From: Siphlonurus alternatus
Taxonomy: Eukaryota; Arthropoda; Insecta; Ephemeroptera; Siphlonuridae
NCBI GenBank assembly: GCA_949825025.1
Contig: OX463781.1
Coordinates: 6,551,370 to 6,615,369, forward strand
Reading direction: 5' to 3'
DNA: 64,000 bases
In this document: one piece after another, positions 1-64,000 of the stretch
How the letters are laid out: each line of letters starts with the position of its first letter
Numbering within the stretch: the first letter of the stretch is position 1
Notes under the pieces: generated by a model
What the model saw: the letters and a program-made list of their open reading frames with translations, nothing else
The model's database searches: none
What the model was told of the DNA's origin: nothing
Made by a program: the position numbers and the translations under genes

Positions 1-285
1 AAAAATGTACTTATTTCTTTATGTATATTTTAAGCAAGCTCAAATTACAGTTAGCATTGTAAAATATAATTACATTCTACTTTTACAATTTCATCAATAT
101 AACAGGTGTTCAGTATACTCTTCATCTTAATTAAATCTTCAGATATATATCACATTGCATGAGTACTTTAAAACATTTTGTTTAGCACTTACATGATTGT
201 TGCATTCTTTAGGAGTCAGCAATTGTTACAGTTAAACAATGATTAATGACTTAAATGTTGCCAAGGTTCAATGGTCTGACGCCGA

Positions 286-293
286 CTGCAAAG
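286..293. repeat. Probable LINE target-site duplication, 3' side (CTGCAAAG)
   Basis: CTGCAAAG lies three bases outside the microsatellite tail and recurs at 5891-5898, at the far side of the ORF1 leader. An 8 bp duplication is plausible for this LINE group. Chance identity is possible. Confidence 0.4.
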
Positions 294-295
294 GA

Positions 296-315
296 CAATT
301 CAATTCAATTCAATT
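296..315 (-). repeat. LINE 3' microsatellite tail (AATTG)n
   Basis: Four CAATT units on the plus strand are (AATTG)4 at the 3' end of the retrotransposon in its own orientation. They follow an AATAAAT and replace the poly(A) tail. CR1/L2-like LINEs commonly end in short tandem repeats of this kind. Confidence 0.7.
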
Positions 316-461
316 CATTTATTCAATCAACTGGCTGTACAAGTACAACATGGATTAAGTCATTCCTAATAATAACATTAAAATTACATAACATAAAAAC
401 ACATCAAAATAACAATAATTCATAAAACTATCAAGATATGAAATACAATAGATACAATCAA

Positions 462-3416
462 TTAAAAAACAACATTAGACAGTATATCTTCTGGCAACTT
501 ATTACAAAAGTACATTTTTACAGAGTACAATTCCTTATTTATAAGAATATTTTTTAATTTTTCTTTAAATAATTTTTCACTTTCAACTTCTCTGAGACAT
601 GCGGGTAAAAAGTCATAAATTTTTGCAGTCTGGTAAGCGGAACTTTTTTCTAATAAACTCGAATTATGCATTTCTAACACTATTTTATCTCTATTTCTAG
701 TATTATAAGAGTGAAATTCACCATTATGAATATATAACTCTGGATATTTCTTCTTGAACATTGCACAATTCAAAATATACATGCTTGGCAGTGTTAGTAT
801 TTTAAGTCTCTTAAAATGACCAACACATGAGTCATGCTTTTTAAAACGTAAAATTGTTCTAATTGATCGCTTTTGTAATACAAATAGTCTGTTTAAATGG
901 TTTGAATAACTACCCCAAAAAATAATGCCATACGCCAAATGAGAATAGACATATGCATAATAAATGGAGAGTAATGTATCTTGTGATACATAATCTCTAA
1001 TTAAATAAAGTGCAAAATTAGCATGATTAATCTTCTTACAAATCTCGTCAATATGAATACTCCAATCCAACGATTCATGTATATTGAGTCCAAGAAATTT
1101 AATATTTTGTACCCTATTTATTAATCCTGTTTCGGACTTAATGTAGTAACTATGATCTGGTTCCCTTATTTTCGTATGGAATTGAATATAAAATGTCTTG
1201 CTAGTATTTAATAGAAGTCTGTTATTTGAACACCAGGTTTCTACTTCTTTCACAGTTTTATTAGCTTTATAAATTAGCTCCTCTTCTGTGTTTGCTGATA
1301 TTAAAGCAGTCGTATCGTCTGCAAATTTTATAATATCAGCAAAAGTTACATTATTAGATAAGTCATTCGTTCCAATACTAAACAGGGTTGGAGAAAATTT
1401 TCCACCCTGTGGCACCCCTAATGAGATATAGCGGGTAGTAGAGATGCTACCTAATTTTACATATTGAGATCTGTCAGAAAGATATGATTGTAATAGTGTT
1501 AAACTACTTGAATCGCAACCGAGTGACGATAATTTAGTAAGTAAGATATTTTTATCAATACTATCAAACGCTTTAGACAGATCAAAAAATATTGCAATGC
1601 AAAATTTTTTTGAATCCATATTCTTATATATAGGATTTAATAAAGCATATGCTGCAGTAGTAGTAGATTTATTTTTTAAAAATCCATGTTCAGATTTGGA
1701 AATTAATTTATTTTCAATTCTGTAATCCATTATTTGATCATCTAAAACTTTTTCAAATACTTTTCCGAACACAGATGACGATGAAATAGCTCTATAATTA
1801 TTTAATAAATTAATAGCTTTTTTCCTATCTTTAATCAGTGGATTTACTACTGATTTTTTTAATACTGATGGAAATAAAGCGTCATCGATGGAATGATTAA
1901 TTAATGATGTTAAGGGAACCGCTAAAACTTCTGCACAATATTTCAAAACTTTGTAAGACACTTCATCAGGGCCGGCCGCGTTTTTATTTGGAAGTGATTT
2001 AATTATTTTAAGAATATAAACAGGAATTATTTGTTTAAAATAAAATTCATTACTATTTACATTTAAATTAATACTATCAACATTAATAGTAAATTCTTGA
2101 CTAGGTTCCGGGTATTTGTTTTGTATCATGTTTTCAACTGTTGAGATAAAATAATCATTAAATGCATTACTAATCTCAACAGGATCAGTGATGTTATCAC
2201 CTTCAATTAACAGTTCCTTTATAAGTAAATTTTTAGGAACCTTTAAATTACATTCTCGTTTAATTATTTGCCAAATTGCTTTAATTTTATTAATTGATGT
2301 ATTAAAATAATAATCATTGTCTCTTAATTTAGCCTCCGCAATATTTACTTTATGACTTTTTACCTGATCTTTATAAGTCCCAGAGAGCGATGGATTTAAT
2401 TTTACTTTATTACACAATAACCTTAAATTTTGACTTTCCGAAATTAAATGAGGGTTCCTTTTAAGCCAACTTGGAACCTCTGTCTTAATTTTTTCAGATT
2501 TAATTTTTCGGGGACATGCTTCATTAAAAAGAGATAGAAATATTTCAAAGAAAGATTCCCATCTCTTTTCAGAATTAACATTCCCTTCTAATAAAAGAGA
2601 CCAATCTTCTTTAATTAGTAACTTCAATAGATAATCCATATTATCTGGATTACACTGTCTAACCGTGTATCTTCTATCCAAAACTTCATTTTTAAAATCC
2701 CTATTTTCAAATGATATATCTATAACTGAATAATCATGATCAGAAAGTTCTGTGGCCGATGTATTTATAAAGAGTGTTTTAAAAAAGTCTTTATTTGTTA
2801 TAACATGATCAATAATAGTACTTGATTTCACAGTTTTTCTTGTTGCAACATTATTTATAACACTTAAATTAAAAGATTCCAATAAATCTAAATAAGAGTT
2901 CAAATATCGACTTTTCTTTAATATATTTATATTAATATCTCCAGTGATTATAAATGAATCATTTTTATTACATACTTTCAAAAGCATTTTACATAATTGC
3001 TCTAATTTTATAAGAAAAGGTTTCATATTTGAATCATAATTTATATTTTTACCACCAATTTTTAATGTTATTAAATCATTTGAATTTTCTGGAGGTCTAT
3101 ATAATGAAGTTATAAATAAATGCTGATTATTACCGATTTTTATTTTTGCAATGCAACATTCGAAACATGACTGAACAGATTGGACTGACACATTAAGAGC
3201 AAATATGTTATTCTTAATAAATATTGCAACACCCCCACATTTTTTGTTAATTCTTGAAAATGATGATATCAAATTGTAATTTTTAAACAATATTATACCT
3301 ATTTCAGATTGAGACAAACCATGCTCACAAATTACAAGAATATCAATATTTTTTTCTTCAATTAATAATTCTAATTTCTTAACTTTAGTTCTTAAACCAG
3401 GGATGTTTAATTGCAA
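462..3416 (-). CDS. LINE ORF2: AP endonuclease plus reverse transcriptase polyprotein
   Basis: The protein has about 984 residues counted from the TTG at 3416, with no internal stop. Residues 1-235 form an AP-type endonuclease: Asn4 in LNIPGL, Glu31 in ICEHGL, Tyr106 in SLYRPP, Asp160/Asn162 in ITGDININ, and the SDHD motif at 225-228. This domain nicks target DNA to prime reverse transcription. Residues 470-730 form the reverse transcriptase: FDLSKAFDSID at 611-621, GVPQGG at 667-672, FADD at 698-701. Residues 770-984 form the usual CR1-like tail with YGIIFWG at 829-835 and LQKRSIR. Some positions depart from the common consensus, such as YRAIS for YRPIS and GGKFSP after GVPQ. There is no ATG before the endonuclease motifs. 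The open frame extends upstream only to 3515, overlapping ORF1, so translation probably depends on ORF1 (frameshift, re-initiation or a non-AUG start). Confidence 0.9.
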   Translation of the reverse strand: MQLNIPGLRTKVKKLELLIEEKNIDILVICEHGLSQSEIGIILFKNYNLISSFSRINKKCGGVAIFIKNNIFALNVSVQSVQSCFECCIAKIKIGNNQHLFITSLYRPPENSNDLITLKIGGKNINYDSNMKPFLIKLEQLCKMLLKVCNKNDSFIITGDININILKKSRYLNSYLDLLESFNLSVINNVATRKTVKSSTIIDHVITNKDFFKTLFINTSATELSDHDYSVIDISFENRDFKNEVLDRRYTVRQCNPDNMDYLLKLLIKEDWSLLLEGNVNSEKRWESFFEIFLSLFNEACPRKIKSEKIKTEVPSWLKRNPHLISESQNLRLLCNKVKLNPSLSGTYKDQVKSHKVNIAEAKLRDNDYYFNTSINKIKAIWQIIKRECNLKVPKNLLIKELLIEGDNITDPVEISNAFNDYFISTVENMIQNKYPEPSQEFTINVDSINLNVNSNEFYFKQIIPVYILKIIKSLPNKNAAGPDEVSYKVLKYCAEVLAVPLTSLINHSIDDALFPSVLKKSVVNPLIKDRKKAINLLNNYRAISSSSVFGKVFEKVLDDQIMDYRIENKLISKSEHGFLKNKSTTTAAYALLNPIYKNMDSKKFCIAIFFDLSKAFDSIDKNILLTKLSSLGCDSSSLTLLQSYLSDRSQYVKLGSISTTRYISLGVPQGGKFSPTLFSIGTNDLSNNVTFADIIKFADDTTALISANTEEELIYKANKTVKEVETWCSNNRLLLNTSKTFYIQFHTKIREPDHSYYIKSETGLINRVQNIKFLGLNIHESLDWSIHIDEICKKINHANFALYLIRDYVSQDTLLSIYYAYVYSHLAYGIIFWGSYSNHLNRLFVLQKRSIRTILRFKKHDSCVGHFKRLKILTLPSMYILNCAMFKKKYPELYIHNGEFHSYNTRNRDKIVLEMHNSSLLEKSSAYQTAKIYDFLPACLREVESEKLFKEKLKNILINKELYSVKMYFCNKLPEDILSNVVF

Positions 3417-3459
3417 AATCCTAATTTTATTAAGAATAACAATATTATTACATGAAATG

Positions 3460-5529
3460 TTATGTTTTTTTTTGCTTCGGCTTTTGTGTTGAGAGGGTAC
3501 TATTTTTTCGAGATCTTAAACACATTGCATTTTCATTAGAAATATCAACAAATTGATCTTTTAAAACAGAACCTTCATTTGTAGTTAATGGTAAATTATT
3601 TGCACGTTTTTCTTTGAACGACTCAAATTCTAACCACAAACTTGTAAGCATTTTATTAATTTTACTAGATGCTAATAGAGTTAATGGTTGTACATTTGAC
3701 GATGATAAATTTGTGGGTGTCTGCTTATCTAAATAATTAATGGCACTTAAAATATTAATAACATGCATACCAAAGTGACATTTCTTGAACTTATCCGGAC
3801 AATCCACAATACTGCACAAAGAAGGTTGAGGTAGGCCGTTCTCATCCCTCAAATGTGGGGGACTGTCGTTCACCACCCCGAGGGCGGAAACCTCCTCGGC
3901 GGGGCGCATGTCGTTCACCGACGCGAGGGCGGAAACCTCCTCGGCGGGGCGCCCGTCGTTCACCGCCCTGAGGGCGGAAACCTCCTCGGCGGGGCGCGTG
4001 TTGTTCACCGACACGAGGGCGAAAACCTCCTCGGCGGGGCGCCCGTCGTTCACCGCCCTGAGGGCGGAAACCTCCTCGGCGGGGCGAGTGTTGTTCACCG
4101 ACGCGAGGGCGGAAACCTCCTCGGCGGGGTGCATGTTGTTCACCGGCGCGAGGGCGGAAACGTCCTCGGCGGGGAGCATGTTGTTCACCGGCGCGAGGGC
4201 GGGAACCTCCTCGGCGGGGCGCCCGTCGTTCACCGACCTGAGAGCGGAAACCTCCTCAGCGGGGCGCATGCTCTCCAACACAAGGCCTGACTTCAGCTCA
4301 TTCGGGGCGGATGTCATCTGCTTACGAAGCTTAGCTGTTGCTGGCACCGACAACCCCTCCAACTCAACTGTGTCAGGCGTGGCAGTAGAAGAGCGGGTAC
4401 TCATTATAGATGTAATGAGTGTTTTTTTGCTATTCTCCAGTAACAAAGTTTTTGGTGATGTTTCACGATCATTTGATTTCCAATCATAGTATGCTGTAAT
4501 TTCAATGTCCAAATCTTTAAATATATTAATGATTTGTTTCTTAACATCACGCCAAATTAACTTATCACGTCCACAACCAATACGAGGAATAGCCAATTTT
4601 GCAATTTTCAATATTTCACACACTTTTCGTAGAGCTTTAAGAGATGATACGAAGTCGTCCATAGATGGAAAATGATTGCATTGTTTTTTAGTTACAAGAT
4701 AAAATATATACTTATCATCTACTTGAAGTACAGCCACTTCTCCTGTATGCTTAAGTTGACTTTTCAAAAATGGTACTTCTTTAAAAGTGATTTTTACGTG
4801 CTTTGCTACACCTCGAGACATTGCAAATTTCTCATCTACACAGTGTGCATACGATACACCAGCAGGAGAATCAAACATATTTCCTCTTTTCTCAATAAAT
4901 TTGAAATTACGATGTTTTTCGTAATTTTTTACAATAACTTGAATATTATTGTTTGCTGGAAAACGCCGCTGTTGAGGTAGATCAGTTTGGTTATTATTTA
5001 CATATCTCAGCTGCTCGAAAGAATTCCGTAGCGGCAGCGGTTGATGACCCTGAGATGCAAACATACGAGGAGGAGGCCGAAATGCACGTGGTGGCGGCTG
5101 TTGCTGGAATGTTTGCCCTCTTTGCCTGCTCGAACCTCTGTTGACACGAGTCCAAGGTCTTTCTGCGTTCTCTTGATGATTTATATCATGATGATATTCA
5201 TAATTTTTCCCAGAATTATTTGACAAATTTGCATAATTTTGACTATTTTTTTTTATGTCATATACTACATCTTTTAAATTAGTCATGCCATTTAACAAAT
5301 GTTCAATGTTTTTCTGCATTTTGACAAGCACAGGATGTGTAAAAATATCATCACGAGAACTTTCTGGTGAACTCATGCTAACAGATTGTTGAACACTATT
5401 AAAACTATTTTTATTGTTATTATCAGATGGCCAGCGTGCTGGTGGAGGTTGACTTACAATATGATGAATTTGAGATCTTGATAGAGGCGGATAATCTTCA
5501 TATCTCCCCATAGAGTACGCCATATTCAT
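3460..5529 (-). CDS. LINE ORF1 protein with TARG1/OARD1-like macrodomain and 15-residue repeats
   Basis: The open frame starts after a stop at 5557-5559. The first ATG is at 5529, and a second at 5523 (AATATGG) has better context. Residue numbers here count from the first codon of the open frame (5556). Residues 74-106 look like a short coiled coil, and 130-205 are a basic, Gln/Pro/Arg-rich likely nucleic-acid-binding stretch. Residues 218-357 match the OARD1/TARG1 macrodomain: GNMFDSP, YAHCV, GEVAVL, YLVTKK, IPRIGCGRDKLIW. Lys290 and Asp331 align with catalytic Lys84 and Asp125 of human TARG1 with identical 41-residue spacing. TARG1 removes ADP-ribose from acidic residues of proteins. Residues 430-564 are nine 15-residue repeats (PAEEVSAL core). 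Cys581, Cys586, Cys593 and His598 could bind zinc. It sits directly upstream of ORF2, in the position of a LINE ORF1. Its role in retrotransposition is inference. Confidence 0.85.
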   Translation of the reverse strand: MNMAYSMGRYEDYPPLSRSQIHHIVSQPPPARWPSDNNNKNSFNSVQQSVSMSSPESSRDDIFTHPVLVKMQKNIEHLLNGMTNLKDVVYDIKKNSQNYANLSNNSGKNYEYHHDINHQENAERPWTRVNRGSSRQRGQTFQQQPPPRAFRPPPRMFASQGHQPLPLRNSFEQLRYVNNNQTDLPQQRRFPANNNIQVIVKNYEKHRNFKFIEKRGNMFDSPAGVSYAHCVDEKFAMSRGVAKHVKITFKEVPFLKSQLKHTGEVAVLQVDDKYIFYLVTKKQCNHFPSMDDFVSSLKALRKVCEILKIAKLAIPRIGCGRDKLIWRDVKKQIINIFKDLDIEITAYYDWKSNDRETSPKTLLLENSKKTLITSIMSTRSSTATPDTVELEGLSVPATAKLRKQMTSAPNELKSGLVLESMRPAEEVSALRSVNDGRPAEEVPALAPVNNMLPAEDVSALAPVNNMHPAEEVSALASVNNTRPAEEVSALRAVNDGRPAEEVFALVSVNNTRPAEEVSALRAVNDGRPAEEVSALASVNDMRPAEEVSALGVVNDSPPHLRDENGLPQPSLCSIVDCPDKFKKCHFGMHVINILSAINYLDKQTPTNLSSSNVQPLTLLASSKINKMLTSLWLEFESFKEKRANNLPLTTNEGSVLKDQFVDISNENAMCLRSRKNSTLSTQKPKQKKT
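3465..3473 (-). other. A9 run at the ORF1/ORF2 junction, candidate +1 frameshift or slippage site
   Basis: On the coding strand, nine consecutive A residues lie immediately before the ORF1 TAA (3460-3462). ORF2 is open in the +1 frame relative to ORF1 from 3515 onward, so a +1 (or -2) slip on this run would read through into ORF2. ORF2 has no ATG between its upstream stop and its endonuclease domain. The mechanism is inferred: re-initiation after the ORF1 stop or a non-AUG start would also fit. Confidence 0.45.
3865..4269 (-). repeat. 45-bp coding minisatellite, nine units, inside LINE ORF1
   Basis: Nine tandem 45 bp units encode a 15-residue repeat with core PAEEVSAL followed by VND or VNN. 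All units keep the ORF1 frame. The array is strikingly GC-rich compared with the AT-rich ORFs on both sides. Adjacent units alternate between two flavours ending in VND-G and VNN-T or VNN-M, suggesting expansion by duplication of unit pairs. Long open frames on the opposite strand are a by-product of this composition. Confidence 0.95.
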
Positions 5530-5890
5530 GCACAGAACCTCAAAACTGTATTTCACTTATTATCACACCACGATTATATTATCACACTGAATTTTTGTAA
5601 AAAAACACAGAGTATATAATTAAAATTATAATAACACTAACCTAATGATTATACAATATCAATTAACACTTTAAATTTTCAATTTTGTAAGAGCAGAATA
5701 GAAACAAGATTTATTACTCGGAGGTGCTGCCACCTACTCCTAACAACAATTACCTATTTGGTTACACGCTGCGAAGTGCGACTCTTCAATATTTTTTATA
5801 ACATATAGACTATTTGTCTCGATGTCAGAGTCATTGAATATTGAATATATTTTTTTATTTTAGAAAATAAACTTTTGTTGGTCAAGACAG

Positions 5891-5898
5891 CTGCAAAG
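5891..5898. repeat. Probable LINE target-site duplication, 5' side (CTGCAAAG)
   Basis: This is the second copy of the 8-mer found at 286-293. If it is a true duplication, it places the 5' end of the LINE at 5890 and gives a leader of about 360 bp before the first ORF1 ATG. Confidence 0.4.
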
Positions 5899-7252
5899 TT
5901 TTTGTGAGAAAAATAAGAAGAATAATAATTCAACATAGCGGCTAACTATCCTTTGCTGTAATGGAGTGGATACGGTTAAGGTAATATATTTTTATTATAA
6001 AACCATCTTCCCCACTTATTGTATGTATGTTACACATTTTCAATCATCTTCTTTTAAAAAAAATATATATTGAAAAGAATGATTTATAACGCCTATGTGC
6101 TTCTCAAAGGCTGAGATTTCAAAGGTGCTGCTTTTGGAGGTGGTGGGAGGTGCCGAACGTGTGTCGGCAACAATGGCACCACGTGACGTCACGACCGCCC
6201 AGAAGGTACCGTGATGGGTCAAAGGGGTGATTGAAGAAAACAGCATGAGAGACAGTGATTTTCTGTATGGTTTATTTGAGTGAAGCATTGACTTTGTGGC
6301 TACTAAAACAGCTGAATCACAGCTAGGTTTATCAAAAGTTCATGTGAGAAAAATCAAAATTTAACTTTTTTTGATATTTTACACCATGTTACACAAAATG
6401 GAAACCGCCATGGTCATTCAGAGACCGGACCCCATTCAGATAATGTTACCAGTACAATATAGTAAACGTTAAATTAATCCTGAATTACTCACAACATGTT
6501 ATTATAACTGATACTATAAAAATATAATTTAATATTACCTTATTCATAATGCAGATGTATGCATAGAAAATTTTTATAATTTTTTTACACAAATCCTACG
6601 AAATGATACCATGATTATTCCGCAGTTATATAGCGATTAAATTGTAAAATCTACAGAGTCTACATTGCAAGGTGTAAAACACTTCTCTTCGCTCTCCAAC
6701 CCCTTGGGCAGAATTACCTGCGTGGCAGAATTTCTCGATACAAGCCAATTAAAGTTGAAAAGAAATCGTGATCTGATTAATTAAAAATCAATTACATAAA
6801 GACGCAAGTTGCATTGCTTTCAACATATATACAAAGTAATGTAAGGCTTGATTCATGCATCGCTTACCAATACCAACTTAATGAGCAATAAAACAACTTC
6901 TCTCAATCAAATTGCTGCAATTAAACATACTTTGACTGACATTATGATGTATTAATCAAGAACAATATAATATTTATTACACATGTTCTATAAAATTAAT
7001 TAAAAAATGTTACAATTGATATTCCAATAATGTTTCATTTAATTGTGTTCATCATTAAATACAAATATCTCAACCTTGCTATATTTTTTATATGTATAAC
7101 ATAATTCCTTTTTAATTAATTTAGACTGAATAGAAATATTTTCAATATAAAAATATATAAGGTCACAAAAGGTCAATAATCTTATATAATTAATTTTCAA
7201 TTAAAAGTGTCATAAAACTTCTTTTACATATATATAATATATTCATAATACG
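5899..7252. other. Non-coding flank with one GC-richer island
   Basis: No gene is recognisable. An island at about 6105-6245 rises well above the AT-rich background and contains CACGTGACGTCACG, an E-box overlapping a TGACGTCA site at 6184-6191. A reverse-strand open frame over it (6040-6288) resembles no known protein. Confidence 0.4.
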
Positions 7253-7256
7253 TATA

Positions 7257-7316
<60 letters not shown>
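7253..7316. repeat. (AT)n microsatellite
   Basis: An alternating TA tract of about 64 bp, interrupted once near its start. Confidence 0.95.
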
Positions 7317-7318
<2 letters not shown>

Positions 7319-10074
7319 TATACACTCAAATTTTACACAATGCATGGAGGTGCAAGTTCTATCTTGTAGTGGAGGTGAAATCTCATACTTGTCTCAGGTT
7401 AGTTAGTAAATTATGAGGCGATGATGAGTGTGTGAATCTCTATAATCAAAACCGGTAATATGGGATTTCAATAAAGTTCATTATCTTACTTTATTACCAG
7501 CAAAATGATCCTTCCTGATGAAAACGCAAATTGTTGGTTTAAAATCTAGACTTATATACTTCATCATCTAAACATACCATATAAAATGTATAAATAATGA
7601 AATAAATAATACCATAATGGTCGTGTTAATTAACTGGCTGTACCAAGATGGCTGCCTACCCACTCCACTATACTATTGTCTCACTTTATATATAGTTACT
7701 ATTCCATTAAATCACAAATATTTTTTTTAATACATTAACAATCATAATATTAAATAAACACATAATTTTAATAACAGACAATCTAAATAAATTCATAGCT
7801 CATGATTGTAAAGAACTTTTAAATAAGAAATAAAATTTAAGTTACTGTTGTATAGATGATTTGTGACAACTGCACCTAATAATATAAAAGAGCCAGCAGA
7901 GTTTTTACTGAGAGAAATGTAATATTTTACTTCATGGTGTGGCGGCACACCAAGGTTTTTCTGAGTTATTACTGCAATATTGGTGGACAGCTTATTACAA
8001 GAAATCTTTACTTTATGGTATACCAAATCTACTTCATCATATAATAAGGACTGTGATATTGGCTGCAAGACATAAAAACATAATTCAGAAAGAATAAAAA
8101 TTATCTTATAATAATATTGTATTTATATTATAAAAAATAAAAAATCAACAAAGTAATAAACAATTTTCCAATTGAAGTGTTTAATAACTTAAGAAGAAAT
8201 TATATGTTTATTTTCAATGATTTAATGTTATTACATTTTATAATGTACGTTTCTTATATGACTTAAGTTGTGTTTATAGTTGTTATTTGTATTTTTTTGC
8301 AGCACGTTCATTCTTATATAGACTTTCATTTTATTAACATTAATTGGCTTGCAGTAACCTTGTTATACACTGGTATTCAATAACAAATCAATCAATCGTG
8401 CAGTAAGACTTCAAAACATTAATGACGTCACACTTCTGATTACAGCGTGATTTATTGCCATTCACATTGTTCATATTTTTTTTTATTTAATTGAAATATA
8501 TACCACATATTATTATATATATAATAATTATTAGTTAAAGTGATCCAAGATTATTCAGTGTTTGATGATTTTATATAGTAAGAAAATAAGCTGCGAAAGT
8601 TTCTATAGCATATTGCATGAATATTATAATAATCACTGTATTATATGCATGAAGTTTGCTCAGCTTCAAAATCGGACAACTGACATAAATTTACGATACA
8701 TATTTGTGTTTTGTTTGAAAATATAAACTATATAATATGTATTTGCATTCTCTATATATTATTATGGTATTTGTCTGTATTTGATCTCATAACATGATAT
8801 ATTATTTCTCATGCATTGCCAGTTATAAATTTTTTGTTAATAATTTAATCAGGCATTAAAGTTAGTTGCCTACAAAATAAATATCGGATAGAATGAATTA
8901 ATTTTTAAAGGCTCAAATATTATATAAGATTATTAGCATGTACCGTTCAACTAAATTAATGTTTGCTAATTAACATGTTTGAAACGTCCTAGAAATGAAG
9001 GGCCATTCTTCAAGATATACATGTTTGCCAATATATGGTTATTAATTGGTCCATATATCTATTTGCAAACATTAAAATCTCAATCGAAATTTTAATTACA
9101 GTCTGTCAGATATGTATGCCTTCCTGTGTGTGGCTATAAATGATATGCCTGAGGACACAATAAAGTATATTTTGATTATATAAAAATATCTCCTAATTTA
9201 TGTTGTACTTTATTTTCAAGTTGACTTAAATTTAATTATTATCTAACTAAATCAACTTATAAATAACATTAGTATTATATAATTACTTTATGCTACAAAT
9301 GATTTATTGAAATATTAATAAATATTTATAGCTTATTAGTATAAATATATAACTTTAAAATTCAATTTAATTTTGTGACTCTTGCAAATATACAGTTGCA
9401 GCAGTTTATAAACATCCCTCCCCCTTTTTGTGGACGTAAATTGATGGTGCTAGAGGTCCTTGGTTTGACGAATGGCCTCAGTAGTTTCTAGTGACGGGTC
9501 AACCCCCCAGTCTAGCTGGCTCCAGTACGGGCGTGACAAAGTACAATCAGCCGGGATAAAATACGGACCCACCCCTGCCAACTACGCCACCCCTAAAGCA
9601 GTAACTCCTCTCAGGTCTGCTACACGTTTAATATTTATTACCATCCTCCACTCCCTCCCCCAACCCCCACCAGAAAAAAAAATACCCACCCTTCTTTAAA
9701 TTTACCGGACGCTTTGAAACTGTCTACACAACACAAAATGTTTTCACTGCACTTTTTTAGTACAGCAACAAAAAACAAATTGATGTAATTAATATATAAT
9801 TAATTAAACTGTAATGGCACGTTGTTGTTTTATTTACTAATTATAATTAGTTATGTAAAATCTTAATCAATGGAAATGTTTTTTTGATGTAAATTAATAA
9901 ACACTGTGGTTATTAATTAAACATGAAAATAATAAATTGAAACTTCAAATAAGCTTTCGATTAATCATCGACATGTAAAAAAGCAAAGAGCTCTAAAGAC
10001 CAATATCAGACGATATATATACTCTCACGTGATGATTAAAAAGCCTGTAACACGACACAATTTTTTTAATTATT

Positions 10075-10318
10075 GCATACAATTTTCCTTACAAGAAAAA
10101 TTCAACTCCATTTGTTTGTACAGTATATAATGGAGATAAAATTTTTTTGTATGAGGAAAATTTGTACAGTGTGAATCGGGTTTTAGGCCGGTATTAGATT
10201 ATACAATTTTGCATATATTGTATAGTAAAATTTTTCCATACAAGTAAAAAATATATATCTTTCACATGTATATAAACAGAGTTGAAGTTTTTTTGTAAGA
10301 ACAAATTGTATGGAATAA
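10075..10318. mobile_element. Degenerate fold-back (inverted-repeat) element
   Basis: The left arm begins CATACAATTTTCCTTACAAG and includes ATTCAACTCCATTTGTTTGT. The right arm carries its imperfect reverse complement, ending TTACAAAAAAACTTCAAC on the opposite strand. The arms are about 110 bp and meet near GTTTTAGGCCGG. The structure fits a decayed MITE. No clear target duplication was found. Similar sequence (AACTTCAACTCC) at about 31660 may be a related fragment. Confidence 0.5.
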
Positions 10319-13300
10319 TTAGAAAATAATTTTCGTGTAATATCGACTTTAGCCAAAAACTATAATTATATAATATATAGTTATATAATATATAGAGTAG
10401 GCTCGACCTCAACTATGACAAAATATTGGTTAATTACAAGGGATTGCTGTCCTTCATTTTTCTTGACTTTCCAAAATAAAAGATATGAAATTCTTTCCGG
10501 TGACAATTTTATTTATTAAGGTTCCCCCACACGTTTCCTATTCTGATATCAGCACCCTCAGTGTCTCATTAAGACGTCACGTGATCGCACGCGATCGTAT
10601 GGCACCTCGTGGTGACTGTTGGCCACGCCCCCTTATTGCCCCCAGCACACATTAATGTTAATACCCCATGCTGTAAAATGTTCCTGGAAAAACTAAAATT
10701 ACTATTTCCTTGGGTTTTACCAGAAATAATCATGCAGTACTAAACTGCAATTTCCGTTCTAATTTAAGTAGCTGTAATAAATGATAAATTATGTACTTTG
10801 CAGTAGATTTAAATGTCAAATTTCTAGAATCAATTTTTTTTTTGTATATAATATTTTGTGGTTTTACACTGAATTTGAAATATAGATTATTTATATTGCA
10901 GGAACAAATCAATGAAATTTTTTTTTTATTTTTTTTTCCTGTTATTTATTTTATTCCTGGTATCACATGATTTATATAAAATTATATGACATAATAGACT
11001 GTAACAAAACATGCAAGAGAAGTGGACACAAAAAAAAAAGCTAACAACATGTAAAACACAACAACAACAAAACGTGTACTTTTCTGTGTAATTTTAAAAT
11101 GTAATATTATAGAAATTTAAATTTTACTGTAAAATGTACACTATGTATACAGGCAGTAATTGTGTACATCAAATTGTCATGATACAATTTTTTTTTAACT
11201 GTTTTGTTTCTCTTTAAAATATAATCAACTGACTGCATTAAAAAAATTGCCAGACAATAAAAAAAAATCCTTCTGGCCCATCAATTTTACTCAGTTAATG
11301 AATATATTAATTCTAATTACAAAAATTGAGTTTGTTTCAAGGGTATACTTCTTATGTAACATGTGCATGTCAATTTTATACTAATTTTTATAATAATTAT
11401 AGTTTAATATTAATTTTTAAGGAAAATGTCTTTTTGTCTCTATGTTGTATTATGTACAGCCACAAGAGAATAAATAAATAAAACACTCGAAATATGAAAA
11501 AAAAAATGAGATGATCAAAGAATTAATCTTTCGATCTCACAATTTTTTTATTGAGGAAGACGTAAACATAAAAACAATTGATAACTATAATTAAGACGTT
11601 GCAGCCTAATTAGTCTTCACCTTGTAACAAGGCTCCTTGTCAAAGTCATTCATTACTCACGGGGTCGACAACGCGTGAAGAGTACACACTTTGTGTCAGC
11701 CAGTTGCACATTGCCGTAATTACATATGCTTTATGAATATATGACTATCATGTGGTATTGCAATTAATTATAAAAAAAAAATTGTATAACCCTTGACCAG
11801 AGAAATTATAATATTTTATTGAGAACAGAAGTTCTTTTACATTTCAAATGTGATATTTATAACTGGTTGATGTCATCCTAACGTCAATTAAATAATAAGT
11901 GCGATTATGATTGAAAAAAATATCATTTTATAAGTTCAATTTAGAAATATATTATTTATAATATGTAATATATACAGTTAAACAAGCCTTAGATTACGCC
12001 TGAGATCACAGACTAGACGTCGCCAAGGCGTAGTAATCTTAATTTTTTAAAAATGTCCCACAACAAGGTTATTTTAAACTATGGAATTTTTTAAAAATAT
12101 TACATGCTTCTATAATATGTATAACTATTGGAAAAAAGTATAAAAAAGTAAGTTTAATTTGATTTCAAAATCGCGTCGCCACCACTTCGACCACTTTGCA
12201 CCTCTTCCAGACGAAAGCCTGGGGCCAGTGGGGCCGCATGGAGCCGCTGTTGTGACAACACGTCGACACCAAAAATGCTAAAAACTTGAAAAAAAGTGGT
12301 GAAATTAAAAAAAATAGGCACCCTTACGCATTTAAAAGTAACATTCTGGATTTATTATAGCTTCTGGAGGCGTATATAGACGTATATTCCGATCTGTCTT
12401 TTATTTTAAAACGAACGCCTTTTTTCAGCTCAGCTGATCGGTTTAGTTCGATTCGGTTCGATTTAATTAATCGATTTCGAGCTCCTGTGACGTCACAATA
12501 ACAAAAATCATGGCAGCGTGCCTTTTTTCTGTTCTGGTTTTAAAGTTCGCTAAATTAATGAACATTAAACCATGATGTCAGTACTAATAATAGGTTAAAA
12601 GTGTATTAGATACTTGGGATGGCCGCTAGGCAAGTGGATTGCCGCGCCCACGGCCGTGGCGTTCTCATAAACCGGCAAACTAAACTAGGGATGTGATGTT
12701 TTTTTCTAATCGAGCGCCTATCGTTAAAAAATGAAGATCGTAACGCAAAACGGTACTATTTTCTATTCAAAATGTCTTCCATACGTAAACTAAGGTTTGT
12801 GATACTGTATATAGAGTATTCTCAGTACATCAATATATTCTATATAGTTCATAATATATTAATATTAATCGTTCTTTAAATAAAAAATCCCAATTAATAA
12901 TTTTATCATTATTAAATATCTCTTTAGTCTGTTACTTCATTATTATTTTTTTGTTTTTAAAAAAATTTAATAAATATATTATACTGTTAGTAAATACCTG
13001 TCATCAAATTTCAAATTATAAAGAAAATTCAATCAATCAGAATTTTTATATTATTAATTTTTCATGTCAAAACAGCTACTCTGTTGCTTGTAATTATATA
13101 GAACACATAAAATAAATTAATATTTTGTAGCAACTTTCATTTCAATCATAAAATATGTATTATACATTTATATGTTATAAAGTGTTGAATAATTTATATA
13201 TTTCTTCTATATATTAAAAATACAAGAAATCACTGAAGCATAATAATACATCCTATATTATATATATAATAATATATATATATACTTACATTGAGTAATG

Positions 13301-13768
13301 CTATTTGACAATACAATAATAAATGGAAAGAAAATTAATCATTTATCTTTAAGTAAAATCTAAAGAGAAAAATTATAAAGTTATTAAAGGCCTGGAATAC
13401 TTTCGGAAAACAATTTTTTAAATCTATGTACACAGTGCCTAATAGCTTTTTTCTTATAGCAAATGCAGGTATAATTCCCTATTTGATTTGATAAATGGAT
13501 TATAAAATTTAACTACAGCATTTGATTGATTTATATTTTTTGACAATTTACCATATTAATCACAGTAATTACATTATGCCCCCTTCAATTTGCGTTTGAT
13601 AACCATTATACTAATATTTCAACTCCTCAGGTCCCATGCAAAGCTGGCAAACAAAATGTGTATATAAACAAAATTATGATAATCAAAAGTTTAAACACAA
13701 TTCGGAATTAAAATAATAAATCTGTTTCAAATTTATACAGACAATAATATAGAAAATGCAGACATTAA

Positions 13769-13834
13769 TTTAAAACCAATACTATAAAATTTAAAACCAA
13801 TACTATAAAATTTAAAACCAATACTATAAAATTT
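13769..13834. repeat. Three perfect 22-bp tandem repeats
   Basis: The unit TTTAAAACCAATACTATAAA plus AT occurs three times without mismatch. Perfect identity suggests recent duplication. It is not a CRISPR because there are no spacers. Confidence 0.9.
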
Positions 13835-15821
13835 AAATGTCTTTTTAAAACCCAGAATAAACTTAATTCAGACAAGCTGTACTGAATTATATAAATATCC
13901 AATACACAAATTTTCCTGGCCTTTATCAAGTAAAAACTGAAAAGTAAAAAAAGTAGTAGACTTATTAATGAGTTGACTTTAATGAAACATAAACAGGTTT
14001 ACTTGATGCTTTAAGAGTTGAATTATTCTGGTCGTTATAAAGCCTCAATCTTTCTCGAGAGAAATTCATATCTGTCTTACAGATCGAAGAAGGCAATTTG
14101 TATTACTTATCATGCTGACATATCAATCACCATGAGGAAAGATTTCTTGTGTAGCTGCTAAGTTTTGCATGATAAATTTTGTTTATCTCAAAAAAATTAT
14201 AATAAATAAAATTATGATTAATTTTTATTGCTTTTATCTGATTTAAATTAGCATAGAAATGTAATTAGATTTTATAAAATAAATTTATGATATTTTTTGT
14301 ACACATTTTTAAAACATGATAAATGAGATAAATAATACAAAAATTTGTGTATATTTAGTTGTAAAATTATAATTTATAACAAATTAACATTTTTTTAGGA
14401 AAAATTCGAAATCAAATTATAATTTATGTAAGTTATGGTCCCCATTAATTTATTAATATATTATATATGTGTTTATCAGCAGCTTGAAAATTATATTTTA
14501 AACGTTGTTTGTCCATAATTTATTTTGCAACAATTTTATCTTATAATAAGATGTTTTTTTATGCCAATAAAGTATTAAAATCTAAAATACAGCCCACAGT
14601 GAAAAGAGTATGATATTTTCTATTCCAATCCAGAGTTATTATAGTCAGCAAGCTGTATCAAATCTTACATCAGCTGGGATAACGGCAGCCATGTTTATGA
14701 CACCATGATAATATATAAGCAGGTTTCACATATGTCTGGATTACCACCGTATAGAAGTCTAACTGATCATAATCCTGCCTACTGGTCCGCGAGCGATTTA
14801 ACATCTTAGCTAGCTACAGTTTAATTAATACAAAACTCCCACCAGAAGTAACACTAACAAGTAAGGCACTTAATTTCTGATGTTCGCATGGCCATCTTTA
14901 CTTTGAAAGATCTTCATGTATAAACTCAAAGTTTTAGATTTGAAATTCATAATTAAAAATAAAAAATCTTGTCACTTCCGGTGGCAAGGTTAATTTAATT
15001 TGACTGTAGCCAAGCAGCAGCTGATAAATAATGACTAGGATCAGAAATTATGATACGATACAAAAAGGTGAGAGTTACAACACAAAGTCTTAAATATTTC
15101 TTAAAGAAAAAAACAATTCTCAAATTATACTTTTCTTAACCTAATATTAGACTTACTACAGGGCAAAGGGTATATAATTAAACTGTAAATTTGATAGATG
15201 TAAAAGTTTCACTTTTTTTTATAATGTAATTAGATATAATAAATCATTTACCTCTGTTTTTTATATAGTATAATAAAAATTGTTATAATGTTTTTAGAAA
15301 ATTTATATCATGAAATTAGTATGACATGTTTGTGCTTGGCAACCAATATATTATTTCTTTATTTCTGTACTTGATATTAATGTTTTTTTAATAATAAAAG
15401 TGTAAGGTCACGGCCGCCATTATGGTGATCACAATTTGGATCACATCTATAAGTTCTAAAAGTGCACACACAATTTCATTGCAATAATTAATCACTTATA
15501 TAGAAGTACGTAGTATGGTATGTGCCATCATTTTTTGTCTTATTGCATGAATAACATTAATAAATAAAAATTAATATAATTTATATTAATTATTCAATAT
15601 TATTTGGATGTTATTCCTGTAATGTAGGCTATACCTGTAATACTCATATTATAAAATTTTAGTTTCCTTACATAAATGGAAGCTCAATTATAAAAAACTT
15701 TCTTTTCGGCAATAATATATAATGTGAATAATTAATATACAGAGTGGGCGTAGCAACTGAAGCACATCTATAAAAACATTCCATCTTATCTACTTGGGTA
15801 GCATTTTATTTGCACTAGAAC

Positions 15822-15990
15822 TCAGGGTCGGACTGGCCATAAGAGTTGGTGAGCGATCGCTCAGTAGGCCCCCTCGACTGGGAGACCCCTACAACGTTAA
15901 AAGTAGGCCCCCACAGGGTCAAGTAGGCCCTTGATATGGGTCCATACTAGTGTTTGCTCAGTAGGCCCTTTGAGCCCAGTCCGACCCTGA
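15822..15990. mobile_element. hAT-type MITE, 169 bp, 15-bp terminal inverted repeats
   Basis: The element begins TCAGGGTCGGACTGG and ends with the exact reverse complement. It is flanked by CTAGAAC at 15815-15821 and 15991-15997; this reads as 8 bp, ACTAGAAC, if the terminal T or A is assigned to the flank. Short (7-8 bp) duplications and CAGGG-type termini are hAT hallmarks. The interior has several AAGTAGGCCC-like repeats and no ORF, so it is non-autonomous. Confidence 0.9.
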
Positions 15991-15997
15991 CTAGAAC

Positions 15998-17299
15998 CGT
16001 GTGCACATTGATTGAGACGCTCCTCCAGAGAAGTTTGCGTACCACCGGTTGCAGCAGGAGGATCCACATGTTTTATTCAGGCGACAAGTGACAGCTCGCT
16101 GTCCACATCAGACCGCGATCCCGCAAGACGTGTGACAGTCGCGAAACTTGAGTCAGCGTTCTTCAATGTTGTGCGGTTTTAATATTGACGACTGTATAAT
16201 TTGTGGCATTCGGCATCACAGGATACAACATGTCATATGTATAATTTATACCAAAAAATAAGTATTGAGTTAATTTGCATCCATGGTATATTGAGTCATA
16301 TATATATACAAGGAGGAAATATAGTGTATGCTCCTTGTATACATACATTGCTATTCACTATATATAATTATATTTTTCGAAACATGGCTTTAAGTACAGC
16401 CCAAATTGAGAGGGGTGACGTATATTATATTAGCATATTTATAAAGTTGAGTTTATGTGTACAGCTCGCTTTTAGCCCAACAAAAAATAATCCCTGGATC
16501 TCTTTTGAACTTGACTTTTAACAAACTGTAAAAAATTCCAATACCTGAATAATAAAATATTTTAAAAAAATATTATTAAAAATATATTACTCAATAAATA
16601 TCATATAACCATTAATTCAAATTACTATAATTTAATATAATATAATTAACATATTTTATACAATATACATGTTTCATGTCAATCATTAAAATTTGAATTG
16701 CATAATAAATTATAATATTGACGTTATATGTTAAAAATGTCAAGTCACGTTTTTTCTATATATACATTATAACATTGTATTAACCTTCTATGTTTGATCG
16801 AGTGTTAAAAGTCGAGCAGCGAGTGTGTGTTCTTATTGGCAAGCAGATTATCAGTCAGTCATGCAGCCAAGTTATCTGCCAGTGTCATGTTATAATATGC
16901 AAAACAGTCGGACTATAGAGGTGACAGCCTGCCACATTAGTCACATCAACTATTTATAAATAAAGTGCAATACAACGACACTCACGTTGACGTCATTATT
17001 CAGATCTATAATAATGTTTTATAATCAATTCTGTGAATGTAATCGTTTAATTAACTTGCTTGTATTATTATTATCTCTTTGTGAATAATATGCTGTGAAT
17101 TTTTGGATGACAAAAGCTGTTCAATAATTTTTTTTTTAAATAATTTCTTGGTGTAATAAATTTAATATTGTAATATTTCAATTTAAATAGCACTTTATAA
17201 TTTTTCAGTGACTTGACTTGAGAGAAATTATAAAACAATAATAAAAAATAATATGTCATTTAAAAATATATTTGCATGTTCTTATAAAAGTTAAAAACA
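15998..17299. other. Intergenic stretch with two GC-richer islands
   Basis: The island at about 15998-16165 contains clustered CpG words (GACCGCGATCCCGCAAGACG). The island at about 16795-17000 contains AGATTATCAG and GTTATCTGCC (GATA-type sites) and TGACGTCA at 16988-16995. No gene is recognised. Open frames at 16163-16521 on both strands are not protein-like. Confidence 0.4.
16309..16337. mobile_element. Possible micro-palindromic insertion (29 bp)
   Basis: CAAGGAG at the left and CTCCTTG at the right enclose 15 bp. The flanking octamers TATATATA and TATACATA differ at one position, as expected for an old 8 bp duplication. The AT-rich context makes this weak alone; it resembles the better cases at 35069, 58215 and 61331. 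Confidence 0.3.
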
Positions 17300-17570
17300 G
17301 TTACTTCAGGTTGTTTTTATTAAAATTTTAGTATCTAAAAGCCATGACAGAAAAAATTTCAAAACAATTATTTTAGCCAATTTTTTGTATTTAATTTTTT
17401 AGAACTTTATAGCATCTAGGACTTTCCATAGAGATACAAACTAAAAAATTAATTTAAAAAAATCGGCTTCAATAATGGTTTTGAAATTTTTTCTGTTGCT
17501 TTTGGGTACTAAAATCTCTCTCAAAAAATTTTCAGAAAATTAACTTTATTTTAGAGAAGGCCTGCAGTTT
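17300..17570. mobile_element. Decayed copy of the fold-back family seen at 56710-57113
   Basis: The left arm contains AAAAGCCATGACAGAAAAAA and TTTCAAAACAATT, and the right arm contains their inverted counterparts (TTTTGAAATTTTTTCTG). The centre AGGACTTTCCATAGAGATAC matches the centre of the 56.7 kb copy (GGGCTTTTCCATTTGAGAGA). The termini are not preserved. Confidence 0.6.
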
Positions 17571-19006
17571 CATAAAAAGATTGAAATTGTGAGGTTTACC
17601 TGTGACGTCACACTGAAGATGTGTGACTCGCAGTATTGGTTCATGCATTGTGAGCTGACAGAGTGAGAGCCGCTTATAGCTCGTGACAGCCCCTCAGCCA
17701 CAACAGCAACTTGGTGGGGCAATCTGACAGGCACGTCAGAATCGCGACTAATTATCGCAATGTTATAATCTCTTTTTTAATGTCACCAATACTATGTGTG
17801 ACAAACTATGAAACTTTTTATTCAAACCTGTTTCATTATTATTTTTTTAATTGCTCATGTTTCTTTACTACATTTTAATATTCATTGCAAGTTTTATATA
17901 TAAAGTAATGAATTTGTAAATATATAAAAAAATTATAAATAATGTTTTATTTAAATAAACTGTCAACTCAATTTTACCTTATATTAACTTTTAGTAACAA
18001 AATAGCGACATTTCTCTTCAAATGTCATGTCACCTGTCATGTATCTGTCATTAAAAAAGTCAAGCTGGATTTTATTTTTTTCATCTCTATATATTTCTAA
18101 CTGTTATCAGTGATGGATACTAGTCAGTCATTCAGTAAGCCTTATCTAAACTTTATGCCATGTATATGATGGCTTTCTCTCTCCCTCTCCCGACCTGTAT
18201 GTCAAAAAATCTTCATATGACAAGAATAACATTATAAGGTTGACAAGTTTAAAATAAACATGTAGAAAAAAATCTGTAATAAATTGAACAATTATTTCAA
18301 GTTCATTTAAAAAAATTGTAATATTTCAAATTTAAATCAAACCTTTGATTGATTAGATTGATTAAACTGTCTTAATTAATCATAATGATAAAAAAATATT
18401 TTATGGATATTTAATGATAATTTTTACATGCCAATCTAAAACTGATTGATTGTCATAATTAATTATTAAAGAGGATTATGGGTATTTAATATTTTTTATA
18501 TATAAAATAATAATCAGACATATTTTTTCATGCTACAAATATTTATTGAAGCAAAAAATTATAGAAACTCAACTCTGTTGTTATTTACAATTATTATACA
18601 GCAGGATTTTTTTTTTATTCATTTGAATTATTTTATTTATCGTGACATTTTATTATTATTTAAAGACATTGAATGTAATATTTAAAAGCAAATTGAAATA
18701 AAGTATATTAAAATTCATTTTAAATACAATTACATAAACACACCTGTTGTTAAGGCTCAAACTTTTGTTGTACACTCTTTTTTTTTTTTAATTTAATTCA
18801 ATGATGATCTTCATTTTTGTCACTCACAAAAAAATAATTTATATATTGTATCACAGTAGGGAAAAAATTTGAGACAGAAAAATTATAATGAAAAAATAAT
18901 TGAAGAGAAATTAAAAATTATGATGAATATTGAGATAAATTAACTGATAATAATAATAATAATACATGCTGCGTTTTTTATCACACAAACTGTAATATTT
19001 TCATTT
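17571..19006. other. Intergenic stretch downstream of noc
   Basis: A GC-richer island at about 17600-17765 includes TGACGTCA (17603-17610) and TGACAGGCACGTCAG. The remainder is low-complexity AT sequence with no gene. The distal part may include noc 3' UTR, since several AATAAA motifs occur on the minus strand. Confidence 0.35.
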
Positions 19007-19012
19007 TTTATT
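19007..19012 (-). terminator. Candidate noc polyadenylation signal (AATAAA)
   Basis: This is the first AATAAA on the minus strand after the noc stop codon, about 85 bases downstream. Further AATAAA motifs follow at about 18.54 and 18.6 kb, so the true 3' end is uncertain. Confidence 0.3.
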
Positions 19013-19095
19013 TAAATTACTACTTTTTTTTATAATTATACAAAAAATAAATAATTCTAATATATTGCGCATGCCTCAAAAAAATTAAAATTTAA

Positions 19096-21671
19096 TTAAG
19101 GGTGTACTGCAGCTCCCAATCTAGGCCCATAAAAAGAATATGGGTAATAAGGACCCATTGCAGTTGGGTTAAAGGCGCTGAATGGCGATGCTGCAAGAGA
19201 TGGTGGTAATCCACCTGGTTTGGAGTACGGATGGTACCTGGCAGCTGACAGTGGACTCAGGGGTGGGTTGGGGTAACGCTGACTCAGTAACGGATGATTG
19301 GGGTTTGCACTTGGGCTCAAGAGGGTCCCAGCCGCCTCAGCCGCGGCCGTGTGGGAGCGGAGGTGCTGCAGAAGTTCCTCAGAAGTGGAGAACCTCTTGC
19401 CACAGTAGTTTTCACCGGCGATCCAAGAACACACGTACGGTCTTCCGGAGGAGGCGGCGGCGGCCGCGGCGGCTGCAGCAGCGCCCAACTGGTGGGAGTA
19501 CGAGGACATTTGAGGGGCTTGAGCCTGGGACTGCTGCATCAGTGAGAGTGCAGCTGCCAAACCATACTTATGATGATCACACTGTGTACATCCACTTGGA
19601 CAATGTTGCTGTTGTTGTTGTTGCTGTGCAGCTGCAGCGGCAGCAAGTAATTGTGCATTATGCATACTTAATTGACAACCAGTGCAATAAGGATCTTTAC
19701 AAACTGGTACTAATGTTTCACCACCAGATGGAGTTTTAACACGAGCATAACTTACATAAGGTGGCATACCAAGTGCCGATGGTGGATAACCAGCTGCTAA
19801 CATACTATGAGCAAAACCAGGGAATGGAGATCTAAATGCTGGATTTGCAGCAGCAGCAGCGGCAGCAGCTTCTAATCCAGGGGGACAACCAGCACATAAT
19901 GAACTTAATGAGCTTAATCCATGGTTACTCATTAAGCCATTAGATCCATGTTTATATGAAGCACCTAATGGTAAATCTTTATGAGGATGTCCTTGCAGTA
20001 TTTCAAGTCCTGAACGAATGATTGGACTTGCACCAGCTGCTCGGGGAGATTCTGATTTCTCATTGATTGGTTTGGGAGAATTGTTGTTGTTATTGTTGTT
20101 GTTGTTACTAGGAGACTGAGATTTGCGGCCGCCGGCTGGGGTGCGTGAACCACCTGACGAGGGAGACTTCTTGCCCTCTCCTCCCTCGCTGCTCACTTTG
20201 GAGGCGGGGCGCTCTTGGCGGGTCAGGGGGATGTTTTCGTACGGCTTGAAGGCGAGCTTGGCGGACGACGAGGTGTTGGAGGACGTGTCCGAGGGAGAGT
20301 GACTGCTCACGTGGTGAAGTTTCTCCGACTTGTCGGCGGACGAGCGCTCGGCCGAAGACGCCGCGTTAGCCGAGGAGCTGCCATGCTCCTTCTTCGGTTT
20401 CTCCATTGGTGGGAGAAGAGGCTTCGTAGATGGCGAGTCCGCACCGATTTGACTGCATGTCTGAGCTAGTAAAGCCAATGGACTTTTCTTAGCATCCAAC
20501 TGTAAAAATAAGAAAAAAGAAAAAAATTGTAAAATAACATTAAAATTCGAATATAATAATAAAAAAACTAATAAAAAAGCAATTTAGTGTATAGAAAATG
20601 AAAAAATAATATAAAATAATAAAATATTAAAAAAAAAATAATAATGTTTTTTAGTAGGAAGGGGTGATGATATATTGCCTGTCGGAAATGAGTATGCTTT
20701 TAGTAGAAACGTGCCATAAAAAGAAGTAAAAAACATTATAGAAGGAGGACTAGGCTAAGCCAGCATCTACTAGCACCACACACATACTAAAAGTGAGGAA
20801 ACAACGTAGTAAATTTTCAACTTCACTGACACGTAACAGCATCCCCCGTCTTACTGCATGCAGCAAAGGCTTCATAGCGATGATATACGAGATGAATGCA
20901 ATTTATGACCCGGCTCATAACTATTACAGAACGCGGAAGTATATCGTAAACTCTAGTTATAGGGCTAATTACAGACAACTTCAACGAAAATGTAATAATA
21001 AAAAAAAAAAAAAAATTTAAAATGTAATAAAAATGTTATAAATTATTTCGAATGGATAGATATAACAATTTGAAAACTCAGAGAAGAAGAAAAAATATCA
21101 GCAATGTTTACTGAAATTTCTTACATATTATTGTGTATGTTTGTTTCATTTCAATGTCAAAATTAGTATTAAAATCATTGCCGTCACAAATGCATTGAGT
21201 ACTGCACGAATTAAAAATACTGCAGTTTCTGATTCAATAAGATCACAAAACCCTTCTTGTTTCATTTCTCATTTACTGCATATTCATATAATATACATAA
21301 CTGCACGGTCTCTGATTTGATCGCTCGCTCCGTCCCTTATTTTATACCAGGCAATGTGATGCATAAAGTAACATTGCTTTTGATTCATGTTTTCTTATTA
21401 AAAATCATTTAGGACACTATTTTATGAAAATATCTGTCAAGAGAAAAAAAAAACAAGTGAATATCCTCCAAATTCTAAGTCCCACAACAGAAGTTGAAAC
21501 TACTATAGATCAAAGAGGGAGAGTAACATTTTGCAATGAAATTTGGATCTATTTGTAGGTAATTCTGCGAGGATATTAACTTACCGTGGTTGGAAGAGGA
21601 GAAAGATAGTCGGGCTGCAAATACTGATTACTCCCCGAAGTCAACATTCCACCGCCGTCTAACACCACCAT
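19096..21671 (-). CDS. noc: Zinc finger protein Noc/Elbow-like (NET family), two coding exons
   Basis: The coding sequence joins 21671-21585 to 20499-19096, for 29 + 467 = 496 residues. The NET family (Noc, Elbow, Tlp-1; Nlz in vertebrates) comprises nuclear transcriptional repressors; in Drosophila, Noc and Elbow act in tracheal and appendage development and bind Groucho. Full-length positions: conserved SPLALLAQTCSQIG at 35-48; FKPY, the Groucho-binding type motif, at 113-116; an Asn run at about 161-169; Ala and Gln runs; the diagnostic segment ARVKTPSGGETLVPVCKDPY at about 281-300; one atypical C2H2 finger with Cys386, Cys395, His408 and His412; and the C-terminus GPRLGAAVHP. The donor (ACG/GTAAGT) and acceptor (TTTTTACAG/TTG) are canonical and phase 0, giving the expected LPTT-LDAKK junction. 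noc versus elB cannot be separated with certainty. Third-codon GC is high at both ends of exon 2 and low in the middle. Confidence 0.93.
20500..21584 (-). other. noc: noc intron 1
   Basis: The intron is 1,085 bp with GT-AG ends. The segment at about 20680-20990 is more complex than the rest (for example CATCCCCCGTCTTACTGCAT and TATGACCCGGCTCATAAC) and could hold an intronic enhancer. The short plus-strand frame over it (20793-21020) has no coding support. Confidence 0.85.
21585..21671 (-). CDS. noc: noc coding exon 1 (29 codons)
   Basis: This short first exon encodes MVVLDGGGMLTSGSNQYLQP followed by DYLSPLPTT, the conserved N-terminus of insect Noc/Elbow proteins. It ends exactly at a GTAAGT donor (21584-21579). 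The ATG is at 21671-21669, with G at +4. It supplies the true start for the 467-codon exon 2, which begins with TTG (Leu) at a splice acceptor. Confidence 0.92.
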
Positions 21672-22110
21672 TGGAAACTTAACTGCACCAGGGTAGTAAA
21701 AATATTCCGAAATTGTAATATCTAGTTTATATATTACACAGATTCACAGTCACAAATAATTATTACACTTTTATCCGTAATAAATATTATTATACGTAAA
21801 AACACTTAACACGGAGTGATTTAAAACGATATACGATCTCTTTGCAAGACTCTGGAAAACTAACCAGTTCCCCTCAAGTGGTAAGGTTAGACTGATGAAA
21901 ACGCCATCTACCTTCCCCTCCAAAAAAATACTTCTCCTCTTTCTCCTTAAAAATCCCATTCCACTAATATACCCCCCTTCTCATTTCTCCTCTCGTGGGC
22001 TGTCTGTCCGAATGACGTAGCGTTAATACCGCGTGCCTACACCACCACCCATGGCGCTACTGTTGATGACAGCTACAGTCTTTTGAAATATGCCGCCTGT
22101 ACAAACCAAC
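21672..22110 (-). promoter_or_regulatory. noc: noc 5' UTR and probable promoter region
   Basis: This region is immediately upstream of the noc ATG and is richer in C and G than the surrounding desert (21840-22110). TCAGTC on the minus strand near 21892-21897 resembles an arthropod initiator. No well-placed TATA box is clear. The exact transcription start cannot be read from sequence alone. Confidence 0.4.
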
Positions 22111-22431
22111 CCCACCCCCTCCTTCTTTTTTCATTTTATTTTATAACTATCTATCTTTTTCTATACTAAACACCCACTACAAATTCTCATTCCATATGTC
22201 AAGATACTTCAGCTGTCTTAGTTAATAATAAATATTTTATGTGTTTTAAAAATAAATCTATCCTGTCTAATCGTACCTGTATATAATGATAAATAGTGTA
22301 ACATTTTATTGGTAATGAGATATACTGTAGTTATATTATGTAGCCTTATGGTATTTTGTTTCACTGCTCCAATGATCGTTGCAGGAATATTATTATAATT
22401 ATTTTATTGAACTTTTAGATTATTAAGTTCT

Positions 22432-22435
<4 letters not shown>
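22111..22435. other. AT-rich intergenic stretch
   Basis: No gene, repeat family or strong motif cluster seen. Confidence 0.4.

Positions 22436-22505
<70 letters not shown>
22436..22505. repeat. (CT)n microsatellite, 70 bp
   Basis: An uninterrupted CT/TC tract. Confidence 0.98.
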
Positions 22506-22507
<2 letters not shown>

Positions 22508-23610
22508 GAAACAATGATGCCTCTGAAATTGTGTGTCCTTTCAAATGTACACTCAAAACAAATAATTTGTCCTGCTGAACGCCTTGATGTTAGGCAACTT
22601 GTTCAGCAACTGAGGCTGAACAAGTATAACTGAAGTGAAATGTTTGACAAGTTGCACACATTTATTAATTGTTTAAATCTACAGACAGTTGTATTAAAAT
22701 ATTCAAATTAAAAACATAGAGAATTTAATATTAAATACATTCAGATAACTGGCTATTTTGTAATATTATGAAAACTAAGATATTTATTTTGCAAACTAAA
22801 GTAAATTTCACATAAGTTACAATTTTAATACTCAGTAAATTAATTCGTAATAATTAATTCAACGTAATTTATACTGAGTAACAAGAAAATAAATAATTAT
22901 AATAAGAATTTAAAAAAGCAAGTTAATTGAAAGAAATTGTACAACCAAGATATAAAGATAAAAAAATATATGTAATTATTTTAATTATAAATGTAAAATT
23001 ATTATATAAATGCTGTTTCATAAAAATATTTTTATAATGACTGAATATATGATGTAATTAGGCATGTGATGAAAATCAGCTTCATGCTTGCCAACCACAC
23101 TTGTCATTTGAAGTCATTAAAACGATGTGACGAGTTTAACAGCCGAGCTCTGTCCAATTACATCCCACAATAAAAAAAAAATACTTGATGATAATGACTT
23201 GATATAATTTTTGTATAGCAAGAGTAGTGCTACATAGTTATAATATACAACTTGCTAAATTATAACTTTATTACTATAATATTGCTAAACAAAAAAATAA
23301 TATTATGTATGAAGGTATAATTAATGCTACTTCTTTTATGATGACTTATTTTTTTTTTATATAAAAGTTGGTAATAAAAATTTAATAAAGAATATTATAT
23401 ACAGTATAATTAGCATATCCGGGATGTTATATTATAAAATTGATCTATGTAATAAGTTTTAAATATACTTGTTTTTAGTGTTGCTGATAATAGCTGGAGA
23501 TAACATAAATGAAATAATGAATAAAACTCTGCTTAATACAAGTCACCATTTGTGGTAAAAAGGATTAATTTTCATTTTTCTTTTATACAAATTGTTTGTT
23601 GAATAAATAT
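22506..23610. other. AT-rich intergenic stretch
   Basis: No coding signal. CGCCTTGATGTTAGGCAACT at about 22580 and a small complex patch near 23070-23160 are the only non-repetitive islands. Confidence 0.4.
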
Positions 23611-23764
<154 letters not shown>

Positions 23765-25735
23765 TGTATTTTTAAAAGAAAATCACAAATGCGTGATTCA
23801 AATTTATTTTACGGTATTTTTTTTTTTTCTGATTAAATAGAATTTTTTTCAGAATGTATAATTATTATAATGAAAAGTACTGAAAATCCTTGTATTTCAT
23901 TAAATTGAATATAAAAAATATAAAGTGTTTTTAAAAGAGGAAGTAATTTATATTTCAAAAATAGTTTTACTAAATAAATTTCACACACATGTTTTATATC
24001 ATTCATGTCAAGTAGTGTATTTGTGAGCATGTGAACTAATATTTTTAAAATACGATGTTTCCTTTTAAACTTGTTTTTGTTAAAAATATAAAAACACACT
24101 TTTTTATATATTATATTTTTTTTTCTTTTTAGAAATAAGATCTGTCTGTATGGAAGTACTCAGGAAGTTGTTCTGTGCGGTAACATTTTGGAGCCAGAAC
24201 AAAATCTGATGCTTTTGCTTATGGTAAAGTAGCCTTAGGCATTACACAAACCCTATGATTATTCTGTGTTTGTGTCACACAATTTACCCATACTATTCTT
24301 CCTCTCCATACTTTGCGGTATAAAGTCTTTTTTTTTCTGTGACATTTTTTATAAATATAAACATTGCTTATACAATATATAAAAAAGAACAAAAGAGAAC
24401 TAAGGTGTCAACTGTCTAGTACATAATAATGTGAGTTTGTGTGAGCAAAATGACACTCATCATATTACGCTCTATTTGTTATAACAAAAGATATATTTTT
24501 TTTAAAAAAATAAGAGAGAAAAAAAATATTATTTGATGTTTGAAAAAAAACGAGGGTTGTTATATATTATTATTTTGCAAAAAGAATATTTCAATATTTT
24601 TTTTTATTATTATATTGTTGTATGTGTGTCTATCATCATGTTTTTTTCTCCTTGTTGAAACATTATATTTATAATGCAGGTGTGCAAACCACAGAAGCTG
24701 ACAGCCAAGAAGCTTTGATGTGGAGTTCTTAATGATAGTGATTTGTAATCAGAGAAGGTGAGGAAAAAATATACTCAGGGGGGAAAAAAGTAATGGCGTT
24801 ATAATAAAAAATTGTACTCTCATTATTGTTAACGTGAAACAACACAAATTTATTTATAAATCTTGATTCTGTTGCAAATGTTGGTTATTTGAAATATTAA
24901 TTATTCGTTGTATTTATAATAAATTGAACTGTGTATTATAATTATTTTCTATTTTACCATGCATGAGATACACCAAAATAATGAAATTTAAAGCTTTTTT
25001 TTTCAACAAATATTTGAATGCATTATATACCAAGTTGACAAATACCTTCATATTTTTTGATAATTTCACATTTTCTTTCAAAAGGTTTACATTTTTTGAG
25101 GATTCATAAATTATATTTCTTTCGTACGAAATATTATAAATTTTTAGGTGTATGAAAAGGTACGTCCACAGAACACAAATATAAGCAGGCAAGGTCCCTT
25201 CCACCTTGTCTAGTAAGTGGGGAAGTACAAACATTTGATCGAACAGGGTCCGTCAGCTCTTGTTTGCCGAGGTTTGACGCGGACATGACGAGCTGTCAGA
25301 TTCCCCCACCCCCTCGTTTGTTAGGGGCTGATGCGTGTCCCGGCTAATTTCCATCCCTCGCACGTCCCTTGAGATCCGCTCTCTCATCCCTCAACCTACC
25401 CTCCTCTCTTAAATTGTACAGGCAAAAAACTAATGACTTTTTATCACGGAAACATAATTTGAATTTTTGATTAAGTGTATGAAAATTTATATATAAATAT
25501 ATTATATCGTTATATAGGAGAAAAAATTGCATTATATATTTATATTATTAATTTAATATTTATTATATTGTTCTTGTTTTAATTTTGGAAATTATTAATT
25601 ACAACATTACAACTTATTTAATTTTATTCATAAATCTATCCGCATGGAATTCTGAAATAATTTAAAACACAGAACAAAGTTACAATTTTAAAGATGGGTT
25701 GAATTAAAAAATATATATGCATAGCTTTTTTTTAA
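23765..25735. other. AT-rich intergenic stretch with one GC-richer island
   Basis: The island at about 25230-25410 (AGGGTCCGTCAGCTCTTGTT, GGTTTGACGCGGACATGACG) stands out. Open frames at 23833-24099 and 24914-25234 are Lys/Ile/Phe/Tyr-rich and look like chance frames. Confidence 0.4.
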
Positions 25736-26491
25736 AAGGTGGTTCCAAATATATACAACATGCATCGCATGTTGTATATATTAAAACGCATGAAGTTTGG
25801 CACTAAATTTAAAGATAGTGATAACATGTTTAAATATTGGAATATACTACCTGTGAACTCTCAAGCTAAACATTCTTTAATGTATGAAAAATATTTTGAT
25901 GAAGCATTTAAATTACCAAGGATTCATCCTCATAATACTCGCTTATACGAATTAGATCCTCTTATTACACCTAAAAGTATAAATAGATTCAATGATAGAA
26001 CCTGGAAATATTTAACACCACGTATATGGAATGAAATGCCAACAGCATTAAAATATTTAGAATGTAATCGTTCTATTAAAAAGCAACTTAAGGAATGGCT
26101 TATTTCTATTATATAACATAAATATGAATTAATATATTATAAATGTTTTTGTTTTCAATTATGAATATCAAAATTGCTATTTTATGTATTTTATGTCTTT
26201 ATTGGTTTTTGAATATAAATAATTATAATTTAAATGTACATATATTATATGGAAGAAAAAATATATATTATGTATTTTATTTTACATTAAATGTTAGTAG
26301 AGCTTAATTAAGAATGTAAAATAATACTAATAGTGATTTTTTTTTATTTTGTTAACACAGATATTCATCAAGATCTTGAAGAACAATAATGTATGTAATT
26401 TCTGTAGCGGCCGATAGGGTACTAAAACCCTGGCTGGTACAACATTGTGTAAATATTTACTAAAATAAAAAAAAAAAAATAAAAAAAAAAT
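25736..26491 (+). mobile_element. 5'-truncated LINE fragment with poly(A)-like tail
   Basis: The plus strand contains the last about 125 codons of a LINE ORF2, a 3' UTR with GCGGCCGATAGGGTACTAAA and CCCTGGCTGGTACAACATTG, and an A-rich tail at about 26461-26491. The 5' end is truncated at a stop just upstream of 25739. It belongs to a different family from the 294-5890 element, because its tail is A-rich rather than (AATTG)n. No target duplication was recognised. Confidence 0.75.
25739..26116 (+). pseudogene. C-terminal remnant of a LINE reverse-transcriptase ORF
   Basis: The 125-residue frame opens with GTG, not ATG. It carries the post-RT signature of CR1/Jockey-group LINEs: HPHNTRLYEL, INRFNDRTWKYL, PRIWNEMPTALK and a final IKKQLKEWL. 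The corresponding part of the intact ORF2 at 462-3416 has SYNTRNRDK and IYDFLPACLRE at equivalent positions. The endonuclease and catalytic RT motifs are missing, so it is non-functional. The frame remains open over the retained part. Confidence 0.75.
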
Positions 26492-29400
26492 AAGCAACAT
26501 GTATGTACAGTTCTTTTATTATACATTACTTGATTGATTCGAATTCCTTTAATACAGTATTGAGCTCCAATACAAAAATTGATCACAGCTGATTAGAAAG
26601 CAAAGTACTGCGATTATATATATTTTTTTTACATAAATTTGAATTATTATGTAAGTATATGAATTGTACAGCTTTAAAAAATAAAAAAATCACAATCGAT
26701 ATTTTGATATCGAGCATAAATATGATATTTTTGTTATATTTATTATAATTATGTCATATTTTGACATTCTAAAGCCTGCAATAAATGTCAGTAAGATAAT
26801 TTATCAACTTGTAAGAATGAGCAGTAAATCCTGTCATTATAATTATATAACAATAAAATTAAAAAAATCTCATCTAAATTTGGTTACAGAGGAAGTTAAA
26901 AATTATAATTTATTTTCTTATAACTTCCTTTCCATCATTAGCTTTTAAAAATATAATAAAAAAAACACACTTGATAATTGTTGTTGTTTTTATCCACGCA
27001 GGATGGAGCAATTGTAAAATATTACACATCACATATTACGTATAATATAATTGATTTGTAGTGCCATCATGTCATAAAAGTCCAATATAATGACTATGTC
27101 ATATATAATAATAAGAAATATATATACAACTGGTACGTAATAATAATACTGTAAGTACGCAATACGCATGCAGTAATAAAAATTATAAAGCATGCAGTAT
27201 AATAAGTTAACATGAAAAAGGATGAACATATAAGATTGATATAATAAAATTTAAAAGAAAAAAAAAACTTTTTGCTTCATTAAAAATGTATTTAAAAAAA
27301 ACTTTAAACACGCATGCACGAATACTCACTAATATGCACGATGTCCAATTATCCTCTATAAACGAAGTAATAATAATATATACGTAATAATACAAGACAA
27401 GTATTAAAAATAATAAAAATATTATCCGGTTTGTCATGTTATGAAAAATATTAAAGGCAGCTGTCTACGTTATATAATAAATACACATATTACAATTTTA
27501 CTGTTCAAATTAACTCATTATAATATTAATTTCATTATTTAATAAGAATACAGGATATTTTATAATACGTGTCATAAATTTTAAATAGTTGTTACTAGTC
27601 AAAAGATTTTTAAACTATACTGTTGTTTTTGTGTGGTTGTATTTCATAATTTTATTCACCATCCTTTCTGCATTGCAGAATATTTTTGTGTAACTTTTAT
27701 AACAATTTCTCTATTTTCTTAACATTTTATCTTATAAGATAGTAGGCAGTAGGTCACTGCAATGAATATAATATTTTAAAAATCTTTTACTCTGCCATTT
27801 GCATTTTTTTTTTAATAATAATTATTATACTTGTTATAGTTATTAGTTAGAAATTACAGAAAAGGCTACATAGCTGTTGAAATTAATATTTGCAAGGCTA
27901 AAGGTTAATAACATTTTATAATACTCATGCACTTACCACTTAGACTCATTTAAATAAATTTAAAAGGTACAAATATCTAGAATATATTACTTCTAAAAAT
28001 ATACTGAATGACTCTGAAATATATTGAAAAGAAAATCCATTGAGAATATTTTTTTTACATATTTTTCGATACAATGACATTTTTTGAGGACATTGACCTC
28101 TACAACCCATCGTGGAATACTATAGAGCACTCAGGAAGTAAACGTCTCTGTGAATTCCAGTATGTAAAGAAATTCAAATAACGTGTCTCACCCTTTTTAG
28201 ACGACTGTACAGAGTAGCACTTTGCTTGAAAAGAATATAACAGGACTTCAGTTCATTTCGCCTCATTAGCTGAGTGATATCACAAGTACGGTCATAATTG
28301 ACTAAGTGTATTGGATCCAAATTGTCTGGAAGTCCTTTTCTTATCTACAGAAAGGTGTGAGTTGTGAGTGACAAGAGTACAAAGAGGGAGGAAGTGCCGT
28401 GATCTGAATGGGAGAATACCGTTAGTTATTTTGTTTCGTTCAACATTGGAATTTTAAAATTATTAGGAGTTTCAGCAAAATTATAAAATCATGATACTAC
28501 ATAAATTTATGGAATGCAACGTTTTATAAAATATATTTGCAATTAATAAAAAATACCCATGTATGTTTTTATTTTTGTCACCTAGTAGTTGATATAACAA
28601 GACTTTAATTAATTATGAGAGACTAGGATTAATCAATTAATGAACACCAAATTTAGTGTAAATAACGTATAAGAAAATGTAATGCAATCCATTTTCATGT
28701 AAACAATAGTGCACGTGTATTTTATTCTGTTTGGAAGAAAATAAATAACGTTTCAAAATTGCAGTTAAGATTTCAGATTCAGATTCTAAAAAAAGTAAGT
28801 GATTCCACTCAGAAATAATGAAATAATACGCCGTGCTTCATTGCCGAAAAAAATAAGTATGAGAGATTTTTTTATACACTGATAAATTTCATTGAAATAT
28901 TTTCAACTTTTTAAAACTTTTTAAAGTTGAATGAAAAAAAAAAGCAATATTTATTTTTTTAAACTTACATCATTATAAAATATACTACTACAGATAGAAA
29001 ACAATGAAATTTGGTAACAAGAATAAAAAGAAATATACTAAGGTATTATATCAATCAAATCCCCCAGCCCTGACGAGAACAAACAGATAGTAATTTATTA
29101 GTGAGTCTCACATCAAGGAAAAGTCATAAGAAGGCTTGCTACTGACGTGAGTTGTGTTTTGTCAGATGTACCATCTTATAACAATAAACGCGGCAATACG
29201 ATCGGGCCGGCGGTACCTTTTGTTGTTGGTTTGTAAAAGCTGCCTCAAGATTGTAAAAGTGAACTTCAGCCTGTTAACTTTGCCTATATAAGAACAGACA
29301 CCCATCTAATATATATTGCTCATGAATAGTATAAAGAAGATTCAAGTTTTGGAGTTCATGCATGCAAAAAAATATAAAAGGTATTTCAATCTTATTATAA

Positions 29401-30639
29401 TAGTTGGATTTGTAATAAATCAATCTTTTACTCAACGTCAATGAAAATATTTAGGTACAAAAAAATTTAAATTAATTTATTTAAAAAAAAAAAATAAGAT
29501 ATAACTTGTGTGTTATGGTGCATGCTGTCGATAAATAAAAATTTATACATATAACAATATATGCATTTATAGCTTTGTGCTGTAATGAAGATTATAATAT
29601 ATTTAGCATATTATTTATTATACAGTTTATTCATTGGTATTATTGGAATATTAATTATTTCTATTTTTCAATTAAAAAGTTGATGGTGATCACTGAAGGC
29701 CGGTAGGACTCACCATCATGGTCCATGCCACGTGAACACCAGCTCATGTGATGTGCACTTTTCAATCACTGCGTTCTCCTCACACAAATGCATGCACTTG
29801 AATTTTCAGTTAATATAGTTCCCATATTACAACTTTAATTGACATTTTACATAACTAAATAAACGTAACTGAAAATTAAATGCCAATTCAAACAATGCGT
29901 CTCACCGACTTCACATCACAAAAAAAAAAAAAATCAAATTTAGAGCTTCACTTCACTGTTTTTTATGTCTCAGGTTGCAATTTTCAGATATGATCTTTAA
30001 AATAAATAAAAATTGGTGCCATGATAATAAAATTGCCACTGTCTGAGAATTTCTATATAATATGTTCAATAAAATGATATAGTCCATAATAAAAATAAAT
30101 ATATTCCTATAAACAGAATGCCCTAAAAATTCTTTTACCTAAAAGCTGAAAAAGATCATAAAAATCGGCAAATTTCTTAGATGTGGTCTATGCAGTAAAA
30201 AAGGTAAGTTTAAAAGAACTTTTTTTCTTTTTTAAGAAAAAATGAAGAAATTTCACAAAACGTTATGTATTGGGTAAAAATTCTAAACTCACACTGTATT
30301 GTATAACATTATATTCTTTCAGTTAAATGTAGTGTATGATTAATTGCAAGTTCAATGAGTTTTGACAAGGTAAACTTTCTAACAGTATTTTTGAACTGCC
30401 AGTATAAGGAGGTTAAAATTGCCATAAATCTCGTATTTCTCACAGGTGGGCAGTGCTGCAACACACAACAGCCAGCTTGGCACATTGACAACCGACAAAT
30501 CATCAGCCAGAGCGTGAAAAATATATCTCTCTTTCAACAAAAAATAAATAAAGACCACCCTGAAAAAAAAAAAATCTCTTTAGCATATATATATTATTTA
30601 AGCTTGACAAAGTGTAAAAGTTGAACGTCCTTATGTAAT

Positions 30640-30643
<4 letters not shown>
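26492..30643. other. Intergenic desert with several GC-richer islands
   Basis: No gene recognised. Islands: about 28085-28420 (includes GCTGAGTGATATCACAAGTA), 29090-29290 (CGATCGGGCCGGCGGTACC and CATGCATGC words), 29690-29790, and 30400-30510 (GTGGGCAGTGCTGCAACACA). The remainder is AT-rich low complexity. Confidence 0.4.

Positions 30644-30696
<53 letters not shown>
30644..30696. repeat. (GA)n microsatellite, 53 bp
   Basis: An uninterrupted GA tract. Open frames rich in Ser-Leu on the minus strand are produced by this tract and are not genes. Confidence 0.98.
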
Positions 30697-30698
<2 letters not shown>

Positions 30699-31130
30699 TG
30701 TAATGCATGCACGATGCGGGTAATCATGAAGCTCTTTCTTATTTAATACGACAGCACGTTTGACTGAGACAAATTTTGCTGTCAAAATAAAGAAAGACAA
30801 AATATTCGGTAATCATTCACATAGAGCACCATAAGAGACTTACAAAAATAGTGATGTTTATATTTGGCTTGTAATTATAATAATTAAAACAAATTAAAAT
30901 TACTCTATGCAGTGTAATTATATGAAATAACTTATATTTTTTAATAAATATATAATTAGTAATTACATTCATCCATATGTATACAGTATAAAGGGTATAG
31001 TCCAAAGCATTAAAAATAATGAACTTTTGCAGAAGAAAGAAATATTTTAAAATTTTAAAATGTTTTCAAAACAAAGCTGGTATAAAGCTGACATAATATC
31101 ACGATACATTTATTTCTGATTATTGCATAC

Positions 31131-31635
31131 AATGGACAACATACATGAAAAAATTTTATTGCAGAAATGAATAGAGAGCACCAAATTATGCTACTCTGAA
31201 TTTTTTCACATTTTTTTGAGACCCGGAACTATTTTTAAATAATTATTGAAAGTTCTGTAATTTCAGTTGGCACCTCTGAATTCTTAATAAAAAGGATAGG
31301 TGGCGTCCCAATAGTCCTATTCTCGTCTACTACCCTCTTCCCTGCAATGGCGGCAAATTTAGGGCGCATCATATGCGCCCTTCTTATATAGCGGCCATCT
31401 TGGAGGGGAGGGGAAAGATCATTTAGGGACTCTAAGTAGACGAGAAATAGTATTGGGACACCGCCTAGAGACTGGACGCCTATTGACGCCTCCAGGGGGC
31501 GTGGCCGCACTTTCATTAATTATTTAAAAATAGTTCTGGGTTTCAAAAAAATCTGAAAAAATTCAGAGTAGCATAATTTGGTACCCTCTATTCATTTCCG
31601 CAATAAAAAATTTTCATGTCTGTATGTTGTCCATT
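31131..31635. mobile_element. Fold-back element family A, copy 1 (505 bp)
   Basis: The arms begin AATGGACAACATACATG and end CATGTCTGTATGTTGTCCATT. Within each arm is a shared segment with TTATGCTACTCTGAATTTTT, and GAGACCCGGAACTATTTTTA marks the inner part. The centre (about 31260-31490) is GC-richer, with ATGGCGGCAAATTTAGGGCG, CATATGCGCCC and its own inner inverted repeat (TAGTCCTATTCTCGTCTACT versus AGTAGACGAGAAATAGTATT). Copies at 50657 and 61040 share the arm sequence but have different centres. No coding capacity. Confidence 0.8.
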
Positions 31636-34120
31636 TTTTCCTTGCATGCATGGAGGAAAACTTCAACTCCACTTTTGTTTGTGTGGAGACGAGATTGTTC
31701 TAGACTTCAGGGAAAATTGTTTATATGCAGTAAACAGAAAAAAATATCATATATAATACGAGCTTTTGTAGTTCATTCCTGAATTTTAAAGACACATTAT
31801 GTAATATATAATAACACCTTTCTACTCCATAACTGTTGTTAATTTCTTGAAGCAAATAAAAAAAAATTCTTCATATATTATTACAAAAAAATTAACACAT
31901 TACTAAGATGCTAACAAAATTTTCACAACTTTTAACTTTTTAAACAATTAACTAATTCTTTTAGAAAAATATTTAATTATCATAATTATCTTACATTAAA
32001 TATATTATTTAGTATTAATTAATATTATATATAATATATTTAAAAAAAAAACATGTTAAGTATTAAAAAAAAATACATCAATTTGTCTTTTGTTTAACAT
32101 TATATTAGCATAAAGATTTCACACCTTTTTACATTATACTAACATTATGTGCACCAAGTAAGGTGTGTATTAGAGAAAAGGAACAAAGGCATCACGTATT
32201 TATGTACCAGAGGGCGTGCTAAGTTTGCCAGTGGACTTGCTAAGTATAATGGTCACTGGCGGCGCGAGGATACACTAAGACAATGGCTGAGAGGTAAGAC
32301 GCTGATTGTACAGATACGCCACGATCATCTTAGAGTGCAGCGAGACTCGCTCTCATGTACCAAGTACTGCAGAGAGAAGCTCATGTTCAATGACTTGGTT
32401 ACAAATCACTGTGAACTTAACATGATCTTTAAATTTATTAAAGGTGGAATGGATGAATGTCTGGACTTGTTTTTTTTTAAAAATTATTTAGTTTTAAAAT
32501 TCAACCCACACATTTTCTGTTACTGAGAATGTAAATTTTCTATGCTTGCTATATTTATATTATATATACTTAAGCAGTTTGAAAATGTCAACCTTGCTTT
32601 CTATGTATTGTTATCTAATTAAATAATAATAATATTTAAATCGTATAATATGAGTTGGCATGGAATCATAATCATTTCTCTTGCTGCATACTATGTAACC
32701 TAACCAACATATTTTAGATGCTGAAAAAGTTGCCTATTAACCTCAAGGCGAGAGGTGACAACAAATTTTAACCCTCTGATGAGTGTATATTATATAATAC
32801 AAATGCTATATTAAACAATGATATTTGCATCGTTTATAGATTTTGGTTTTGTTTTTAGTAAAAAAACAAACAATGATGCAATCCAAAAATTAGTATATTG
32901 TTGAAACTTACAAAATTAAATGAATTTGGCAATTTCGGCCGGTATATTTTACAGTACTGTATTGTCCCATTTCAGCATGCACTACATTGCAGTGATTATC
33001 AATGAAATTTCAAAATATCACAACTCTCCCTTTACGTGCTGGAGCCTGGCATTATTTCTTTATTACTTTTTAATTAATCGTATATATGACGTAAGTTAAA
33101 TTTTTAAAATCTGCATGTGATAGAAATTGTTATATTCACTTCCCATTCTACCTGAAATAATTTAAATACCATGCATTCAAAGCACACAGGTAACGAATGA
33201 TCGAAATGTTCACTTTAAAACTATAGAAAAGAAAATCCCACCTGCCAAGTTCTTTTGAAAGCTCATTTATCGTATATATTTTTTTTGTCTTATAAAAAAC
33301 TATTTTTATTAAGAACAAGAACATATATAAGAATATTTATTGTATAAATATTTTAAATATACGTGCCAAACTTTAATACATAACTTTATGTAATAATGTT
33401 TTTTTTTTTATATAAATACATTTATACATTTAACATCAAATAAAGTAGGGAATGTTATAGCGTAACGAAGTAGCGGACATGTTGGTTAAAATAAAAGAAA
33501 AATAAATACTTATATATATGTCTTGTGAGGCGGTGATTTGCTATGTACAAAAGTAGCTACTACATTTTACTCTTTAAGACTTGACTGCTGCATTGCTATA
33601 ATACTATGGTGGTTCCTTTCAACATGCTATACATTATACTGTATCACAAAGATGAATAGCCCGCAAGTGTACAGTGAACACGGAGAAGCTAAAGTAACTG
33701 CAGTGGCTTGTCTTGTCTGCTACCACACTTCGACTTAAAGGTCACGATATAGGAGGTATAAAAACGTCAAACTATAAACATTATTGTTCAAATAAAGGTA
33801 GCTTATAAATTTTTTTTATATTTTATTATAAAGTTTTTTTATATGTCAATGTGTTGACATTATTTTTATTATTTGTTGATGAGAGTAAATAATTTTTAAA
33901 AAATGAACGAAAATAATATTGTTTTGTTTTCGTTGCTATGCAACAATGTTAACAATATAATTAACAAATTGGTTTAATTTTTGTCATTGTTGTCGTTGTT
34001 TCTTCAGCAATTAAAGCCAACGATCGAAATAAAAAAAAATTGAATTTGAATTTGTTTTATTAATCGAGTCATAAGAAAATGCCATCTGGTGTGGTAAAGA
34101 GATTATTATTTGTAAAAAGA
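31636..34120. other. Intergenic stretch, no supported gene
   Basis: The segment at about 32145-32420 is GC-richer and holds a 125-codon plus-strand frame (32149-32526) starting MHQVRCVLEKRNKG. It has no family signature and no splice or promoter support. GGTATAAAAACG near 33755 resembles a TATA box without an obvious gene downstream. A small complex patch lies at about 33530-33740. Confidence 0.35.
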
Positions 34121-34799
34121 CATTTAATTTTTTATCGTGCAGTTTTGTGACGATAAAACTTGGCCAAGAAGCAGCCCCCACGATGACGAGGAAGCGCAGG
34201 GCCAAGGAGAAGTTCCGCAAGGAGAGGGTGGCCATGGAGGGCACCATGCGAGGCCTCAGTTTCGCCATTAAGTCCTCTATCTTCAGTTCAATCGGTTGAA
34301 CCAATGAAGTGGCAGAAGGTGAGTCCTTACTGTTTTTCTTTTGTCACCAAAGATTGACTTACTAATCCTTTAAATATCTACAGAATTATATTTGGTGTAG
34401 GTTTCTCTTCAGTGTAAATTCAGGTGATACTTTTTTCAATGGTCCCGCTCCTATTCCAGACCCGAACTGTTCTCTCAATGAACAGAATTACTGATCCCTA
34501 TAGTTGTATGTGGAAGTTTAATGGTCCCCTAACATGGTCACTTATCTCGACTAGCTGGTCCTCTAACCTCCTGTGTGGTGCTCAGCTGGTGAACGAGGCG
34601 ACCAACGTGACCGAGCTGAAAGAGATCCTGCCCAAGGACCTTCAGATGCTGCAGACGAGCCTCGAGTCACACCAGTCTACACTAGCCAGGGATGCCGCAC
34701 CAGCTTTCCTCACCCTGATGGACTGTGTCTGACCTCACCATCCCGAGGGCTAAATCTGACACAGGAGGACCAGTGTCTCCCATATATAAGACAAATGAA

Positions 34800-34877
34800 A
34801 AAAAAAAAAAATGAGAGGGGGGAAATTTTCAGGAGGGGGGTGCAGCTACCCCCAGCCACCCCCTGGATCCGCGGCTG
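34800..34877. mobile_element. Partial hAT-type MITE remnant
   Basis: The right part (GGGGGGTGCAGCTACCCCCA and GGATCCGCGGCTGG) closely resembles the right part of the complete MITE at 38519-38685 (GCTGCAGCCCCCCAGCACCC and AATCCGCGCCTG). A matching left end with a duplication was not found, so this copy is truncated or decayed. Confidence 0.5.
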
Positions 34878-35068
34878 GATATATTTTATGTCAAATCTAA
34901 TAATGTACCACGTGCCACCTCACGTGTTCTCTCCATCAGCTGATCCGCCAGCCCGCCCGGCTGCGCGTGGCACGAGGCGCTCGCCGACCACGCCAAGGTC
35001 CTCGAGTCCCGCGCCTCCGTCCTGAGCACCAAAGCTCCTCCGCGTCCTTCCTCGTCCTGAGGTTCTGC

Positions 35069-35100
35069 CAAGGATTTTGTATGTACATACAAAATCCTTG
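35069..35100. mobile_element. 32-bp perfect palindrome inserted with 8-bp target duplication
   Basis: CAAGGATTTTGTATGT is followed directly by its exact reverse complement. GGTTCTGC occurs immediately on both sides (35061-35068 and 35101-35108). Removing the palindrome and one duplication restores a continuous GGTTCTGCGCATCC. This is the signature of a tiny transposed element with hAT-like 8 bp duplications. Confidence 0.8.
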
Positions 35101-35160
35101 GGTTCTGCGCATCCACCAGACCGGCGGCCATCAGCTGGAACCATAACTTATTTTTTATCA

Positions 35161-38100
35161 AATTTGTTTTTCTCTTTCTATTAGTAAAATTTTAATATTT
35201 ATAAATAAAGGTAATATTAATTTAACTTTCAAAGATTAGTTTCTTTACTACAAAACTTATTATAAATTTTCATATAATTTGTAATTTAGATTTAAAGAAA
35301 ATAATACACAATGAGGCCATTAAGTACCAAAATCAGATAATTTGCAATTTTAGCTGCTTTTTTTTTATATATTATACAGCTTGCGATAATGAATATATAT
35401 AGCTCTTTATATATAGCATAAACTGACCATAAAGTATAATTATCCTGTTATGAATCTTATTGTCGGATCTGCATTTACATTTTAGAAGATGACATCAAGA
35501 CTGCATGACCATATGGTCAGTTTTATTTGGCCTAGCAGGTGAGCTAGGCGGCGGTGTAACTCGGTAGCTTGTCATTCAGTATAACCGCCTCGTTGTTCTC
35601 CAAGCAGGTAGCATTCTTACTTGAGAGGTGAGTTCCCGGACACCGCAGTAAAACATTCTCAGCAGACATCGGACAGCAAGCAAGCAGACAACCAGTCCAG
35701 CCAGGCCCCACATACTCGTACCATCAGCGCCATCCATCACTATGGCGGTAAACTACATAAGCTTTTAGAGTCCCAAATAAAGTAACAATGACAACATATA
35801 AAGAATAAGAATGAGATACTATTATTGAATATAATAATAATAATAAAATGGAATTTCATTGTTTTAAAAAATCTTTATAAAACAAAGAATTATTTATATT
35901 TTACAAGTTTTATATATACGTATTTTTTTTTTTTTTTACTTCGATTGTTTAGTTCTATTTATTTATTTTTTTATAATTTAAAAAAAAATAGTTGGTTTAT
36001 AGATAATATATTATTATTTTTTATAGCTAATCCATTTTTTTTAATATAAAAATATTCTCTTTTAGAAAATATAAAAGAACCGCAATTGGTTTGGAATCAG
36101 TTCTTCAGTTAGTTCCATAGTCATGTATTGTCCTTTTTGACAGGTTATTTATTGGCCAGTCACGCCATTATTTTTCAATCGATTGTTCTCATGTCATTTT
36201 AAATGATGTACATTTTTTTTTCTCTTTAATAATATAAGCTATTAAATTATAATTGATTGATTTCCTTTGTTTTACTCTACAGTCGATTTTTTTTTATACA
36301 CAAAATGTCATCAAATAACTGGAAAATCCAGATTAATTATCTGAAATTCTTTATGATGGATTAAATTTGTAAGAAAAATGTGGAATTTTAAAGATGATTT
36401 TGTTTTGCTCCAATTTTTTTTAACAGGAAAAATACCAAACTAAAAAAAACTTTAAATTCAAGAAAAAGTCTAAAACGTAAGCTACAATATACATTACAAC
36501 CTAAATGACACCAAACTTGCAGTTGCATGCACTATTTACATGCAATATTATTTTTTTTTCATGTAATTTTGTAGTTCAGTATAAAATATAATTGATTACT
36601 TTGAATTTATGATTGATGCAATAAAAAAATGCATACTGCATGCTTGAAAAACATGACCAGTAATGTAAATATATACTTTAATTACAAGTGAATAAAAAAT
36701 ATATAATAAGCAGCCTTCTCAACTTGAATTACATCTACTTTTAATGAGCTTAATAACGTATAATATATATTATAATGAAAAAAAATGTATTTGATGCAAT
36801 AATGGTATAGGTAGGTCTATTAGTCTGTCACTCATATCAAGGTTAATCTTTAGACAGGTAAGACAGTTGTTAGGAGATAAAAAAATATAACGTTAAGATA
36901 AAAAGAAGTACATGAGCATTTGAAATTCATGCAAGTGGCATTATTTCTCTCCCTGTCTCCGTACTGGTCCAGTTGGTCGCGAGGGGTTCTGATCCAGCCG
37001 ACAACAAAACGACGAACACATTGGACTTGTCAGTCACCCGACTAACTGTACATATACGACGACATCAGTGTGTAAGAAGCCTGTCTGTCTGTCTATCGTA
37101 AGTATAAAGATAGAAAGAACAAAAGAATATAATAAAAAAAGAGAGAGAATGAAAAGATTGGCATGTGTCTGTGTTTCAGTTGAAGGCTTGAAAACCTGTG
37201 TCCTTTACCTTGTCATTTGATCATGCCAAATATTTAATGATATTTATTTTTTATATCAAAACTTGGTATATATATTTTTAACATTAAAAAACAGGATTTT
37301 TCGATGAATTATATAATGTCTAAATTGTAATGTTCTTGATTTTTTTTTCTTAAAAAATGCATTGCTCAATTTTATATAATCAAAACTACCCTTTCATGTA
37401 ATAGATTATAATATATATAGTAATATAATTAAGAATTAGTTTCAGATTGTTTTCTATTAATAAAAATGTTTTTGTTTTTTTTTTTTTTATATCAAAGTTT
37501 TATTTCTTAGGTATTGTGGACTGACTAGATAATACTATAATATGTATGATTGTAATTGTAATAATAATATAAAACTGATGATAATATGTTTTAAATTTAA
37601 TGTTTCTTTTACAGGTATTGCAATACTAAAATATTGTAAACATGCATTTTGTACCTTACGGTTCTATATGTGCAATAAATAAATACAAATAAATACAAAT
37701 GTTTTACCTTTCATAAAACATACTAAACTTTAGTTATGTCTTTTCCTAAATATTCAATTAAAAATTTAATTACTACAATTCATTTTGTATTGTTTTTTTT
37801 TATCTTATTTACATTCCATACAAAAATCCTTTAATACTTTTAGTCTACAAAATTCAGACCTTCATAGATTGCGCCTTCCATGAATATTTGAAGAAACCAA
37901 ATCCAGATGTTCAGAGGCATTTTATATTTTTTTTTATTATATTAGAAAATTTTCCTTTATGGACCAAAACTAGAAGCTACAACTATCATAATATTTGACA
38001 AGTTTAATAAAAATTATAGCTGTCAATTATTTTGAATACAAAGCATACCAGACGAAAACTATTTTTATTATAGTGTTCCCGCGCGGCTGGAATTTTATAT

Positions 38101-38510
38101 TTGTGTACTCCTGTTCATATTTCTGGTTGCTGGTGTGTTTAGCGCGATTCTGGGAAACTGATGCTCCCCGCCTTCTTGTCATGTAAGCTCCAGCACGCAG
38201 GGATGCTGATGTCGACATCGTTTTACGGGCTCGGATTTATGTGCCTGCCGATACCTTCTTGCGCGGCACGCCATCACAAAAGAATATACGCAAGGGTATA
38301 AAAGTTCCACAGGTAAACTGTTTTTAGATCAAGAGAGACATTCTGCAATAATATCATTCCAAAATAACAATTTTCCAAATTCGATAATCGGTGCTTTACA
38401 CTAATCGAAATTATGTTACATTAATTTAAGTATCTTAATTACAACCTCAGAACACAAATTTAATGTTCTATAAATGACTCGAGGCTCTTTAAACAAATTT
38501 ATTTAATATA
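35161..38510. other. Intergenic desert with islands
   Basis: Islands: about 35460-35760, including the 14 bp palindrome TGACCATATGGTCA at 35506-35519 and repeated CAGCAAGCAAGCAGACAACC-type words; about 36940-37105 (GGTCGCGAGGGGTTCTGATC); and about 38085-38290. The last holds a minus-strand 63-codon frame (38027-38218) starting MSTSASLRAGAYMTRRRGAS, of unknown identity, and a plus-strand GGGTATAAAAG at about 38296. No gene is proven. Confidence 0.35.
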
Positions 38511-38518
38511 GTTTCATA

Positions 38519-38685
38519 CAGGCGCGGATCCAGAAAAAAATTTCGGGAGGGGCTGCCTCCATAAGGTCAATGTTAAAAAAAAAAAAATTGGAGTGGGGGG
38601 AAAATGCCTATATTGCCCATGTTAAATTCAAAATTTCGGGGGGGGGGGCTGCAGCCCCCCAGCACCCCCCCTAAATCCGCGCCTG
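38519..38685. mobile_element. hAT-type MITE, 167 bp, complete
   Basis: The ends CAGGCGCGGATCC and AAATCCGCGCCTG form the terminal inverted repeats. Perfect 8 bp duplications GTTTCATA flank it (38511-38518 and 38686-38693). CAGG(C/G)GCGGAT termini are widespread in animal hAT elements. The interior has G-rich and C-rich runs that can pair, and no ORF. Confidence 0.93.
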
Positions 38686-38693
38686 GTTTCATA

Positions 38694-41600
38694 TAATGGT
38701 CTTAAACTACAGTATGACATTACTCCATATATTCTAAATACTATATAATAAATATTGAAATAAATAATATGGAATTGCATCCCGAAACTCTGTAATAGAA
38801 TGTCCTAAAATTTCCCAATTACTTCTAAAATTTTTATGAAATCTGCATGTCTGAAATATACAAACTATCAATATTTAAATTATTCCTGTTTATTTTTAAA
38901 TAATTTTTCCTTCCAATCTCTGTATTTATAAAACATTGATTTATTATTAAATAAATATCAATAGCGAAAAACCTGAAGTATTGAAAATCACTGTTACAGT
39001 TTCAGAAAAATTTTCTTATGCGGTGCACACATGGAACAGACGCTTCGTGCATACGAGCTTCACATCCTACATGATCCTACCTTGGTGAACTCACCTTGCT
39101 CGCTCCAACTGTCGCAATTACACACAAAACTCATGTCCAGGATAAAGAAATTAGCTTTAATTTCAAATATCTGCCACTTATGTCGCTTTTTGCTTTAAGC
39201 GAACCAGATTCTTGAAATTTATTACCTTGTTATGGAGCTTTTAAAGCATCATAAATTTTTTAAGAAAAATGTGAAAACTTTCTTGTAAAAGTATGTCAAA
39301 TTTTAAGTTTTTGTTTTTACAAATTATATTATTATTATTTTTTGAAATTTTCTCTCCTTTTGTAGACATAATTTTAGTCAGCATATAATTGTTATGAAAA
39401 TAAATTAAACATATTATACTGTATATTTATTTTTATGCTTTTAAAACATTTCAGTATTAAATTAAAATAAAAATTTAGTATGTACAGAATTATACAGATA
39501 CTATATATAAGGCCCTTCATAACAACAATTGTTTTTTGTGTTAATTTAAATAAAATAAATGTTGATATAAACTATAACAATTAAGTTCTTGCTCCTTTTA
39601 TAAAATATACATCAAACTGATACACACTACAAAGGCTGTTTTGTCTGTTTCCTTATGTACTGGACACCATGAACTTTACTGTTGCCTTGTTTTTAGACGT
39701 TATCACTCGGTCTTACACTAGTATATGGAAGCATATGTATGATGGTGAATTAAAACTCATTTGAGTATATACACTGTGTGCTCTTCTTATATCTCCCAAA
39801 ATTGCAAATGTGTTTTGTCTATTGGAGCTGCAGCTTTAGCAAGTGGGCAGGAGTAAAGTTGGTTCTGTCCAGAGATGTACTTCTGAGACAGGTGTGACGT
39901 CACAATGCAGCAGTAGACAGCACAATCTGCGGATCTGCAGATAGATGGTCCACGACGGGGGGCATCTCCGTGAGCTGTCGGACTGCACAAGACGTCCTGG
40001 TGAGCCCCGCCCACCCACACTCGTTCGTGTCATCTGATCAAACGTCGAGTCATTCGAACTTGTAACTCCATCAATCACCTTGTCACACTGATTTTAATTA
40101 ATGTCATTAAAATTTATGTCAAGAGTAAAAATTAAGTTAATATTAATTCACAATATTTTTATAGAAAGTTGAATTCATAGACTCACAAGTCAGTTTAAGT
40201 CAAAGGATTTTTTGCTTATTGAGATCAGAAACGAATAAAATGAAAACTTGTTATTTACGTAACTTGGTGTTGTTAATAGATTAAAACTCAATTTTGAGTA
40301 AAGGAGATTGCGGTCCTGTCAAAAATAATTAGCATTGTGTGGAATAGGAGAAACTCGATATAAGCTACAATATACTCGATATAAGGTAAACCTAATTTCC
40401 TGAATCCCTTGACTTTACGAAATAACAAGTTTTTACTTTACTCGTATATCCACTTCCTCCTAAACATTTAAGTTTTTGCAATTTATTTTCCATGCACCTA
40501 TAATATATTTATAGCTATCTGAAAGACTGATATTCGTTTTTGATCGCCACAAAACCTTGTTTTGTACTATAAAAATGATCCTAAAATCTTTTAAGTTTAT
40601 ACTGTATTATTAAACATATTACAAACATTTTTTATTATTGATTTTTAATTATGAATTAACATTATTCTTGACATAGTAATTTCTTTCATTTGATATTGTA
40701 TGAGTGTCTCACACTCTATATTATAATGATAGTGCCATAAATTGCAATTATTTTGTAACAAATATAAAATTTATTGTATCATTCTATTTTATATATTTTT
40801 TATTAATGATCGAAGATATAAATCAATAATTAATAACAATATATTAAAATATAATTCATCATTATAATGATTTTATATTAAAAAGAACCTAATTAGTGAT
40901 AAATTTCAACCATATACATGATTAATATACGTATATATAATACTTAACAGCCAATGGGATGTTATTCTAGGTAAACCCCTATGTATGTATATGTGCACGG
41001 GAAACATAAAACAATAATAATAATGTATTTAGTTTATTCAAGTGTTACTAATTCCTATACTTTATATCAGCGTTTGTAATATCGTAATATCTCTCTTTCC
41101 ATTTCACTCGGTAGAATGGAAGTAATTATTTAAATTAACATTCATATTTCAAATTTTTTGGCCTAGTAATGTCAAATTTATTCAAATTAACTATTTAATT
41201 TATTTTTTTATATATATGCATGGGTGATTATGACTGACAAATGTTACTCATAAAACATGTCAAATTTTTTTATAACTATCCCAGGTGTATTAATAATAAA
41301 AGTGATTCATGGATAATATATTTTTTATGATACTTTGACCAAAAGAACTTTCCATGTTGGCAAATAAAATTTATTTAATAATTTTTAAAGTAGGTAGTAT
41401 AAAATTATGAAACAACATTTTTAATAATGATTGCTGTTTCTTATTTATTTTTTTTAGCCAATATATGATAATTACTTAGTTAATGATACCAATTACTAAG
41501 ATTTATATTACTTTAAGTATAAGGAAGAAATGAAATAAATTATACATGTACGTATACTTGAATTTTTTTATTCTTGTTTTTCTTGACCTTGGGAAAAAAT

Positions 41601-42244
41601 TTATTGCATATTTAACAGAAAAGAATACCTTGTTTTTCCATACAAGGGTTCTTATTTTGGTTAAATCATAATTTGTGTTCAAATAAAAAAAATGACAATT
41701 ACAAGGCATTAGAAATTTTAATTTATGTAATGATGCGCGATAAATGCAAAATAATTTATATTAAAAGCTAATATTGTCAGTATTAATAGACTTTGTATTA
41801 TAAATGACGAGCATCATTTAAATAATAGTGACGTACGTACCTATAGCCCTGCCTGTTATAGTACAACATACATATTTCAAAAATATTTTTCAATATTCCA
41901 TGCATTGCTAACCAATTTTACTTCAAATAAAATTATTAAATTACTATTATTACTGTATTTCATAGTTAATTTAAATTAATATTTTCTTTAAGGTTCATTA
42001 CTTTTCAATAAACTTTCGCACGCTGAACAGATTAAAAAAAAAATAATTTGCAATAATATATATTAGAGAGTCAAATCAATCAATTATATATGATGCACTG
42101 ATGTTTTCATTTTAGTATCTTTTAATTTAGAGCTTGCTTTGTTACATTTATATTACACAACAGCCTCAAGTCAACGTTCTGCTATTTTTATATCCTAACT
42201 TTTATCCTAAGGTCACTTAAATGTCCTCAATAATATAAATTTTG
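38694..42244. other. Intergenic desert with one prominent island
   Basis: The island at about 39840-40080 includes TGACGTCA (39895-39902), CTGCGGATCTGCAGATAG and GAGCCCCGCCCACCCACAC. Two overlapping minus-strand frames over it show no family signature. ACTCGATATAAG is repeated at about 40352 and 40374. The remainder is AT-rich. Confidence 0.4.
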
Positions 42245-42541
42245 TATAAAGGTCTTATAAAATGACATATTTTAAAAAAATATATGAGATAGTTGTAGTA
42301 ATATAGAATATATATTTTTATAAAGGGTACAAAAACACTTTTTATACACCTTTTATTATACGATTATTATGAAAGATCATGCATGCAATTCGGGCAATTA
42401 GGCCATAAAGTTATTGCTGGTTATGGAAGAGCGAGGCGCCGTACATAACACTCCATGCAATGGCGGCAGCTTGTAAATGAGGGGGGCGCCATCGCAGTGT
42501 CGTCCTAGACCCACTGTTGTTTTATAAGACCTTATATAGTT
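42245..42541. mobile_element. Possible MITE with TATAAGGTCTTATAAAA-type inverted ends
   Basis: The left end TATAAAGGTCTTATAAAA and the right end TTTTATAAGACCTTATATAG are near-perfect reverse complements. Between them lies a GC-richer core (42395-42520: GAGCGAGGCGCCGTACATAA and GGGGGGCGCCATCGCAGTGT). Termini and duplication are not certain. Confidence 0.4.
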
Positions 42542-43687
42542 CCTTCTTTAAAGTCATATAACCTTTTTTTATATTCTCTATATTACCCCAAGTTAAAATT
42601 TATTGTAAACCTCATTAAGTTTCAAGAAAAAATTTAATGTTCTCGGTGTAGGTTTGTTTAAATTTATTTTTATTGTTCTTTGTTCTTAGAATTGCATTTG
42701 TTTAGTGTTAACAGTTTAAATTTTCTTTTTTATTATGAGGGCAAATTTAACTATAATTGTTTGTTTACTACAACTTCCAGACCACAAATATTTATTTGGA
42801 AATTAACTTGTTACCTCCCTAAGGTGTTTTTATAAAATTAGTATATTCTTGATTTCTTGAATCTCAGAAGCTTCAAAATTACACGTTTTATATAATGTGT
42901 TCAATCGTGGAATTTTTCACTGTGTAATCTCAATATACGTTTATAAATTTGTATTTTTTTAAAAAAATCGTATCACATTTTGAGTTTACAAAAATTTAAT
43001 AACGCTTAAAAAAACTGAGATTTTAATTTCATTATGACAGAGATAGTTTTTAGTTCGATTAAATTTAAGATTAATTTTAGGTTTATTTTAAAAAAAGTAG
43101 TTAGAAAAGATTAATTTTTCCAACAGTATAAAATATCAAAGAGTTCTGACTAAAATAAATATAAATATCAAATTTCAAGATGCAGACACCAATATTAATA
43201 TTCCATTTTGTATGATCATTAATTCAAATATTCTGACATGAATATTTAATCCTTGTCGTGTCAAAATTAAGTACTTTGAACTTACTTTAATTTGCATTTA
43301 AATTTTGTACCTTAATAACATAAAGTTTAAAATCCTATCCAAAATAAAGTAAGATGCGATATTTAGATTTTTTTTAAAATGAGAGTTTTCTTTTAGTGTC
43401 ACTTATATAAATGGTGACTGGAAATACACTTGATGATGTTGCTAATGTGTTTGCGCTAATGTAAAGGCGAGAAATGAGTAGCCATGAAGGCAGCACTTGA
43501 CAAATCACGTCGCCACTTCGGGACAGCTGTTGGCTGAGTACTGCGATTTATTGGACACTCAGCTGTCCCACTGCAGCCATCTCGCGTCATCTTTCTCTTT
43601 CTCAAAGAGATTTAACTGCATGCATATTCAGCATGGTCACATTTGCTTGCTTTCATTGAAGACGGAAAATAAAACTACATCAAACAC
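42542..43687. other. AT-rich stretch ending in a GC-richer island
   Basis: The island at about 43430-43640 has two inverted CAGCTG-type E-boxes (GGACAGCTGTTGG and CTCAGCTGTCC) and CATGCATATTCAGCATGG. No gene recognised. Confidence 0.4.
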
Positions 43688-43770
43688 TATATATACACCC
43701 GATTGCATAGATAAGGTCTAACTTAAGCCCGGATTAAAACTAGACCTCATCTATGCAATTGGGTATATAT
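43688..43770. repeat. Hairpin, about 30-bp stem
   Basis: ACCCGATTGCATAGATAAGG pairs with the downstream CCTCATCTATGCAATTGGGT, with only a few mismatches and a loop of about 22 bases. It directly abuts the next inverted-repeat element. It could be a solo MITE or a small hairpin RNA; nothing decides between them. Confidence 0.7.
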
Positions 43771-43922
43771 CGTCCCTCGTCCGGAATAATATAAGCTATC
43801 TGCTCACCACGATTTCGTTGCAGAAGTGAGCTATATTTCAAGTAAATTGGTATAAAATAAAGCTTATAATTGCGCTCACCTGAATAGCAGATAGCTCATT
43901 ATTGCGGACGAGAGACGATATA
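43766..43922. mobile_element. MITE, 157 bp, TATATCGTC termini
   Basis: The left end TATATCGTCCCTCGTCCGGA pairs with the right end GCGGACGAGAGACGATATA. The inverted repeat continues inward through AGCTATCTGCTCA and TAGCAGATAGCT. TA or TATA at the ends suggests a TA-type target. There is no ORF. Confidence 0.8.
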
Positions 43923-46900
43923 CTGTACACTGTACATGCATCAATTTAATTAATTATTAATAAGTATCTAATGTCTCTAATTAATAGAAAGGTAACATGA
44001 CATTACCTCACATGTCAATGTAAACAGTTCAATAATTGTTATGTTATACGATATAGGCTTTCTCCTTCATTGAACGTTCTAACTGACAAGTTAGTTCATT
44101 CATTAAGACATTATTATAAAGCATGTTTCCTAATTGACCCGAACTCAAGTCGAGTACTACCGAATGCTTACGATGAGAACCTACTTTGAACTGATTATCA
44201 TAGAAAATAAATTCTTCGTTTTCTTTGTGATTAAGTCATCTTTGTCGTTCATATTCTTGAAATGTACCATTCAATGAGGTGGTACTATTACATGCTATCT
44301 ACCGGCTATAGGGAAATATTCTGTGTTCCCTATATACACTAGTGAAAAGTCGCAAACAACTAAATTATATAAGATAGAAGTTTTCTTTAAATAATATATA
44401 CATACTATATAAGCTATGTGTTGACTTACACTGAAAGCATAGACATCTTTTCAGTCGTTTGATGTGTAAATATAGAGCGTTTGAGCTTTTGATGCAACTT
44501 TCTTGTTTAGAATAAAATTATAAGCCTCATAATGATGTCAATTTGTTAAATTAGCTAATCCAATGATTTAGTGAAATAGACACATGCAAACTTTATAGCT
44601 TGTGTTTCGAAACATAGAAAGAAATATTATTTCTATTAATCTATTATATATTTGTTGTGTCCATTAAAACGTAATTTAGTTTATTATAAAAGTCAAATAT
44701 TTCAAGATAAACTTAAAATCAACATATGGCAAGCAATTTTTGATCATATTATTAAGGAAAATTTTATTGGTTATAGTAATCTATCTCTTTTTGGGTTTTT
44801 CAATTTACATATTAAAGGTATGAAAAAATAAACATTCAAAGACTAAATGTGATATTATAGAAAAAATATGCAATGCCCACATTAAGATTCATGCGTGAGA
44901 AAGTTCAAATTACTACTTTACAGTATAATTTTTAACTAGAATTGATTAATTTAATTATCTATATCTATTCTAAATTATCAATAATTTGATACATAATTTT
45001 TTAATATTAAAAAAAATCTTTAGTAGCTATATAATAAACTCCCAATCATCATAATTAAATATTTTTTTAAATTATTTTTATGATGAAAGTTAATAATGAG
45101 ATGTCGTCGTCCAGACCAAATTAGGATACCTTTTTGAAATAGATGATTATATAAATTATACTTACAATATAATAATATATTATAAAAAAATATCACATTA
45201 AATAGAGTGAAGTTTTTATATGGCTATTAACTTTGTCGGTGGGTAGATGACGTGCGGCAATTAAAGTGAAGCTAGTGATCTGTCATGACCACCTTTCTGA
45301 CTCGGTGGCACCTGCAATTAAATCGTGGCCGAGGAGATTGCCCCGCCCTTCCTTAACAGCGGGGGTCTCTGATGTAAACAAGGTAACATGCGTGTGTTTT
45401 CATTAAACTATTGCTACTGTTGGATATTATAATAATTTAAGAATAACTTTTTCTTTTATTAATGATATCATCAATTTGAGGTAATATTCCAAATTAATCG
45501 CAAGTATTGGCATGTAGATTTTCAAACTCTTAGTAACTAATGCAGTGATTTGAAATGGATCAAATAAACTTTGAAATTATTACTTATTTTGGCAGTAATG
45601 ATTTTTTTATATTATAATTGGATTTTGTCTCTCTTATATTATTTTACATTATTTTAAAAAAATATAATTTCTATTTTTAATATTAAATCTTGTTATCTAC
45701 CTGGTGATAAAAATCAAATTGTGTTTTTATTTTACAGGCATTAATATTATGTTAAATATTTTTTTACTAAAATGTTTAATAACATGCACAGGAAGTAAAC
45801 CATATAAACATTTTAAAATTATGTTGAATATTTTTATACTTGCATAATATACATAAACATAATTTTATTACAACGTAAGATTATAACTTGTGTAGTAAAT
45901 AAATAGAAGCTTTTATTAAAAGTTTAAGAACATAAATTTAATAAATTCTATTTTTAAAACATTTTAAAATTCATAATAATTCAAAATGAGTTAGACTTAA
46001 AAAAATAATTAAGTCTCATTTTGTACGCACATAAAGTTACCTTAATGAGATGTGACGTATAAATTGTACTTCCTCCCACAGTACTCCAAGGTCAGTAAAT
46101 AAGAAGGTAATAACTCCAGTTAATTATTAATTACGTGGCAGTAAATACATAAATTAAAGCTTTTAAATTTTAACATGTCTTTTAATATAAACACATGAAA
46201 TTAATGACACTTTAAAACATTTTTTTCTTCTGTATTTGTATTTTCAGGTGCTACCTTTATATTCTAATACTCATGCAATACAACAGCTAGCAGCACCTAC
46301 GTAAGTTAGCACCTAGTAAGCTCATTATATGTTATGGAGGGAGTGAATATATGTACGAATAATACGCTGTAAGGGATATTTGAAACGCCTTGTAACAACT
46401 TTGAGGCAAATATATTGTAGATATTAATTCTTTGTTTGCGGTATAAGCTTGAAATAATAGTTTGTTTTTTTTAAATCGAAGGTAACTTTTTGTATATACA
46501 TAATCTCAATTTTCTTATTGAAGAGAGATATGAGATTATACTGTAGGTTATAAAATAATAGAGTGCATGATATAAATCATAATCATGCAGATATATGTAT
46601 TAATAAAACTCATAATGTTATTGAGTTTTGTTACGTTTTTCTTTTAAGAGTTACATTAAAAAAAATTATAAGCTGCAGTTATACATGAAACACGTGTATG
46701 GATGTGTAAAAATATTGACACGATTATATTAACATATTAATCTCCAATCAATCATTTTTATCCCAGATTATACGTTTAATCAACATGATTAACTCAACCT
46801 CTCAATGAAGGCTTCATCAAACAGATTAACTTCCCCATTAAATGAAATGTTTTGAATTGGAAGTTATAAATATAAAATAGCTAATTAAAATTTCCTGCAC

Positions 46901-48097
46901 TGAGGGTGAGTTATTTGCTAATATTTTAAGTGTTAACACAATTAATTAACTTAAATCACATTTTCACAACATATATAGTAAATTTTAGTTCACATATATT
47001 AAATATATTTAAAAAAAAATAAAAAATAAAATAAATAAATTTGATGGAAAAAATATATTTATGTATAAAATTTATATTATATAACGTTATGCAAACCCAG
47101 GTAATTATAATTATACGATATAATTACGATATAATTATCGTATAATATATAATAATTATATTGCATGCATGCAATGTACAATATATTCTTTCACAATTGA
47201 AATGAAAATTGTTATTGATTTAATGTGTTTATTTTTTATTTATTAATTGGTAGTTTTAATAAATAAAAAAAAGCAACTTTATAATATGTTTTTTCTTGAT
47301 AATTCCAGTAATTCCAGCTTACAAACATAAAAATATGTACAAAATTTAATATCTTATGATATTGTATATACACAGGTACATATAGACATAGGCAGATTTA
47401 CACTCAAAAATATGTTTCTTCCTAGCCATCATTTTCAGTAATCAAATAACCCCAAAACAATGATTATAATACGGGGATGTCATTTTACGAAAAATTTACA
47501 TTTTATCATTAAAAAAAATACTTATTATACAGCAGAGCTATACATTTAATTTAAACTTTTCCCGAAGAACTGCCACCTTACGTTTTGTATGTATATAAAA
47601 TGTTAGTAACACCTTGATTTATTTAACATGGTAATTGCGATATTAATTATTTTCAAAACACGTTGAGTAATTTGTTTTTACTTTAGACATATTACTCCTA
47701 CGAGTCTGACAGCTTTTAAAAAAATATGTTTTTTATTATTATTTATAACACACAAAAGATTTGTTGGCAAAGATATAATATTTTTAATTTGTGTATTTTT
47801 TATGCAAACATAAATAGTGTTTAATTTATGGTAAATGCTGCAACGCTAATACGTGACTAAAATAATATATTACTGACGTTATTTTGTTGATAAAATGTTA
47901 ATATGCGCATTTACGCAACAATATATTTTAAAGTAAAATTTATAAAACTGTTATAAAACAACAATTATTTTTTTATTCTTTTTTAAATTTTTCGTTGATG
48001 CTAAATTCTTCCACAAAAATTTTTCTTTTAGATAAAATTAAAATTTTAGATAGCCCTTTTCTAAATTAAAGTATTTATTAATATTTATTAAATCAAA
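43923..48097. other. Intergenic desert upstream of the MORN gene
   Basis: The island at about 45225-45390 (GATGACGTGCGGCAATTAAA, CCTGCAATTAAATCGTGGCC) contains homeodomain-type AATTAAA cores. AT-rich elsewhere, with imperfect ATTATCGTATAAT-type palindromes at about 47105-47165. No gene. Confidence 0.4.
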
Positions 48098-48706
48098 ATG
48101 CCAACATTAAAAAGCCACAATTTTGAATTACCAAGATCAAGACTTATTGAAGAAAATACGAAGAAACAAGGAAGATTTTGTGAAATTTATAACCCATCAA
48201 ATTCTGATTGTTATAAAGGTGAATGGAAAAATGATAAAAAATATGGAATTGGAGAATTAAAAAAATCTAATGGATATTTATATATTGGAAAATTGAAAAA
48301 TAATAAGAAACATGGTTATGGAATGTTAAAAAAATTGAATGAAGATACAAATAAATATGAATTAATTTATGAAGGAGAATGGAAAAATGATTTACAACAT
48401 GGACAAGGTATTGGATTTTATCCTGATGGAAGTTATCATGAAGGTGAATATAAACTCGGAAGAAAAAATGGCAAAGGATACATGGTTTATAAAGATGGTT
48501 ATCATTATACCGGTGAATGGTTAAATGATCAAATGCACGGATTTGGAATTTGGACCAACCCAAACGGAAGTTACTACGAAGGGCAGTTCGTCGGTGGAAA
48601 ATTCCATGGACGTGGACAGTTTGTGATGCCATATAGGAACTGTCTACTGCGGGGAGTGTGGCGAGACGATGATTACTTCAGTGGCGAGAGTTTAGAGGAC
48701 AAGTAG
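48098..48706 (+). CDS. MORN-repeat protein, MORN3-like, single exon
   Basis: A 202-residue protein with six full MORN repeats (Y-x-G-x-W then G-x-G) starting at residues 39, 62, 91, 114, 137 and 160, and a partial one near 183 (LRGVW). Examples are YKGEWKNDKKYGIG, YEGEWKNDLQHGQG and YTGEWLNDQMHGFG. The spacer between repeats 2 and 3 (NEDTNKYELIYEGEW), the short N-terminal lead and the tail FVMPYRNCLLRGVW match the layout of MORN3 better than the shorter MORN4/retinophilin. MORN modules bind lipids or act as scaffolds; MORN3 is linked to sperm formation in mammals. The ATG has A at -3. There is no signal peptide, membrane segment or intron. AATAAA follows the stop by about 50 bases. Codons are AT-ending until about residue 150, then GC-ending. 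Lack of introns could mean a retrocopy, but the frame is intact. Confidence 0.85.
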   Translation: MPTLKSHNFELPRSRLIEENTKKQGRFCEIYNPSNSDCYKGEWKNDKKYGIGELKKSNGYLYIGKLKNNKKHGYGMLKKLNEDTNKYELIYEGEWKNDLQHGQGIGFYPDGSYHEGEYKLGRKNGKGYMVYKDGYHYTGEWLNDQMHGFGIWTNPNGSYYEGQFVGGKFHGRGQFVMPYRNCLLRGVWRDDDYFSGESLEDK

Positions 48707-48756
48707 TGATACCTACCAAATAATAACTCTAACAAAAATTTAGAACGTGATACAAA

Positions 48757-48762
48757 AATAAA
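48757..48762 (+). terminator. Polyadenylation signal of the MORN gene (AATAAA)
   Basis: AATAAA lies 51 bases after the TAG stop, in the expected position and orientation. It supports a short 3' UTR. Confidence 0.6.
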
Positions 48763-50656
48763 ATCTCAAATATTTCAAGCTTTTTTATTTATTTTAATAT
48801 TATTTATGAATAAGTATGTATAATTTATTAATGCAGTATTAAGGGGAAAAAATGTAAATTTATGTTCAAAGAATTTTTAGGCTGTAGTATTATATAACCA
48901 TACCTCAAATGGTTTTATTATAAAATATAATACATTTTGTTTTAAATCTTAATAATTGCTTGTTGTTTTTGTATTATCTAAGCAATAAATTAGAATATTT
49001 TCATGCTATAACTTAGTTGAACATATTAAATTTCTTATTTTTAATTAATTTTTTGAGGTCAATTGAGTTATATTTCATGAACAGGAGAGAGAGAGAGGGG
49101 GGGGGGCTTAATGACAGAAGAGGTCAGATGGAAATAAATATCTTAGATAGCTGATGATTACGTCACAGTGTTCAGGTGAGGAACATAATGCCATCATTAT
49201 TTTATAAAGGTGTGTTTTGATGTGTGATTTTTTTTTTTATTTGAACAGTTAAACGAAAGTATGGGTGGGCCCAAGTTAATTCTTTAGTGTTTGATAGAGC
49301 TGTTGGAAAATCTATGAGTCATGTATAAATTATTACATAATCGTTCTGTATTAAGGATTAATTACGTCTATTAATTAATTTGCCACACGTTTAAAAATAT
49401 AAAAGGCACGCACATAATCAGAAATGTTGGTATGATAATAAAAACTATACATAAATTATTATTATTACATGTAAGGTGCATCAAAAAATACACATATAGC
49501 ATAAATGTATAATATTATTAATATATTGTTTTATGGTTATTCTTTTAAATTAAGTAATTCAAGCTTTTTTTAAATTTATTGGATTTTTGCTTACATAAAA
49601 TACAAAAAATTATAATTTCTATAAGGAATACTTGAATCTTTTCTTTTATCTTCTTATAACATTTATAAAATCTTAATGAACTTTTGTATATATATAGAAT
49701 GTAATAACGTTTCGTCTTTTGTTCTAGTTTAAAATAATACAACATCATCAACATCTAAAAAAGAAAAAATATCTTATATATATACAAGAACATAAGAATT
49801 TATATACGTTACAGAAACCACCATAGTATAATAGTAAAAACTCTTTTGTATTTACTAAAAGATTGTTGTGTGTCTTGTATATATTTTCTCGCTTTGGGGC
49901 GTTACTACATTTTGTAATATAGCAGCTATACGGACAGAAGCAAAAGCCAGCAGCATCACAGCTATATAATATAACCTGGCTGTTATACGAAGCAGCAAGC
50001 TTTTGTTTACAGACTAAGACATGCCAAGTTATTGGTGTTGGTAAGAAAGTTTAGCAGCTTTGTACCACAATCGTTTGTTGTTTCGTGATAGCAGTGGTGC
50101 TCACAATTGCATGAGGTGCTGAGAAAAGAGAATGAGCTTCTTTGAAGATTTATATCCAAGTATTCTTATAGTTAAACTTTAAGGCTCTAACTCACACTCC
50201 TTATTACCATTATACTGTATAAAATACTTTTGTACATTACATAAACTTATATGTCAGCTATAATTGTGAATAGATACAGTATAGTTACGTGTAGTTGAAA
50301 GCTGCATGTCTTTTTATGTTTAGAGTTGATTTCTTTGATGAATGTGGCTTATTAACTCTTCTTCTTCTTGATCCGTTTTTGAGAATAGGCCAAATTTAGC
50401 CATTCACCCACAAGCACTAATTGTGGTTTAACGATTAATGACAAAACCATTGCTCATTATTTCCCGATGGTGCACATAAAATATTTATAAAGATAAAGGA
50501 CGATTTGACCTGATAAAAAAAAAAAAATATGAGTTATTGAATTTTCGTTTCACTATGATAATATTCTTTCAAACATTCATTTTGATAAAAAAAAATATGC
50601 GGAATTATGCATTTTATGCCTTATATATTGGCATAGAGTGATATATTGGTTTTATC
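48763..50656. other. AT-rich intergenic stretch
   Basis: A GA/G-rich tract lies at about 49083-49107. A complex patch at about 49890-50110 contains CAGCAGCATCACAGC and GGACAGAAGCAAAAGCC. No supported gene. The minus-strand frame 49545-49754 is Lys/Ile/Tyr-rich chance sequence. Confidence 0.4.
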
Positions 50657-50675
50657 AATGGAGTATTGCATGTCC

Positions 50676-50710
<35 letters not shown>

Positions 50711-50998
50711 AGAACTGGATAGAACGTGCAAAGTTATGCTACCCTGATTTTTTTCAGATTTTTTAGAGCCCGGGAAGTATTTTTAAAAAATTATTGAAAG
50801 TCCTTTTTGTGACGTCACGCGGCGGCAAGTCCTATCTTTTTCTTAAGGAACTGCGTCTCTTGACGTCACAAAAATAACTTTCAATAATTTTTTAAAAATA
50901 GTTCCCGGGCTCTAAAAAATTTGAAAAAAATCAAGGTTGCATAACTTTGCACCCTTTATCCATTTCTGCAATAAAAAAATTGAGGTCAATACTCCATT
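50657..50998. mobile_element. Fold-back element family A, copy 2 (342 bp)
   Basis: The arms begin AATGGAGTATTGCATGTCCT and end AGGTCAATACTCCATT. The arm core GTTATGCTACCCTGATTTTT and AGAGCCCGGGAAGTATTTTT matches copy 1 at 31131. A T29 run (50680-50708) expands the left arm. The centre carries two TGACGTCA sites in inverted arrangement (50810-50817 and 50861-50868). Confidence 0.85.
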
Positions 50999-53900
50999 GT
51001 TTCATACGAAGTTCTTGAAAACAAAGTCTTGGTAAAATTTAAGACCCTCGGTGACACAAAAGCAAGAAGACGAGCCCTGGCAGTACTTTCAGTCGACAAA
51101 GGAGGCGTTGGGGCGGAATCTCCGTGCTGGGAGTTGATGAAAAACTGCTCCGCAATCAACCTTTGAGATGCAGATCGCTGCAAATTGACACAGCCGTGGG
51201 CTGCAAGTTACTTTTTGCAGATTGGTTTGCAGTCACAGATGGACGCACTGTACTGTATAAAATATCTGGTGACTTCTGCGATGTATATAGTGGCATTGGT
51301 AGTTGATATTGTATTTATTATTGCAGAGCTCGCACAATCTCGTTGAAATTTAAAAATCATGCATGTCCTTTTTCATACATAGTTATATTTCTGATATTTC
51401 ATATTAGCCTCCTTTAAAGCAATCTTTAATTAATACACAAATGGTAAATAGTAAATACAGCTGGTACATATAGTGTGTGTGTTTAACTCAATTTTATATT
51501 CATTTTGACTGTACACGAAAGTGTTGAGTTTTTTTTTTATGTGTAGTATATAGGGTAATAATCATCTAATTACAAGTTAATAATTTCAATTAAAAAAAAT
51601 GCAAGCTTTTTCTTTAATGAGATATTATATCTTTACATTATTACAATTTGAATTTAAATAACTAAATTATTATAATGCAAAAGAAAATTACCTTTTGTTT
51701 CATTATAATTATAAAAAGTATATTCTTTATAATATTATAGCATTGTTTTTTATATAGGCTACTAGCTAACAATGTAAAAATGTTGGAATAATATACATTT
51801 TTATCATACTCTAAACTTTTTAAAGTAATAAATTTTACTCTGTTTTTATAGTGTCAAGATTATTAAAACTGATTATAATATTTAAAAAAAAAATTAATTA
51901 TTAAAAAAAAAATTATTTTAATGAAGCAATATGAAACGATTGTATGTATATATTAGATTGTGTCACCGATTCCACATATATTAATTAGCCTAAAATTTAG
52001 CATCCGGACTACAATAATGTGCTATCATTTATAACATTCACCATTGTATATACGAATGATGAACATCTATCTTAGAACATAACAACAAACATGCATGATG
52101 AACGGTTATGACTGCCATAGTAAGACACTTTACTACTTGCTATGTTTATTATGTTGCTCACTATATCTGATGTTTATAAATATGCACGTGACGCAGATTT
52201 TATACGCATTTTGATATACTGTGTACCAGAAATTCATTGTTTAGAATTTTCAAAACTTGAAATGTTTTATAAATTATTTATAAGTGTAGTGTTGGTTATG
52301 TTCATAAATATTAAATGTGAAAATTCCATAGATTTGAATTTGATTCATTATACAAATATTCCATTTTGGTGCGCCTGCAGAGAAAATATGTATGCAACCA
52401 ACTGAGGAATCACCACAGATAATAATAGAGTTCATTCTTTGATATAATATTCTATTATATAGACCCCTTTCTTCATCATTGCATGCAATGCTTTGTCAAT
52501 TAATACTGCTTTGCATTTATGATATTTATAACAAATTTTATTCATTTGAAATTTGGTTTTATTTAATCGTATGTTTGTTTCAATATTTAACGGCGTTAAA
52601 TTTGTTGTTTAGTGCAATTTTTACCGTAATTTAACTTAATAATAACTATTTTAAGTGTCAATTGACAATAAATATATTTTTCTTGTACGTTGGTAAACTA
52701 CTGTTTTAATAAATAAGGGAAATATCGTGTAACATTAGCTTTGTTTTACACAAGTTTGAACCTCGAGATTTGATATAGAGTGACTCACAGTGATACGTGA
52801 GATATCGCATGTCAATTCACAACAACTTAATGTCGTGTGTCAATAAAAATAAGTACGCACGCAAACATTTTTCAGAGTTTAGAATTGTAAAATATTCCGA
52901 GAATTTTTACTGTATTATAATAAAAATACAATATTGTACTCATAATTTTTTTTAGTCACTTCACAATTTTTTCAATATTTTTAACAAATAGTGACAATTA
53001 TGACGATTAAGTCAGGCTATGTGCAGGTGATCTCAAACAGTCTCAAATGTTCTTTACTTCTTTGTTATTGGTCAAAATAACAGATGTTATTTTAATGTTA
53101 ATATTACTGTAATTAAAACCACAAGGTTCAAAACCAGATAAACAATATTGTAATATTGTGTAATAATTAATGTGATGAGCTAGGAACAAATTAAAGAAGT
53201 GAAAAGTTCTTATTTTGAAACTGCATGATGTTTTTCAATAGTAATCAATGTAATCATAATATTTAATTTTATTCACCAGTTGTCAAAAAATATCATGATA
53301 AAACCATATAATAATAAATAGAACGAACTGTCAATGCTATTTTACACGTGTTTACACTGTACTTATGTCCTTTTGTGTAGGACGACAAGTTGGTGTTCAC
53401 ACACATGACTTTTTGTCGACGTGGCGCGCCTCAAGGCTGGCCGCTCAGTCAAGTATAGTTGTTTGCTAGCAAAGAGGAAGCCATTCGTTATCCGGTAGAT
53501 AGCATCTTTATCCTGCCTTGCTGTTGGGCTCTTGGTGGCATTGCGGACAGAATAACAGGCAGCTCACTCGAGGAAGATGAAACAAGCCGAACAACTCTAT
53601 ACTTGATGTATAAGTAAGCTTCATTTCGAATTACACATTTGAATTATGAGATATACCATCAAAATCATCCACTTATATGTGTGTGGGAGATTTAACAATA
53701 AAATATAAGTTGAGTATTTATATGATAGAGATCATAATTTTAGGTTTTGCTTGTTACGAAAATTTGTATACGTCAAGAAAATGTGTATGTTTAATTTTCA
53801 TGTGAATAAGTGCTGATTTAGAAATCTGACAACTGAAAAATGAGGTATAAATTTATTTTATTGAGTCTACTTGTTTATATTATTATATAAAGTACACCTA

Positions 53901-56705
53901 TGTGAGAGAAATTTTACCGTATTATAATCAAACTACGAACTGTGATCCGATCATGTGTACAGTTACTATATACACTTGGAAACCAAATACAAAATGCTTT
54001 ATTGTAAAGAAATGGCCTTCAGTGCAATAAAATAGGTTTGTAGAGAAACTATGTCACACTATATAGCAAAATAGCAAGCATTTTGAAATTAATTATTGAA
54101 AAATGATTTTTACACTCATTTTTGGAGCGTTAGTATAGAACCCATAATATAAACAGTAAACAAAAATTAATTTATTATCATGCCGACTGATTTTAAAAAA
54201 GAAAGGTTTTTAAAATTAAAATTTAGTTGCACACTAAATTGTAAGATTTCATGAATTTTTCGTCCCTCTCTGAATCACTTTTACAGTAGACCAAATAATT
54301 TTTAATTTGATGTTGCTTTTCTTGAACCGTGAAGATATTTCGTGCTATGATAATTTCAGAGAATTATTCTTTGTATAAATTTACCCTCTCTTCTGAAGCG
54401 TATCGCAGCATGCATGCATGGTGCCAGGTAGATATTATGTTTTACTGAAGAAACTGTGGCGTGATATACATTTAATTTAAAGACCCGGGAAACAACATGT
54501 AAACATTTTTATTTTTATTTTTTTATTGAAAAAGAAAACGTAAATTGTGTATGATTTATTCAGTCAAGCTTGTATGCAACCACATGTTCATCAAATGTAA
54601 ATTTTGATGTAATTATGTGTAAGTAATACTGGAGTTGAATATTAACATGAAGCAAAGATTTAAAATTTTATTATTATACCATAAAAAGACTTTTTAATGG
54701 AAATAAATACAGTATGGCATTTCATGATAATATATTTAAAAGAGGCTTTTAATTTTTAGAACAATTTTTATTATACTGTTGATTGAGTATTGACTAATTT
54801 TCCTTATTTTCCTTCATACATTTTTAAATCGATCAAGCTAATAGAGTGCACGGTCGTCAAGGTATGAAAAAGCCTGAAGTTCTATTTTCATACAAATTTT
54901 AAAAAATGTGACGCTCAATATTAAAATTGCAAACCTCATTGATGGAAAATTTTAAAATTCAGATACTAACTTGCAATATATTGACAAAAATCTCTTAAAT
55001 GTGTAGCTCCCGTAGGAAAATTTAACAGTTCAAATCCAATTTATGTTTCGTTTTTCAAAAACACGTTAAAAAATACAATATTTTACCTGGCCTTTATATT
55101 ATAAAAATAAGTTGAGAGATAGTAAGAGGCACATAGAAGTGTTATTAGCAGGGGGCGGGTGTATCTGATTTAGATGTTGTTAAGATAATTTCCAGCACCT
55201 CTACATGTAAGTAAAAGCTTTCTGTTTTCATGATGGATGACGAATTCGAGAGTAATGGGTGGTATAAAGCTGCTGCCACTATGATTTGCTACTTTATATC
55301 AGCTTGAGGAGCCACCGCCTTGTAAATCTCGAATTAAATCAAATTATATCAAATGTATGACCCTGTGAAGAAAAAACAACTTATTGACTTCATTTTATAT
55401 TTCATCTTGATAATTCTAACTCATTTTATAGTTAATTTTTTATTTATTTTATTCTCATATTTTATGACTTGAACATAAAGTATGTATGATATAAAATATA
55501 ATAATTATATTCCTATTATTAAAGAAATGTTATCTTCATTGTTATTTTATTTCATTATTATGTAACCATGCAGTTTTGAAATATGTTTTATTTATAAACA
55601 TGTTATTAAACGTTCTTGTATATAAGTTAATTTAACTTTGAGAGGTTTAGTTGTTTTATAATAAATATATGATATTATGAACTTTTAATTCACTTTATTT
55701 ATTTGAAAATTTACAAAATATTCAAAGTACAAAATACCTTGAAAATGTTCCATTGTCACCAAAATTTGGTGTCGAAAAATACATTAAATTGAGGCACTGA
55801 ATTTGAGTGATACTCTGTTTCAATAATTAAAATGTGTCAAAATTATATAAAAAAAAAATCCTAAAAATATTAACATAATTAAACTATAAAGGTCAGAAGA
55901 TGATGTTAATATTTATAACTGCAGATATTATAAAAAATTATTCATAATGCATGCTTTCCAATTGTGTATATTAAACTCTGTATTATATACATTATATTAG
56001 TCTTAGTGTATACTTAAAATAATTCATTTACCATTAACTAATAAAATGCTAAAAAAACTGAAGTTTCCATGCAAACGGAATAAAATTTATTTATTGTTGA
56101 GCTGTATTATTACAATTATTATAAGTAGCCTTGTACTTGTAGTGTTACAGAATATTATAACGATGAAAAAAAAAATCAAGTAGAAAACAATTTTTAAAAT
56201 TAGATAGCCGTGAAAACACATTTCACTTTTTACTTACTATATATTCATGTAACAAAAAAAAAAAAAAAAAATAAATAAATAAAAGAAGTGATAAATGTAC
56301 AAAATGGCATGAGAAAAACATATAAATAAAGTTAAAAACATCACTATCATTTTAGATTACAAATAAGGGAAGTTATATATCATTCACATGCATGCACTAG
56401 CTCTTGCTACTATAGTGATGTAGTGTTTTTGTTATACTGTTGCATCTCGTGCATAATAATAAATGTGTGGTGTTACCTCCCCCCCCCCCCCTACAACATC
56501 CTTTTTAACAATATACGCAGCAACAATGCTCATGCACCGGACACAGAAGCTACTGATTAGAGATTATGATAACACAATTAATAGCTGTCATTGCTCAATC
56601 TAACAGTGAGGCTACTGACCTCAACATATAATTAAAATTAATTTAAATTTAGGTAACAGGATTATATTATATTGCCACATGACACGAAGTGAATTATGAC
56701 TGTGT
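50999..56705. other. Intergenic desert with islands
   Basis: Islands: about 51050-51300 (GGAGGCGTTGGGGCGGAATC), and about 53370-53600 (CGTGGCGCGCCTCAAGGCTG and GATA-type words TTATCC, AGATAGC, TTTATCC). A plus-strand frame ending at 52405 includes an internal Met followed by a hydrophobic stretch (MFYKLFISVVLVMFINIKC), which looks like a signal peptide on a 28-residue tail. It is too short and unsupported to call a gene. A C11 run occurs at about 56479. Confidence 0.35.
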
Positions 56706-56709
56706 TTAA

Positions 56710-57113
56710 AGGTAGAGATAACGCCGATCAGCTGTTCAACGCAGGTCCCTTTGATTAGCATGTAAACCTTAGCAAATTTACAAAAATTCTGAATTTTTTT
56801 TGTGAGGCAGATATTAGTGCCTAAAAGCTAAAAGCCATGATAGAAAAAATTTCAAAACAATTTAACGAGCCGATTTTTTTTCAATTATTATTTTTTTTTT
56901 AATTTTCAGCATAGGGCTTTTCCATTTGAGAGACAAACTAAGAACTTAATTAAAAAAAATCGTCTCGTTAAATTGTTTTCAAACTTTTTCTATTGCATTT
57001 AGGCACTAATATCTGCCTATTAAAAATTTTTCAGAATTTTTGTGAATTTGCTAAGGTTTACATGTTAATCAAAGGGAACTACGTCGAACAGCTGATCGAC
57101 GTTATCTCTACCT
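56710..57113. mobile_element. Fold-back element family B, near-complete palindrome (404 bp)
   Basis: The left end AGGTAGAGATAACGCCGATC and right end GATCGACGTTATCTCTACCT are reverse complements with one mismatch. The arms stay closely matched inward (CATGTAAACCTTAGCAAATT, GCAGATATTAGTGCCTAAA, AACAATTTAACGAG) almost to the centre. TTAAA flanks both sides if the element is taken as starting at GG, consistent with a short AT-rich target duplication. No ORF. Confidence 0.88.
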
Positions 57114-57917
57114 TAAAGAAGGGTTTACATGTGAGTGATTTTTCAGGATAAGACGCGTTTGTTATTTAACAATAATTTGACGTTTTTCTACACGTTTTTC
57201 TGATGATGACCTATTTGTTTCTGAATACATAGAATGGATTTTACGGAAAATGCGTCTCAAAACACGTCAAGCTTCCGACATTTGGGGGAAAAAACATGTT
57301 CATGTAAATCTATGACGTATAAAGTTGGCTTAGATATTTTAAATTTTATTAGGCTTATTGGTCTATAAAAAGTAAATTTATATTAGTTATTGGTAGTATG
57401 AAAGTAGTAATAAAAACTCCTATATTATTAATTATAATATATGCAATAACTTTTACAACTAGTCTAAAAAAAAAAGAAAAAGTTAAGGTATATTATGGCT
57501 TTAGGTGTGTCGATGTTTATTAGCATGTTATTAAATGTTAATGAAGTTATGTTGTATTATGTATGCCCGCCCTTGTGTATCTAAAATGGGTGGGGACCAA
57601 CAATTTTATAAATAATTTACGTGGAAGTATCAGAATACAAAGACTAAAAAGACATATTACCACATGGAAAAATACTATAATTAATTTTTATTTAATAAAT
57701 TATGAATTATTATAAAAGAATTGTTGTTATTTTATTTGACATGATAAGTTCTACCTCCACATCGAAAATTTCGCATTATAGGTGGTCTCTTTAACTTTTT
57801 GACATCCAAATTTTACATTGTACAGACTTTTGCAATAAAACAATTTTCAATCGCCTATATATATTATAATATTATATACATACTGCGAATTAATGATTAA
57901 ATGTAGGTAAAGCCCTT

Positions 57918-57950
<33 letters not shown>

Positions 57951-60900
57951 TTTCTTTAATTCAATAGACTTCAATAGATGATGATGGTGATGTAATTCAA
58001 TTTTGAATTTGAATTACAAGTTATGATATGACATATATATTTATCAGCATTTGAATAAAGAAATTATATTTTTTCACACATATTCAAAATATCTGATATT
58101 TGGAGAAATGAAAAATTAATTCTTAGTGGTAGAATACAAAAGATAAGAATTGAATTTTATAATCTGAGTTGACAACTCTTTATATTGACACAAGGAAGTT
58201 ATATAGCTTGTACCCAGGGTATGTATACATACCCTGGCATATATACATACCCTGGCTTGTACCATCTTAACTGCATGTACAAAAAAAAAAGTGCATGAGA
58301 AGCCTGTAATGAAATATTTCAGAGTTTTGAGACTTTCATACATAGCTTGTATATATAGTAATGTTACATCTTGTTGTGAAATAGCTATAAAGCCTGCAAG
58401 AAAATTAAATAGTGATTCTTATAACTCTGAGTTCTAATTTTAAGATGTGTTACACTTAATTTTTATAACCGGTATAAATTAATCCTATCATCAAATCAAG
58501 AGCAAAATAAATACCTAATTATAAATCTTGTTTCTATAGAATTAACTTCTCGAACCTTAAAGCTCTGATAGTTTTATGAGTTTTGAAATTTCAAACAGCA
58601 AGCTCTTAAATTGTGTTAATTTTAGTATATTTTTACAGAATGTTGTGTTGTTTAGAGAATTTCTAGTATAGTTAAATAGTGATGTTTCGACATTTCTTAA
58701 AGTATTTTATTTTTTCTCTCTAAAAATACTAAAGAATTCCCATTTAAGTTGACACTTCAAATCTTTTACATTAAGACAATCAAATACTTTGCTACTTTTA
58801 TTTTAGTTTTTCTAACTCAAATTAGAACATATAATAATAAAAGACTATTAAACAAAATGAGATTCCTATCTATTTTACACGTCTAAGAATATAATAATTA
58901 TATAGTTGAATTTATAATAAGAAGGTTGATGCTATTATATATATATAAAAGTAAAGGTATAGGCTGTATAGGTATTGCTTATTATTAAAATACGTATATA
59001 TATAAAAAAAATACTTAATGGTTTTTGAGGGTAATATTAAAGTACTCCAACCTGTCATTACGTATAGGTGCGTGTAAGATATGTTATTTCCTCGGGGGTA
59101 AAAGCTGTCATTAAAAACTAGAAGGCACATAAAATAAGAAAATAAAAGGCCATGTTATAAGCTGGTGAGCGAGCAGTAACTAAACTATAAGTGTTTCTGA
59201 CGCCAAAGGCACCAATTTACTGGCGACACCTGTCTGCCATATTTTCTCACATATCAAAATTAAAGTCGGGTGAAAAACCACCAACCACTTAATGCTCTGC
59301 TGTCCTCTTTTATATTATATATATCAAAAGTCACATAATAGACAATTACGGCATTTAAATTTATTTGTGTACTTTTATATATATTTGAATTTTAATGCAA
59401 TATTTATAGCTTTTAAAAGTGCATTCTATTCATTTTAATATGTTCCTCAGAATCTTTATTGCTTATATTGAGTATAATTATGATAATGAAATAATTTATA
59501 ATATATTATAGCATTTGGATGCAGCTATAATATATATGGAATAGAAAATAGGATGTTTAATTATATCTCAAAGTACACTCAAAATATGCCATAAAATACC
59601 AATTTAATTATCAAAAAATGAGAGCAAATGCTACAAAATTTATCGTTTTGGATTTTTAATTGGTTCATGAGACATTTAAAAGTAAAAATATACCAACACG
59701 ATAGCAATTTGTTACCTTCAAAAATAATCATAATTTTTAAAAACAGGATTAATAAAATATAACATTTTTTTCAAAATAGATCTAACAGTATTTTTCTATA
59801 TATTAGATATTTTTTATGATGGTTTAACTCGTAAAAAAGAACACTTTAAACTCATTTGAAAATTTAAATAATAAAAAAAAAAGTTTACAAGCAACATCAA
59901 AGATCAGCAGTTAGTAGAAACACATGTTATTTGGAGCACTTTCATCGTGTGTCGAAAAGTGCTTTGACATCTAGCTAGAAATGATGATGCGACAGCTAGA
60001 AGAAAGTTAAAAAAAGAGGTAACTTAGATTCCATATTACAAAGTACTAAATTTTCATTGCAATCATGTATTATCTAAAGTTATGTTGTATAATATGTAAT
60101 AAACATATTGAAGCATGATATATTATAATTTAATCATAATTATATACTATATATTTTATAATACCTTCATTTTGTAGATTTGTTTTGTAATATAGAAAGG
60201 GTGGAAAGGTGACCTTTATCACTGACCTAAAGAATCAAAATTTACAAGAGAGTATCTTTTTTTAAACTGGCAACGTATCAAAGAGATTTCAAACCTCGTC
60301 GTATCTTTTCACTTGTCACTCTCGTCAGCTGTTTACTGTATATAAAATTTCCTTGAACAACATCCCACAGTAGCTTTATATATATTATCTGTCAGGGTCC
60401 TGTTGTTTTTTATGATTTGATAAAAATCATTGTTTATTACTTCATTAAGTATACAATATACAAGCAGTTGACTTGACTTTTATGTTTCTAGTAATAGAAG
60501 AAGAAAGAAAAAAAGTATAATCAACAATCAGAGAGGATTTAACTGTGGTGGTAAATTGCCCAACTAAACTATATACTATGTACTGAAAATGTTTCATTGC
60601 TAGCAGTAAAACCTTGTGAATTAGTTTCTCTCTTTTAGAGTTTTTTTTTAATTGTTTTATATACTGTAATGACTGTTTTAAAATAATTTGGTCTCTTTTA
60701 TAATTATATTATATTGTTCTTAAGAATTGTTTTAACTTTATGGCTTTGTGTGACTCAACTTTTTGCAATGACGTCTTTTTTAGTGTTAAAAGTAGTAATT
60801 ATGTCATTAGTTTAACAAAATTCGTGTCAAAATTTCCTACTCCATATTTTAAAAAAAGGTTAATTATTTTTTATTGCCACTTAAATTATCCTACAGTTGT

Positions 60901-61039
60901 TAGAAGTCAATCAAGTATTTTATTTCAGCAATTAATAAATTTGCTGCTCTAAACTATATTTGACAATGATAACGCAGAATATTTTGTGTATGGTTCCACA
61001 TCTTGAGAAAAATAGTGTAATTTAATAATCGTCCTATTT
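57114..61039. other. Intergenic desert
   Basis: A T31 run lies at 57919-57949. A GC-richer island at about 59160-59290 contains GGTGAGCGAGCAGTAACTAA and CTGGCGACACCTGTCTGCC. Open frames at 58116-58343, 58912-59130 and 60740-60952 show no protein family and are probably chance. Confidence 0.4.
58215..58254. mobile_element. 40-bp palindromic micro-insertion with 9-bp target duplication
   Basis: CAGGGTATGTA is followed by its exact reverse complement, then a second partial copy ending TACATACCCTG. GCTTGTACC flanks it perfectly on both sides (58206-58214 and 58255-58263). The termini CAGGG...CCCTG are hAT-like. The partial second copy suggests tandem growth or template switching inside the insert. 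Confidence 0.78.
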
Positions 61040-61377
61040 AATGGAGAACCTTCATGAATTTTTTTATTATATATTTAGACAGAGCATCTTGAGTTACGTT
61101 TTGTCAATATTTTTCAGATTTTTTTGACACCTGTAACATCGTTAAAATCGAGGGAAAAGACGCTGTATATAACGTTATACTCATGCAAGTATTTCAAACA
61201 AGCAAGTATAATAGGGAAAGACCGTCTCTCTTCTCAATTTTGAAGGCTTTAGAGGGTTAAAAAAATCTGAACAAATTGGCAATACATAACTCAAGGTCCC
61301 CTTTCCAAACTTGCAATAATAAATTGTCATCAGGGAACAGATTATGGTGTTCCCTGTTGTCATGATGGTTGTCCATT
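61040..61377. mobile_element. Fold-back element family A, copy 3 (338 bp)
   Basis: The left arm AATGGAGAACCTTCATGAAT and the right arm end ATGGTTGTCCATT pair. CTTGAGTTACGTTTTGTCAA and TTCAGATTTTTTTGACACC recur inverted on the right (CATAACTCAAGG and AAAAAAATCTGAAC). The right arm is interrupted by a 26 bp micro-insertion at 61331-61356. Confidence 0.82.
61331..61356. mobile_element. 26-bp palindromic micro-insertion with 7-bp target duplication
   Basis: CAGGGAACA and TGTTCCCTG enclose eight bases. TTGTCAT flanks both sides (61324-61330 and 61357-61363). The related fold-back copy at 31131-31635 has the uninterrupted site (TTTTCATGTCTGTATGTTGT against TTGTCATGATGGTTGT here), an internal empty-site comparison that shows this really is an insertion. 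Confidence 0.85.
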
Positions 61378-62079
61378 TAGTGACAATGTATTAATTATTC
61401 ATTTTAAATTATATTAAATGTCATAAAAGTGATCACTAAAATCAACATTGCAACAAAAACTCTAAATTTCATACATCATGTACGTAATATATTTGTGTTC
61501 CATTAATATATTATTTATAAGGTATATGTGCATACGACAGACACACAGTAGCATGTTACATTATGTGTAATATTGCCATTAAATATATGTAAATGTATTT
61601 AAATATTGTATAATAATTTATCAACGATAAATATTTCATCCAATGACATAATATATAGATCCTAATAAAAATAACATATTTAATCATTACGATCTATAAT
61701 AAAGCGTGTTTAATAGTTAATAATATATATTTTAAAAATAAGGTTAATTTTTTTTTAAATTTATAACATCAATAACCAGTTTGCCCAACCTTGCCCTAAA
61801 GGTAAATTATATATTTTGCTTCCTGTTTTATTAATAAAAAAAAATGTCTAATTAATTATGTAGCTATGATTGTGACATAAATATTGAGGAATGAACATAA
61901 AAGATTTGGTCCGAGATTAGAACGATAAATGTCAATGGTTTCTTGTTAATCCTCGGTTACAAGATTTATAACTTACACTAACGAGTTTAATAAAAAATGA
62001 ACTTTAGGAGAGAGAGTCATCGACACCTCGTCACAACATGTTGCAGGTGCTAAGGAAAAAAGCTGGTCAAGCTTGTATT
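61378..62079. other. AT-rich intergenic stretch
   Basis: No gene or element recognised apart from short complex patches at about 61910-62060. Confidence 0.4.
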
Positions 62080-62201
62080 TATATAGTCATCCCGGGCTAG
62101 CGTTGATTTGACGTCACGTGACCCTCCCATTAGTTTTGTATTGGAGGACAAAGGAATAGGATCGTGACATCAAATCAATGTTTGACCAGAACGACTATAT
62201 A
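62080..62201. mobile_element. Probable MITE, 122 bp, TATATAGTC termini
   Basis: The left end TATATAGTCATCCCGGGCTA and GTTGATTTGACGTCACGTGA pair imperfectly with the right end GTGACATCAAATCAATGTTT and GACCAGAACGACTATATA. TGACGTCA is at 62109-62116. No clear target duplication. Confidence 0.6.
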
Positions 62202-64000
62202 ATGTTATGGTCAGCATGTATATGAGCTTGGTATTGTGAGCTATATATTCTTAATATATTTTAAGTAAAAAAAAAAAAGTATATAAACAGATAATTATGA
62301 TCCTAATGTTGGTGTTTCACCTGCAGAAAAAAGTTTAAATTGGTCCAGACAATCTATAAAATTCAGGTATGCTTACAATGTTGAAGCTAAAATTTTCCAA
62401 TATATTGCTAATATCATAAATCAGATCTTATTTAAATTAAAGCTCTCTGGTTATGTCATAGATATTTTTAATGCAAATCAAATTAGAAATAATAAACAAT
62501 CTACTGGCCATGTAAAATTACATTTTTTTTTTAAAAACAAAAACTTTATAAAAACATGGTTCCTAATTAAATGGAACAATACTAATTCTGTTGGTTAAAA
62601 AATACATAATTAAAGCATCTTATAAATAATAAATATTTATGATACAAATTTATATTTGACAATAACAGATTGTATCCAAGAATACATACAGTTTAGTCAT
62701 ACACCTTTTAAGTTCTATTATAAGTTACATACTGGCCAAAAACATTCAAATATATTTCATGTATTAAAAATACATATGAAAGTAAAGAAATTAACACAAT
62801 TAAAATTTCCTCTAAATTAAATAGCAATAAAACAATAGTTGGTATTGTGACATGCGATCTTGTTTGTGTTCACCACCACTACGTATATAGAGCCCTGTGT
62901 CGAGTAATTACCTCGCACAGATCGGATCTGGCCGCGAGTGTCTGGCCTGGTGTTTTGTGTGGCGCCTCTATCTCACTATCTTAACTCCCATCTCTGCCGA
63001 CCAACTCCATTCATCAAGCTCCTTCTTATATAGCTAAGAATGGCGCCCCCGTTTGAACGCCAACATCGACGCGATTTACGACGTGAAAATTGCTTGCTGC
63101 TCCTCCTCCTCCTCTAGGTTACCTTTGCCTCTCTCGCTAGCTTCTTCTCTCTACCAGTGATTTACATTCACCTGTCTGCCCTTCTTCGTTAATCCTCGCC
63201 TTCTATAAGATATATCTTTCTACAACTCCAGAATCATTTCGTAAGAAAAACGTGAACCAAACACATAAAATATCTGGAAAAGGATTTATATATGTATGCC
63301 AAATATTTTTTTTGTTCTATACTTTCAATAGAAATATTTATGGTTTAGATTTTTTATCAGAATATATTTTAGAATTTTCAAAATAAGTTGTTACAAGAAG
63401 GAAAATAGATTCATATTATTCTTAATTACAGGCTATTAATTTATAATTAAAGCAATACATTTAACATTCCAATGTTATTTATCGATGAATTTTTATGGTC
63501 AAACCTTTGAATGGAGTATCTCAGTTTATCACAAGCTATATAATTCAAATTATAATTAGGTAGATAGCTCCTTTATATACAGGGGAAAACAAAATATCAT
63601 TTCATTAATTACAATATTTCATTTTAAAATGTTTTCATTAATTCACATGCAGCATCATTAAAAGTATACAATTTCACAACAAGGTATTATCACTTGATCC
63701 CTATTTCATTCCAACACATTTGAAGCCATTTATACGTATATTACATTAATTGGTAAAGCATTGAATATCATGTAAAAAAAAAAAGAAAAAAAATCTATTT
63801 TACATTATTAATAATATGTTGCTAAACCTTTGTTTTATTGTATAACTTCATATTATGCAGCAATACGGGTAAACAATATTCAGTGAAGTGTAATAACTAA
63901 TAATACATGATTATCACACTGCACAGAATTTCGATGACTTGTCTGATATAATTCTCCGTGTTTCCACGTTATTCTTCCGGCTGACTGCCCCCACCTGCTC
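62202..64000. other. Intergenic stretch with a large GC-richer island
   Basis: The island at about 62865-63200 is the longest in the right half. It includes CAGATCGGATCTGGCCGCGA, AATGGCGCCCCCGTTTGAAC, CATCGACGCGATTTACGACG and a CTCCTCCTCCTCCTC tract. It may be a regulatory element or promoter, but no ORF is supported. The rest is AT-rich, and the window ends in GACTGCCCCCACCTGCTC. Confidence 0.4.

Follow-up and report, generated by a model that had tools for sequence, protein, structure and literature searches.

A TARG1-type macrodomain in the ORF1 protein of LINE retrotransposons of the mayfly Siphlonurus alternatus

LINE ORF1 proteins are poorly understood, and ADP-ribosylation is a battleground between viruses and their hosts. 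The DNA analysed here, a stretch of 64,000 nt from the mayfly Siphlonurus alternatus (the window), raises a question about both, namely whether a LINE can encode in its ORF1 a macrodomain of the type of the ADP-ribose hydrolase TARG1, whether that domain is copied with the element, where it came from and what it may do.

The element and its macrodomain

The element in the window is a non-LTR retrotransposon (LINE), with ORF1 upstream of an ORF2 that holds an APE-type endonuclease (EN) and a reverse transcriptase (RT) (Table 1). For ORF2, Pfam gave RVT_1 at 2.8e-30 and Exo_endo_phos_2 at 5.6e-6, the latter just below its cut-off. Residues of ORF1 are numbered from the GTG, and ATG first occurs at codons 10, 12 and 16. 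The two frames as listed are 43 nt apart. At their junction (window 3416-3480) ORF2 starts without an ATG, is shifted to the +1 frame with respect to ORF1 and overlaps the ORF1 end, with an A-run ahead of the ORF1 stop, and the same junction occurs in families B, D and E (A to M are labels of this study, A being the family of the window). This junction suggests frameshifting or termination-reinitiation. The 15-residue tandem repeats, GC-rich within an AT-rich element, are present in the ORF1s of families B, D and E as well, and closely related copies differ in ORF1 length, with 713 or 743 aa in B and 772 or 782 aa in D. The 3′ tail is (GAATT)n in families A-C and A-rich in D-E. None of the domains of the described ORF1 types I-IV (RRM/CCHC, Tnp22, PHD, esterase) was reported for the window ORF1, with 0 Pfam families at E<=1 and within the limits of Pfam sensitivity.

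Table 1. Features of the LINE in the window
Feature	Position	Strand	Remarks
ORF1	3460..5556	(-)	Uninterrupted frame, 698 codons from GTG; copies in own genome
ORF2, APE-type endonuclease and reverse transcriptase	462..3416	(-)	984 codons
TARG1-type macrodomain, ORF1 residues 218-357	4486..4905	(-)	Sequence match to TARG1 and structure
Lys290 codon, equivalent of TARG1 catalytic Lys84	4687..4689	(-)	Sequence alignment and superposition
Asp331 codon, equivalent of TARG1 catalytic Asp125	4564..4566	(-)	Sequence alignment and superposition
Tandem repeats of ORF1 (45 bp, GC-rich; 15-residue units), 3′ of macrodomain	3812..4357	(-)	9 overlapping registered copies of 186-nt reference, spacing 45
AGGTGGCAGCACC motif near presumed 5′ end of element	5723..5735	(-)	Also in families D and E
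3′ tail (GAATT)n	296..316	(-)	Also in families B and C

The sequence-only reading had recognized a TARG1-type macrodomain in residues 218-357 of ORF1, with equivalents of both catalytic residues of TARG1 at the same spacing, and each of these claims held. Residues 216-356 matched human TARG1 structures at E 7e-28 with ∼40% identity, the next class being bacterial DarG at 4e-6, and the alignment pairs Lys290 and Asp331, 41 residues apart, with Lys84 and Asp125. When the predicted structure was superposed on TARG1, the same two pairs were formed in an ungapped fit over 139 residues; in a Foldseek search ranks 1-8 were all TARG1 chains (best E 9.1e-16, TM 0.93 on target), and the predicted macrodomain fold is closest to TARG1. 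The Pfam part of the comparison proposed by that reading did not succeed in the same way as the TARG1 part, as Pfam Macro gave no report on the full window ORF1 at E<=1 and reached only E 0.096, under its cut-off, on the domain alone. Thus the macrodomain would escape routine annotation.

The LINE domain resembles TARG1 (also OARD1 or C6orf130, an ALC1-like macrodomain hydrolase) in fold, in identity and in the Lys84/Asp125 pair with its spacing, whereas TARG1 stands alone as a short protein of the cell and the LINE domain is internal to ORF1. Moreover, all 10 LINE sequences compared have Asp or Gly in place of Ser35 of TARG1, so that details of the pocket differ from TARG1. DarG, an antitoxin macrodomain and partner in a bacterial toxin-antitoxin pair, is more distant (19-26% identity). 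Viral macrodomains (alphavirus nsP3, rubella p150) are likewise encoded by selfish genetic agents, although by viruses and not LINEs, and with 11-17% of positions identical in the model alignments inspected they ranked below both TARG1 and DarG.

Macrodomain LINEs in the host genome

We searched the host genome (G000, 455.7 Mb, 102 contigs) with ORF1 and obtained at least 122 matches (64 of 432 candidates scored). In 20 of 20 loci of ∼9.9 kb, belonging to families A-E, a macrodomain ORF1 stood beside an EN/RT ORF2; the ORF1 frame is interrupted in L010, L012, L013 and L014, ORF1 is shorter in L020 and ORF2 is split in L024. Copies of D are 99.0–99.97% identical over 4.9–5.7 kb and those of E 98.4–99.8% over 6 kb, with different flanks in both families, and of two family A copies examined that extend into the macrodomain, L010 is broken. 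Scanning 19 loci revealed no convincing target-site duplication: the longer strings in common, those of L026, L027 and L012, either consist of simple repeats or fall within the element.

In a genome search with ORF2 (46 of 8,491 candidates scored), the region upstream was inspected for six further matches whose ORF2 identity is 50-55%, and five hold a full macrodomain ORF1 (two members of F, and G, H and I), the sixth being an E copy that matches only from residue 438 (L073). A second G copy (L077) has the macrodomain, with its ORF2 known from the ORF2-search coordinates. Two B copies (L075 and L076) lack the macrodomain and are 100% identical to B beyond the truncation point, and in a family A copy (L007) ORF1 is present only from residue 512. 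Hence, among the copies checked, all four without the macrodomain read as 5′-truncated, and other copies of this LINE do carry it.

A search with human TARG1 gave at least 150 matches (150/150 scored, 311 candidates; E 3.5e-39 to 2.6e-24); because every scored candidate matched, the true number is probably higher, and the domain is not confined to a single-copy host gene. Among short stretches examined at seven places from this search, an endonuclease frame follows a macrodomain ORF1 in families J (L131), L (L129), K (L133) and M (L134). L132 and L135 contain the RTs of L and M, respectively, and J and K are known by EN only. For L129 the EN match is weak (5e-5), but its frame continues into the L132 RT. 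Two further stretches (L127 and L128) contain short frames resembling host TARG1 genes, L127 without the usual first motif in frame. In another (L130, G000 C3:10610700-10612600) a frame of 568 aa encodes two TARG1-like macrodomains in tandem and then a Ser/Tyr/Gln-rich repeat; the first domain has Arg in place of Lys84 and Asn in place of Asp125, and the second keeps Lys and Asp; no EN or RT match was found within the 1.9 kb examined.

Altogether a macrodomain ORF1 is accompanied by EN and/or RT in 31 elements (the window, L009-L028, L069, L070, L071, L072, L074, L077, L131, L133, L129/L132 and L134/L135) of 13 families, which is a minimum for this genome. The expectation that macrodomain and RT travel together in many copies is therefore borne out within this genome; the identity of the macrodomain LINE stands, and the idea of one LINE family gives way to 13. 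In family L (113 of 818 candidates scored), at least 24 copies span 361 or all 362 residues of the query at 98-100% identity, all 24 stop-free, and at least 17 further copies at 94-100% identity have no stop, begin at varied points and all reach the query end; the other incomplete L copies break off early, are split or contain stops. The varied starts are as 5′ truncation in target-primed reverse transcription would give. These LINEs thus show dispersed near-identical copies, 5′ truncation and a simple-repeat or A-rich 3′ tail, and the macrodomain belongs to the copied unit. That a host gene merely lies beside an unrelated LINE, or that the assembly joined them, is hardly conceivable when the same arrangement recurs in 31 elements at different places and the 5′-truncation series of family L runs through the domain; such independent copies rule out a misassembly or a single-copy host gene.

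Lineages, origin and selection

The RT tree comprised 72 rows, i.e. families A-E, L and M with 65 database proteins (P0066 was left out and P0002, having no RT, was dropped); five of the 65 bear an organism name (two Hydra, two Pieris, one Helianthus). Families A-E form one group (100/99), L joins P0055, P0057 and P0061 (97/78), and M joins P0037 (99/98) near the two Hydra proteins. The macrodomain-LINE label, assigned to the rows whose ORF1 is known (A-E, L and M), needs three changes on this tree, as strongly supported branches require, and a single change suffices in 0% of 200 bootstrap trees. The seven families with an RT in the tree therefore represent three RT lineages. Outside the tree, F-I are placed with A-E by whole-ORF2 identity (50-55%), and J and K by endonuclease similarity.

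Relatives of ORF2 are found elsewhere (67 database matches, the best being P0002 at 48%). The protein database gave no macrodomain ORF1 from beyond this genome, the only matches being P0001 (384-1221 aa) and P0069 (143-455 aa): the former, from a rotifer, has its macrodomain at the end of a coiled-coil-looking protein with no RT in it, and the latter looks like a piece of a cellular TARG1. Single-sequence scans of viral contigs and genome contigs gave no matches. A search with a family alignment yielded TARG1-like loci in 33 viral contigs (L078-L110) and 16 bacterial ones (L111-L126), with frames of 84-168 aa and no LINE among them. The Lys84 equivalent is present in 31/33 viral-contig and 15/16 bacterial rows, and that of Asp125 in 28/33 and 16/16. 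A survey of 448 Jockey-superfamily ORF1s lists RRM, CCHC, Tnp22, PHD, esterase and zf/lz, and neither ‘macro’ nor ‘ADP’ occurs in its text (PMC4120745). We found no description of a macrodomain in a LINE ORF1 in the open-access literature, judged mostly by title.

A known parallel is the esterase (SGNH) ORF1 of CR1/L2 LINEs (type IV; ZfL2-1, PMC3905857), which likewise places a hydrolytic enzyme domain in a LINE ORF1 and is also shared by several LINE lineages (PMC4120745). The esterase is an unrelated enzyme with a proposed lipid or membrane role, whereas the macrodomain ORF1 would, by homology, be an ADP-ribose hydrolase. An SGNH-like stretch noticed by eye after the family M macrodomain was not upheld, with 0 Pfam families at E<=10 and one PDB match at E 1.3.

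In a macrodomain tree of 44 rows, which include 23 of the 49 bacterial and viral rows after thinning at 60% identity and omission of the fragment L126, animal and LINE sequences are split from these 23 (99/93), and the LINE macrodomains sit among the human, rotifer and host TARG1s. Because the LINE domains group with animal TARG1s and not with the bacterial rows of the tree, animal TARG1 is most likely their source; a bacterial origin is disfavoured by the same split. The LINE macrodomains come together in 0% of 200 bootstrap trees, yet AU p is 0.41 for one origin, and the source may have been tapped by one capture with exchange between ORF1s or by several captures.

The Lys and Asp are kept in 61/61 macrodomain copies of A-E (14 distinct sequences; one copy has a stop and one an 11-residue gap). 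These copies were found by similarity and many of D and E are near-identical, so that independent support rests on the families, where both residues are kept in 14/14 sequences (13 families, F counted twice), including H, which has only 25-33% identity to the other LINE macrodomains compared. We then estimated dN/dS by NG86 with bootstrap 95% intervals. For F1-F2 the ratio was 0.049 (0.02–0.09) in the macrodomain, 0.40 in the N-part and 0.76 in the C-part of ORF1; for G1-G2, 0.19 (a wide interval, 0.05–0.56), 0.40 and 0.55; and for A-B, 0.10 (0.05–0.19), 0.56 and 0.74. Among ten A-E pairs, macrodomain dS was saturated in five, and the other five gave 0.096–0.159 in the macrodomain, 0.122–0.266 in ORF2 and 0.32–0.55 in the ORF1 N-part, ratios that are rough because dS is high. 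The macrodomain is subject to purifying selection similar in magnitude to that on EN-RT. A host exon captured by chance and functionless for the element, as the host-gene-like short frames of L127 and L128 might recall, is very improbable, considering a dN/dS (0.05–0.19) that is low only in this part of ORF1, the spread of the domain over three RT lineages and the retention of the dyad despite deep divergence.

Proposed function in ADP-ribosylation

We consider that this domain, most likely derived from animal TARG1, is probably an active ADP-ribose eraser that works at the target site and counters PARP interference. The endonuclease nick would be expected to activate host PARPs, and ORF1p, by coating the element RNA, would carry the eraser to the target site, where it could strip PARP-attached ADP-ribose from nicked DNA ends, RNA or the ORF proteins; the primer end would then stay usable, the particle unmarked and PARP-based interference countered. 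Reported substrates of TARG1 include O-acyl-ADPr, protein mono-ADPr and phosphoester ADPr at nucleic-acid ends (PMC7050489), and its reported cleavage of thymidine-ADPr requires Lys84 (PMC8501950). In human cells PARP1 and PARP2 act at L1 integration sites and help, loss of either lowering L1 retrotransposition (PMC8535693), and PARPs are thus not simply hostile to LINEs; by analogy, removal of ADP-ribose could be harmful to the element or could work at a later step.

The help given by human PARP1/2 to L1 integration (PMC8535693) also suits a reader, in which the domain would bind ADP-ribose and target the ORF1 particle by tethering it to PARylated chromatin, nicked and open, without relevant hydrolysis, and ALC1-like macrodomains do comprise both readers and erasers (PMC7050489). 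A reader need not keep a catalytic dyad, however, and its retention in every A-E copy and in 13/13 families, divergent H included, leads us to regard this function as rather unlikely.

The host genome contains 22 matches to the PARP catalytic domain (26/26 candidates scored), six of them within 50 kb (C8:24922550-24972709) with open frames of up to 976 aa; matches were counted exon by exon and therefore correspond to fewer than 22 genes. This seems to be an enlarged PARP set compared with the usual insect, which suits an arms race, but it is a correlation in one genome. The cluster of six could also be cited for a role in trans, in which excess ORF1p would lower ADP-ribosylation in germ cells generally (antiviral-type PARP signalling or modification of retroelement RNA) instead of acting in cis on the integration intermediate, and it has been suggested that ADP-ribosylation may mark RNA that stems from transposons or viruses (PMC7050489). 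Fusion of the domain to ORF1 in place of a free protein, and the retention by copies of their own intact domain, would rather suit a cis role, and we think suppression in trans quite unlikely. An eraser acting in cis at the target site remains our preferred reading. As a broader and more tentative possibility, which falls short of probable, LINEs of at least three lineages took a TARG1 eraser, by repeated capture or ORF1 exchange, as a counter-defence in an arms race with an expanded host PARP set acting against retrotransposons at the nick or on the particle; this would make ADP-ribosylation a defence system against transposons and these ORF1s the first anti-PARP proteins encoded by LINEs.

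An ORF1 enzymatic domain of known chemistry makes the role of ORF1 at the integration site directly testable, and the genome supplies a natural experiment: there are 13 families, of which several comprise many open copies that are almost identical, and the two catalytic residues are defined. If the proposal is true, ADP-ribosylation would be tied to retrotransposon control in animals.

Elsewhere in the window there are long imperfect inverted repeats, MITE-like by eye, at 56706-57117, 50699-50979 and 31139-31623 (arms of 115-150 nt, 83-91% complementary). A C2H2 frame at 19096-20583, which presumably resembles noc/elbow, matched only a Pfam zinc finger below its cut-off, and a gene for a MORN-repeat protein lies in a single frame at 48092-48706 (+) (Pfam MORN, E 3.1e-24).
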